Positions 1-38,712 of a DNA stretch of 38,712 bases are shown here, one piece after another (within the stretch, counting starts at the first letter, position 1; every line of letters begins with the position of its first letter). The stretch spans positions 1-38,712 of IMG/VR virus record IMGVR_UViG_3300037133_000122. One strand, given 5' to 3'. The position numbers and the translations under genes were made by a program. The DNA comes from a virus. The notes beneath the pieces were generated by a model. That model saw only the letters and a program-made list of their open reading frames with translations, ran no database searches and was not told the DNA's origin.

Positions 1-1
1 G

Positions 2-1417
2 CTACCCAGCATGGACGAGCAGGCCAACAACCCAATCGTGCTGGAGGGTGTGGCCCACGGCCTGAATCTTCTGAACATCGACACGACAGGCGTTCTGAGT
101 ACTCTGCCCGGCATGGGAACGTATCACCGCTACCTTTTCCGTGACTATATCCCGCGGCTGAAAGCGGAGATGTACAAGCAGGCCTTCGCAAGGAACATGG
201 AGCGTTTCGGAGGGGCCAAGGACGGCAAGGCTGCAACCATGACCCGTGACGAGATTCACTTGCTGACCGCGCAACAGGCAAACGCCGCGTTTGGCGGACT
301 CGACCCCGCGTTCTTTGAGCAGTTGAACCGGATGAACAATAAGACCTATCAGGCGATCGAGCATCTACTGCTTTTCAGCCCAGACTTTACAAAGGCTCGC
401 ATTCAGTTTGCGGCTCAGGGTATTGGAGAGATTCCACGTCTGGCGGCCCGTGTCGCGGCCAAGCCATTCAAGAGCACACAGACACCCCCACCACTCCACA
501 CCGAACAGCTTGCGGCGCTTCTGCGCGGAGCGCTGGTGATGTACGGCATCTGCCGGATCACGAACGCCGTCATCAACCGCGATCAGGGAGCGAAGGGCGC
601 CCACTGGGATTGGCAAGACGCACTGGTTGTGGTGACTCCCAAGAGCTGGGGCGTCTTGGGTGACAAGCATATCGGCCTCCGGATGGTTCAGGGAGACATG
701 ATGGAGCTTATCAAGAACCCTGTAACCTGGGCATACAACCGCCTGAACCCCGCAACGCTGCGCCCGGCGATTGAGTTCTTGACCGGCCGCGACAACTTTG
801 GCCGTCAAGAGAGCAAGATGAACTTTGCCAAAAATTACCTGAAACAGATGGCTCCCATCCAAGTGCAAAAGCTCTTCACCACTTCTGACGAGGGCTGGGT
901 CGATTCCCTCTTTACGAGCGCCGGTCTTCAGCTTGGAAATTATCGTTCGCCACTCGAGCAGGAAGCGCACGAGCTGCGGCTGAGCGATATTCCTGATCGT
1001 CCCGGAACCGAAGAGAAGATGGACGAAGCCCGCGCCAATGTCCAGGAGGTCAAGAAACTGCGGGACGCTGGTGCGATTGGAGACAACCCGAGCGCATGGC
1101 CAGAGCCAGCGCAGAAGATGGTGGACGACATCCGCGACAAGGTCGCCAATGGAAAGATGAGTTCGCGTGCTGCCTCAACAATCATTCTCCGGGCCGGAAT
1201 GACCGAGTTTCAGTACGACGTTTTACACCTCAGCATGGATGACGCGATGTCGATCTGGAACAAGGCTGGCGCGGGAGAGCGGGCGGAACTGAAGGACGTA
1301 ATCACAGAGAAAGCCTCACGCTCACTCGAAGCCACTGCCAAGGACAAGGGAATCGACGCCACGAACGAACTGGAAGCGCGGCTTAAAGACAAGGGAATCA
1401 CGGTTGGCCCACAATAG
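2..1417 (+). CDS. C-terminal part of a large phage virion-associated protein (partial)
   Basis: The frame is already open at the left edge (codons precede the first visible ATG at 11), so this is probably the end of a longer gene. The visible ~468 residues are mostly helical and lack enzymatic motifs. A stretch around residues 250-300 (LTGRDNFGR, then a proline- and lysine-rich segment) resembles the C-terminal parts of very large polyvalent or internal virion proteins (LPD38-like); this is a tentative impression. The last ~150 residues are charged and coiled-coil-like. It lies directly before the terminase genes in the same direction, which fits the end of a structural operon. An internal virion or ejection protein is possible but unproven. 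Confidence 0.6.
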   Translation, partial: LPSMDEQANNPIVLEGVAHGLNLLNIDTTGVLSTLPGMGTYHRYLFRDYIPRLKAEMYKQAFARNMERFGGAKDGKAATMTRDEIHLLTAQQANAAFGGLDPAFFEQLNRMNNKTYQAIEHLLLFSPDFTKARIQFAAQGIGEIPRLAARVAAKPFKSTQTPPPLHTEQLAALLRGALVMYGICRITNAVINRDQGAKGAHWDWQDALVVVTPKSWGVLGDKHIGLRMVQGDMMELIKNPVTWAYNRLNPATLRPAIEFLTGRDNFGRQESKMNFAKNYLKQMAPIQVQKLFTTSDEGWVDSLFTSAGLQLGNYRSPLEQEAHELRLSDIPDRPGTEEKMDEARANVQEVKKLRDAGAIGDNPSAWPEPAQKMVDDIRDKVANGKMSSRAASTIILRAGMTEFQYDVLHLSMDDAMSIWNKAGAGERAELKDVITEKASRSLEATAKDKGIDATNELEARLKDKGITVGPQ

Positions 1418-1461
1418 CTTTGATAGGATGGACAGTAGTTGCACCGCCCGGAGTGCCCGCA

Positions 1462-2229
1462 ATGCCCAGTAAGACCACTCAGAAAAGGGGGATCAGTAGC
1501 CCGACCACCGACGAGAAGCGATTCATTCGCTTCTACGTGAAAGAGGGCGCGGTCGAGGAAAAGATTGCATATGCTGAGCGCCGGGCAAAGCTGAAGGTGG
1601 GAACAGCAAAAAGATTTCTGGCTAAGAAGCGGGTGCAGAGCGAGATCAAGCGCCAGATGCAGCCAGTCTGGGATGAGCAGCGCCGCCAGGAGCTGGTGGG
1701 TGATGCGGTTCTTCAGGTCACGGCGAAGATCGAGCAGGACGCCCGCAAGGCCGAAGAAGAAAAGAAGGCCGCGCAGAATGAGCTGGCCGCCGTGGTCAGC
1801 GCTCCGCTGCAACGGATTGACGAGACGGTTCTCGAAGATCAGTTGATGCGCATGGCAGTCGGACTCGATCAAAATATACATCCACAACAAAAGCTGGCCG
1901 CCATCCAAGCCGCATTTGTCATCAAGGGTATTCTCGAGCAGGGCAACACCCGCCGCGTCGCCCCCGGAGACAACGACAGCACAGCCAGCAAGGGAGCAGG
2001 AATATATACAGCCGTCTTTGCCCGGCTACGCGCCGAGAAGCCCGCCGATGAACCCATTGAAAGGCCAGCCGATAACAACCAAGTTTTTGACTTGGTCCCA
2101 GAGAAGAACCCTGACGCTTCAAAGTCAGTAGTCCTGTCAGCAATTGGCGAGTCAATTGATACGCCGATCTCCGCATCGCTTGTTAAGAGAACGCCTCAAA
2201 GCAAAGTCATCACGGTGGACCTGGGATGA
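1462..2229 (+). CDS. Putative terminase small subunit
   Basis: About 255 residues. The start is taken at the ATG at 1462 (MPSKTTQKRG), which has a CCCGGAG-like ribosome site about 9 bases upstream; an earlier TTG at 1420 is possible but less convincing. The N-terminal ~70 residues (DEKRFIRFYVKEG, then AKRFLAKKRVQSEIKRQ) look like the helix-turn-helix DNA-recognition part of phage small terminases, followed by a charged helical region and a low-complexity tail. The stop overlaps the start of the large terminase gene by four bases (ATGA), a typical TerS-TerL arrangement. Function: recognition of phage DNA and loading of the packaging motor. Assignment rests on context plus fold-like pattern rather than a signature motif. 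Confidence 0.72.
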   Translation: MPSKTTQKRGISSPTTDEKRFIRFYVKEGAVEEKIAYAERRAKLKVGTAKRFLAKKRVQSEIKRQMQPVWDEQRRQELVGDAVLQVTAKIEQDARKAEEEKKAAQNELAAVVSAPLQRIDETVLEDQLMRMAVGLDQNIHPQQKLAAIQAAFVIKGILEQGNTRRVAPGDNDSTASKGAGIYTAVFARLRAEKPADEPIERPADNNQVFDLVPEKNPDASKSVVLSAIGESIDTPISASLVKRTPQSKVITVDLG

Positions 2230-3884
2230 GCGCCAGCCCTATTTCAATTCCGTCCATGGGCAAGTGGTTTCCGCCTTTTGAATTTCCTCCAGAGGGCGTA
2301 GAGCCAGCCTGGTGGCCCGCCAATGCTGGGCAGCAGGCATTTCTTAATTCACGCGCTGAATTGCTGATGGGCGGAGGTGCTTCAGGTGGCGGAAAAACCA
2401 TCGTTCTTGCTGCTGATGCCGTTCAGGAGTACAAAAACCCTCGTCTGCGTGCTCTGCTGATTCGCCGTTCCTTTCAGGAGATGCAGCAACTAGAAGACGT
2501 TCAGCAGAAGATGTACGAGCCGAAGCCTTATTGTGGTCGATGGGTCAGCCGGTTCAGGCACTGGCTATTTCCGAGCGGAGCCACGATCCGACCCGGCTAT
2601 CTGGCCAAAGACAAGGATCTGGATCGCTACCAGGGAAACCCATATAGTTGGCTCGGAATTGACGAGACCGGCCAGCACCCGGAACACCGAATCAAATTCA
2701 TGATCGGCTGGCTGGCGGCCCCAATAGACTCTGGACTATTTGTTCGCGGCCGCTTCACGAGCAACCCTGGCGGCATCGGCCATGGCTGGCAGATGAAAGT
2801 CTTTCTGCGCAATCGCTGCCCAATTCACAGCCCCGCAACCTACGCCGACGACCGCCCCTACGAGACTAGCGTTTACCCTGGACGCATCTACCGCGGAGCG
2901 TGCTGGACGGACGACTCTCCGGTCTACAAGACCACATCCTTCATTCCGTTTTTCCTCGCCGACAATCCCTTCTATGGCCGCGAGAAGCTGACCGGCCTGA
3001 TGAGCCAGTCGAAAGCCCTGCAGCAGCAGCTCCTGTACGGGTGCTGGTGCAATGCCGCAGGCCTGTACTTCGACTTTATGCGCCCGGACGACGTTGTCCC
3101 TTATGCCTCAATCGGCGACTCCTGGTGGTGGCAGCACTACATGGCCATCGACTATGGCTACGGAAACTCGGCGGCCGCCGCCGGCCTGTACGCCGTGGCT
3201 CCGAATGGCCGGGTGTTCAAGACGCGCGAGCGCATCGAGCGCAAGATGTCAGCGAAAAACTACGCGTTAGGAATTTGCGAAAAGGGCTTTGGTTCAACCG
3301 ATTTTCCCTTTCAGGGCCCCCAGCAATCTTGGCTGAAGAAACTAAAAGCTCGTGACCCCGAGCCACCGCGCATAGCGTTTTGTGTGATGGACGAGGCAAT
3401 GGATCAGCATCACGGCGCGGGTAAAAGCGTTTACGCTGTGATCTCTGAAATAATGAATGCTCATGGCGTAGCAACAATGAAATGGGCACATGATCCAGCC
3501 GGCAATGCCCAAGTGCTCTACAATGGTCTTTCCAGTAATGCTTTGACGTTGACCAGAGCTTCTTCCGATTTACCATTGACCTACCGTGCAATCAGCAGCC
3601 GAATTGTGGACGAGCGTAAGGCTGTAAAGAAGATTCACGGCGCATGGGAGGACGACAGCTACGATGAAACATCTGGAGGATGGAACACGTGGAAGCTGAA
3701 TAGCGAGATGCCGGCGCGGACCGCGCTACAGCAGGAAATAGACGAAAAGCGCAAAGAGGGCGTGGACGAAACAACTTTGGCCAGAATAGCCTGGAACCGT
3801 GAACAGGCCATCCTGGCGGATGAGCGGAAGAAAGGGAAGGGCATCAGGTTAGGTCGGGACTTGAACACTCCCGGCAAGAGGTAA
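2226..3884 (+). CDS. terL: Terminase large subunit (packaging ATPase and nuclease)
   Basis: 552 residues, the usual length. The Walker A P-loop GGGASGGGKT is at about residues 49-58 and the Walker B WLGIDE with catalytic acidic pair at about 142-147, followed by a TSNPGG coupling segment near 178-183. The C-terminal half carries an RNase H-like nuclease: Asp in MAIDYGYGN near residue 309 and Asp in CVMDEAMD near 389. It cuts concatemeric phage DNA and pumps it through the portal. The start ATG overlaps the TerS stop by four bases. It ends facing the leftward operon; the last 36 bases overlap the 3' end of the opposing gene 3849-4061. Confidence 0.95.
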   Translation: MSASPISIPSMGKWFPPFEFPPEGVEPAWWPANAGQQAFLNSRAELLMGGGASGGGKTIVLAADAVQEYKNPRLRALLIRRSFQEMQQLEDVQQKMYEPKPYCGRWVSRFRHWLFPSGATIRPGYLAKDKDLDRYQGNPYSWLGIDETGQHPEHRIKFMIGWLAAPIDSGLFVRGRFTSNPGGIGHGWQMKVFLRNRCPIHSPATYADDRPYETSVYPGRIYRGACWTDDSPVYKTTSFIPFFLADNPFYGREKLTGLMSQSKALQQQLLYGCWCNAAGLYFDFMRPDDVVPYASIGDSWWWQHYMAIDYGYGNSAAAAGLYAVAPNGRVFKTRERIERKMSAKNYALGICEKGFGSTDFPFQGPQQSWLKKLKARDPEPPRIAFCVMDEAMDQHHGAGKSVYAVISEIMNAHGVATMKWAHDPAGNAQVLYNGLSSNALTLTRASSDLPLTYRAISSRIVDERKAVKKIHGAWEDDSYDETSGGWNTWKLNSEMPARTALQQEIDEKRKEGVDETTLARIAWNREQAILADERKKGKGIRLGRDLNTPGKR

Positions 3885-4061
3885 CTTATCCCGATCAGAG
3901 AGACAGCGATTATAACCCGCTACAAATGACTCTGAAACGATTTTCGCAACACTTTGTTCCGACACTTTTCCTGAGTTGCATTGATCGATAAGCCGATCAA
4001 CTTCTTTTTTGATGATTTTCATTTGCGCGTTCACGGCTTCATTTAGACCTTGAATCTCCAT
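3849..4061 (-). CDS. Small hypothetical helical protein
   Basis: 70 residues starting MEIQGLNEAV. The start is fixed by an AAAGGAGAG ribosome site six bases before the ATG at 4061. The protein is charged and helical (KIIKKEVDRLIDQC), with no recognised domain. Its start overlaps the end of the receiver-like gene by 23 bases, and its end overlaps the TerL end on the other strand. It is probably the last gene of the leftward operon. Function unknown. Confidence 0.6.
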   Translation of the reverse strand: MEIQGLNEAVNAQMKIIKKEVDRLIDQCNSGKVSEQSVAKIVSESFVAGYNRCLSDRDKLPLAGSVQVPT

Positions 4062-4440
4062 GATCAACTCTCCTTTGAGGCCTATGCTTTCGTTTGCACA
4101 TAATACGAACATGCTCTAAAAGTTCACTTGTTATGTATGGCTCAACCATGCAGCTGTCAGCAAAATGATCTTCCGGTATTTCTCCAGGTTTGCAGATAAT
4201 TATTGAACGTGACCGTGGTGCCAACGGGTTAATGAGTCGCACCAGATCATCTCCTGTTGATCCGTCAAGTTTTTGACTGGCTATCAGCACACGAAAATCA
4301 TGTGTTTGCGCAAACAGAAGCGCCTTGGCTGACGAGTCACACGCTTCTACCTTGTAGCCGTTGGTGGAGAGCATAAAAGATAAAATGGAAAGCTGCTGTG
4401 CGTCTGAAGAGACGCACAGCAGAACCTTTTTCGGTCTCAA
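4039..4440 (-). CDS. Receiver-like (CheY-fold) protein lacking the phospho-acceptor
   Basis: 133 residues from a TTG at 4440 preceded by GGGAG seven bases upstream. The first ~110 residues follow the alternating beta/alpha pattern of response-regulator receiver domains (KKVLLCVSSD, then a helix, YKVEACDSSAKALLFA, then DFRVLIASQKLDGSTGDDLVRLI, then SIIICKPG). The position after the third strand, normally the phosphorylated Asp, reads AS here, and the acidic pair of the first loop is reduced to one Asp, so ordinary phosphotransfer is unlikely. There is no output domain, only a basic tail. A pseudo-receiver that binds a partner protein is the simplest reading. The 5' coding end contains a perfect 13-bp hairpin (4393-4422). 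Confidence 0.6.
   Translation of the reverse strand: MRPKKVLLCVSSDAQQLSILSFMLSTNGYKVEACDSSAKALLFAQTHDFRVLIASQKLDGSTGDDLVRLINPLAPRSRSIIICKPGEIPEDHFADSCMVEPYITSELLEHVRIMCKRKHRPQRRVDHGDSRSK
4393..4422 (+). terminator. Perfect 13-bp hairpin followed by a T tract
   Basis: CTGCTGTGCGTCT (4393-4405), a GAAG loop, then its exact complement (4410-4422), followed on the plus strand by AACC and five T. This has the form of an intrinsic terminator for transcription leaving terL. It also lies about 18 bases inside the opposing leftward gene, where it could fold in that mRNA just after the start codon. A role in either direction is inferred from structure only. Confidence 0.55.
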
Positions 4441-4457
4441 TTTGTTTCTCCCGGTGG

Positions 4458-5189
4458 TTAGCTGATAATAGGTAGGGTGTCCAACTGCTCGACCTCAGAG
4501 GTGTGTAATCTGTTCTTCAGCCAGGCTGCAATGGCATTGATGGCCGCAATCTTCCACGCACCACCATCAGCTTCGAAAAGGGCAAAACCTACGCCGTTCT
4601 TGACTCGGAAGATAAAGTCACTTGCCGGCTGGTCAAGTTCACGGAAGGTGCGGAACGGCTTCAGACTGAGGCGCGCCTTGACTTCAACTTGCTCCCTGAA
4701 CGCAACGCCCTTCTGCGCTGTTACTTCCTGACTCACTCCAGTGTCTGCAAGTTTTACCGACTCCTTTAGATCGATATGACTGGCAAGATCAAGAAGCTTC
4801 TTGAGGTCTTCGGAGTCCTGGAAGTGCGACTGAAGGCCAATGATAAAGTCTTCCTGCGCTCCCCAGGCATTGAAATAACGAAAGACCGTAATGCCTTCCG
4901 TGGGCTTGGCGACAAGCGCTGCAATTCGATCTCCGTATGTATCTGCCTCGCGCTTGGCAAGCCTAACTTCTTCATGGTCCACAATATGGACCACAAAATC
5001 TTTTGCGTCAAAGCTATCGATCCCTGCTTCGAGCATGTTTACAAATCCATCCAGCGTGCCGACACTAAAGGCCTCGGCAACTGGAGGTTTAACAAGCGAA
5101 AGATGCTTGTCTGTGTAAGTACGCCCATCAATTGGGTGCTCTGTGGCTGCTCCCAAGTCTACAATCTTTTGAATTGTCTGTGCATCCAT
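4458..5189 (-). CDS. DUF2303 (YfdQ-like) phage protein
   Basis: 243 residues. The C-terminal half has the pattern I associate with the DUF2303/YfdQ family of prophage proteins: VTAQKGVAF, then LKPFRTFRELDQPASDFIFRV and a final segment rich in aromatic and acidic residues. Members occur in the early or recombination regions of many tailed phages, and their biochemical role is not established. It lies directly downstream (leftward) of the conserved 118-aa protein 5247-5603, a pairing commonly seen in phages, which supports the call. A GTCTGTA-GA-TACAGAC palindrome lies just upstream of the start. Confidence 0.65.
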   Translation of the reverse strand: MDAQTIQKIVDLGAATEHPIDGRTYTDKHLSLVKPPVAEAFSVGTLDGFVNMLEAGIDSFDAKDFVVHIVDHEEVRLAKREADTYGDRIAALVAKPTEGITVFRYFNAWGAQEDFIIGLQSHFQDSEDLKKLLDLASHIDLKESVKLADTGVSQEVTAQKGVAFREQVEVKARLSLKPFRTFRELDQPASDFIFRVKNGVGFALFEADGGAWKIAAINAIAAWLKNRLHTSEVEQLDTLPIIS

Positions 5190-5205
5190 TACAAACTCTC
5201 ATTCT

Positions 5206-5221
5206 GTCTGTAGATACAGAC
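5206..5221. promoter_or_regulatory. 16-base palindrome between two leftward genes
   Basis: GTCTGTAGATACAGAC has seven-base arms around GA. It lies in the 57-base gap between the leftward genes 5247-5603 and 4458-5189, where it could be an operator or a small mRNA hairpin. No clear promoter elements accompany it. Confidence 0.35.
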
Positions 5222-5246
5222 GGTTGTTGGTGCGATGTCAAACGAG

Positions 5247-5603
5247 TTAATTGACTTTGGAAGCATCTTCGACGGACTCAGCTTCACCGTTGCCGTCAAA
5301 CATCCCCATCTGGCGGTGATCTTGAGTGAAGGCTTCAATGGTCGGTCCATTCTTCAGAAGATAGAACGACCCATCGACTCCCTGGTGGCTGGAGAGCTTG
5401 GTATCGACCTTCACCGTCGCGGTTCCACCGGAACGGTCAAGGGACGGAGCAAACTCAAACGACAGGATAATCTTTCGCTTTTTGCCCGCACTGGTATTTG
5501 GGTCTTTGATGTTATTGTTGACCTGCGCGAGAGCGGACTGAAAAAGTTCCATTGCAGCTCCTCGGCAAATTGTGACAAGATCAGCTCGTGGAAAATCAGA
5601 CAT
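5247..5603 (-). CDS. Conserved phage early protein (family often mislabelled 'replication terminator')
   Basis: 118 residues. The pattern of an N-terminal helix (LVTICRGAAMELFQSALAQV), NNNIKDPNT, then beta strands (KRKIILSFEFAP, GTATVKVDTKLSS) matches a widespread small phage family: a helix containing GAA, then 'NI.DPNT', then 'R.I.L...F.P'. In other phages it is encoded beside DUF2303 or single-strand-annealing modules and sometimes labelled replication terminator protein, a name without functional support. It is likely cytoplasmic. The neighbouring DUF2303 gene reinforces the assignment. Confidence 0.55.
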   Translation of the reverse strand: MSDFPRADLVTICRGAAMELFQSALAQVNNNIKDPNTSAGKKRKIILSFEFAPSLDRSGGTATVKVDTKLSSHQGVDGSFYLLKNGPTIEAFTQDHRQMGMFDGNGEAESVEDASKVN

Positions 5604-5612
5604 TGTGACGCC

Positions 5613-5759
5613 TCATTTCTTTGGTTGACAAACGAGAAGATACGCGGCCCCCATAAGCGCCGTTCCGAAATACAACTGCGGACCCTGCGCCCTTGGTTCG
5701 AGCGCATACAAGCCACAGATCATAAGCAGAAACGACGCCAAGAGCCGTAAGAACCGCAC
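5613..5759 (-). CDS. Small membrane protein downstream of groEL
   Basis: 48 residues from a GTG at 5759, preceded by a GGGGG ribosome site that sits inside the last codons of groEL. Two hydrophobic stretches (VRFLRLLASFLLMICGLYAL and LYFGTALMGAAYLLVC) flank a short charged loop, giving a predicted two-pass inner-membrane hairpin. It lies in the five-gene leftward run with groEL and may be translationally coupled to it. There is no recognised family and the function is unknown. Confidence 0.5.
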   Translation of the reverse strand: MRFLRLLASFLLMICGLYALEPRAQGPQLYFGTALMGAAYLLVCQPKK

Positions 5760-5763
5760 TGAA

Positions 5764-7437
5764 CTACCCCCGGTAGATAGCTGGGATGTTGGATGGAGCC
5801 GCCTGTTTTGGCTCGGGAATGTCACTGACAAGCACTTCCGTGGTGAGTAGCAACGCACCGATGGAAGCGGACTTTTCCAGCGCAATAAGAGCAACCTTGG
5901 CAGGATCAACGACGCCCGCCTCGTACATATCTCCGAAAGTTCCGTGGGCTGCATCATAGCCGTGTGAATCAGGTTGGCGCAAGATGGCACTTACGATCTC
6001 CGCTGCATCCTTTCGTCCAGCATTACGAACGATCTGAGTTGCAGGTTCGCGGATCGCGTTCAAGAGAATCAGTGCGCCCTGGCGCACGCCATCTGTAGTG
6101 ATTTTCTCGAAAAATGGCGAGTTGTGTTTTGACGCTCTAAGCAGCGCCACGCCACCGCCCGGCACCACGCCAGCCTCAAGCGCCCCTCGGCAAGCGTGTA
6201 CAGCATCCTCGGCGCGGGCCTTCTTCTCGATCATGGCGGGCTCAGAGTACGCGCCCACGCGCAGCACGGCCACACCGCCGGTCAGCCGGGCAATGCGATG
6301 GTCAAGCTGCTCCTTTTCGTAGGGATTCGTCGCGTCCGTCGACTGTTGAATCAACTGGCGAATGCGCTCAGTTTTCTTTTCTTCGTCAAAACCACCCTCA
6401 ACCAGCACGGTTCGCGTCGGAGAGATGATGGCCTGCTTGCAACTTCCGAGATCGTCAAGCGTAAAGCTGGAGAGCTGGTCGTCAACGCGCGTCGAAGTCT
6501 GCGAGTGGACACGCTTGGCTCCGATCGCAATCTGAAGGTCAAGCAGCGCGGCCGTGCGCGATTCTCCATAGCCCGGCAGTTTCACAAAGCACCCGCCAGG
6601 GATAGTTCCACCGGCAACCTGGGCAGCGAAGAGATTCAGGGCGTCACCCGTCAAATCCTCGGCCACAATCAGCAGAGGCCTCCGGGCTATGATGCACGCC
6701 TGAAGAATCTTGAAAATGTGATCGCCTGCGATATTCTGCCCGCCGACGATAACGCGCTCGGAAAGAAGGATGTACGGGTTGTCCAGCACGCACCGCTGGC
6801 TGGTGAGGTCGTTCACAAAAAACTGATTCGCCCCGTTCGCGCCCCGCCATCCCCGCTCGAAGTAGAATCCCTCGAGGTATTCGACGGTGGTTGTGTGGTC
6901 ACGGCTTTCGTTCAGCTCCACCACGCCACGTTCACCGACCTTCAGCGTAGCCTCGGCGATCAGTGAACCTAGCTCCACGTCCCCGTGGGTGGAGATGATG
7001 GCAACCTGCTTGACCAGCTCCGGCGTGGCTTTGATGGCTAACCTTTTGATGGTCGCAGCGCAAACGTCCGCCGCCACCTGGATACCGTCAGCCAGCAGTA
7101 GCGGCTCAGCCCCGGCGGAAACCAGCTTCATGCCCTCGGTGACGATTGCCTGAAGGATTACAGAGGCGGTGGTTGTACCGTCCCCGGCCTCAGTCACCGC
7201 AGCGTCGGCAACCTCACGCGCATAGGCCGCGCCCATGTTCTCAAACGGGTCGGGAAGGTCTGATACTTCCTTCGCCACGGTTACGCCGTCGCGGGTGGCC
7301 AGGGGCTGCCCTGGACGGTCCAACATAACGTTGCGCCCACGTGGGCCGAGAGTGACCTTCACGGGGTCAACAACGGAATCGACGCCGCGCAAGAGTGCCG
7401 CGCGCGCCTTGTCTCCAGAAAGTGTTTGTTTGGACAT
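5764..7437 (-). CDS. groEL: Phage-encoded GroEL-type chaperonin (60 kDa subunit)
   Basis: 557 residues, close to the bacterial length. Group I chaperonin signatures are intact: TLGPRGRNVML, the ATPase loops RDGVTVAKEV and GDGTTTASVI near residues 50-95, the segment AEDAVHACRGALEAG with the catalytic Asp, and GVVPGGGVALL near 415. It would assemble into an ATP-driven folding ring with the GroES encoded 0.7 kb upstream in the same operon. It lacks the GGM-rich C-terminal tail of bacterial GroEL and ends SNIPAIYRG. The apical-domain sequence diverges from typical host GroEL (e.g. EGFYFERGWRGANGANQFF). Divergence plus context suggest a phage-adapted copy for virion-protein folding. The start follows an AAAGG motif. 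Confidence 0.95.
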   Translation of the reverse strand: MSKQTLSGDKARAALLRGVDSVVDPVKVTLGPRGRNVMLDRPGQPLATRDGVTVAKEVSDLPDPFENMGAAYAREVADAAVTEAGDGTTTASVILQAIVTEGMKLVSAGAEPLLLADGIQVAADVCAATIKRLAIKATPELVKQVAIISTHGDVELGSLIAEATLKVGERGVVELNESRDHTTTVEYLEGFYFERGWRGANGANQFFVNDLTSQRCVLDNPYILLSERVIVGGQNIAGDHIFKILQACIIARRPLLIVAEDLTGDALNLFAAQVAGGTIPGGCFVKLPGYGESRTAALLDLQIAIGAKRVHSQTSTRVDDQLSSFTLDDLGSCKQAIISPTRTVLVEGGFDEEKKTERIRQLIQQSTDATNPYEKEQLDHRIARLTGGVAVLRVGAYSEPAMIEKKARAEDAVHACRGALEAGVVPGGGVALLRASKHNSPFFEKITTDGVRQGALILLNAIREPATQIVRNAGRKDAAEIVSAILRQPDSHGYDAAHGTFGDMYEAGVVDPAKVALIALEKSASIGALLLTTEVLVSDIPEPKQAAPSNIPAIYRG

Positions 7438-7479
7438 ACATGCCTTTCAAATTTAATTTGTTTGGTGCTGACGACAACG

Positions 7480-7917
7480 CTACCTCTTCTGCGGCGTGGG
7501 CGCTTTGGGCCGGGCAACACATTCCGGGTCACCCTGGGCGCTCATGCTGATCTGATACTCAACTCCGCAGATCTCCTGCAGCTCCTGAACGATCAGAGAG
7601 AAGGCATTTCCCAGCGCCTGCGACTTTTGCAACTCCGCAGATCCGTAAAAATCCCTGTACACCTTTGAGTGCTCAAGTTCGAGCTGGGCATCGGCCGCTG
7701 CAGCCTTAGCCTTCAGGAGGCGGTACTTGAGCGCATCCGGCACAACAGGTGCCGCAGTTTTTTCGCTTGGCGGCAAAGCTGGCTTAACAACTCCGGCGGG
7801 ATGGCTGGGTTTTTCTGTGGCCGGTGCTACAAGCGCATGTTTGACGTTGGTCTGAATCTGAGCGCTGGCCATTGCCGTGCCGAGAACCAGAAGTGCAACA
7901 AGTGAGATGTGCTTCAT
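7480..7917 (-). CDS. Secreted or periplasmic hypothetical protein
   Basis: 145 residues with a clear Sec signal peptide (MKHISLVALLVLGTAMASAQ, cleavage after ASA). A Pro/Ala/Lys-rich linker (residues ~25-60) follows, then a charged helix (KYRLLKAKAAAADAQLELEHSKVYRDFY) and a C-terminal segment with two cysteines (CGVEYQ and DPEC) that could form a disulphide in the periplasm. The start follows GGAG in the proper position. It sits between the groES/hairpin region and groEL. The function is unknown; a spanin-like role cannot be excluded, but no lipobox or transmembrane anchor beyond the signal is visible. Confidence 0.6.
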   Translation of the reverse strand: MKHISLVALLVLGTAMASAQIQTNVKHALVAPATEKPSHPAGVVKPALPPSEKTAAPVVPDALKYRLLKAKAAAADAQLELEHSKVYRDFYGSAELQKSQALGNAFSLIVQELQEICGVEYQISMSAQGDPECVARPKAPTPQKR

Positions 7918-7946
7918 GTTTTTCTCCTGTGATTGAGGTGGTCAAT

Positions 7947-8032
7947 GAATTGCGCGGCAGGCGGACATGATGACTCTGTACCCCGCATCGTGTTGACGGC
8001 GACCTCGATATTTTGAGCAGCCGCGCAAACTT
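7947..8032 (-). repeat. Hairpin element copy A: conserved closing stem, 61-nt unique interior
   Basis: Read leftward, it begins AAGTTTGCGCGGC and ends GCCGCGCAATTCA. The arms TTGCGCGGC (7950-7958) and GCCGCGCAA (8020-8028) pair perfectly over nine bases around a 61-nt interior that shares nothing obvious with the other copies. It lies seven bases from copy B, between groES and the secreted-protein gene, in transcription orientation. The same terminal sequences recur at 36004-36094. Possible roles are a structured small RNA, a processing site or a tiny mobile element; none is proven. Confidence 0.65.
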
Positions 8033-8039
8033 GGTTACT

Positions 8040-8124
8040 GAATTGCGCGGGTCCGTAGTCCTTAATCGTCCACAGAACCCGCCGAAGCGTCCAGACTTTA
8101 CAGAACGGTTGCCCGCGCAAACTT
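8040..8124 (-). repeat. Hairpin element copy B: conserved closing stem, 60-nt unique interior
   Basis: Read leftward, it begins AAGTTTGCGCGGG three bases after the groES stop codon and ends CCCGCGCAATTCA. The arms TTGCGCGGG (8043-8051) and CCCGCGCAA (8112-8120) pair over nine bases. The 60-nt interior differs from copies A and C and contains a C(TTCG)G tetraloop-like hairpin. It stands in tandem with copy A. Confidence 0.65.
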
Positions 8125-8126
8125 AA

Positions 8127-8468
8127 TTACATGAGCGCCATTGGAAGCGGAACTTTCGGAGGTCCGATCGGCCTACGCCCATGGATCTCTTCATCGCGCA
8201 TCGAAAGAAACTTCTCACCGTCGACTTCGATTTCAGATCCAGCAAAGTCACCAAAGCAAACATGGTCACCCGGTTCAATATCCACCGGATCAATCTGCCA
8301 CGTCAGCCGGTTGCGCAGCCCAGGCCCGACAGCCACGACGATACCCTCGTCAAGCTGTTTTTGCATTGATCCCGGAACAATGACCTCGCCCGGCTTTGGC
8401 GCCGGACGTTCCAACCGGCGGACGACTACTCTGTCTCCACGCGGCTCATAGTTGATGGTGCTCTTCAA
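8127..8468 (-). CDS. groES: Phage-encoded GroES-type co-chaperonin
   Basis: 113 residues from a TTG at 8468, set by a strong AAGGAGG six bases upstream. The GroES fold is readable: YEPRGDRVVVRRLE at the N-terminus, a mobile-loop region (RPAPKPGEVIVPGSMQKQ) with the IVP-like hydrophobic contact, then GIVVAVGPG, VDIEPGDHVCFGDFAG and the final FLSMRDEEIHG. It caps the GroEL ring during ATP-driven folding. It differs from host GroES in an ~8-residue insertion before the second strand and a proline-rich C-terminal extension. Gene order is groES, two hairpin elements, a secreted-protein gene, then groEL, all leftward; this split arrangement is unusual for a chaperonin operon. Confidence 0.9.
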   Translation of the reverse strand: MKSTINYEPRGDRVVVRRLERPAPKPGEVIVPGSMQKQLDEGIVVAVGPGLRNRLTWQIDPVDIEPGDHVCFGDFAGSEIEVDGEKFLSMRDEEIHGRRPIGPPKVPLPMALM

Positions 8469-8670
8469 TGTGTTCCTCCTTGACTGAATTTCCAAACTGG
8501 TGAATCTCGGCATTGTGAACGCTGAAAATAGCAGATTCAATGCTCGTTTGAGCTGTTTCATAGCAGCACATAGCTGAAGTGTTGTGGTGGATAAACTCTT
8601 CGCCGTGTGCCTGCGCGGCAACTTGTGCGTGGGCCTTCAAAAGAAGACCAAGGATACTTTGACTATTCAC
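8446..8670 (-). CDS. Small hypothetical protein, histidine-rich
   Basis: 74 residues from a GTG at 8670 with GGAGA six bases upstream. Its start overlaps the previous stop (GTGA) and its end overlaps the groES start by 23 bases, so translation is probably coupled to groES. The sequence is helical with clustered histidines and an HIEEHH-type tail. No family is recognised. Confidence 0.5.
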   Translation of the reverse strand: MNSQSILGLLLKAHAQVAAQAHGEEFIHHNTSAMCCYETAQTSIESAIFSVHNAEIHQFGNSVKEEHIEEHHQL

Positions 8671-8873
8671 AGAATCTCCAGTTCGTCATCAACCAACGGG
8701 AAACTTCCTTCAGGCAGCCGCTCGTCGTCTAGCAACTGAGCAATCACGGCCCATGGAGGCCTTTCGACGCACTGCTGACAATATATCGCGTCAGCCGAGC
8801 AATGTAATCCACAGGCTCTGAGCGGTTCAAGAGGCTTGACCTCGTCACAAACTAGCAGCACGCCGTCCCCCAA
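8667..8873 (-). CDS. Small cysteine-containing hypothetical protein
   Basis: 68 residues, probably from a TTG at 8873 inside the end of the preceding gene; the ribosome site is weak, so the start is uncertain. Four cysteines (CGLHC and CQQC) resemble a small zinc-binding knuckle, followed by an acidic C-terminus (LLDDERLPEG, VDDELEIL). It is a member of a tight overlapping leftward operon. Function unknown. Confidence 0.45.
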   Translation of the reverse strand: MGDGVLLVCDEVKPLEPLRACGLHCSADAIYCQQCVERPPWAVIAQLLDDERLPEGSFPLVDDELEIL

Positions 8874-9168
8874 TATCCAGTTTCCCCTTGAAGGTGCGTG
8901 CGGCAGCAGCCAGGCAATGCGGCGCCGAGCAGTAGCCGGTCACCTCATCAATCACACATGGCTCGCCGTCGCTCAGGTTGCCAAGGTCCGACTCGGGCCG
9001 GTGGCAGTGCTGGCAGACTCTCTCACCCCCACGCGCTCCCTTGCGCTTCTGGACCCAAGTGTAAGCCATCTCTGCGAAGGTTACCTGACGCTCAGGCTCC
9101 GGCGCAGCAGCCACACGCCCAACCTGCGGGACGGTGAACAGCGACATTTGCTCGGCAACGGCGTTCAT
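8845..9168 (-). CDS. Zinc-finger-like phage protein, first gene of the leftward operon
   Basis: 107 residues from an ATG at 9168 with an AGGAGG site six bases upstream. Cysteine/histidine groups CQHCH and, 20 residues later, C...GYCSAPHC probably bind a zinc ion. The N-terminus (VAEQMSLFTVPQ) carries a QMSLF stretch that looks like a clamp-binding or partner peptide (QxSLF-type, as in beta-clamp ligands), a speculative point. A sigma70-like promoter lies just upstream. Confidence 0.55.
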   Translation of the reverse strand: MNAVAEQMSLFTVPQVGRVAAAPEPERQVTFAEMAYTWVQKRKGARGGERVCQHCHRPESDLGNLSDGEPCVIDEVTGYCSAPHCLAAAARTFKGKLDIGGRRAASL

Positions 9169-9194
9169 GGCGAACCTCCTGAACTGACCTTAGA

Positions 9195-9217
9195 GTAACC
9201 GAAAAACATAAAATGTC
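9195..9217 (-). promoter_or_regulatory. Promoter of the leftward operon
   Basis: On the minus strand TTGACA (9217-9212) is followed after about 16 bases by TACTCT. This AT-rich gap (9169-9283) separates the leftward operon from the rightward RHH gene, so it acts as a divergent control region. Confidence 0.45.
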
Positions 9218-9248
9218 AATAAGAAAAATATAGAAATGATTATTTTTC

Positions 9249-9277
9249 TTGACTTCTTATTCAAAAACAGCTACGGT
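9249..9277 (+). promoter_or_regulatory. Possible promoter for the RHH gene
   Basis: TTGACT is followed after 17 bases by TACGGT, shortly before the GTG start at 9284. The -35 is good and the -10 weak. The RHH protein could bind here to control both directions. Confidence 0.35.
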
Positions 9278-9283
9278 TGGTTT

Positions 9284-9496
9284 GTGAACATCGACCTGGA
9301 TAGCTCATCGAAAAAATTCCGCAAGGCCCCGCACCGCTCTGTTAAGAAGACAGTCTGTGTGAGTTTTGCGGCAGACATCCTGATCAGAATTGACACCCGA
9401 GCCCGCAAGCGCGGACTCAGCCGGTCCGGTCTGGTCAACTTGGCGGTTACAGAAAGCCTGGAGAATTGGGAAAAGCAGGAGAATGGTAATGCCTGA
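9284..9496 (+). CDS. Ribbon-helix-helix (CopG/Arc-like) DNA-binding protein
   Basis: 70 residues from a GTG at 9284 (VNIDLDSSSKKF); an upstream ATG in the AT-rich promoter region is less likely. The core KKTVCVSFAADILIRIDTRARKRGLSRSGLVNLAVTESL (residues ~20-60) shows the RHH pattern: a short strand with alternating polar residues for base contacts, helix A, GLSRS turn, helix B. It would bind DNA as a dimer. Its position at the divergent promoter suggests an early regulator of the leftward and rightward operons. The quoted stretch is described by position because it exceeds a short motif; the key features are TVCVSF and GLSRS. Confidence 0.6.
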   Translation: MNIDLDSSSKKFRKAPHRSVKKTVCVSFAADILIRIDTRARKRGLSRSGLVNLAVTESLENWEKQENGNA

Positions 9497-9830
9497 ATGT
9501 GCAAAATGCGGGGCCACGGTTTACGTGCCTGATGGAATGGAGTTTGAAAAAGGCGACTTGTGCGGAACGTGCCTTGAAAAATTCGTTTTAGATGCGCTGG
9601 CAGATCGCGACCATCTACGCGATCAGTTCAACGACTACAAAGAACAACTCTACAAGCAAGCCTCTACCTCCCCTGAAACGCAGGAACAGATCGAGCACCG
9701 AAAGAAGGGCATCGAGTGGCTTGGCGGCCTTCTTGCGGGTTTGCACGTGACCCCTGACTACGCAATGGAAATCTTGATGCGCGAACAGAAGGCGCTTGCA
9801 GAGTTGGTGCCAGTGAGGTGGAAGCAGTGA
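9489..9830 (+). CDS. Small zinc-ribbon-like hypothetical protein
   Basis: 113 residues from the ATG at 9489 (MPECAKCGATVYV), with AGGAGA upstream and an eight-base overlap with the RHH gene. CAKC and CGTC groups about 25 residues apart probably form a zinc knuckle. A long charged helix (RDHLRDQFNDYKEQLYKQA) follows, and a second helical half. It is probably a small phage regulatory or adaptor protein; function unknown. Confidence 0.55.
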   Translation: MPECAKCGATVYVPDGMEFEKGDLCGTCLEKFVLDALADRDHLRDQFNDYKEQLYKQASTSPETQEQIEHRKKGIEWLGGLLAGLHVTPDYAMEILMREQKALAELVPVRWKQ

Positions 9831-9913
9831 AGGAACACGGATTGTTATGCACGTCAAGCGTGGCGCTGGCCCTGCATGCGGAGCGGTGTAGGGGATGGAA
9901 GGAGCAGGGATGA
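9827..9913 (+). CDS. Truncated duplicate of the 10074-10763 N-terminus (28 aa)
   Basis: GTG at 9827 overlaps the previous stop and encodes 28 residues beginning VKEHGLLCTSSVALALH. This is almost the same as the first 17 residues of the gene at 10074 (MKERGLLCTASVALALH), and the DNA from about 9834 to 9878 is nearly identical to 10083-10127. The reading frame ends at 9913 overlapping the next ATG. It is best explained as the remnant of a tandem duplication, although translation as a small leader is possible. Confidence 0.5.
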   Translation: MKEHGLLCTSSVALALHAERCRGWKEQG

Positions 9914-10077
9914 AACCTGAGTTAATTTGGCGCGTTGCGGACGAAGACAGCTTCAAGTATTGCTTTGGAATAAACATCGCCTTTGACAAGACGGGATTCA
10001 TCTTCGAGGCAATGTTTTTTCTTTGGGACTTTCAGTTCAATTGGTTAAAGGGAAACTTCTACAAGGAGCAGGGATGA
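9910..10077 (+). CDS. Small hypothetical protein inserted between duplicated segments
   Basis: 55 residues from ATG 9910 with a GGAAGGAGCAGGG ribosome site; overlaps both neighbours by four bases (ATGA). Sequence rich in Phe and Trp (FGINIAFDKTGFIFEAMFFLWDFQFNW), probably a compact beta/alpha protein or membrane-active peptide. No family recognised. It shares its ribosome-site sequence (AAGGAGCAGGGATGAAA) with the following gene, which is consistent with the duplication. Confidence 0.45.
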   Translation: MKPELIWRVADEDSFKYCFGINIAFDKTGFIFEAMFFLWDFQFNWLKGNFYKEQG

Positions 10078-10763
10078 AAGAGCGAGGATTGTTATGCACT
10101 GCAAGCGTGGCGCTGGCCCTGCATGAGGGACGGCAGACGCAGGATAGAAGGCCGATGAAGGCTCAACCGCCAAAGGGATTAGAGAAGATGTTTCCGTATC
10201 CAAAGATTCACGGTAACATCTGCCTTTGGTGTGCGGAAAAAGATGTAGATTTTCCTTGCTGGAAATATCACAGCGTTTGCCCGGTGCAGGTCGGCGACAT
10301 CTTCTACGTCAAGGAAACGTGGACAGGCACATGGTGCTACGAATCCATGCACATCGTTTATGCAGCAGACGGGACCGAGAGAACTATGGAAATCCCGGAA
10401 GTTCCAGCCGATTATGCTCTTCTGAAGGTTTGTCTAAAACCGGGGAATTGGGCATCTCCCTTTTTTATGCCACCATGGGCGTCCCGCACACGCAAGCGAG
10501 TCACCGGCATACGGGTAGAGCGTGGGCCGGAGATCAGCGAAGAGGACGCGATTGCGGAAGGGTTTGAACCTATAAAGTTCTCCGAAAAGGACGTAGCCGA
10601 TATTCAGATCAGCGATTCCGCTCCACACATCAAAGAGATGGCTAGGATGTTAGGCGCAGGAATCATTCTCGCCAGAGGTGAGTTTATGCGTTTCTGGCAT
10701 GATAAATACGGCGACGACAAGCCGTGGCGCTGGGTTTACGACCTAGATAATGTGAGCAAATGA
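10074..10763 (+). CDS. ASCH-like phage protein
   Basis: 229 residues from ATG 10074 (AAGGAG upstream). It has the layout of a common phage family: an N-terminal 'R.LLCTASVALALHEGRQTQDRRPMK' signature with R-P-M-K basic patch, VGDIFYVKETW in the middle, a FMPPWASRTRKRVTGIRVER strand and a C-terminal FMRFWHDKYGDDKPWRWVYDL. This pattern resembles ASCH/PUA-like small RNA- or base-binding folds found in phage genomes. Biochemical role unknown. A truncated copy of its N-terminus lies 250 bases upstream. Confidence 0.6.
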   Translation: MKERGLLCTASVALALHEGRQTQDRRPMKAQPPKGLEKMFPYPKIHGNICLWCAEKDVDFPCWKYHSVCPVQVGDIFYVKETWTGTWCYESMHIVYAADGTERTMEIPEVPADYALLKVCLKPGNWASPFFMPPWASRTRKRVTGIRVERGPEISEEDAIAEGFEPIKFSEKDVADIQISDSAPHIKEMARMLGAGIILARGEFMRFWHDKYGDDKPWRWVYDLDNVSK

Positions 10764-11080
10764 GCACGGTCACCCGCCCGGAGAACCTGACGCCAGACTA
10801 CACGCGCCACCGACGCCACCCCGGCCTGAACGGTCGCAAGCGGGTTCTGATGTGCGCCAACGAACATAAAATTCCGCCTGACGAGATGTTCCAACTTGGA
10901 TCTGAATGGAAAAGCTGGCACTGCTCTGAATGTGGCACAACAAGAAGGCGCTGGGTTTGGCTCTGCGCTCCGCTTTGGTTGGAAGGATGGGAGTGGCTGG
11001 TATGGGGAAGCTTGAAGGCTCAAAAATTCATCAGCAACCGGATTTCACACATGGGACTGCGACTCCATCGTCCTCTTTAG
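10760..11080 (+). CDS. Small hypothetical protein with a possible zinc site
   Basis: 106 residues; the ATG at 10760 overlaps the previous stop (ATGA). CANEHK and CSEC groups suggest a zinc knuckle, followed by a Trp-rich stretch (RRRWVWLCAPLWLEGWEWLVWG). The C-terminal third overlaps the start region of the DUF1064 gene in another frame, so the natural end may be correct but the tail is of low complexity. Function unknown. Confidence 0.45.
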   Translation: MSTVTRPENLTPDYTRHRRHPGLNGRKRVLMCANEHKIPPDEMFQLGSEWKSWHCSECGTTRRRWVWLCAPLWLEGWEWLVWGSLKAQKFISNRISHMGLRLHRPL

Positions 11081-11694
11081 GGTTTTCGCTCGAAGGTTTA
11101 GTCTTTGATATGAAAAACAACACGGCGACCGGGATGGAACTTGACTTGCCGCCACTGCCGCCAGGCGCTATCGGACGAAAGATGACTTTTGATCCATTGC
11201 CCGCTCCAGACGAACAGAAGGTTCTTTGTCTGGAGTGCGGAGACATCAAGATGGCCAGCGATTTCGCCCCAGCGCAACTCAAGCGAAAGCGCCCCAAGTG
11301 TCGTGCCTGCACCGGCGGCTCTGGCGCCAAGATGCACTCACGACCCACTGGCGGCCACGCATCCAAGGCTGAGGATGACCGATCCATCGAGCTGCACACC
11401 TGGGAGCGCGCCGGCTTGATCAAAGATCTGCGCGAGCAGGTGACGTTCGAGCTAGTTCCAAAGCAAGACGGCGAACGCCCCGTGGTATATATCGCCGATT
11501 TTGTTTATCTGAAGTGCTTTTGCGATGACGATGAACTTCGAGGCGGCGGTCGAATACCGAAGAAGCTGGTGGTTGAGGACACCAAGGGCCACCGCACCAA
11601 GGAATACGTCATCAAGCGCAAGTTGATGCTGTGGATTCACGGCATCAAGATCACCGAGATCTGCCAGACAAAGAGAAAGCGGGGGAGGCGTTGA
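11003..11694 (+). CDS. DUF1064 nuclease-like phage protein with N-terminal zinc finger
   Basis: About 230 residues from ATG 11003; an internal ATG at 11110 is an alternative start. A CLECG...CRACTGG four-cysteine finger precedes the DUF1064 domain: a helix with WERAGLIKDLREQVTFELVP, then YIADFVYL, then VVEDTKG.RTKEYVIKRKLML. The acidic and Lys residues of YIADF and VEDTKG fit the PD-(D/E)XK nuclease fold attributed to this family, which is thought to process DNA junctions or act as an endonuclease in phage recombination. The zinc finger could position it on DNA. Overlaps the next start (TTGA). Confidence 0.65.
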
Positions 11695-12305
11695 ACAAGA
11701 ATCTACAACTGATGGTGATGGGTGACGGTGGCCCGTGCATCTACTTTGACGGGACCTGGCTGATGCAGGCCGTGGCCACCACACTGATCCTCTTCGACGG
11801 CAAGCCGATGTTTGCCACACGAGCGGCAGCGCCCAGAGGATGTAGCTATAAGACCTTTGCTCGCGGCTTTCACGCGCCGACCGGAACACTGTTGCTCTTC
11901 AGCCGCGACGAGGGGATGCACACGTCCGGCTGGTGGAAGAACCCTGACTATGACCGCTGTCGGCATCTGAGCTTGAGTTTTCACGAAACGAATTTTGAGT
12001 CTGAGCACTATGGCGGTCTGCGCCAGTGTCTGCCGAAGGACGCGAAGACCACTGAAAAGTGGCTTGACTGTTTCTTTGGCGCGCAGAAGAAGCTACTCTG
12101 GTGCGAGCCGCCTGTGACCGACCACGGAAAGAAGTTCGACGTGTGGCACTACCTTCTCTTCTGCGACGAACACTGGAATCCCATCAAGCCTCGCGGCGAG
12201 GTCTACAGCCGCGAGTTTACCGAGGCGGGATGGAAGAGCTACAGCGATGTGCGCCACGATCGCATGACAGCTCTGGATGGCCTGACCAATGCCGACCATG
12301 ATTGA
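11691..12305 (+). CDS. Hypothetical phage protein
   Basis: 204 residues if it starts at TTG 11691, which overlaps the previous stop; ATG 11712 is an alternative, since the GGGGGAGG site is very close to the TTG. The N-terminal half has short beta-like segments (CIYFDGTWLMQAVATTLILFDGKPMF), the middle is Trp/Cys/His-rich (SGWWKNPDYDRCRHLSLSFHE), and CEPPVTDHGKKFDVWHYLLFCDEHW near the end holds several potential metal ligands. No family recognised. Confidence 0.5.
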   Translation: MNKNLQLMVMGDGGPCIYFDGTWLMQAVATTLILFDGKPMFATRAAAPRGCSYKTFARGFHAPTGTLLLFSRDEGMHTSGWWKNPDYDRCRHLSLSFHETNFESEHYGGLRQCLPKDAKTTEKWLDCFFGAQKKLLWCEPPVTDHGKKFDVWHYLLFCDEHWNPIKPRGEVYSREFTEAGWKSYSDVRHDRMTALDGLTNADHD

Positions 12306-12576
12306 CACAAAACTTGCAGCCACGGTGAGTCTCAATGGACGCCTGCGCAACTTAGCGCGCACCGGATTCGATATGGGTCTTTCTCTGGACGATCTGGAAT
12401 ACGCCTGGCGCCGTGAACTTTTGATTGTGGCGCTGGTGGAGAGCAAACTGAACTGCGAACACGCCGCGCACTTGATGGGCGTCCACCGCAACACGATCAC
12501 GCGGATGATGAGAGAAGCCGGAATCCGCATTAACCGTCAACACCACGTTTTAGAGGAGGTATGCTTTGATTTTTGA
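12298..12576 (+). CDS. Fis-type helix-turn-helix protein
   Basis: 92 residues from ATG 12298 (MIDTKLAATV); an ATG at 12289 is possible. The C-terminal half matches the Fis/NtrC-type HTH: ELLIVALVESKLNCEHAAHLMGVHRNTITRMMREAGI, with HAAHLMGVHRNTI forming the turn and recognition helix. It would bind DNA, probably as a dimer, and could regulate the operon or bend DNA near the origin-like region downstream. Overlaps both neighbours. Confidence 0.65.
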   Translation: MIDTKLAATVSLNGRLRNLARTGFDMGLSLDDLEYAWRRELLIVALVESKLNCEHAAHLMGVHRNTITRMMREAGIRINRQHHVLEEVCFDF

Positions 12577-13093
12577 TCCACGCGAGAAATTCGACTTTGA
12601 CACCGCGCTTTCGCTTGCCCTTCAGGTCCACAACGGTCAGAAGGACAAGGCGGGAGAACCGTATATCCTGCATCCAATCCGGGTCTCTCAGCGCATGACG
12701 TCACCATTCCTGCGCGCCGCGGCTTTGCTCCACGACACGCTCGAGGACGCCGACCCGCTCGTGCTTGCAACAACCACAGGATCTATTCGATCATATTTTG
12801 GAGAAGCCTTTCTCTCTCTTGTCAGAATTCTTACCCGATCTAAAGGCCAGAGCTACAGCGAGTACATCGACGGTCTGAGCCACGCGGCTCCAGCCCGGAT
12901 CATCAAGATTGCCGACTTGGAAGACAATCTCAAGCCGTCGCGAGAGAAAAACGGCTGGCATATGACCACCGAAATGCGGGTTCGTTACGAGCACGCGCTC
13001 GGGGTTTTGCGGACCATCGATGCAGCGGCGCGAATTGTTCCAGATGAAGGAGTTATGAAAAGTAGGGACGATTTAACGACTTCCAATCATTGA
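12566..13093 (+). CDS. HD-domain (p)ppGpp hydrolase-like protein (SpoT/MESH1 type)
   Basis: 175 residues from TTG 12566, seven bases after a consensus AGAGGAGG. The SpoT/MESH1 hydrolase pattern is intact: H22 in LQVHNGQKDKAG, YILHP (33-37), the metal-binding AALLHDTLEDAD with HD at 56-57 and ED at 60-61, then VRILTR..GQSYSEYI, and IKIADLEDN with Asp117 and Asn121. There is no synthetase, TGS or ACT domain, so this is a stand-alone hydrolase of the small alarmone hydrolase type. It would remove 3'-pyrophosphate from ppGpp and reset the stringent response during infection; substrate is inferred. Confidence 0.75.
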   Translation: MIFDPREKFDFDTALSLALQVHNGQKDKAGEPYILHPIRVSQRMTSPFLRAAALLHDTLEDADPLVLATTTGSIRSYFGEAFLSLVRILTRSKGQSYSEYIDGLSHAAPARIIKIADLEDNLKPSREKNGWHMTTEMRVRYEHALGVLRTIDAAARIVPDEGVMKSRDDLTTSNH

Positions 13094-13366
13094 GGTTGTT
13101 TGTATTGGTTCACACTTTTGCACATTTTCCACAGGGGTTAAAAATAAGGCTGTGGAAAATGTGCAAAACTACGGCGGAAACTAAAGATTTCAACCGGTTT
13201 TTGCAATTATCCACAAAACGATCCACAGAAATATCCACAGGATGAGTGTTTGCAACTCATAGAAACAAAACTTGTTGGTTGATTTATCCACTTTTCCACA
13301 GGGAACTACTACTACTACGGGTATTTATATGATCTTTCAGACAGTAATACCCGTCTCGGAGGGATT
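13094..13366. other. Probable replication origin: DnaA boxes, DnaA-trio-like tract, inverted repeats
   Basis: No gene fits this 273-base region. DnaA-box-like nonamers are TTTTCCACA (13125), its reverse TGTGGAAAA (13152), the consensus TTATCCACA (13207), CGATCCACA (13219), ATATCCACA (13231), TTATCCACT (13284) and TTTTCCACA (13292). The last box is followed by GGGA and four CTA/ACT triplets (13304-13317), which on the complementary strand read 3'-GAT-5' repeats, then AT-rich TATTTATATGATC. This order (box, short G-rich spacer, trios, AT-rich DNA) matches the basal unwinding system described for bacterial oriC. A 19-bp inverted repeat and a 9-bp one (13317-13325 with 13346-13354) are included. 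Confidence 0.7.
13116..13169. repeat. Perfect 19-bp inverted repeat overlapping two DnaA-box-like sites
   Basis: TTTTGCACATTTTCCACAG (13116-13134) and its exact reverse complement (13151-13169) flank a 16-base A/G-rich spacer (13135-13150). Each arm contains a TTTTCCACA box in opposite orientation. It could extrude as a cruciform, bind an initiator dimer or act as a bidirectional terminator for the upstream gene. Confidence 0.8.
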
Positions 13367-14392
13367 ATGGGAGAAAAGACGAAGATCGACTGGACGGACA
13401 GTACCTGGAACCCTCTGCGCGGATGCAGCCGGGTGAGCGAGGGTTGCAGGAATTGCTACGCGGAGCGGATGGCTGCGCGGTTCTCTGGCCAAGGCCAGCC
13501 ATATGAGGGGTTGACCAAAGACGGACACTGGACCGGCAAGGTTGAGCTAGTCGAGAAACATCTGCTGGATCCGCTAAAGTGGGGGTCTGTAGATGAGGAA
13601 TATGGCGTTCTTGGCGGAAATTTGAGAGGGCGGCGGCGCCACATCTTCGTGAACTCGATGAGTGACCTGTTTCACAAAAACATAACAGATGAAATGCGCG
13701 ACCGCATCTTCGCGGTGATGGCGCTATGCCCGCAACACATCTTCCAGGTGCTCACCAAGCGACCAGAACGGATGCTGAAATATCTGACGACTAGTAGTGT
13801 GCTTCGCACGGATCGCTTGACGAAGATAGTCGGCCTTAATTTTCCGATTGGCACCGAATCTAAGCTACAGCCGATAGCTTGGCCACTCCCTAACGTCTGG
13901 CTGGGCGTGAGCGTGGAGAATCAGGCGGCGGCGGATAAGCGTATTCCTTGGTTGCTCGACACTCCGGCGGCGGTGCGTTTTGTAAGCTGCGAGCCGCTGC
14001 TGGGGCCAATCGATTTTAGCCAACTTGGTCCTGGACCGTGGCCGCTATGGGGTCCGCTTTCTGGGTACTGCAGCCGGCATTATCCGAAAATCAGATGCGG
14101 ATGTCCCGATCAAACGCCAAGCATCGACTGGGTTATCGCTGGCGGCGAAAGCGGACCAAACGCGCGACCAATGAACCCGGACTGGGCGCGTGGGCTGCGG
14201 GATCAATGCGAAGAGGCTGGCGTGCCGTTCTTCTTCAAGCAGTGGGGTGAGTACCTGCCGGTGACCGCTGACAGTATAGGGCCACACGTTGTTGAGTTTG
14301 ATGATCAGAAATATCTAAAGTGCGGCAAGAAAGCTGCTGGCTCGCTGCTGGATGGCCGCGAGTGGAAACAGTTCCCGGAGGTAAATCAATGA
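13367..14392 (+). CDS. DUF5131 (phage Gp37/Gp68) family protein
   Basis: 341 residues from ATG 13367 with GGAGGG upstream. The N-terminus has the family signature KIDWTDSTWNPLRGCSRVSEGCRNCYAERMAARF, with three cysteines arranged as in radical-SAM-like cluster sites (C-x6-C-x2-C). Later motifs HIFVNSMSDLFH, LTKRPERM, PNVWLGVSVENQ, RFVSCEPLLGPI and WVIAGGESGPNARPM...FFKQWGEY are all family hallmarks. It is a cytoplasmic protein widespread in phages and prophages, with a proposed SPL-like radical-SAM fold, but the reaction is unknown. It lies just downstream of the origin-like region and overlaps the next start (ATGA). Confidence 0.85.
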   Translation: MGEKTKIDWTDSTWNPLRGCSRVSEGCRNCYAERMAARFSGQGQPYEGLTKDGHWTGKVELVEKHLLDPLKWGSVDEEYGVLGGNLRGRRRHIFVNSMSDLFHKNITDEMRDRIFAVMALCPQHIFQVLTKRPERMLKYLTTSSVLRTDRLTKIVGLNFPIGTESKLQPIAWPLPNVWLGVSVENQAAADKRIPWLLDTPAAVRFVSCEPLLGPIDFSQLGPGPWPLWGPLSGYCSRHYPKIRCGCPDQTPSIDWVIAGGESGPNARPMNPDWARGLRDQCEEAGVPFFFKQWGEYLPVTADSIGPHVVEFDDQKYLKCGKKAAGSLLDGREWKQFPEVNQ

Positions 14393-14931
14393 AACGTAAG
14401 GGAGACTGGATGCAGACCTACACGGGCCGCCAGTTTTGGCCAATTGATCCGCGTGCTGACGAGATTGATATCGTCGACATCGCGCATGCCTTGTCTCAGC
14501 AGTGCCGGTTCGCCGGCCACTGCAAGAGTTTCTATTCGGTGGCTACGCACTCCTGGCACACGTCGAACGTCTGCAACTCGGAAAATGCGCTTTGGGGTCT
14601 TCTGCACGACGCCGCCGAGGCGTACCTGGTTGACCTTCCAACCCCTATAAAGCGCGCCTCAGAGATGGGCTCGACCTACCAGGTGATCGAAGATCGCTTG
14701 ATGAGAGTGATCGCGGAGAGGTTTGGCCTTCCGTGGCCCATTCCGGAGGATGTCAAAAAGTTCGACTCATTTATGCTCCACTGGGAGCAGCGCGACCTGA
14801 TGGCCCCGCCACCTGCGCCGTGGGCTGGTCAAGGATCGGTTCTTTTGCCCAAAACAAAAATTGAGACAATGAACCCAGTGATTGCGGAGCGGGTCTTTTT
14901 GATCCGGTTTTACCGGCTTGAGGCAAACTGA
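14389..14931 (+). CDS. HD-domain nucleotide phosphohydrolase (YfbR-like), 3' end replaced by IS insertion
   Basis: 180 residues from ATG 14389 with GGAGG upstream. HD-domain residues: H in CKSFYSVATHSWHTS, then LLHDAAEAYLVDLPTPIK with the HD pair and the second acidic helix, as in 5'-deoxynucleotidases (YfbR) that hydrolyse dNMPs; phages use these to shape nucleotide pools. The last two codons (Ala-Asn) and stop come from the IS element starting at 14923. Removing 14923-16300 joins GAG (14920-14922) in frame to 16301 and continues for 22 codons (ELQLNLGEAVLQV...) to a TGA at 16367-16369, giving an original protein of about 200 residues. The HD core is unaffected. Confidence 0.8.
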   Translation: MKRKGDWMQTYTGRQFWPIDPRADEIDIVDIAHALSQQCRFAGHCKSFYSVATHSWHTSNVCNSENALWGLLHDAAEAYLVDLPTPIKRASEMGSTYQVIEDRLMRVIAERFGLPWPIPEDVKKFDSFMLHWEQRDLMAPPPAPWAGQGSVLLPKTKIETMNPVIAERVFLIRFYRLEAN

Positions 14932-16300
14932 AAGCCCCGCCCTTCAGGGCGGGGATGAAAGTCCGGAATTGAGTCCCGATGATGGTGGAGCCATCTTGAG
15001 GAACTCACCTCTCTAGTTCTAAGATTGAAGGCTAAAGTCATGTTGATTCAGAAAGCATTTCAATACGAGTTGAGACCTGACGGCGCAACGCGCCGCACGT
15101 TCTCCCGCTTCGCGGGAGCGAAGCGGCATGTATGGAATGCTGCTTTGAATCTACCGAAGTATCTTGGCTACGCCAAGAACTGTGCTCTTCTTCCAGAATG
15201 GAAGGTCAAAAAGCCTTGGTTGAAGGAAATTCATTCTCAGGTGCTTCAGCAAGGATTGAAAGACCTCGATAAAGCCTTCAAGAACTTCTTCGAGAACCGG
15301 GCGGAACGCCCGACTCCAAAAAAGAAGGGGAAATGTCAGGATTCCTTCCGTTTTCCTCAAGGATTCAGGATCGAAGAGGGAAACTCCCGGATATACCTCC
15401 CCCGGATCGGCTGGGTTCGGTATCGCAATAGCCGCGCTATGCGCGGCGTGGCGAAGAACATCACGATCAGCCGCAAGGCTGACAGGTGGTTCGCGTCGAT
15501 TCAAGTCGAATATGAAGTTGCAACCCCCGTCCATTTCTCCACCTCTCAAGTGGGTATTGATCTCGGAGTGGTTCGTTTCGCGACCCTCTCCGATGGCACC
15601 CATATCGATCCCCTAAATGCCCTCAAAAAGCGCGAAACCCGCCTTCGCCGGTATCAGCGCATGATGGCAAAGAAGAAGAAATTCTCCCAGAACTGGAATA
15701 AGGCAAAGGCCAAGGTAGCAAAGCTACACCAGGCCGTGGCCAATTCCCGAAAAGACTTCCTTCACAAGCTCACGACGACTCAAACCAAAACCCACGGAAT
15801 GATCGTCATCGAAGACTTGAAGGTGTCCAACATGTCTCGCTCCGCGAGCGGCACGCTCGATGAGCCAGGCAAGCAGGTGAGGCAAAAGTCCGGTCTCAAC
15901 CGGGCGATCCTCGACCAGGGTTGGGCTGAGTTCAGGCGCCAACTCGAATACAAGATGCTTTGGGGTGGAGGCCTCCTCATCGCGGTTCCCGCAATCAACA
16001 CGTCCCGAACTTGCCCTTGTTGCGGGCATGTTTCGAAGGATAGCCGAAAGACCCAAGCGGACTTCGTATGCGTCGAATGCGGCTTCGCCGCAAACGCCGA
16101 CGACGCAGCTTCGCTCAATATCCTGGCTGCCGGTAGGGCAGCCCTTGCGGCAGGACTATGCCGCATCGAGGGCTACGCCCTCGATCATGCCTGTCGAGGA
16201 GTCCTTGAAGTAAGAGGCCCGTTGAAGCAGGAACCCACCGAAAGCGCGGCTTAGCCGCGCTCGTAGGAATCCCCTCCCTTCAGGGAGGGGAGGATGTCAA
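14923..16300 (+). mobile_element. TnpB-only IS200/IS605-family element (IS1341-like)
   Basis: Boundaries can be read from the sequence. The left flank ends TTGAG (14918-14922), a plausible target/TAM. The left-end hairpin CCCCGCCC-TTCA-GGGCGGGG starts at 14935. The right end carries CCCCTCCC-TTCA-GGGAGGGG (16271-16290) and finishes TCAA (16297-16300), the right cleavage tetranucleotide known from IS608. No target duplication is seen, as expected for this family. Removing the interval restores an in-frame longer HD gene, which supports both ends. No tnpA is present, so movement would need a transposase in trans. Confidence 0.85.
15040..16254 (+). CDS. tnpB: TnpB RNA-guided nuclease of an IS200/IS605-family element
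   Basis: 404 residues from ATG 15040 (MLIQKAFQYELRP), with GAAGG eight bases upstream. The N-terminal part is the HTH/wedge-like TnpB region. The RuvC-like catalytic residues are present: Asp in VGIDLGVVRFATLSDG, Glu in MIVIEDLKVSNM, and Asp in ANADDAASLNIL. The zinc ribbon is complete (CPCCG, then CVECG). Length and motifs suggest an intact, active enzyme. TnpB cuts DNA matched by an omega-RNA from the element's right end and helps the element persist. The stop codon sits in a GCGCGGC-TTA-GCCGCGC hairpin that belongs to the omega-RNA scaffold. Confidence 0.92.
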   Translation: MLIQKAFQYELRPDGATRRTFSRFAGAKRHVWNAALNLPKYLGYAKNCALLPEWKVKKPWLKEIHSQVLQQGLKDLDKAFKNFFENRAERPTPKKKGKCQDSFRFPQGFRIEEGNSRIYLPRIGWVRYRNSRAMRGVAKNITISRKADRWFASIQVEYEVATPVHFSTSQVGIDLGVVRFATLSDGTHIDPLNALKKRETRLRRYQRMMAKKKKFSQNWNKAKAKVAKLHQAVANSRKDFLHKLTTTQTKTHGMIVIEDLKVSNMSRSASGTLDEPGKQVRQKSGLNRAILDQGWAEFRRQLEYKMLWGGGLLIAVPAINTSRTCPCCGHVSKDSRKTQADFVCVECGFAANADDAASLNILAAGRAALAAGLCRIEGYALDHACRGVLEVRGPLKQEPTESAA

Positions 16301-16316
16301 GAACTACAGCTCAACC
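16190..16316 (+). ncRNA. Predicted omega-RNA (3' end of tnpB transcript) with its guide
   Basis: By analogy with characterised TnpB systems, the guide RNA is processed from the 3' end of tnpB and the right end. Two hairpins are visible: 16244-16260 (seven-base arms, loop TTA) and 16271-16290 (eight-base arms, loop TTCA). The scaffold would end at TCAA (16300) and the guide begin GAACTACAGCTCAACC (16301-16316). The 5' limit is a guess. This guide matches the uninterrupted HD gene next to TTGAG. Confidence 0.55.
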
Positions 16317-16595
16317 TTGGGGAAGCGGTGCTTCAGGTTCTGGCTCATGATGACGATCTGAAGGCGTGAGGGGATATGGCACGGCATCAAGGGGGTGCCG
16401 TGCCTCTGGAGCGGCAACGATGGGCGTTGGCGCGTAGGCGATGGCAAATGCCTCTTGCTGGTGCCGCCGCTCGCGTTCCAGTCGGTCTTCCTCAATCCAA
16501 CGGCGGACTTTTTCGCGCCAATACAGGAACAACGCCAAAACAACAACCAAAAATCCACCAATCCACGCATAATCCTGCCATTGCAATGGGTACAT
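16311..16595 (-). CDS. Small single-pass membrane protein
   Basis: 94 residues from ATG 16595, preceded by GAGGAGG at good spacing. Residues ~9-27 (YAWIGGFLVVVLALFLYWR) form one transmembrane helix, followed by a highly charged helix (KVRRWIEEDRLERERRHQQEAF) and a proline-rich tail. The pattern resembles i-spanin-like or other small inner-membrane phage proteins, but no partner o-spanin is visible. Its 3' end overlaps the original 3' end of the HD gene on the opposite strand. Confidence 0.5.
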   Translation of the reverse strand: MYPLQWQDYAWIGGFLVVVLALFLYWREKVRRWIEEDRLERERRHQQEAFAIAYAPTPIVAAPEARHPLDAVPYPLTPSDRHHEPEPEAPLPQG

Positions 16596-16606
16596 TCAAG
16601 ACCTCC

Positions 16607-16792
16607 TCAGTTCGTGTGCAACCGTGAAAACTCTTTGGCCTGCGCAAGCCAATGCGCGGACTCAAACTTACGCCACTCATCGTGAACAGAGCACGCAAAG
16701 TCGTACTGCTTCGCCAGGGCCACGGCCAGCGGATCGTCCGGCATGGTTGAGGCGTCAAAGATTTCATCGAGCAAGCGTGTCGGATTTAGCAT
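16607..16792 (-). CDS. Small hypothetical protein
   Basis: 61 residues from ATG 16792 with GGAG seven bases upstream. Helical, with Trp/His near the C-terminus (CSVHDEWRKFESAHWLAQAKEF). It precedes the membrane-protein gene by 11 bases in the same direction, so the two are likely co-transcribed. No family recognised. Confidence 0.5.
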   Translation of the reverse strand: MLNPTRLLDEIFDASTMPDDPLAVALAKQYDFACSVHDEWRKFESAHWLAQAKEFSRLHTN

Positions 16793-16871
16793 TGTGTGGC
16801 TCCATGACCGTGCCCGCGCTAGGCGGGATGGTTAGGCTACGTTGTCCGGTACTGCGTATGCTGTGGGTTGC

Positions 16872-16899
16872 TCCGGCGCGCCCGAGAGAACGCGCCGGA
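16872..16899 (-). terminator. GC-rich 9-bp hairpin after the small gene 16909-17046
   Basis: TCCGGCGCG (16872-16880) pairs exactly with CGCGCCGGA (16891-16899) around a ten-base loop, ten bases after the stop of the leftward gene. There is no long T tract on either side, so termination is likely only partial. The remaining bases 16793-16871 hold only a weak CCCGC/GCGGG hairpin. Confidence 0.4.
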
Positions 16900-16908
16900 C
16901 GGTGGCTG

Positions 16909-17046
16909 CTATCTCTCGTCTTTTGCTGATCTCTCAGCCTTTGCTGCGCGGTATTTCTTCCATCGCTTGACTTGAGCCGCCGAGATGCGTTTCCGCCCCT
17001 CTTCGGTCAAGATGCGCGTGTTTTTCGCTACTACTTTGTTTGCCAT
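16909..17046 (-). CDS. Small basic protein with NUMOD3/AT-hook-like repeat motif
   Basis: 45 residues from ATG 17046. The central segment LTEEGRKRISAAQVKRWKKYRAAKA matches the short basic motif 'E-G-R-x-R-I-S-A-A-Q-x-x-R-W' seen in NUMOD3-type DNA-contacting segments and in many small bacterial proteins. About one third of the residues are Lys/Arg, so nucleic-acid binding is likely. Its promoter overlaps a palindrome (17054-17070), suggesting regulated or autoregulated expression. Confidence 0.5.
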   Translation of the reverse strand: MANKVVAKNTRILTEEGRKRISAAQVKRWKKYRAAKAERSAKDER

Positions 17047-17053
17047 GGTTTGA

Positions 17054-17082
17054 AGTTACTCATAGTAACTCGTATCTGTCAA
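17054..17082 (-). promoter_or_regulatory. Promoter with overlapping palindromic operator
   Basis: On the minus strand TTGACA (17082-17077) is followed by a weak -10 region (TAACTT-like) about 17-18 bases later. The palindrome AGTTACT-CAT-AGTAACT (17054-17070) covers that -10 region, a classic repressor layout for the 45-aa protein gene. Confidence 0.5.
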
Positions 17083-17144
17083 GAGAAAAATGCGAAATAT
17101 TCCTGTACCACATATAAATCAGATTGATTTTAATCGTTTTCCGC

Positions 17145-17174
17145 TTGACAAACTGATTCTGTATCCATTATTGT
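17145..17174 (+). promoter_or_regulatory. Sigma70-like promoter for the 17204 operon
   Basis: TTGACA (17145-17150), an 18-base spacer and TATTGT (17169-17174), followed by AAGGAGGG and ATG 17204. It lies back to back with the leftward promoter at 17054-17082, making 17047-17203 a divergent control region. Confidence 0.55.
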
Positions 17175-17203
17175 GTCCATACGGAGTAAGAAGGAGGGTC
17201 AAA

Positions 17204-17467
17204 ATGCCTTTTTCATCACCTTCAGATTTGCCCGGCACAGAGCCGGCAGCCGACGTCGCCCACAGCCAAACCGAGTACCACCACAACCCACACGACCAGA
17301 ACCTGAGCGAGATCATGAAAGACAACGGCTTGGGCTGCGTGGAAGGGATCGTCAACGCCATGAGTGTCACATGTGTCGCATATTTCACAATCTGGCTGAT
17401 CATCAAAGTCATCGAGCACTGGAAGGAGATTACCCAATGGATATATTCCGTTGGATTCGCACGCTGA
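17204..17467 (+). CDS. Small single-pass membrane protein
   Basis: 87 residues from ATG 17204, set by AAGGAGGG five bases upstream. The N-terminal half is polar and His-rich (HSQTEYHHNPHDQ); one transmembrane helix follows (AMSVTCVAYFTIWLIIKVI), then a short aromatic tail. It is the first gene of a rightward operon that leads to the integrase and methyltransferase. No family recognised. Confidence 0.5.
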   Translation: MPFSSPSDLPGTEPAADVAHSQTEYHHNPHDQNLSEIMKDNGLGCVEGIVNAMSVTCVAYFTIWLIIKVIEHWKEITQWIYSVGFAR

Positions 17468-17853
17468 AAACGAGAAAGACTAAGCCGCCGCGGCCGAGCG
17501 GCTCCATGCGCTGCGACAAGTGCAGCGGAAGCATTCACCGGCATGATCGGTACATCATTCTGGTCGCTCGTCACAAGGACTGCGGAGATCCGCGCGGCGT
17601 CGGCCAAAAAGTTCTGAAGTTGGGGCTGGAACCCGAGCCTTCGGCAAACGAACGCCTCAATCGAGGAATAGAGCTACTGGAAAAATTTGAGCAAAAGCAT
17701 GAGCTGGATACCAAGACGAACACCACTGAAGCGCACGACGCGGATACGGCCAGTGAGCCAGCAGCGGCGCAAGAGATCGGGGAAGCCGGGAAGAACGGGG
17801 ATTGTCCGACTGTACGGCAAGGCCCTGACGAAGCTACGACGGGACTGCTTTGA
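17437..17853 (+). CDS. Small basic protein with CxxC group
   Basis: 138 residues from ATG 17437 (AAGGAG upstream), starting inside the end of the previous gene. After a basic N-terminus (WIRTLKTRKTKPPRPSG), CDKCSGSIHRHDRYIILVARHKDC gives three Cys and several His that could bind zinc. The C-terminal third is acidic and low-complexity and overlaps the HNH gene by about 155 bases, so the true end may be functionally unimportant. Confidence 0.45.
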   Translation: MDIFRWIRTLKTRKTKPPRPSGSMRCDKCSGSIHRHDRYIILVARHKDCGDPRGVGQKVLKLGLEPEPSANERLNRGIELLEKFEQKHELDTKTNTTEAHDADTASEPAAAQEIGEAGKNGDCPTVRQGPDEATTGLL

Positions 17854-18082
17854 TCGGGACCACTTTATCTGTGTCGACTGCGCCCGCACCGTGGCCTGGG
17901 ATGAGAAGGACGCACGGGAGTTTGACCTGCCCATCGGTGAGATGAGCCACGTCAAAAGCAAGCGCATGTATGGCGACACCCTGGAGAACGTCGTCACCCG
18001 GTGCCGCGAGTGCCATCAAAAGAGCCACAACTGCGGCGGTCATCCGCTGCGCAAGATGGAGCAGACAGATGAAAATTCTTAA
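17699..18082 (+). CDS. HNH endonuclease
   Basis: 127 residues from ATG 17699 (MSWIPRRTPLKRT); TTG 17687 is an alternative. The basic N-terminus is typical of phage HNH proteins. The domain follows: LRRDCFDRDHFICVDC with the first zinc pair, GEMSHVKSKRMYGDTLENVVTRCRECHQKSH with the catalytic His, Asn and second Cys pair. Such proteins are metal-dependent nicking or cutting enzymes, often tied to packaging or homing in phages. Here it is upstream of the integrase rather than beside the terminase, so a homing or recombination role is also possible. Confidence 0.75.
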   Translation: MSWIPRRTPLKRTTRIRPVSQQRRKRSGKPGRTGIVRLYGKALTKLRRDCFDRDHFICVDCARTVAWDEKDAREFDLPIGEMSHVKSKRMYGDTLENVVTRCRECHQKSHNCGGHPLRKMEQTDENS

Positions 18083-18662
18083 GATTACAAAGGATGATCT
18101 AAATGAGCGGAACGAATACATCCGCTCACGTGATCTTGAATTTGAAGGCCACATCGAAGTCGAAGCATCGCTCGGGTGGGTCCGTGTACTCGGCTTTATT
18201 CGCGCCGCCGGCCGCTTGGGCATCGAGGCGGGCTCAGGCATCAAGGCGGGCGAGGGCATCGAGGCGGGCCGGGGCATCAAGGCGGGCTCAGGCATCGAGG
18301 CGGGCTGGGGCATCAAGGCGGGCTGGGGCATCGAGGCTGGCTTGGGCATCAAGGCGGGCCGGGGCATCAAGGCGGGCCGGGGCATCGAGGCGGGCTTGGG
18401 CATCAAGGCGGGCTGGGGCATCGAGGCGGGCTGGGGCATCAAGGCGGGCTCAGGCATCGAGGCGGGCTGGGGCATCGAGGCGGGCTTCTCTATTCTCTGC
18501 CAAGCAGGTCTTGCCGCGAAACTTCGCATCTTCGCCGGCCTCTGCATCTGGCGTTCTCCAGAGCTCGAAGAGCAGGTCATTGAGTGCGCCGAACTCACCG
18601 AAGGCACTGTGTGCTTTGGCGAGGTAAGACTTTCACCACAGAAAAAGACGGAAACTGAGTAG
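18069..18662 (+). CDS. Hexapeptide-repeat protein (15 GI(E/K)AGx units)
   Basis: 197 residues from ATG 18069, overlapping the HNH gene by 14 bases. A ~50-residue N-terminal part (KILKITKDDLNERNEYIRSR) is followed by 15 uninterrupted hexads of form G-I-(E/K)-A-G-x, where x is S, E, R, W or L. The spacing of one aliphatic and one Ala-Gly per six residues fits a left-handed beta-helix (hexapeptide) or similar solenoid. The C-terminal ~55 residues contain two cysteines and strands. No enzymatic motif. Unknown function; similar tandem hexads occur in other phage hypothetical proteins by my recollection. Confidence 0.6.
   Translation: MKILKITKDDLNERNEYIRSRDLEFEGHIEVEASLGWVRVLGFIRAAGRLGIEAGSGIKAGEGIEAGRGIKAGSGIEAGWGIKAGWGIEAGLGIKAGRGIKAGRGIEAGLGIKAGWGIEAGWGIKAGSGIEAGWGIEAGFSILCQAGLAAKLRIFAGLCIWRSPELEEQVIECAELTEGTVCFGEVRLSPQKKTETE
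18219..18488 (+). repeat. 15-copy 18-base tandem repeat inside a coding region
   Basis: The unit GGCATC(A/G)AGGCGGGCnnn repeats 15 times without length change. The A/G position alternates Lys and Glu codons and the last codon varies. The perfect 18-base register means copy number can change by slippage without frameshift. Confidence 0.9.
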
Positions 18663-19834
18663 TGCTGACTGAAACCACAATTCGCAAGCTGAAGCGCCGC
18701 GCCGCGCGCTATACAACGACCGACGCGGCAGGCCTTGGCCTGGAAGTGATGCCGACCGGCCTGAAGGTCTGGCGGTATCGCTACAGGTCTGAGCGCCTGG
18801 GCGAGAGCCGCCTGACCATCGGCCGCTGGCCGGGAGTCTCGCTGGCCCAGGCCAGAGTGCGCCGCGCCCAGCTTGCGGAGTGGGTCGCCAAGGGCGAGAA
18901 CCCGGCGACCGCCGCGCGCGAGGAAGAGCACATGAAAAACAGCGGGCAGACGGTGCGCGAGTTCGGCGCGCACTACATCAAAGAGGTTCTGCAGCGGGAC
19001 CGCAGGCACCCCAAAGAGCTGCAATCAATGCTGGAGCGGCTGGTCTGGCCGGAGATTGGCAACCGGATCATGAGCCAGGTGACCGGGGCGGAGCTGCGCG
19101 AGATCATTTTCAAAAAGCGCGATGCGGACCGGCCCGCCGCCGCCGCCGCATTGCGCAACCTGCTCAAGCGGATGTGGGACTATGCGATCGTCTGCGGCGC
19201 AGCGACGGCAAACCCGGCGCACGCCACACCACTGAAGTTCATCACGCGCAGCCGGACGCGCAGCCGGACGTTGAGCCGCATCGAGGTTGGCCAGTTTATC
19301 TCAACGCTCTACACGAGCCGGATCAGCCGCGCGCACAAGCTGGCGCTGCACCTGATTCTGCTGACTCTTTGCCGTAAGAGCGAGCTACGCTTGGCGGAGT
19401 GGGCCGAGTTCGATTTCAAGCAAAACATCTGGGAGATTCCGAGCGAGCACTCAAAGACTGGAAAGCCGCACATCGTGTACCTGAGCCGCCAGGCGCTGGC
19501 CATCGTCACCGAACTGCACGACTCGGCTAACCCACTGCAAACCTTCCTGCTGCCAGCAGAAAGTAGCTTCACCCAGCCAATGAGCGCCAGCACCCTGAAT
19601 GCGGCCATGACCAGGATAAAGTGGGGGATGCCGCACTTTACGATTCACGACCTGCGCCGCACCGCCGCCACGCTGCTGAGTGAGGCTGGCTACGCGCCGG
19701 ACGTGATTGAAAAGGCGCTCAACCACACCATCAAGGGCGTCCGCGGCGTCTACAACCGGGCCGAGTATGCCGACCAGCGCCGCGAGATGCTGCAAGCGTG
19801 GGCCGACATGGTCGACGAATGGAGAAATGTGTGA
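18662..19834 (+). CDS. int: Tyrosine-type integrase, P4/DUF4102 family
   Basis: 390 residues from GTG 18662, overlapping the previous stop by one base. The N-terminal ~85 residues (LGLEVMPTGLKVWRYRYRS, TIGRWPGVSLAQAR) are the arm-binding DUF4102 domain of P4-like integrases; the core-binding domain follows (~100-200). The catalytic set is complete: Arg in LCRKSELRLAEW, Lys in SKTGKPHIV, His and Arg in IHDLRRTAATL, His in LNHTIKG and the nucleophile Tyr in GVYNRAEY. It integrates the phage genome site-specifically; P4-type enzymes commonly use tRNA or tmRNA gene ends as targets, relevant to the tmRNA-like sequence 2.7 kb downstream. Confidence 0.92.
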   Translation: MLTETTIRKLKRRAARYTTTDAAGLGLEVMPTGLKVWRYRYRSERLGESRLTIGRWPGVSLAQARVRRAQLAEWVAKGENPATAAREEEHMKNSGQTVREFGAHYIKEVLQRDRRHPKELQSMLERLVWPEIGNRIMSQVTGAELREIIFKKRDADRPAAAAALRNLLKRMWDYAIVCGAATANPAHATPLKFITRSRTRSRTLSRIEVGQFISTLYTSRISRAHKLALHLILLTLCRKSELRLAEWAEFDFKQNIWEIPSEHSKTGKPHIVYLSRQALAIVTELHDSANPLQTFLLPAESSFTQPMSASTLNAAMTRIKWGMPHFTIHDLRRTAATLLSEAGYAPDVIEKALNHTIKGVRGVYNRAEYADQRREMLQAWADMVDEWRNV

Positions 19835-20481
19835 GATACCTGGACGTATGCACCGGAATTTCAGCGGCGACGGTGGCATGGAGACCGATGGGATGGCAGG
19901 CCGTGGCGTTCGCCGAGATTAACCAGTTTCCGAGCGCGGTGCTGGCTCACCACTATCCAGAAACGAGGAACCTTGGCGACTTCACGAAAATCCAAGCAAA
20001 CGAGGCCGGGCCAATTGACCTTCTTGTCGGTGGAACCCCCTGTCAGGACTTCAGTATCGCAGGACTCAGAGCGGGTGTGGCTGGAGAGCGCGGCAACCTC
20101 ACGCTTGAATTTCTTAGACTGGCTCAACGCCTGCGGCCCCGCTGGCTGGTATGGGAGAACGTCCCCGGAGTGTATTCCAGCACTTCCAAACACGCTCCCG
20201 ATCACTCTCACGACGGTGATGGACGATGGCAAGATGACGCAAACGAAAGCCATGCGTTCGCCTGTTTCCTGGCCGGACTTCAAAAACTCGGGTATGGGTT
20301 CGCCTACCGAACTCTGGACGCTCAATACTTCGGAGTTCCACAGCGCAGGCGTCGCGTCTTCGTTGTCGGACATCTTGGAGACTGGCATCGTTCCGCCGCG
20401 GTACTTTTTGAGCGCCAAAGCATGTCGGGGGATACTCCGCCGTGCAGAGAAGCGCGGAAAGACGTTGCCCCCCCGCCTTAG
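19831..20481 (+). CDS. DNA cytosine-5 methyltransferase, N-terminal part (frame ends at C7 tract)
   Basis: Starts at GTG 19831 (GGAG six bases upstream), overlapping the integrase stop. Motif I is YLDVCTGISAATVAW, motif IV GGTPCQDFSIAG with the catalytic Cys, then motif VI WENVPGV and motif VIII QRRRRVFVVGHLG. All catalytic parts of a Dcm-type enzyme are present, but the frame ends in VAPPP-stop just after a run of seven C (20468-20474). The target-recognition and C-terminal motifs continue in another frame. Without them the product would probably be inactive. Phages use such enzymes to protect DNA from host restriction. Confidence 0.85.
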   Translation: MRYLDVCTGISAATVAWRPMGWQAVAFAEINQFPSAVLAHHYPETRNLGDFTKIQANEAGPIDLLVGGTPCQDFSIAGLRAGVAGERGNLTLEFLRLAQRLRPRWLVWENVPGVYSSTSKHAPDHSHDGDGRWQDDANESHAFACFLAGLQKLGYGFAYRTLDAQYFGVPQRRRRVFVVGHLGDWHRSAAVLFERQSMSGDTPPCREARKDVAPPP

Positions 20482-21415
20482 CGCGCGCACTCACGGCGGT
20501 GGTGGACTCGGAACCGACTTCGACTGCGATGGAGGATTGATCGCCGGCACGTTGTCACCAGGGGCGCATCCCGGCAGCTACAACGGTCAAGACGCTTATT
20601 CAGGTCAACTGATCACCGCGCCACTGACTCAGAACCCCTACGCAGATAACGAGAGCCGCGAATCCTTGCTGGTCACGCACGCGCTCCGCGCCGATGGCTT
20701 TGATGCCAGCGAAGACGGGACCGGCCGCGGTACGCCGCTTGTTCCGGTGGCGTTCGTCCAGAACGCTCGTGACGAGATAAGACTGTTCAACGGTGACGGA
20801 CAGACAGTAGGCGCTTTAGCGGCAGAACCTGAAGCAAAGCAGCAATGCTATGTGGCGTTCGACTGCAAGGCGTCAGGCCGCAACGGATTCGGCGTTGGAG
20901 AGGTAAGCCCCACCCTGCGCAGCATGGGTCACAAGAACACGCACCAGAACGCCGGGGGGCAGGTTGCGGTGATGACTCTTGCAATCCGTGGACGTGACGG
21001 CGAACCAACGCTTGAAATCCGCGAGGATGGCACAGCGAACGCGGTGCTCACTCCGAACGGGGGGCGTGGAGGAATCGGCGTCGGTGCCGTGGCTATTCAA
21101 AAGCGTGCTATCTGCGAGAACCCTGACGCCGGTCCGGATGGCGTAGGGGTGCGGGATGACGACACATCGTACTCACTTGAGGCGCGCACAGTACCGCAAG
21201 CGGTCATGACGCCAACCATGGCCGTGCGCCGCCTGACTCCACACGAGTGCGAGCGTCTGCAAGGATTCCCCGACGATTACACGAAGATCACCGCCAAGAC
21301 AGCGGACGGACCGCGCTACAAAGCCCTCGGGAATAGCATGGCCGTGCCCGTGATGAGGTGGATTGGGGAGCGGATTGCGATGGTTGAATCAATCACAGAA
21401 AGGCCAAAGAAATGA
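20465..21415 (+). pseudogene. DNA cytosine-5 methyltransferase, C-terminal part in shifted frame
   Basis: This frame runs from the C7 tract to 21415 with no independent good start. It holds the variable or target-recognition region (LSARTHGGGGLGTDFDCDGG, FDCKASGRNGFGVGEVSPTLRS) and motifs IX-X (RRLTPHECERLQGFPDDYT and YKALGNSMAVPVMRWIGERI). Deleting one C from the run fuses it directly to the N-terminal part, giving one ~527-aa enzyme. The break is either a sequencing or assembly error in a homopolymer, slippage (phase variation), or a real inactivating mutation. Confidence 0.75.
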
Positions 21416-21708
21416 AAATTAGACGCCGCGGAGCGCCGGGACACCGGCCCGTTGTACCCCCGCCAGCACCCTGCGGATATGAGAAGATCTGCGCTCAACA
21501 AGGCGTGCCATTAAACCTGGGCGCAACAGACCCAATTGTGGTATCGTGGATTCGTGCGAACCGGAACCACTGCTATGTCCCGGAGGATGTTTTGAGCGAG
21601 CTGAACCTGAGCGTGAATTCCAGAATCGGCGATTATGGCCTCACCCCTGGCGACAACTGGCGCGCTCCCCACGCTGGCCACTTTGGCCGTTCATTCTCCG
21701 AAGAATAA
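21412..21708 (+). CDS. Small hypothetical protein coupled to the methyltransferase
   Basis: 98 residues; its ATG overlaps the methyltransferase stop (ATGA), so translation is coupled to the C-terminal methyltransferase frame. Basic N-terminus with prolines, one Cys pair far apart, then a compact domain (DPIVVSWIRANRNHCYVPEDVLSELNL). No family recognised. Confidence 0.5.
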   Translation: MKIRRRGAPGHRPVVPPPAPCGYEKICAQQGVPLNLGATDPIVVSWIRANRNHCYVPEDVLSELNLSVNSRIGDYGLTPGDNWRAPHAGHFGRSFSEE

Positions 21709-21754
21709 GGCGAAAGTCAAGCGAATCAAGGGCAAACAAGGGCCAGAAAACCAC

Positions 21755-21782
21755 TTGACAGCCTTCTCAAAACTCGGATAAT
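21755..21782 (+). promoter_or_regulatory. Strong sigma70 promoter of the RNA operon
   Basis: TTGACA (21755-21760), a 16-base spacer and GATAAT (21777-21782) is the best promoter in the window. Transcription would start near 21789 and read through a ~140-base leader, the 21931 gene, the tRNA, a hairpin and the tmRNA. The leader has a GTACGC/GCGTAC hairpin (21795-21817) and GC-rich segments; no known riboswitch is recognised. Confidence 0.65.
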
Positions 21783-21930
21783 AGAAGGGGATGGGGTACG
21801 CCCAAGCTTTGTGCGTACGAGGACAGGGCACCACAGAAGATCCGCGTGCTGGCCAGAGTGGGCCGAAGCGGAAGCCGCCAGGGGCCAAAGAGCCTGGACA
21901 AACCACTCACCTGCACCATAGGAGTCGGCA

Positions 21931-22230
21931 GTGCCAGCACGAAAGTTTCCGAATCGAGTTTGTGTTATCGCGGGCCGACAGAATTGGGCGCCGTTCATCG
22001 GTGCCTGTCGAGGCCGAGACCATGGCCACATCACCGGCATCAAAGCTTCTCAACTGGTTGACCAGGGATCGGCTGAATGGGTAGAGACAACATGGACCGA
22101 CCGGAGCAACAAGGAACACCGGCACGCCGAGCCCGCTATCAGGCTTATAGGCCGCAAGCGCTGGAAGGGTGTCATCAGCGGTTGGGAATCTCCAACGCCA
22201 ATGAAGGTGATGCAGTTGGTGTCGAACTAA
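21931..22230 (+). CDS. Small hypothetical protein in the RNA operon
   Basis: 99 residues from GTG 21931, fixed by AGGAG six bases upstream. Compact beta-rich sequence (NRVCVIAGRQNWAPFIGACRG, GHITGIKASQLVD) with several Trp and basic residues (IRLIGRKRWKGVISGWE), compatible with RNA binding. No family recognised. It precedes the tRNA by 75 bases. A competing frame from 21791 overlaps it and has no ribosome site. Confidence 0.5.
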   Translation: MPARKFPNRVCVIAGRQNWAPFIGACRGRDHGHITGIKASQLVDQGSAEWVETTWTDRSNKEHRHAEPAIRLIGRKRWKGVISGWESPTPMKVMQLVSN

Positions 22231-22305
22231 TGCAAGAGGTTCCGAGCAAGCTGCGAGCGTACCTCGACGAGGAGTTTGGTCCAGTGGAAGACGATAGTTT
22301 TTGTG

Positions 22306-22380
22306 TCCGGGGTAGAGCAGTGGTCGCTCGCGTGGCCCATAACCAAGAGGTCGCTGGTTCGAGTCCAGACCCCGGCACCA
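22306..22380 (+). tRNA. tRNA-Met (anticodon CAT), atypical, CCA encoded
   Basis: Cloverleaf: acceptor TCCGGGG (22306-22312) with CCCCGGC, six of seven pairs, position 1 mismatched; D-arm GAGC/GCTC with GG in the loop; anticodon loop CCCATAA; variable loop AGGTC; T-arm with TTCGAGT; 3' ACCA encoded. The unpaired 1:72 and A11:U24 pair are initiator-tRNA traits, but the GGG/CCC anticodon-stem triplet is incomplete. Position 33 is C instead of the near-universal U, and 28:42 and 49:65 are mismatched, so function may be altered. Initiator, elongator Met or lysidine-Ile are all possible. Confidence 0.8.
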
Positions 22381-22383
22381 ACA

Positions 22384-22463
22384 GTTTGCAGCGGCATGGT
22401 GATACGCGAGATGCGTATACAGGGTCTTGAGTGCTTCTTCCCGTCCGAAACACCGCTGCAAAG
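22384..22463 (+). ncRNA. Hairpin between tRNA and tmRNA, related in design to the 7947/8040/36004 elements
   Basis: TTTGCAGCGG (22385-22394) pairs perfectly with CCGCTGCAAA (22453-22462) across 58 bases, inside which ATACGC/GCGTAT forms a second stem. The arms resemble AAGTTTGCGCGG/CCGCGCAA of the other elements with one inserted base, and the interior length is similar (58 versus 60-63). It may be a small RNA or processing hairpin of the tRNA-tmRNA transcript. Confidence 0.45.
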
Positions 22464-22498
22464 AGTCTCATTCCTCGCTTGAATGAGTGGTGGAGGCG

Positions 22499-22956
22499 GC
22501 GCAGTCTTTACGAATCGCCCAGGGTACGCATGGTATGAAGCGAGTTGAAGGATGTTTCGGACGTGGGTTCAATTCCCACCGGCTCCACCAATGGGGGGCC
22601 GTCACGGTTTCGACGGGAGTCTGGAGATTTGTGGACTGTGCAGGGACCGGTGCTCACCTTAACGAGAACCAAACAGCAACTGCCACCACACGTGACAGCA
22701 AGAAGTCAGCCAAGGTTTTGGCCTTCCCGGCCCGCACCGTGGCGCTTCAAATGGCGGCCTAACCACCGTCGGAGCCAGCCGGGAGCTTGGCAACAGAATT
22801 CCGGCACCATTCCATAAACAGAGAGGGGCGTAGCTAGGGAAAGAAAAAGCTGGACGGATTGCCGAGCGCTAGATCTGCGAGACGCGCTCAAGGTATAGGC
22901 AAAAGCGCAGGACCAGCCAATCTTGCAAGTCCTGAGTCCCAACATAGCAGCAGCAC
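22499..22956 (+). ncRNA. ssrA: Circularly permuted (two-piece) tmRNA gene
   Basis: The 3' part comes first: T-arm GTGGG-TTCAATT-CCCAC (22563-22579), acceptor strand CGGCTCC and ACCA (22580-22590). After only ATGG, the mature 5' end follows: GGGGCCG (22595-22601), pairing with CGGCTCC and including the G3:U70 alanine identity pair, then GTTTCGACGGGAG, the conserved tmRNA 5' signature. Helix 2 can form between the pieces: GATTTG (22626) with CGAATC (22511) and GACTGTGC (22634) with GCGCAGTC (22499). The tag frame ends ...AKVLAFPARTVALQMAA-stop at 22762, typical in its alanine-rich hydrophobic end. Pseudoknot-like stems follow. It would rescue stalled ribosomes together with SmpB. Confidence 0.88.
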
Positions 22957-22990
22957 CCAACAGGCAGCGCCATTACGGGCTGCCTGTTGG
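22957..22990 (+). terminator. 12-bp hairpin after the tmRNA
   Basis: CCAACAGGCAGC (22957-22968) and GCTGCCTGTTGG (22979-22990) pair perfectly around a ten-base loop. No T run follows, but the position directly after the tmRNA fits a terminator or 3'-processing hairpin. The next gene starts 12 bases later. Confidence 0.6.
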
Positions 22991-23002
22991 CATTGGAGAG
23001 AA

Positions 23003-23494
23003 ATGCTTGAAGACACAAATCCACCCCGCAACCGTCAGCCGCGCTGGCGCGCGGCGCGCCGTCGAGAGCTGAAGGAACACGGCATTACCCCCACCCGTCG
23101 CCGCTACGCCTGGAGCGTGCACACGACAGCGCTGCAGAAACTTCCAGAATGGGTTCATGCCGTGAAGATCGGCGCGCTGGGCACTCTGGCGAGTCGAAAC
23201 CGCGTCTGGCTGAACCCCCGCGACGCCAAGCGGCTGACCTGGCAAGACCACTTGGCCGGCGGTCAGAGCGAGGTCACAACGGCTGAGTTGCGGTATTGTG
23301 AGGTATGCGGCAGGCCACTGATTGGCATAGAGGCGGAGAAGCGTCGTAAACTGAGCGAGAGCAGTTCGGACGGCCGCCAGCAGCCATGCGGACCGGAATG
23401 CGCACGGGATGCCGCCAGCGGATGCTGGAAGAAGTTGGGAAGGATTCAGTATCGGCGTAAAGCAGCCGCTGTACCCTACAGGAGATCGAAGTGA
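23003..23494 (+). CDS. Hypothetical protein with C-terminal zinc knuckle
   Basis: 163 residues from ATG 23003 (GGAGAG upstream). Very basic N-terminus (RNRQPRWRAARRRELKEHG), a middle region, and a C-terminal CEVCGRP...CGPECAR group likely to bind zinc, followed by a basic tail. Nucleic-acid binding is plausible. Its stop overlaps the start of the first fibre-like gene. Confidence 0.5.
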   Translation: MLEDTNPPRNRQPRWRAARRRELKEHGITPTRRRYAWSVHTTALQKLPEWVHAVKIGALGTLASRNRVWLNPRDAKRLTWQDHLAGGQSEVTTAELRYCEVCGRPLIGIEAEKRRKLSESSSDGRQQPCGPECARDAASGCWKKLGRIQYRRKAAAVPYRRSK

Positions 23495-24774
23495 TTGAAT
23501 ACGCGATTCGCGTCATCATCCGCATAACGGTTGGATTTCTACTGCTTTGCTTTGCGCTCGATGCCTCTGGTCAGTATGTGACCCTGACCGGCCAGATGCA
23601 GGGCGCGAACGGCTTGCCAGCATCCAACAACGTCATCAGCTTTGAGCCCTCCCAAATCTTCTTCATTCCTGGAACAAACACCACACAGCAAGTTGGGAAC
23701 CTTTACGGCAGCGGCGCGCCCACGGGAACCTGCGTCGTTTCTGGCCAGTTCTACACGAACAACTCGACCACTCCCCCATCGCTCTATCAGTGCATTTACG
23801 GCGTCTGGGTCTACGTCGGCACGCAAGGTAGCGGCACAGTAACCAGCGTTGGAATCTCAGTTCCAAACTGGTTGACGGTCATTGGCAGTCCGGTTACAAG
23901 CAACGGCACTATTGCAATTACCGGGACCAGTGAGGCATCCAACCTGTTCCTTGCCTCCCCAAACGGAACTTCAGGCGCAATGACGCCGCGCGCAATCGTC
24001 TCAGCCGACCTGCCGTCAACCATAGCGGCCAACACGACCGGCAACGCTGCCACAGCCACGGCGTTTGCCTCCACGCCCACTCTCTGCGCTACCGGCTACG
24101 CTCCGACCGGTATTCTGCCAAACGGCAACACAACTGGATGCACGGCATATGATATAGCAGGTGCAGCAGATACAGCGCAGGCCAATGCCTCGGTTTATGC
24201 AGCTTCAGCGCAGAATAACGCCGAAACCTATGCCGCCGCATTGGCGCCTGTTGCGGCGGGAGGTACGAGCGGATACGTTTGGACATCTCAAGGTCTATCG
24301 GCATCACCCATATGGGCTGCTCCTGCGGCAGGAACCGTGACCAGCATCGGGATAACAGTTCCCTCGATATTGGCTGTCGATCCCTCCACCATTACAACGA
24401 GCGGCACATTCGCGCTGACGCTGGCCAGCGAGCCGGCATACAGTGTGCTGAACAATGCAACCTCATCGAGCAACACGCCTGGATTTACAGACAGCCCCAT
24501 AGTGAACAATCTGACCGTCGTAGGGACATTATCAGGCGGAAACATTGCGACCGGCTCTGCGCGCCGCGGAACTTTCACATGCACAGCCGGGGGAACGATT
24601 TCCGTGAGCAATACCAACGGATTAATTACCTCTGACGTGACGATCAGCCTCAACACTCCAGGCGGTACAATCTCTACAGCTCCAGCCATGAAGACTACTA
24701 CGGCTGGAACTGGGTTCACTGTGCTCTGCGGAGCAGCAGATTCGAGCGTTTACAACTACGCCATCTGGAACTAA
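23491..24774 (+). CDS. Fibre-like secreted protein with two GTVTS repeats
   Basis: 427 residues from GTG 23491 (AGGAG six bases upstream). An N-terminal hydrophobic segment (IRVIIRITVGFLLLCFALDASGQ) looks like a Sec signal peptide. The rest is Thr/Ser/Gly/Ala-rich beta sequence. A module GTVTSVGISVPNWLTV (~residue 110) recurs as GTVTSIGITVPSILAV (~285). Between them are the fibre-like stretches SGAMTPRAIVSADLPS and a short Ala-rich helix. The style is that of tail-fibre or adhesin shafts. Whether it is a virion fibre or an exported surface protein is open, since signal peptides are not expected on tail fibres. Confidence 0.6.
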   Translation: MIEYAIRVIIRITVGFLLLCFALDASGQYVTLTGQMQGANGLPASNNVISFEPSQIFFIPGTNTTQQVGNLYGSGAPTGTCVVSGQFYTNNSTTPPSLYQCIYGVWVYVGTQGSGTVTSVGISVPNWLTVIGSPVTSNGTIAITGTSEASNLFLASPNGTSGAMTPRAIVSADLPSTIAANTTGNAATATAFASTPTLCATGYAPTGILPNGNTTGCTAYDIAGAADTAQANASVYAASAQNNAETYAAALAPVAAGGTSGYVWTSQGLSASPIWAAPAAGTVTSIGITVPSILAVDPSTITTSGTFALTLASEPAYSVLNNATSSSNTPGFTDSPIVNNLTVVGTLSGGNIATGSARRGTFTCTAGGTISVSNTNGLITSDVTISLNTPGGTISTAPAMKTTTAGTGFTVLCGAADSSVYNYAIWN

Positions 24775-24786
24775 AAGGACTATTCG

Positions 24787-26211
24787 ATGAAGCTCCCTGC
24801 TTGTGCTTTTGTTCTTCTGTCGTCAATATGCGCCGCGCAGACAACCCCGGTTGTCGTGCCGACAACCGCCGAGTGCGCGACCAGCACGGACGGCTCGGTG
24901 GTTGGCGTCCAGAATCCTCTTGACGTCCCCGTCGTAGCCGCTGGTTACACCGGAACGCTTCCTGCCGGGAACTACTACGTCCAGATCGGCTGGTACGACA
25001 CATCGAGCCATGTGACGCTGGTCAGCCCTGAGGTTCAAGTGCAGCTCAGCGGCACCGGCCAGCTTCAGGTGAGCCCACCAACCAGCGGAATGCCCGCGAC
25101 CGCGGTTGGAATGAACGTGTACATCGGGGCAAATTCGGGATCAGAAACCCTGCAAGGAACCACGATGGGAGCCGCGACCTTTACTCAAAGCACACCTCTT
25201 ACGTCGGGCACGGCGCTTCCAACCACGAACACCACGGTTTGCAAGATAATCGCCAATGACGCCGGCTGGCCCACAGGCACAGGCTACAATGTCAGCTTGA
25301 CGACGCCCTCGGGCGCAACGATGCCGGGCTATCCAATGCGCTGGCAGTTGCTTGGACCGGGCGGCACGGTGAACCTCGGCCAAGGCCTGCCGTACTACAA
25401 TGGCACCGTTAATTACCCGATTCCGATCCTTGCCATTCCCTACAACCATGCTCCGCAGTCGATCAGCGGCCCGCTGAGCATGACCGGCTACAGCATCAGC
25501 CAAGTGCTCTCGCTGGGCGTTGGTACTTCCTTGCCGGCCTATGGCGTCGACGTGGAGGGGGTTGGGAATCGCAGCTACATCAACGCCAAAGGAGGATATC
25601 TTGTCAACGGCGATGGTGGATCCTCGGGTTTCTGCCTCGGATCTGACGGCACCGCCTACAATACCTCATATGCCTGCGGAAGCACGGTTTATTACCAGAC
25701 CTGGGAAACCAACGGCACAGCGGTAACACAAGCAATTACCGCAAACTTTGTTTCCCCATTAACAGTCTCGACATCCGGCGCGGTAACAACGGTTGGGTTA
25801 GAGGATAGTGGCGTGGTGGCCGGAACATATACCTATCCAGCGTCAATTTCAGTTGACCCATATGGTCTGATCACATCCATTACGGCAGGAACACACTCTG
25901 CGGCCTGCGCGGCCTACACGAGCACGGCGTCATCCGGCTGTGCAATCACCGCAGACGGCAAGTTATACGAATGGGTTCAGGGCGCCGCTACTACCACGGT
26001 TCAGACTGTGCTGTCGACTTCCTGGCCAATTCCGTTCACGTCGTATTGTTTTCCACAAATTTCAGTAAAGGTCACAGGAACGGATTACGGAGAAATGCCC
26101 GTCCCATCGATCACGTCATGGGGCATATCGAGCGTGAACTACTTGTTCGTTCGAAACGCCGACCACGGCGGCATGACGCTGACTCCTCTGCTAAGCTGCA
26201 TTGGGTATTAG
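24787..26211 (+). CDS. Fibre-like secreted protein
   Basis: 474 residues from ATG 24787 (AAGGA upstream), with signal peptide MKLPACAFVLLSSICAAQ. Residues ~45-150 form a Fn3-like beta module (YYVQIGWYDTSSHVTLVSPE, then AVGMNVYIG), also seen in the 26752 protein. The centre is a Gly/Thr-rich shaft, and the C-terminus (FPQISVKVTGTDYGEMP, SVNYLFVRNADHGGMTL, ending SCIGY) resembles receptor-binding tips of phage fibres. Probably binds a cell-surface ligand; location (virion or exported) is uncertain. Confidence 0.6.
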   Translation: MKLPACAFVLLSSICAAQTTPVVVPTTAECATSTDGSVVGVQNPLDVPVVAAGYTGTLPAGNYYVQIGWYDTSSHVTLVSPEVQVQLSGTGQLQVSPPTSGMPATAVGMNVYIGANSGSETLQGTTMGAATFTQSTPLTSGTALPTTNTTVCKIIANDAGWPTGTGYNVSLTTPSGATMPGYPMRWQLLGPGGTVNLGQGLPYYNGTVNYPIPILAIPYNHAPQSISGPLSMTGYSISQVLSLGVGTSLPAYGVDVEGVGNRSYINAKGGYLVNGDGGSSGFCLGSDGTAYNTSYACGSTVYYQTWETNGTAVTQAITANFVSPLTVSTSGAVTTVGLEDSGVVAGTYTYPASISVDPYGLITSITAGTHSAACAAYTSTASSGCAITADGKLYEWVQGAATTTVQTVLSTSWPIPFTSYCFPQISVKVTGTDYGEMPVPSITSWGISSVNYLFVRNADHGGMTLTPLLSCIGY

Positions 26212-26232
26212 TTTTGGAAAAGGAGGGCTGCC

Positions 26233-26673
26233 ATGGCCCTGAAATACGGTGATGCTGTTATTTTGGTCAAGAAGTCGGGCGATGGAGAGATTCACCGCCT
26301 GAATGCGATCGTGCTAGATGTGAGCGTCCACGCTCCCATCTCAGCCGACCGGAAAGTTATCAAGAAGCTGGGCCAGCCGCTCGATGCCGAGGAACATCTT
26401 GACCTCGCTTTCGCGCGCGAGATGCCTCCCGGCCATGCGCTCAAGTCCCACGATCTGGCATTGGTTTTTCAGCCAGCCTATGACGTGCGGCCTTGGAGCT
26501 CAGATCTGTATATCGGATGGGAAAATCCACTAGGCCCAAAGGTTGAGCGCACGCCGGAAACAGAGACCAAAATATACTCTGATGGCACGACGGCAACAGG
26601 CCCTGGTCCGCTGCCGGAACTTTCCCCGGCGCAGCAAGACGCACAGCCACCCGAGCCACCCGAGGCCGCGTAG
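26233..26673 (+). CDS. Small hypothetical protein in the fibre region
   Basis: 146 residues from ATG 26233 with a consensus GGAGG upstream. An N-terminal beta/alpha part (YGDAVILVKKSGDGEIHRLNAIVLDVSV) is followed by a proline- and glutamate-rich tail (residues ~110-146) that looks disordered. No signal peptide. It could be a fibre chaperone or assembly factor because it sits between fibre-like genes, but that is context only. Confidence 0.5.
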   Translation: MALKYGDAVILVKKSGDGEIHRLNAIVLDVSVHAPISADRKVIKKLGQPLDAEEHLDLAFAREMPPGHALKSHDLALVFQPAYDVRPWSSDLYIGWENPLGPKVERTPETETKIYSDGTTATGPGPLPELSPAQQDAQPPEPPEAA

Positions 26674-26751
26674 CCAACCGCTCCATTATCCGAGCGCTGT
26701 TTGCGGCGCTTGACAAGTTGATGACAAGATTGATTCCGAAGGAGTTCAGAC

Positions 26752-29046
26752 ATGAAAAGCATTGGAGCGGTCATCCGCCGTGTGCTGGTTGTTTTATCCA
26801 CCTCGATTCTGGCGCTGAGTGGCGTTATTGCCTTCGCCCAGACCAACCTCCCGCCGACTTGGGTGTTTGCGCGGGCGTACAACGGCTGGAATATCGTCAG
26901 CCAGCAGGCGGACACTTACACCTTCAATGGCGGTGTTTGCAACTTCACCCCCTCAACTAATGGCAATGTTCCCAGCATCTTTGTCTTCAGCGGCTACCAG
27001 GCGGGAGTACAGGTCTTTTATCCCGTAGCGATCACTGACCAAGGCGTGGGCTCAACCACGAGCGAGATCGTGACGCCGACTGCGACCATCCAGAGCGCCA
27101 GCTCCTGCGGCTTCTCCGCCTCAACGCTAAACTCACACACCAGCTTTGTACTGAGCTCCGGCACTGCCGGCCTTCAGGAAGCGATTGTAACCGAGCAACA
27201 GACCGCGCCGGTCTTTGACGTGATTCTGGACAAGTACTGGTATCAGACAGTTGCGGCTCTGCCCGGAAATCCGACTCCAGCGTCAATCATTGCCTCCGTT
27301 AAGGGCAATTCAGACGTAGGCATAGTTGACACCACCACGTTGCCATGGACGTACTACAGCTGGAACGGCACAAATTACGTTGCATCCGCCCCGACCGGCA
27401 GTTTGGCGATTACCAGCGTTACCCCGCTGGCGGCCCCGGCTGCGCTCTCGAGCTCCGCAACGACCAACGGCATCATCACCACGTCGAGCACGGGCGGCAC
27501 AATCCCGATCACCGGATCGACCTACCGCCTGGCCGCAACCTACGTGACGGCAATTGGCGGCGAGACAACTATCTCGTCTGACAGCGCGTCGACCATCACT
27601 ACCGGGACGAGCACGGCCACCAACAGCATCACCGTAACCAGCCCTGCCGCCGAGACCGGCGCTGTCGGTTGGCGTCTTTATGTTAGCCCGGCCGGGGATA
27701 ATTCTTCTGTTACGACCAAACTTGGAGTTGCCGCAAATTACGCATTGCTGGGGTATTCAGGCATTACAAACACCGGAAGCACGGTCGTTACCGGAGGGAA
27801 TATTGGCTCATCGCCAACTGCCAGCATCACTGGTTTTCCAGCGGGCGTGCTGACTCCTCCTGCCGTGATCGATAACACTAACGCCGCAGCCGCGCAAACG
27901 GCGCTCACTGCCGCGATCAGCTACTACCAAGGCTTATCAGCCACACTCTCCGGGCTGAGCACACTGAGCACCTCCGGCAATGGGTCAACAGCATCGACCT
28001 ACACCTCAGGGGTCTACACAGGGACGGCTCTCACAATGGCGACGGGCATCATTCTCGATGCGCAAAATAACCCCAACGCCACTTTTGTTTTTGTTTCCAG
28101 CTCCACTATCAACCTCGCTACCGGTCAATCGGTTGTGCTAGTCAATGGCGCTAAGGCTTCGAATGTGGTTTTTGTAGCTGGCAGCGCGTTCACGTCTGTC
28201 GCAACGTCTACGGTTAACGGCAACATTCTTGCCGTAACCAGTATCACGTTAGGCGGTGGAATTCTGAACGGCCGAGCGCTTGCATCGACAGGAGCAGTCA
28301 CCATTTCGGCTGCGACTGCCGTGACTGTGGCGGCTACCGGATCGACAGGGACCGAAACCCTATACGCATCGTCCTGCGCATCGGCTTCAACTGGCCAAAC
28401 TGTGCTGAATGGTGTTTGCGCAATTGGGTCGAGCGCCACAATCACCACCATCACGTCCGGAACCGCAACGGTCCCCGCGATCAACAACGCATTTTTGACG
28501 TCGGGTGGAACAACCTCTCCTCTTCAGGCGGTGCTGAGCAGCTATCCATCCTTCACCGCTGTCGCAATCCTTGGCTCTGGTTCCACTGGAGTTCTCGCTG
28601 AAATCAACTTGCCGGCAGGCTATCTAAACTCTCTGGGACGCACTATCAGGATTTGCGGAAGCGGTTTTGCCACCACCAACAGCACGGCTGGAACGCTGAC
28701 CCTTGCCACCACGCTGGCGAGTATTCCCGGCGTCACTACAATCACTCCGTTCACAGCGGTGAGCGGTGCCACAACCGCCTCGGCGGCCGTCAACTTCAAT
28801 TTCTGCACAGACTGGACGACCACCGCTACGGGTGCGACTGGCACATTGGAAGCCCACGGCTGGGCCAATTACACCTTGGCTGGAACTGCGGTTGCATCTC
28901 CTGCGGCAGACATTATCCGCGCGGCATCCGCATCCGTGAATCTGACCGCTCAAGATCAGATTGCCGTGACCCTCACTCCCGCAACCACCGCGATAACCAC
29001 CGGCGGCGCGCAACTTCGTCAGTTGACTGTGGAAGTTCTCCAGTAG
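26752..29046 (+). CDS. Secreted fibre-like protein with a DUF3494 (ice-binding-like) domain
   Basis: 764 residues from ATG 26752 (GAAGGAG upstream), with signal peptide VLVVLSTSILALSGVIAFAQ. Domains in order: an N-terminal module (~30-165, with EIVTPTATI and GLQEAIV) shared with the 30109 protein; a Fn3-like module (~255-340) shared with the 24787 protein; a DUF3494/ice-binding-type solenoid (~375-528) with YTSGVYTGTALTMATGIILDA, NATFVFVSSSTINLA, VVLVNGAKASNVVFVAG and NGRALASTGAVT; then a beta-rich C-terminal domain. DUF3494 proteins bind ice or act as surface adhesins. In a phage gene it may serve in adhesion or attach to host-surface solenoids. Confidence 0.75.
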   Translation: MKSIGAVIRRVLVVLSTSILALSGVIAFAQTNLPPTWVFARAYNGWNIVSQQADTYTFNGGVCNFTPSTNGNVPSIFVFSGYQAGVQVFYPVAITDQGVGSTTSEIVTPTATIQSASSCGFSASTLNSHTSFVLSSGTAGLQEAIVTEQQTAPVFDVILDKYWYQTVAALPGNPTPASIIASVKGNSDVGIVDTTTLPWTYYSWNGTNYVASAPTGSLAITSVTPLAAPAALSSSATTNGIITTSSTGGTIPITGSTYRLAATYVTAIGGETTISSDSASTITTGTSTATNSITVTSPAAETGAVGWRLYVSPAGDNSSVTTKLGVAANYALLGYSGITNTGSTVVTGGNIGSSPTASITGFPAGVLTPPAVIDNTNAAAAQTALTAAISYYQGLSATLSGLSTLSTSGNGSTASTYTSGVYTGTALTMATGIILDAQNNPNATFVFVSSSTINLATGQSVVLVNGAKASNVVFVAGSAFTSVATSTVNGNILAVTSITLGGGILNGRALASTGAVTISAATAVTVAATGSTGTETLYASSCASASTGQTVLNGVCAIGSSATITTITSGTATVPAINNAFLTSGGTTSPLQAVLSSYPSFTAVAILGSGSTGVLAEINLPAGYLNSLGRTIRICGSGFATTNSTAGTLTLATTLASIPGVTTITPFTAVSGATTASAAVNFNFCTDWTTTATGATGTLEAHGWANYTLAGTAVASPAADIIRAASASVNLTAQDQIAVTLTPATTAITTGGAQLRQLTVEVLQ

Positions 29047-29061
29047 CCCTCCCACAACATT

Positions 29062-29083
29062 GGCCCCGCCAACCAGCGGGGCC
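29062..29083 (+). terminator. GC-rich hairpin after the DUF3494 gene
   Basis: GGCCCCGC and GCGGGGCC pair over eight bases around CAACCA, followed by GCTTCAATATACTTGTTTT. It sits 16 bases after the stop and fits a rho-independent terminator, with the T-rich tract somewhat displaced. Confidence 0.65.
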
Positions 29084-29116
29084 GCTTCAATATACTTGTT
29101 TTAATGGCCTGAAGGG

Positions 29117-30106
29117 ATGCTGAGTAATATGATTCTGTTTATCATCAAGCGCACGCATGACTATGACGGTGACCAGGTTATTTCCAATGGGTTGCGTAAC
29201 TCTGCCCAGTTTGTAGTTGACCTGTTGATGCATGAAGGCATCAAAGCTAGATTAGTTGACGTGATAGACGCTAACGGTATAGATGCCGCGGTAACGCGAT
29301 ACCGGCCAGAGCGCGTAGTTATTGAGGCCCTGTGGGTCACGCCTACCAAATTAGATGAGTTGGCAGCTATTCATCACGGTGTTAAGTGGACCGTGCGAGC
29401 GCACAGTGAATTGCCATTTTTGGCCCAAGAGGGCTGCGCCGTCGAGTGGCTGGCGGCTTACGAGAAGTTGCCGCACGTGGAAGTGGCGTTCAACTCTGGC
29501 CAGACGGTGGAAGATTTAGCCGGATTGATTCCTTCTATTTGGCTGCCCAATTACTACCCCCTGAGCAGACCGCGTGCCGAGCGTCCTACACCTCACGGTG
29601 AGTTGCGCGTCGGGTGCTTTGGCGCTATTCGGCCACTGAAGAATCAGCTTATTCAAGCCGTAGCCGCTATCCAGTGGGCAAAGCGTAAAAAGCGTCCGTT
29701 GGTATTTCACATGAATGGTGGTCGTGTTGAGCAGAACGGCAGCAATAATCTAAAGAACATTGAGGCCCTGTTTGCCGACATGGAAGAAACCTTAGTGATG
29801 CACGAGTGGCTTGCGCGTCCTGAGTTCTTGGAGCTGGTTGCTGAAATGGACGTCTGTATGCAAGTGTCGCTTAGCGAGAGTTTCAATATTACTGCGGCTG
29901 ACGCGGTGGGAATGGGCGTGCCGGTGGTCGGATCGGCAAGTGTTCCCTGGCTTACCAGGCGTTCGCAAGCTGATCCTGGAAGCGCAGCATCTATAGTGGA
30001 CGCGCTAGGCCGCGCTGATCGCATTACGGTGTTCATGAATCATCATTCGCTGGAAGACTACCTTGCTGCGGCGCGCAAGAAGTGGCTGCAGTGGGTGGAG
30101 GCTTAG
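29117..30106 (+). CDS. GT-B family glycosyltransferase (GT4-like)
   Basis: 329 residues; ATG 29117 or ATG 29129 (MILFIIKRTHDYDGDQ) could be the start. The C-terminal domain has the retaining GT-B pattern: GCFGAIRPLKNQ for the donor-binding beta-strand, LAEMDVCMQVSLSESFNITAADAVGMGVPVVGS with the E-x7-E-like SESFNITAADA motif, then a C-terminal helix. It would transfer a sugar from an activated nucleotide donor; acceptor unknown. It lacks the signal peptide of neighbours, so acts in the cytoplasm. AT content and codon style differ from the flanking fibre genes. Candidate acceptors are the Ser/Thr-rich fibres beside it or host surface glycans. Confidence 0.8.
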   Translation: MLSNMILFIIKRTHDYDGDQVISNGLRNSAQFVVDLLMHEGIKARLVDVIDANGIDAAVTRYRPERVVIEALWVTPTKLDELAAIHHGVKWTVRAHSELPFLAQEGCAVEWLAAYEKLPHVEVAFNSGQTVEDLAGLIPSIWLPNYYPLSRPRAERPTPHGELRVGCFGAIRPLKNQLIQAVAAIQWAKRKKRPLVFHMNGGRVEQNGSNNLKNIEALFADMEETLVMHEWLARPEFLELVAEMDVCMQVSLSESFNITAADAVGMGVPVVGSASVPWLTRRSQADPGSAASIVDALGRADRITVFMNHHSLEDYLAAARKKWLQWVEA

Positions 30107-30108
30107 TG

Positions 30109-32532
30109 ATGCCTGGATTACTTGACGTGCTGAAAAAGATTGCAATAGCGATGGTGGCCGGAGCGTGCATGGCAGCCGCCGCATTGTCTCAGGTTACCCT
30201 GACCGGCGCCAAGCTGAGCACAGCCGACCAGGCCGGGCTGCTTTACGCGTCCAACTTTGGCCAGTGGCAGGTGCCGGCGGGCAACCTGGGCCAGTACTCA
30301 TGGAATAATGGCTCCTACTGCATGCCGACCGTGGGCTCGGTCTATCCCGGCATCACAATCAATGCTTTTACGGTGGGCACTCCGGTTGAGATCGTCGACA
30401 TAGACACGCCAATCCACAACGAGATCGTGACGCCGACCGCGGTTACCATCTCATGGGTTGGCACTGACCCTGTGAGTTGCTCCATCTCGATCACGCCGGT
30501 TTATGGCCACAACCATTTTTACTTCATCTCGGCGACTGGCGGCCTTCAGGAGGCAATCAACTGGGCCGGCACGACGCCCTACCAGGTCATCGTCACGCCG
30601 GATTGGAGTCTGCTTGGCGGCATAACCTCGACCATCACCTCGGCAACCGGTAACGCCAACGTGACCATCCTCGATGACCGCACCGCCTGCTCTATAGCAT
30701 ATCTCTGGTCCGGAAGCGCCTATGCAGCGCAGAACTCGTCGTGCTCGGGTGGGGGTGGGGGTGGCGTCACTCAGATCACAGCGGGAAATAACATCACAAT
30801 CTCTCCCATCGGTGGCACAGGCGTGGTAACAATCAACGCCTCCGGCAGCACGATCAGCGTCAACGGAGCCACAGTCCCATCTCCAAACCTCAACCACACG
30901 TCTCCTGCTGCGCAGTCCGGGTATGTCAACGGAACATGGCAGGTAAATGGCCAACAGGTCAGCGTGGAGGTACCAATTTCCGGGATAGGAAGCATTGTAT
31001 CTGGGGCGAATGTTGTTTTTACTGGCGACTCAGCCATGGTGGATGACAGCGGAAATACTCTGGGTGCGGCAGTAACCGCGACGGCGGCCAGTTGCACGTC
31101 TGGAGGTCTGTGCACTGTAACAGCTCCCAATGCATTCACGGCGAATCAATGGGTTGACTTCGGAGCCAGTTTCAGCCCGATATGCCTCCGTAACGGTCCG
31201 ACAGGTAACGGGTACTACGGCACAGGAACACAGTTATTTCAGGTGCTTTCTTCCGGTTCGAGCTCCAGTCAGTTCGAGATTCAGACATCCTGCACAGGCG
31301 TAAGCGGCACAGGAGGAACGGTAGAGGACGCAACTTACTTCCTGCCCATTGTGACCACGAGCAAGCCCGCGTTCGCGAACGTGAATGCTTTCTACCTGCG
31401 CAACGGCGTGGATGTCGCCGGTATCTATGGGGGATACACCGGATTGGTCGCCGAGCAAGCAACCAATTTCAACGCCATGTACGGCAGTCTTCTTCCTTCA
31501 GTTACCGGTAAGCCCTTGTATTTTCTCGAAGAGGGTGGCGTCAACGACCAGTGCAATGGAGAGTCTGTATCCGCAATCGAAGGGTACTTTCAATCGTTCT
31601 GGGCGCAAGCTCACGCAGCAGGAGCGTATGTAGTCCAAAATCTGATTCCAGCCTATTCTGGTTGTTTTGGATCGGCTACAAGCCCTCTCACGCTGAACAC
31701 ATGGCTGGAAGCGCAGGGAAAGAGCACGAGCAACGCTTCGTCCGGGCAATACTGGGATTATGCGGGCGTGGATATGGAAGCCTTCGGGTTGATGAGCAAT
31801 CCCTTCCCTGCCTCGAATATTGCCTTAATGTCCCAGGCATGGGGTGCTGCCGTGTCCGCTCCAGGCACATCGGGGTTCACGCTGACAGCGTGTAATAGCG
31901 AAAGCAACTGTGCCCCCCTCATCGATCCAATTTTTCCGGGATACATTGAAACGACTGGCGATGTGTTAGTGGGCTACATATTTGACGGAACGGGCATGAT
32001 GACTTTAAGCGCCAACTACGCTGGAGGTTACATAGACACCTATGGCGGCGGTTATTTGTACCTTGAAGGCACTGCCCCCACTGGCTCATGCTCATCAATG
32101 GGATGGGTTCTCTCGGAAGATGGAAAGCAGAGCTACTGCAACGGCACAACCTGGACTCAGCCGTTCGGCGGTGGCGGATCAATCCCATCGCAGTACAAAA
32201 CATGGTCCTGTGAGCCGGGTCTAGGCGACGGCACAAACGCAATCACGGGGGGAACTTACCACCAAACCACCTGCTACAACCAAAGCGGCGTAACCTGGAC
32301 CATCACCGCCATTAACTGCTACACGAACAACTCAGGGACGAGCACCATCGCCGTAACGGATGGGACGAATAACTTGCTCTCGACCTCCACGCTGGTCTGC
32401 TCCCCAAGTCCGGCGACGGGCGCAGTGAGCAGCAGCCACTACACCATCGCCAGCGGCGGATCAATTGTCTTTACCTTCGCGGCGGACGGGACCAGCGCGC
32501 AAACGACATGGATTGTGGGAGGAACTTACTAA
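30109..32532 (+). CDS. Large secreted fibre-like protein with SGNH/GDSL hydrolase-like domain
   Basis: 807 residues from ATG 30109 (GGAGG seven bases upstream), with signal peptide IAIAMVAGACMAAAALSQ. Residues ~20-200 share the N-terminal module of the 26752 protein (HNEIVTPTAVTI, SATGGLQEAINWAG). A glycine linker (GGGGGG, ~220) leads to beta repeats. From ~300 an SGNH-like domain appears: VVFTGDSAM (block I Ser) and EEGGVNDQ (block III Asn-Asp), with WAQAHAAGAYVVQNLIP as the expected fold segment. A clear DxxH block V is not seen, so activity is uncertain. The C-terminal ~110 residues form a beta-rich tip. It may deacetylate or cleave a surface polysaccharide. Confidence 0.65.
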   Translation: MPGLLDVLKKIAIAMVAGACMAAAALSQVTLTGAKLSTADQAGLLYASNFGQWQVPAGNLGQYSWNNGSYCMPTVGSVYPGITINAFTVGTPVEIVDIDTPIHNEIVTPTAVTISWVGTDPVSCSISITPVYGHNHFYFISATGGLQEAINWAGTTPYQVIVTPDWSLLGGITSTITSATGNANVTILDDRTACSIAYLWSGSAYAAQNSSCSGGGGGGVTQITAGNNITISPIGGTGVVTINASGSTISVNGATVPSPNLNHTSPAAQSGYVNGTWQVNGQQVSVEVPISGIGSIVSGANVVFTGDSAMVDDSGNTLGAAVTATAASCTSGGLCTVTAPNAFTANQWVDFGASFSPICLRNGPTGNGYYGTGTQLFQVLSSGSSSSQFEIQTSCTGVSGTGGTVEDATYFLPIVTTSKPAFANVNAFYLRNGVDVAGIYGGYTGLVAEQATNFNAMYGSLLPSVTGKPLYFLEEGGVNDQCNGESVSAIEGYFQSFWAQAHAAGAYVVQNLIPAYSGCFGSATSPLTLNTWLEAQGKSTSNASSGQYWDYAGVDMEAFGLMSNPFPASNIALMSQAWGAAVSAPGTSGFTLTACNSESNCAPLIDPIFPGYIETTGDVLVGYIFDGTGMMTLSANYAGGYIDTYGGGYLYLEGTAPTGSCSSMGWVLSEDGKQSYCNGTTWTQPFGGGGSIPSQYKTWSCEPGLGDGTNAITGGTYHQTTCYNQSGVTWTITAINCYTNNSGTSTIAVTDGTNNLLSTSTLVCSPSPATGAVSSSHYTIASGGSIVFTFAADGTSAQTTWIVGGTY

Positions 32533-33275
32533 TGAAGAGACTGCTTATTCTTCTCGCGCTTCTTCCTTTGCTGGCGATTGGCGGTGGCCAGAATGTAATG
32601 ACGGGAAATCACCGGGCCGTCTTTTCATCGGTCTACGTCGCGCCCACTTACGCGACGGAGACCAACGCCACGTCTGGCAGTGCGTCTAGTACGAGCATCA
32701 CCACATCGGCCTCGACGATTGGCCCGAGCGATATCGTTTATGTGTTCTGCCGACAGAGTTCAAGTAATACAGATTTATCTATCAATTCCACACCGGCCAA
32801 TATAGAAACCTCAAGTTTGGGGAATCACCTGAATTCACCGAGTACGGCTGACACTTTAATGGTTGCTTTCTATCATCCGGCGGCAGGTTCAACAACATTC
32901 ACATGCAGTAGCACCTACTCGAACCCTTATTTGACGCTCCTCGTTTTGCAGTTCCAGGGTGGAAGCATCAGCACAACCGACTATAACAACAGTTCTCTTC
33001 CCACCTATTTGTATGGCTCCGGAACGAGCACTCAGCCAATTTCGAGTTCATTCTCTACGACCGCGAAAGGCTTGATTGTATTCTGTGAAGATCAGGACGG
33101 TGGCGCCACAGTCACCGTGGGCAGCATTGGCGCCTTGACAACGACCCTGGTGAATCCGATCAACGGTCCGGCTTGTGAATATGCTATTCCAACGGCGGCA
33201 CAAACAGGCATCACAGCCTCGATCAACATTTCAACCTCATTAGACTGGGCTTATGGCTTGATGCCGTGGAAGTAG
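32532..33275 (+). CDS. Secreted beta-rich protein, last of the fibre cluster
   Basis: 247 residues; ATG 32532 overlaps the previous stop (TAATG), with GGGAGG upstream. Signal peptide MKRLLILLALLPLLAIGGGQ. The body is Ser/Thr-rich (TETNATSGSASSTSITTSAS) with regular strands and four cysteines, in the style of a jelly-roll or carbohydrate-binding fold. Coupled to the SGNH-fibre gene, so probably part of the same assembly or surface function. Confidence 0.5.
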   Translation: MKRLLILLALLPLLAIGGGQNVMTGNHRAVFSSVYVAPTYATETNATSGSASSTSITTSASTIGPSDIVYVFCRQSSSNTDLSINSTPANIETSSLGNHLNSPSTADTLMVAFYHPAAGSTTFTCSSTYSNPYLTLLVLQFQGGSISTTDYNNSSLPTYLYGSGTSTQPISSSFSTTAKGLIVFCEDQDGGATVTVGSIGALTTTLVNPINGPACEYAIPTAAQTGITASINISTSLDWAYGLMPWK

Positions 33276-33309
33276 AGCAGGGCCGGGACAAGCCCGTAGG
33301 GCGGCGCGG

Positions 33310-33741
33310 ATGATGGACGAGTACGATAAAATCTTGGTAGCAGAACAAGGGGCCATTATGCAAGCCTTCGAGGGAGATAAACGACAGGGAATGGAGCGGC
33401 GGGAAGGCGTGCAGGAAGCGTGCGCGTATTTGTGTGCTACGGTTACTAAACTGGAGGGATCGGTGGATAAAGGATTTGCCGTGTTGGATCTGCGCGTGGG
33501 ACGAGTCGAGGAAGGAGTTTCCAATTACCGCGACTTTCAAGTGGAGGCACGTAAATTCTTTGTGGAAAATACAACACAAAGAGCTGCTGATATAGACTTT
33601 CGCAACTGTCGCGATCAGGAGATCAGGGAAGCCCTTGAAAAGCACTATCGCGCATCCACGCTCCGCATCAGTATAGTGGGGGCGGCAATCGCACTGGCGA
33701 TCTTTTTGTTAGCGCTAACCCAGTTCTACTCGAGGCAATAG
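33310..33741 (+). CDS. Coiled-coil protein with C-terminal membrane anchor
   Basis: 143 residues (ATG 33310 or 33313). A long charged helical region (EGDKRQGMERREGVQEACAY, DLRVGRVEEGVSNYRDFQVEARKFF) ends in one transmembrane helix (ISIVGAAIALAIFLLALTQFY). The layout resembles phage i-spanins or haemolysin-XhlA-like lysis accessories, although the orientation (C-terminal anchor) fits XhlA better. It opens the lysis region. Confidence 0.5.
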   Translation: MMDEYDKILVAEQGAIMQAFEGDKRQGMERREGVQEACAYLCATVTKLEGSVDKGFAVLDLRVGRVEEGVSNYRDFQVEARKFFVENTTQRAADIDFRNCRDQEIREALEKHYRASTLRISIVGAAIALAIFLLALTQFYSRQ

Positions 33742-33939
33742 ATGGGGCTCAGACCACCAGAACCTCCTCCCCCCTGGCCGGTGATTGGCCGCAAGAAGGA
33801 TCCAACGGAGGCGGAAATAAAGGAGACTCTCAAGAAAGCCCACGCGGCCCGTGACTGGCGTCGGGAGTGGGCAGAGAGGCATCAGATTTCGGATGAGGCG
33901 ATTATCGAATATCAGCGTCACGAGAGGGGCCTAGGATGA
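33742..33939 (+). CDS. Small hypothetical protein
   Basis: 65 residues; the ATG follows the previous stop directly and its end overlaps the next start (ATGA). Proline-rich N-terminus (RPPEPPPPWPV), then a charged helix (EAEIKETLKKAHAARDWRREWAERHQ). Probably a cytoplasmic partner of the adjacent membrane proteins; no family recognised. Confidence 0.5.
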   Translation: MGLRPPEPPPPWPVIGRKKDPTEAEIKETLKKAHAARDWRREWAERHQISDEAIIEYQRHERGLG

Positions 33940-34217
33940 CAGCGACTGAAAAGTGGGCTTATGGCCTGTTTGCGGCAGCGATTGGAGCAGCAGGAGGAGC
34001 AATTCCTCTCGTGATTATTGCTCCACTTACGTTCAATATGACGGGACCGGGGCTTGAGAAGCTCGCCGAGGCCTGCATCGGTCAAGCCCTGATTGCAGTT
34101 GGCCTGTACCTAAAGCAAAGTCCCCTTCCGGCCATCCAGACCACAACGCTAGAGACGACCACGCTAGAGACGACCACTACAGTGTCTCCGGCTCCCCCAA
34201 CCATCAACCCCAAATGA
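33936..34217 (+). CDS. Holin-like two-pass membrane protein
   Basis: 93 residues. Two hydrophobic segments (WAYGLFAAAIGAAGGAIPLVIIAPL and ACIGQALIAVGLYL) separated by a short loop and a Thr-rich cytoplasmic or periplasmic tail containing a duplicated TTTLETTTLETTT. Size, topology and position just before other membrane proteins and the endolysin suggest a holin or antiholin, without a diagnostic motif. Confidence 0.5.
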   Translation: MTATEKWAYGLFAAAIGAAGGAIPLVIIAPLTFNMTGPGLEKLAEACIGQALIAVGLYLKQSPLPAIQTTTLETTTLETTTTVSPAPPTINPK

Positions 34218-34229
34218 AGGAGATTCATT

Positions 34230-34424
34230 ATGCTTTCATTGCTCGTAACGCTTTTGATCGTGCTGCTGATTTTCTCGGTGATTTGGTGGGTATTGACGAT
34301 GATTCCGTTGCCTCCCCCTGTCGCACAAGTGGTACGTGTCGTGGTTGCCGTGCTCATGCTTGTTTGGCTGGTCTACGCCCTGCTTCCCTATGCGGGATAC
34401 GGCGTCCACCCGATGCTGCGATGA
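34230..34424 (+). CDS. Small two-pass membrane protein (holin-like)
   Basis: 64 residues; GGAG upstream. Two transmembrane helices (LLVTLLIVLLIFSVIWWVLTMIPL and VVRVVVAVLMLVWLVYALL) with the IPLPPPVAQ turn common in tiny phage membrane proteins placed near lysis genes. It could be the holin or a structural membrane protein. Overlaps the next gene (ATGA). Confidence 0.5.
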   Translation: MLSLLVTLLIVLLIFSVIWWVLTMIPLPPPVAQVVRVVVAVLMLVWLVYALLPYAGYGVHPMLR

Positions 34425-34543
34425 CACGCGTGATCGTCCTCGCTGCATTTGTCTTCCTGTTTTTCATGGCGCTGACTATCTTGGTGCAGAGCGCAGGAGA
34501 AGTCGCTTTCGATTTGCTCGGCCTACTACCCGGCGTAAAATGA
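34421..34543 (+). CDS. Very small single-pass membrane protein
   Basis: 40 residues from ATG 34421, overlapping the previous stop. One transmembrane helix (VIVLAAFVFLFFMALTILV) and a short amphipathic tail. Third consecutive membrane protein of the lysis region. Function unknown. Confidence 0.45.
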   Translation: MTRVIVLAAFVFLFFMALTILVQSAGEVAFDLLGLLPGVK

Positions 34544-34551
34544 GGAGAATC

Positions 34552-35304
34552 ATGGTTGACCAACCCAGACTGAAACTTGGCCGCAAGGCCATCAAAACCG
34601 ACACGCGCACGCTGATGCTGGCGAACTACCTCACGCCCTCGCTGCCCGCGCCGCCGCCGGCCGCCGACTGGACCAGGGGCATCGCAAGCTGGGGCATGAT
34701 GCTCAACGACAAGCTGGGCGACTGCACCATCGCTGGCATCGGCCATGCCGTACAAGTGTGGAGCGCCAATTCCTGCCAGGAAATCACGGTTCCCGACGAT
34801 GCGATCCTCGCGTCCTACGAGCAGTGGGACGGCTACAACCCCGCCGATCCCTCCACCGACCAGGGCGGCATCGAACTGGACGTTCTGACAGACTTCAAGG
34901 CGAACGGGCTGGCCGGCCACAAGCTGCTCGCCTTTGCCGACGCCAAGGCCGCCAATCTGGTCGAAGTCCGGCAGTCGATTGCCCTGTTTGGCGGCGTCTA
35001 CATCGGCGTTAGCCTGCCGCTCACCGCGCAATCGCAGGATATGTGGGATGTGGTGCCCGATGACGGCAGCGGAAGTTCGACGGCGGGCAGTTGGGGCGGC
35101 CATGCGGTCTTCGTCCCCGCCTACGACCCCGATGGGTTTACCTGCATCACCTGGGGCGCGCCGAAAAAGATGACCACCGCCTTCTGGAGGGCGTACGTGG
35201 ACGAGGCGCACGCCCTGCTCTCGCCCGACTGGCTCACCGCCAAGGGATCGCCCAGCGGATTCGACCTCCAGCAGCTTCAGCAAGATCTCTCTGTTATCAA
35301 GTAG
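34552..35304 (+). CDS. Papain-like (C39-type fold) cysteine-peptidase-like protein
   Basis: 250 residues from ATG 34552 with GAGGAGA five bases upstream. Cys58 in NDKLGDCTIAGIGHAVQVW and His184 in SWGGHAVFVPAYD, followed by CITWGAPKKM, form the usual Cys-His order of papain-fold peptidases such as C39 or NlpC-like enzymes. No signal peptide. Similar stand-alone proteins occur in bacteria and phages. It may cut a host or virion protein or peptidoglycan cross-links; the location in the lysis cluster favours a role in cell exit, but this is inference. GC is higher than in neighbours, suggesting separate acquisition. Confidence 0.6.
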   Translation: MVDQPRLKLGRKAIKTDTRTLMLANYLTPSLPAPPPAADWTRGIASWGMMLNDKLGDCTIAGIGHAVQVWSANSCQEITVPDDAILASYEQWDGYNPADPSTDQGGIELDVLTDFKANGLAGHKLLAFADAKAANLVEVRQSIALFGGVYIGVSLPLTAQSQDMWDVVPDDGSGSSTAGSWGGHAVFVPAYDPDGFTCITWGAPKKMTTAFWRAYVDEAHALLSPDWLTAKGSPSGFDLQQLQQDLSVIK

Positions 35305-35469
35305 AAAGGATTCCATGCGTTCCTTGATCCTTATGTTTCTATTTGCGCTTCTAACGCCGGCTCAGGCTCGGGTAAAATGGTGCCATCGACTTCACGCCAG
35401 CTCTCGAAGGAACATCTTCCTATCACGTTTAACCCGCGCTCCGGCGCACAACCACAAGGAGAATGAATC

Positions 35470-35967
35470 ATGTGTAAAGTCACCGAAAGTCAGATCGCTG
35501 CCGATGGACAGGTTGCCGGAAACGCTCTCGACCAGATCGCCAACGCGGCCAAGGCGGAGGATCCCATACTGGCCACCAATTTGGAGGCCGCTGCGAGCAC
35601 GCTGGAAACTGCCACGGCGAACTGGCATACTGGAACCCCACTTACCGACGTGGAAACGGCTGAAACCGCAGTTCTTGCTATCCTGAACGTGATTCCCGAG
35701 ACGGCTCCATACTCCACATTCGTTGCTATCGCATTCACTGCTCTGGAAGCCCTGATCGCCAACATGGCCACACAGAGCACACAGACCGGGGATGAACTTC
35801 CCGATGCGGTTACGCTGCGAAAGGCTATGCTGGCCCTGCCCGAGAGCCACTGGCACGGAATGGTACACATCCACCGCTGGCCCGGAGAGGGACCGCGCAC
35901 GGCCCTATCGCGGCGCTGGAACGATCAGGTGGAGAAACAGCCAGATCTCGGCTTCAAAAAACTGTAA
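35470..35967 (+). CDS. Helical hypothetical protein in the lysis region
   Basis: 165 residues from ATG 35470 (AAGGAG upstream). The first ~110 residues are Ala/Thr-rich helices (LDQIANAAKAEDPILATNLEAA, ETAVLAILNVIPETAPY), then a basic Trp-containing tail. No transmembrane segment or motif. The 165 bases before it (35305-35469) hold no convincing gene; an overlapping frame from 35315 with a signal-like start is doubtful. Confidence 0.5.
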   Translation: MCKVTESQIAADGQVAGNALDQIANAAKAEDPILATNLEAAASTLETATANWHTGTPLTDVETAETAVLAILNVIPETAPYSTFVAIAFTALEALIANMATQSTQTGDELPDAVTLRKAMLALPESHWHGMVHIHRWPGEGPRTALSRRWNDQVEKQPDLGFKKL

Positions 35968-35976
35968 CCGTTTACC

Positions 35977-36002
35977 GTGGGCGTAGAGCAATCTGCGCCC
36001 AC
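35977..36002 (+). terminator. Hairpin after the 165-aa gene
   Basis: GTGGGCG and CGCCCAC pair over seven bases around a 12-base loop, ten bases after the stop. No T run follows. It is immediately followed by hairpin element copy C. Confidence 0.4.
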
Positions 36003-36003
36003 T

Positions 36004-36094
36004 AAAGTTTGCGCGGGCGTGCTGAATTGGCTATGCGTGGATTTAGCCCGTTTCACGCCGGGCAGTAGCCAGCATGACCCGGCCCGCGCAATTC
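36004..36094 (+). repeat. Hairpin element copy C: conserved closing stem, 63-nt unique interior
   Basis: Begins AAAGTTTGCGCGGGC and ends GCCCGCGCAATTCAA. Arms TTGCGCGGGC (36009-36018) and GCCCGCGCAA (36082-36091) pair over ten bases. The interior has nested stems (GCTGAATTGGCTA against TAGCCAGC, and GCGTG/CACGC). Terminal sequences match copies A and B read on the minus strand, so all three copies lie in the same orientation relative to local transcription. It stands 51 bases before the endolysin. Confidence 0.65.
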
Positions 36095-36144
36095 AAATCA
36101 TAATAAGCCGCGCGCTATTATAGGGAAGCGCTTGAAGGTGTAAT

Positions 36145-36651
36145 ATGAGCGATTTTGCAACCTGCTTGGCCTGGACCCTCCACAATGAGGATTCCCAGCT
36201 CACCTATGAGGCCACGCCGGATATCGGAGGCTTTGCTATTGCGGGCATAAACTCACATGTGTGGCCAGCTTCGTACGCATATATTGCGGGGCTTCCTGTG
36301 ACTGAACGTGCGGCCGCCGTTTCAACATTCTACCGGTGCAAGTTCTGGGCTCCGGCGATGGCGAAAATCGTGTCGAATGAGGTTGCCAAGCGGTTGTTCG
36401 ATTGCGCGGTAAACGAAGGATTCGAGACCGCAGTGTGCATCTTTCAGCGCGCGATTGCGGACCTCTCGGGCATCATCGACGAAGACGGGAAGCTGGGGAA
36501 GGGCACCGTGGACCGTGCGAACCTGTTGGACCCTGACAAGCTGGTGCGGGCGTTCCAGAATGAGCGCGTCACGGCCTACGAGAAGATCGTCGCGGAGCAT
36601 CCCGAAAAGAAGGATTGCTTGGCCGGCTGGTTGGCGCGGGCTCGACTCTGA
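36145..36651 (+). CDS. GH108-type lysozyme (endolysin)
   Basis: 168 residues from ATG 36145 with GAAGG seven bases upstream. The N-terminal half follows the GH108 pattern: FATCLAWTLHNEDSQ with the catalytic Glu in HNED, then D-I-G-G-F-A-I-A-G-I (usually DxGGxTxxGI). The C-terminal half (AKRLFDCAVNEGF, AVCIFQRAIAD, IDEDGKLGKGTVDRAN, then YEKIVAEHPEKKDCLAGWLARA) is the associated peptidoglycan-binding domain. It would cleave glycan strands at the end of infection after holin action. There is no signal peptide, in line with holin-dependent release. Confidence 0.8.
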   Translation: MSDFATCLAWTLHNEDSQLTYEATPDIGGFAIAGINSHVWPASYAYIAGLPVTERAAAVSTFYRCKFWAPAMAKIVSNEVAKRLFDCAVNEGFETAVCIFQRAIADLSGIIDEDGKLGKGTVDRANLLDPDKLVRAFQNERVTAYEKIVAEHPEKKDCLAGWLARARL

Positions 36652-36775
36652 CCGTCTTCACGCCAGCCATAGTTGCTCAGATCGAGGCTGGACTCGCCAA
36701 AGATATTGACGCGGCGCTCGAAAATCCGAGAGAGCCCCAGCGCAGCAAAAGTGATAGAATCGCACCGAGGTTCTC

Positions 36776-37165
36776 ATGTCCCAATCAAATCCAAAAGTGA
36801 CCAATATTCCGATCAATGCCGCCGGCGGAGCGCTGACACTGATCACAACCACGATCATGTGCAGCAAGGTAGAGGTGCAGGAAGACCCCAACTACAACGC
36901 CGGGGTTGCGCAAGGCCTGCGGGGATACTATCTCGACCCTGAATCCAACCATGCAAACCCCGCCCGAGACAATCCTATAGAGCAGACCTGGCTTCCCAAC
37001 ACAGCCGGCGAGAACGGCAGGGCTTATCAGCCAATCATTTTTGGCGGTGACGCTGGACGTGTGCATGGCGGCCAAGGCAACTACGTGGGAGCGCAGGGAA
37101 CACCTCTACTGAGCCTGGTCAGTAGCGTTCTCGCAACTGGCGTGTTGTTGGTGGAGTGGCCGTAA
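36776..37165 (+). CDS. Hypothetical protein preceding the portal operon
   Basis: 129 residues from ATG 36776 (GAGG upstream). Beta-rich with Asn/Gly turns (NIPINAAGGALTLITTTIMCSKVEV) and the central RGYYLDPESNHANP and GGDAGRVHGGQGNYVGAQG segments; resembles a minor virion decoration or scaffold protein but lacks a diagnostic motif. The 124 bases upstream (36652-36775) contain only a doubtful short frame. Confidence 0.45.
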   Translation: MSQSNPKVTNIPINAAGGALTLITTTIMCSKVEVQEDPNYNAGVAQGLRGYYLDPESNHANPARDNPIEQTWLPNTAGENGRAYQPIIFGGDAGRVHGGQGNYVGAQGTPLLSLVSSVLATGVLLVEWP

Positions 37166-37166
37166 A

Positions 37167-37472
37167 ATGTGGATATTTCCGTGGGTCAGCAGAGAACGAC
37201 TGGAAGAAACTGAGCGCCGCTTAGCAGCCTCTGATGTCGAGCGGCAGAGGCTGCTCGACCTACTTCTGTCTGGCGCTGTCCCTGACCGCACCAAACAAAT
37301 CCAGGCCGTTGAGTCGGCGGAAGACGTCAACAGTATCAGGTTAGCAGAAGAGATCGACAACGGGTCAAATCATCCTGTTCCCTTCTCGACGCCTTTTGAC
37401 CGAGTGCTGAATCGGTTTAGTACCGAGTTTGGCAAGGGTCCAATTCCAGCAAAATTCAGAGCGAGGGTGTAG
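37167..37472 (+). CDS. Small helical protein upstream of the portal
   Basis: 101 residues from ATG 37167. A charged coiled-coil helix (SRERLEETERRLAASDVERQRLLDLLL) and a loosely structured C-terminus. It directly precedes the portal by three bases. A scaffold or portal-assembly role is possible but not shown. Confidence 0.45.
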   Translation: MWIFPWVSRERLEETERRLAASDVERQRLLDLLLSGAVPDRTKQIQAVESAEDVNSIRLAEEIDNGSNHPVPFSTPFDRVLNRFSTEFGKGPIPAKFRARV

Positions 37473-37475
37473 TCG

Positions 37476-38712
37476 ATGGGATCTGCGGCGACGTTGGCTG
37501 GATTGGGCGGACTTCCAAGCTTCAGTGGTCTTGGTGGGGGTAATCCCGCCCAGAAGGTCGCGCAGGTTGGCGGCCAGAACCCGATGACCACCGCGCCCGA
37601 CGAGCAATCCTACTTCTCAACCGGCAACGTCTCCGAAGAAGACAAGAAGCTCCTCGTCGAAACAATCTCCGAGTACCGCGATAGCTGGGCGCAGGACCGT
37701 CTCGAACGCATCCGCCAATGGTCCGAGAACATATTCTACTGGCGCGGCATCCAAGTTATTCGCTGGGACACGGCAACCAACTGCTGGTATGACGCGCTTG
37801 CCTGGGCGCGGAGCAACAACCAGGATACCGGCGAAGACACCGACCTTGAGCGTTGGATCAATCCCCTTACGCTCATGTTCTGCAATGTCTTCACGGGCAC
37901 CATGAGCCGCGCGGTGCCGAAGACGGTAATCAAGCCCTGCGACGCCGACCCCAGCCTCAAAGATACGGTGACCGCCAAGGCCGCCGGCGATGCCATCCGG
38001 ATCATCGAGCGCAAGAACGAAATACGGAAGATTATCCGCAGCGTCTTCGAGATGCTGTTTCTGTTTGGCAGCTACTTCCGCTACACCCGCGCAGTGATTG
38101 ACGGCAACATGTTTGGCTATGACGAGCAGCCCGAATTCGCCGACATGGAAATTCAGCAGCCCGCTCGCTACCGCTGCCCGGCCTGCGCCACCGAGACGCC
38201 AGCCACTACGGCGGACGGTATGAAGTGCCCCGGATGCGGCGCATGGATGGGCCAGGAGAGCTACTACGCCGCCGGCGAGGGCAACCGGCTCAGCATGCAG
38301 ATGACCGGCACAAAGAGGGTGCCGCGCGCGGGCGTGAAGTGGAGTTTGCACTCCCCTCTCGAGATCGATTGCGACCCGAAGGCCAAGGGCGACAACCCAC
38401 TGCACTGCACGCCAATTCTCGTGAAGAGCTGCGAGATTGACCTTGGCGAGGCGCGCCGGATGTTCCCGGCAGTCTACGACAAGATTCAAGCGGGTGCTGA
38501 GAGCGGCACCACGTCAAACGCCAGTTTTGAGAAGCTGGCACGGCTGAACGAGGTCAGCGCCATGGGCGGCATGACCGCCGACAACAGCATGATGAACCCC
38601 ACGTATGAAGAAGCCTGGATGACTCCAAACAGCTTCTACAAAAAAGGGGATCAGGCTTTTGGAAAGCGGATGGAAGCCGCTTATCCAGAAGGTCTGAAGA
38701 TCAGCTTCATCG
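37476..38712 (+). CDS. Portal protein, N-terminal part (partial), with zinc-ribbon insertion
   Basis: At least 412 residues from ATG 37476 (GAGGG upstream), still open at the right edge. The portal pattern starts at about residue 50: TISEYRDSWAQDRLERIRQWSENIFYWRGIQVI, then LTLMFCNVFTGTMSRAVPKT and FEMLFLFGSYFRYTRAVID. Residues ~230-260 insert a CPAC...CPGC four-cysteine zinc ribbon between shell segments, followed by VKWSLHSPLEIDCDP. The portal forms the dodecameric ring at a capsid vertex through which TerL moves DNA. Capsid genes are expected to the right. Confidence 0.82.
   Translation, partial: MGSAATLAGLGGLPSFSGLGGGNPAQKVAQVGGQNPMTTAPDEQSYFSTGNVSEEDKKLLVETISEYRDSWAQDRLERIRQWSENIFYWRGIQVIRWDTATNCWYDALAWARSNNQDTGEDTDLERWINPLTLMFCNVFTGTMSRAVPKTVIKPCDADPSLKDTVTAKAAGDAIRIIERKNEIRKIIRSVFEMLFLFGSYFRYTRAVIDGNMFGYDEQPEFADMEIQQPARYRCPACATETPATTADGMKCPGCGAWMGQESYYAAGEGNRLSMQMTGTKRVPRAGVKWSLHSPLEIDCDPKAKGDNPLHCTPILVKSCEIDLGEARRMFPAVYDKIQAGAESGTTSNASFEKLARLNEVSAMGGMTADNSMMNPTYEEAWMTPNSFYKKGDQAFGKRMEAAYPEGLKISFI

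Follow-up and report, generated by a model that had tools for sequence, protein, structure and literature searches.

The 38,712-bp IMG/VR virus contig analysed here (the window, taken at its full length) carries a genuine circularly permuted tmRNA gene, which with a probability of roughly 0.87 serves a tailed phage as a working two-piece tmRNA. This assessment draws on the anatomy of the tmRNA, the pairing between its two pieces, its tag frame and its recurrence in related phages. The tmRNA is an ordinary phage-borne two-piece tmRNA, of a kind already known in named phages and in many virus contigs, and the features that remain unusual are its long tag (AKVLAFP...) and its cellular source.

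The sequence, ARAGORN and Rfam all placed the 3' part of the tRNA-like domain ahead of the 5' part. ARAGORN called a circularly permuted tmRNA (tmRNA*) at 22496-22853 of the virus record, and in a search of the whole window the permuted tmRNA family RF04321 (tmRNA_permuted) matched end to end (E value, 1.1e-13). A covariance-model search had been proposed in the first-pass annotation of this DNA; its score of 79 bits against a curated cut-off of 47 bits places the tmRNA far beyond chance. Only RF04321 and a tRNA passed the Rfam cut-offs in the window. None of the alpha, beta and cyano subtype models (RF01849, RF01850, and RF01851) reached threshold there, and the alpha model scored 9.2 bits at 22720-22808, below its cut-off. 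RF04321, which merges the alpha, beta and cyano permuted families, has the same gene order, tRNA-like domain, CCA, G3:U70 pair, helix 2 and tag as the window, but the tag of the window is longer (26 amino acids) and its 4-nt spacer is shorter than that of the model consensus.

The acceptor stem between the pieces (GGGGCCG/CGGCTCC), read from the sequence, is a perfect 7-bp helix with the G3:U70 pair, and CCA is encoded in the gene. The permuted order, the CCA, the ATGG spacer, this stem, the D-loop motif and the tag end at 22762 were borne out by the sequence, ARAGORN and RF04321 together. A full one-piece tmRNA with its own 3' end downstream of 22762, which had been named as one finding that would speak against permutation, was detected in the record neither by ARAGORN nor by covariance models. 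A match to RF00023 at 22400-22590 was set aside, as it covers only the helix-2 and T-arm end, and posterior probabilities are low over the upstream part of the match.

Table 1. Features of the permuted tmRNA locus and its neighbours (positions in the window)
Feature	Position	Strand	Basis or remark
Integrase	18662-19834		
tRNA-Met (CAT)	22306-22380	+	ARAGORN; RF00005, 38.5 bits; also in L038
Acceptor (3') piece	22528-22590	+	ARAGORN, Rfam, helix-2 analysis; 5' end not mapped, ARAGORN gene start 22496
T-arm	22563-22579	+	Within acceptor piece, which also contains GGACG
Acceptor strand CGGCTCC	22580-22586	+	Within acceptor piece
ACCA	22587-22590	+	End of acceptor piece
Intervening segment ATGG	22591-22594	+	Sequence; same ATGG in L025, L026, L036, L038
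Coding (5') piece	22595-22805	+	ARAGORN, Rfam, hairpin; 3' end inferred, ARAGORN end 22853
Acceptor strand GGGGCCG	22595-22601	+	Start of coding piece
D-loop motif GGTTTCGAC	22606-22614	+	Within coding piece
Helix-2 strands of coding piece	22615-22641	+	
Tag reading frame ATTRDSKKSAKVLAFPARTVALQMAA-stop	22682-22762	+	ARAGORN
Conserved hairpin (PK2 region), loop GGCAACAGAA	22778-22805	+	Two-sided stem changes in 7 tmRNAs; loop conserved

From this anatomy we infer that transcription, processing, charging and tagging, with a presumed benefit to the phage, would follow the two-piece pathway as outlined in PMC3985003 (citing Keiler 2000). The locus would be transcribed as one precursor, from which host tRNA-processing enzymes, with cuts at the CCA and the 5' G, would remove the 4-nt ATGG. 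The acceptor stem and helix 2 would then keep the acceptor piece, with its CCA end, bound to the coding piece, with its GGGG start, and the host AlaRS would charge the tmRNA with alanine through G3:U70. SmpB is not encoded in the record; entry into stalled ribosomes, and their rescue during infection, would depend on host SmpB. The charged alanine and the 26-residue tag would be added to the stalled product, marking it for host proteases. Trans-translation by the window tmRNA with host SmpB and AlaRS is a likely, sequence-based prediction.

The first-pass annotation had regarded a permuted phage tmRNA with a tRNA neighbour and so short a spacer as without precedent. This did not hold, as all three features are united in Synechococcus phage S-CAM1 (KU686192), whose permuted tmRNA (RF01851, cyano_tmRNA, 128 bits) adjoins an annotated tRNA-Arg and tRNA-Val. 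Its junction reads CACCTCC-ACTC-AT and then directly GGGGGTG, so that only 2 nt follow the CCA-equivalent. The cyanophage S-SSM7 (GU071098) likewise has a permuted tmRNA (RF01851, 109 bits), with 2 nt after the CCA-equivalent. Both resemble the window in being phages with a permuted tmRNA and a very short spacer but differ in that their tmRNAs are of the cyano type and have no encoded CCA; the S-CAM1 tag is ANTSDSAANNIVAFSRSTVAA. Neither tmRNA is annotated in its record (S-CAM1, L249:1441-1755; S-SSM7, L250:1442-1793), and hypothetical proteins are called there instead. Methylophage Melnitz, pelagiphage Mosig and their relatives also carry complete permuted tmRNAs in their genomes (PMC9004378), and 53 of 133 distinct phage tmRNAs were reported as permuted in the same paper. 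These phages are mostly marine or aquatic, and the ssrA of Melnitz carries a glutamine riboswitch (PMC9004378).

Very short spacers are common among permuted phage tmRNAs: 37 virus contigs other than the window have one of 4 to 6 nt, and in 17 of these it is exactly 4 nt. One contig (L024) has a permuted tmRNA with a 6-nt spacer and, roughly 1 kb upstream, a tRNA-Met. Short spacers are also found in cells. All 32 cellular permuted loci found with spacers of 1 to 8 nt belong, as far as named, to Betaproteobacteria, and the spacer is exactly 4 nt in 30 of them; a 4-nt spacer is normal in permuted tmRNAs of Rhodocyclales. The betaproteobacterial tmRNAs (Rhodocyclales, Accumulibacter) share the 4-nt spacer with the window but have a short tag, ANDEQFAIAA in one read by ARAGORN. 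In a tree of the tRNA-like domain, the window tmRNA did not group with them; it was joined with that of virus contig L025 with support (100/99), on long branches, and placement beyond this pair is unreliable.

The tag called by ARAGORN comprises 26 codons, with a resume codon and an alanine-rich end (...VALQMAA-TAA). Its likeness to cyanobacterial tags, pointed out earlier, proved superficial, and there was no cyano_tmRNA match at threshold. Long tags with similar cores were found in four virus tmRNAs, namely those of the window (AKVLAFP), L036 (AKLLTFP), L021 (AKVLAFP), and L131 (NVIAFP). The tags of Pseudomonadota loci, of which ARAGORN read about 60 of 70, were short, with the ANDN/ANDE type predominating, and no AKVLAFP-like long tag was found among those read from the sampled Pseudomonadota genomes. 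Because phage contig L021 has no evident kinship to the window, the tag common to these otherwise unrelated-looking phages may point to a donor or host lineage that they share. It offers a modest clue, either to a host lineage not yet sampled or to tagging specific to phages. One tentative and rather doubtful proposal is that the long-tag virus tmRNAs (window/L038, L025/L026/L036, L021, and L131) represent a further permuted lineage outside the three Rfam subtypes, derived from a host group not known for permuted tmRNA, or carry a phage-specific tag that changes the fate of tagged proteins. Two bacterial genomes, G312 (L178/L179) and G225 (L180/L181), have two different permuted tmRNAs each, and the tags of these doubled tmRNAs are ANDNYAPVAQAA and ANDNVALNEVRLAA.

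The long tag raises the question of whether the main role of the tmRNA is other than ordinary rescue, with the tag competing with or re-routing host tagging as a decoy or reprogrammed signal. The occurrence of such unusual tags in four virus tmRNAs and in none of those read from the sampled Pseudomonadota is consistent with this, as is the finding that the phage DS6A tmRNA, which has no CDS, inhibits the endogenous tmRNA in Escherichia coli (PMC11915505). However, the last residues of the tag are MAA, as in a normal degradation tag, and its length may simply be that of the host lineage's own tag. Such a role seems unlikely.

The two pieces of the working tmRNA that we favor are also joined by helix 2, for which the support is moderate. 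Pairing between the pieces had been correctly recognized at first, but the two segments proposed (6 and 8 bp) fit less well than three blocks: 22528-22534/22635-22641 (7 bp), 22540-22546/22626-22632 (7 bp, G-U rich), and 22550-22558/22615-22622 (4+4 bp). The cognate duplex had an energy of -18.8 kcal/mol, compared to a mean of -11.6 kcal/mol when the partner strand came from one of 81 other tmRNAs. The cognate partner ranked second among 82, and 18 of 1,000 shuffled partners (1.8%) were as good. The support is graded as moderate because the helix is G-U rich and is absent from the RNAcofold optimum of the 70- and 62-nt pieces. The tmRNA of L025, L026 and L036, which is ∼73% identical to that of the window, forms the same three-block helix 2 (-22.1 kcal/mol) with both strands changed in sequence. 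The comparison was made by duplex energies; column-wise covariation in MAFFT alignments was not used, since the window and L036 are offset by 2 nt in the middle block.

Downstream of the tag, seven tmRNAs share a hairpin with the loop motif GGCAACAGAA or GGGAACAGAA. Of the 49 cells given by its seven pairs across these tmRNAs, 48 hold a standard pair, and two-sided changes are frequent. Given the position of this hairpin, the coding piece most likely ends near 22805-22853. An end at 22956, as originally annotated, is not supported, since the conserved hairpin and the ARAGORN end both lie upstream and the region 22762-22960 folds no better than shuffled sequences (z score, -0.6).

The gene could instead be a decaying or captured fragment of a host tmRNA, left nonworking by imprecise excision or as an att site. 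tmRNA genes commonly serve as integration sites (PMC11915505), the phage has an integrase, helix 2 is weak and G-U rich, and the RF04321 score of 79 bits is low compared with the sampled Pseudomonadota, in which most cellular permuted tmRNAs reach 97 to 162 bits. However, an att remnant would contain just a single end of the gene, whereas here the acceptor stem and T-arm, the CCA, the tag frame and the hairpin after the tag are all complete, and the divergent relative has retained helix 2 with the sequence changed on both sides. It is therefore quite improbable that the gene is such a fragment. A working two-piece tmRNA is the best explanation, although the G-U-rich helix 2, the lack of SmpB in the record and the terminase relatives without a tmRNA count against it.

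The tmRNA recurs in other IMG/VR records. Contig L038 is nearly identical to the window, with a tmRNA identical over 22520-22815, and it and the contigs with the ∼73% identical version (L025, L026, and L036) have the same ATGG spacer and long-tag type. An assembly or concatemer artefact in which two standard tmRNA genes were joined end to start, which the permuted order alone would permit, can be dismissed, because the ATGG junction is present in all four of these records, in two versions 73% identical, and neither ARAGORN nor Rfam found another complete tmRNA of the standard kind in the record. No tmRNA was seen in virus records with 66 to 75% identical terminases, most of which are fragments, and the distribution of the gene among terminase relatives is therefore patchy.

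The record encodes a terminase, an integrase, GroEL, GroES, TnpB, and a C5 methylase; the carrier is a tailed phage with an integrase, probably a temperate soil phage. A group reported so far mainly from marine phages is thereby extended to a soil phage that is probably temperate. Searches by tblastn with the terminase, integrase, TnpB, and a DUF5131 protein yielded only distant, mixed hosts.

The tRNA-Met lies 116 nt upstream of the ARAGORN tmRNA start. It and the L038 copy disagree at 8 positions, with one mismatch each in the anticodon stem and T stem in the window copy only, and in both copies U1 stands opposite C72; the window tRNA-Met may therefore be decaying. A strong sigma-70-like site (TTGACA-16-GATAAT; 11 of 12 positions) precedes the tRNA and tmRNA on the + strand, at 21755-21782. 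The C5 cytosine methylase (19798-21415) is split into two overlapping frames, the N-terminal part at 19798-20481 and the C-terminal motif at 19973-21415. The arrangement is identical in L038, and the methylase gene may be frameshifted, intact in two parts, or decayed. At 17946-18662, where both strands are open, is a GIEAG/GIKAG-repeat protein that the window shares with the L025/L036 phages. The groEL and groES genes (5764-7437 and 8127-8621, - strand) are ∼14 kb from the tmRNA. In another phage (IMGVR_UViG_3300025120_009955; L013:6136-8565), a permuted tmRNA with a 27-nt spacer is directly followed by groES (Cpn10, 6611-6916) and groEL (Cpn60, 6916-8562), an arrangement that resembles a phage protein-quality-control set.
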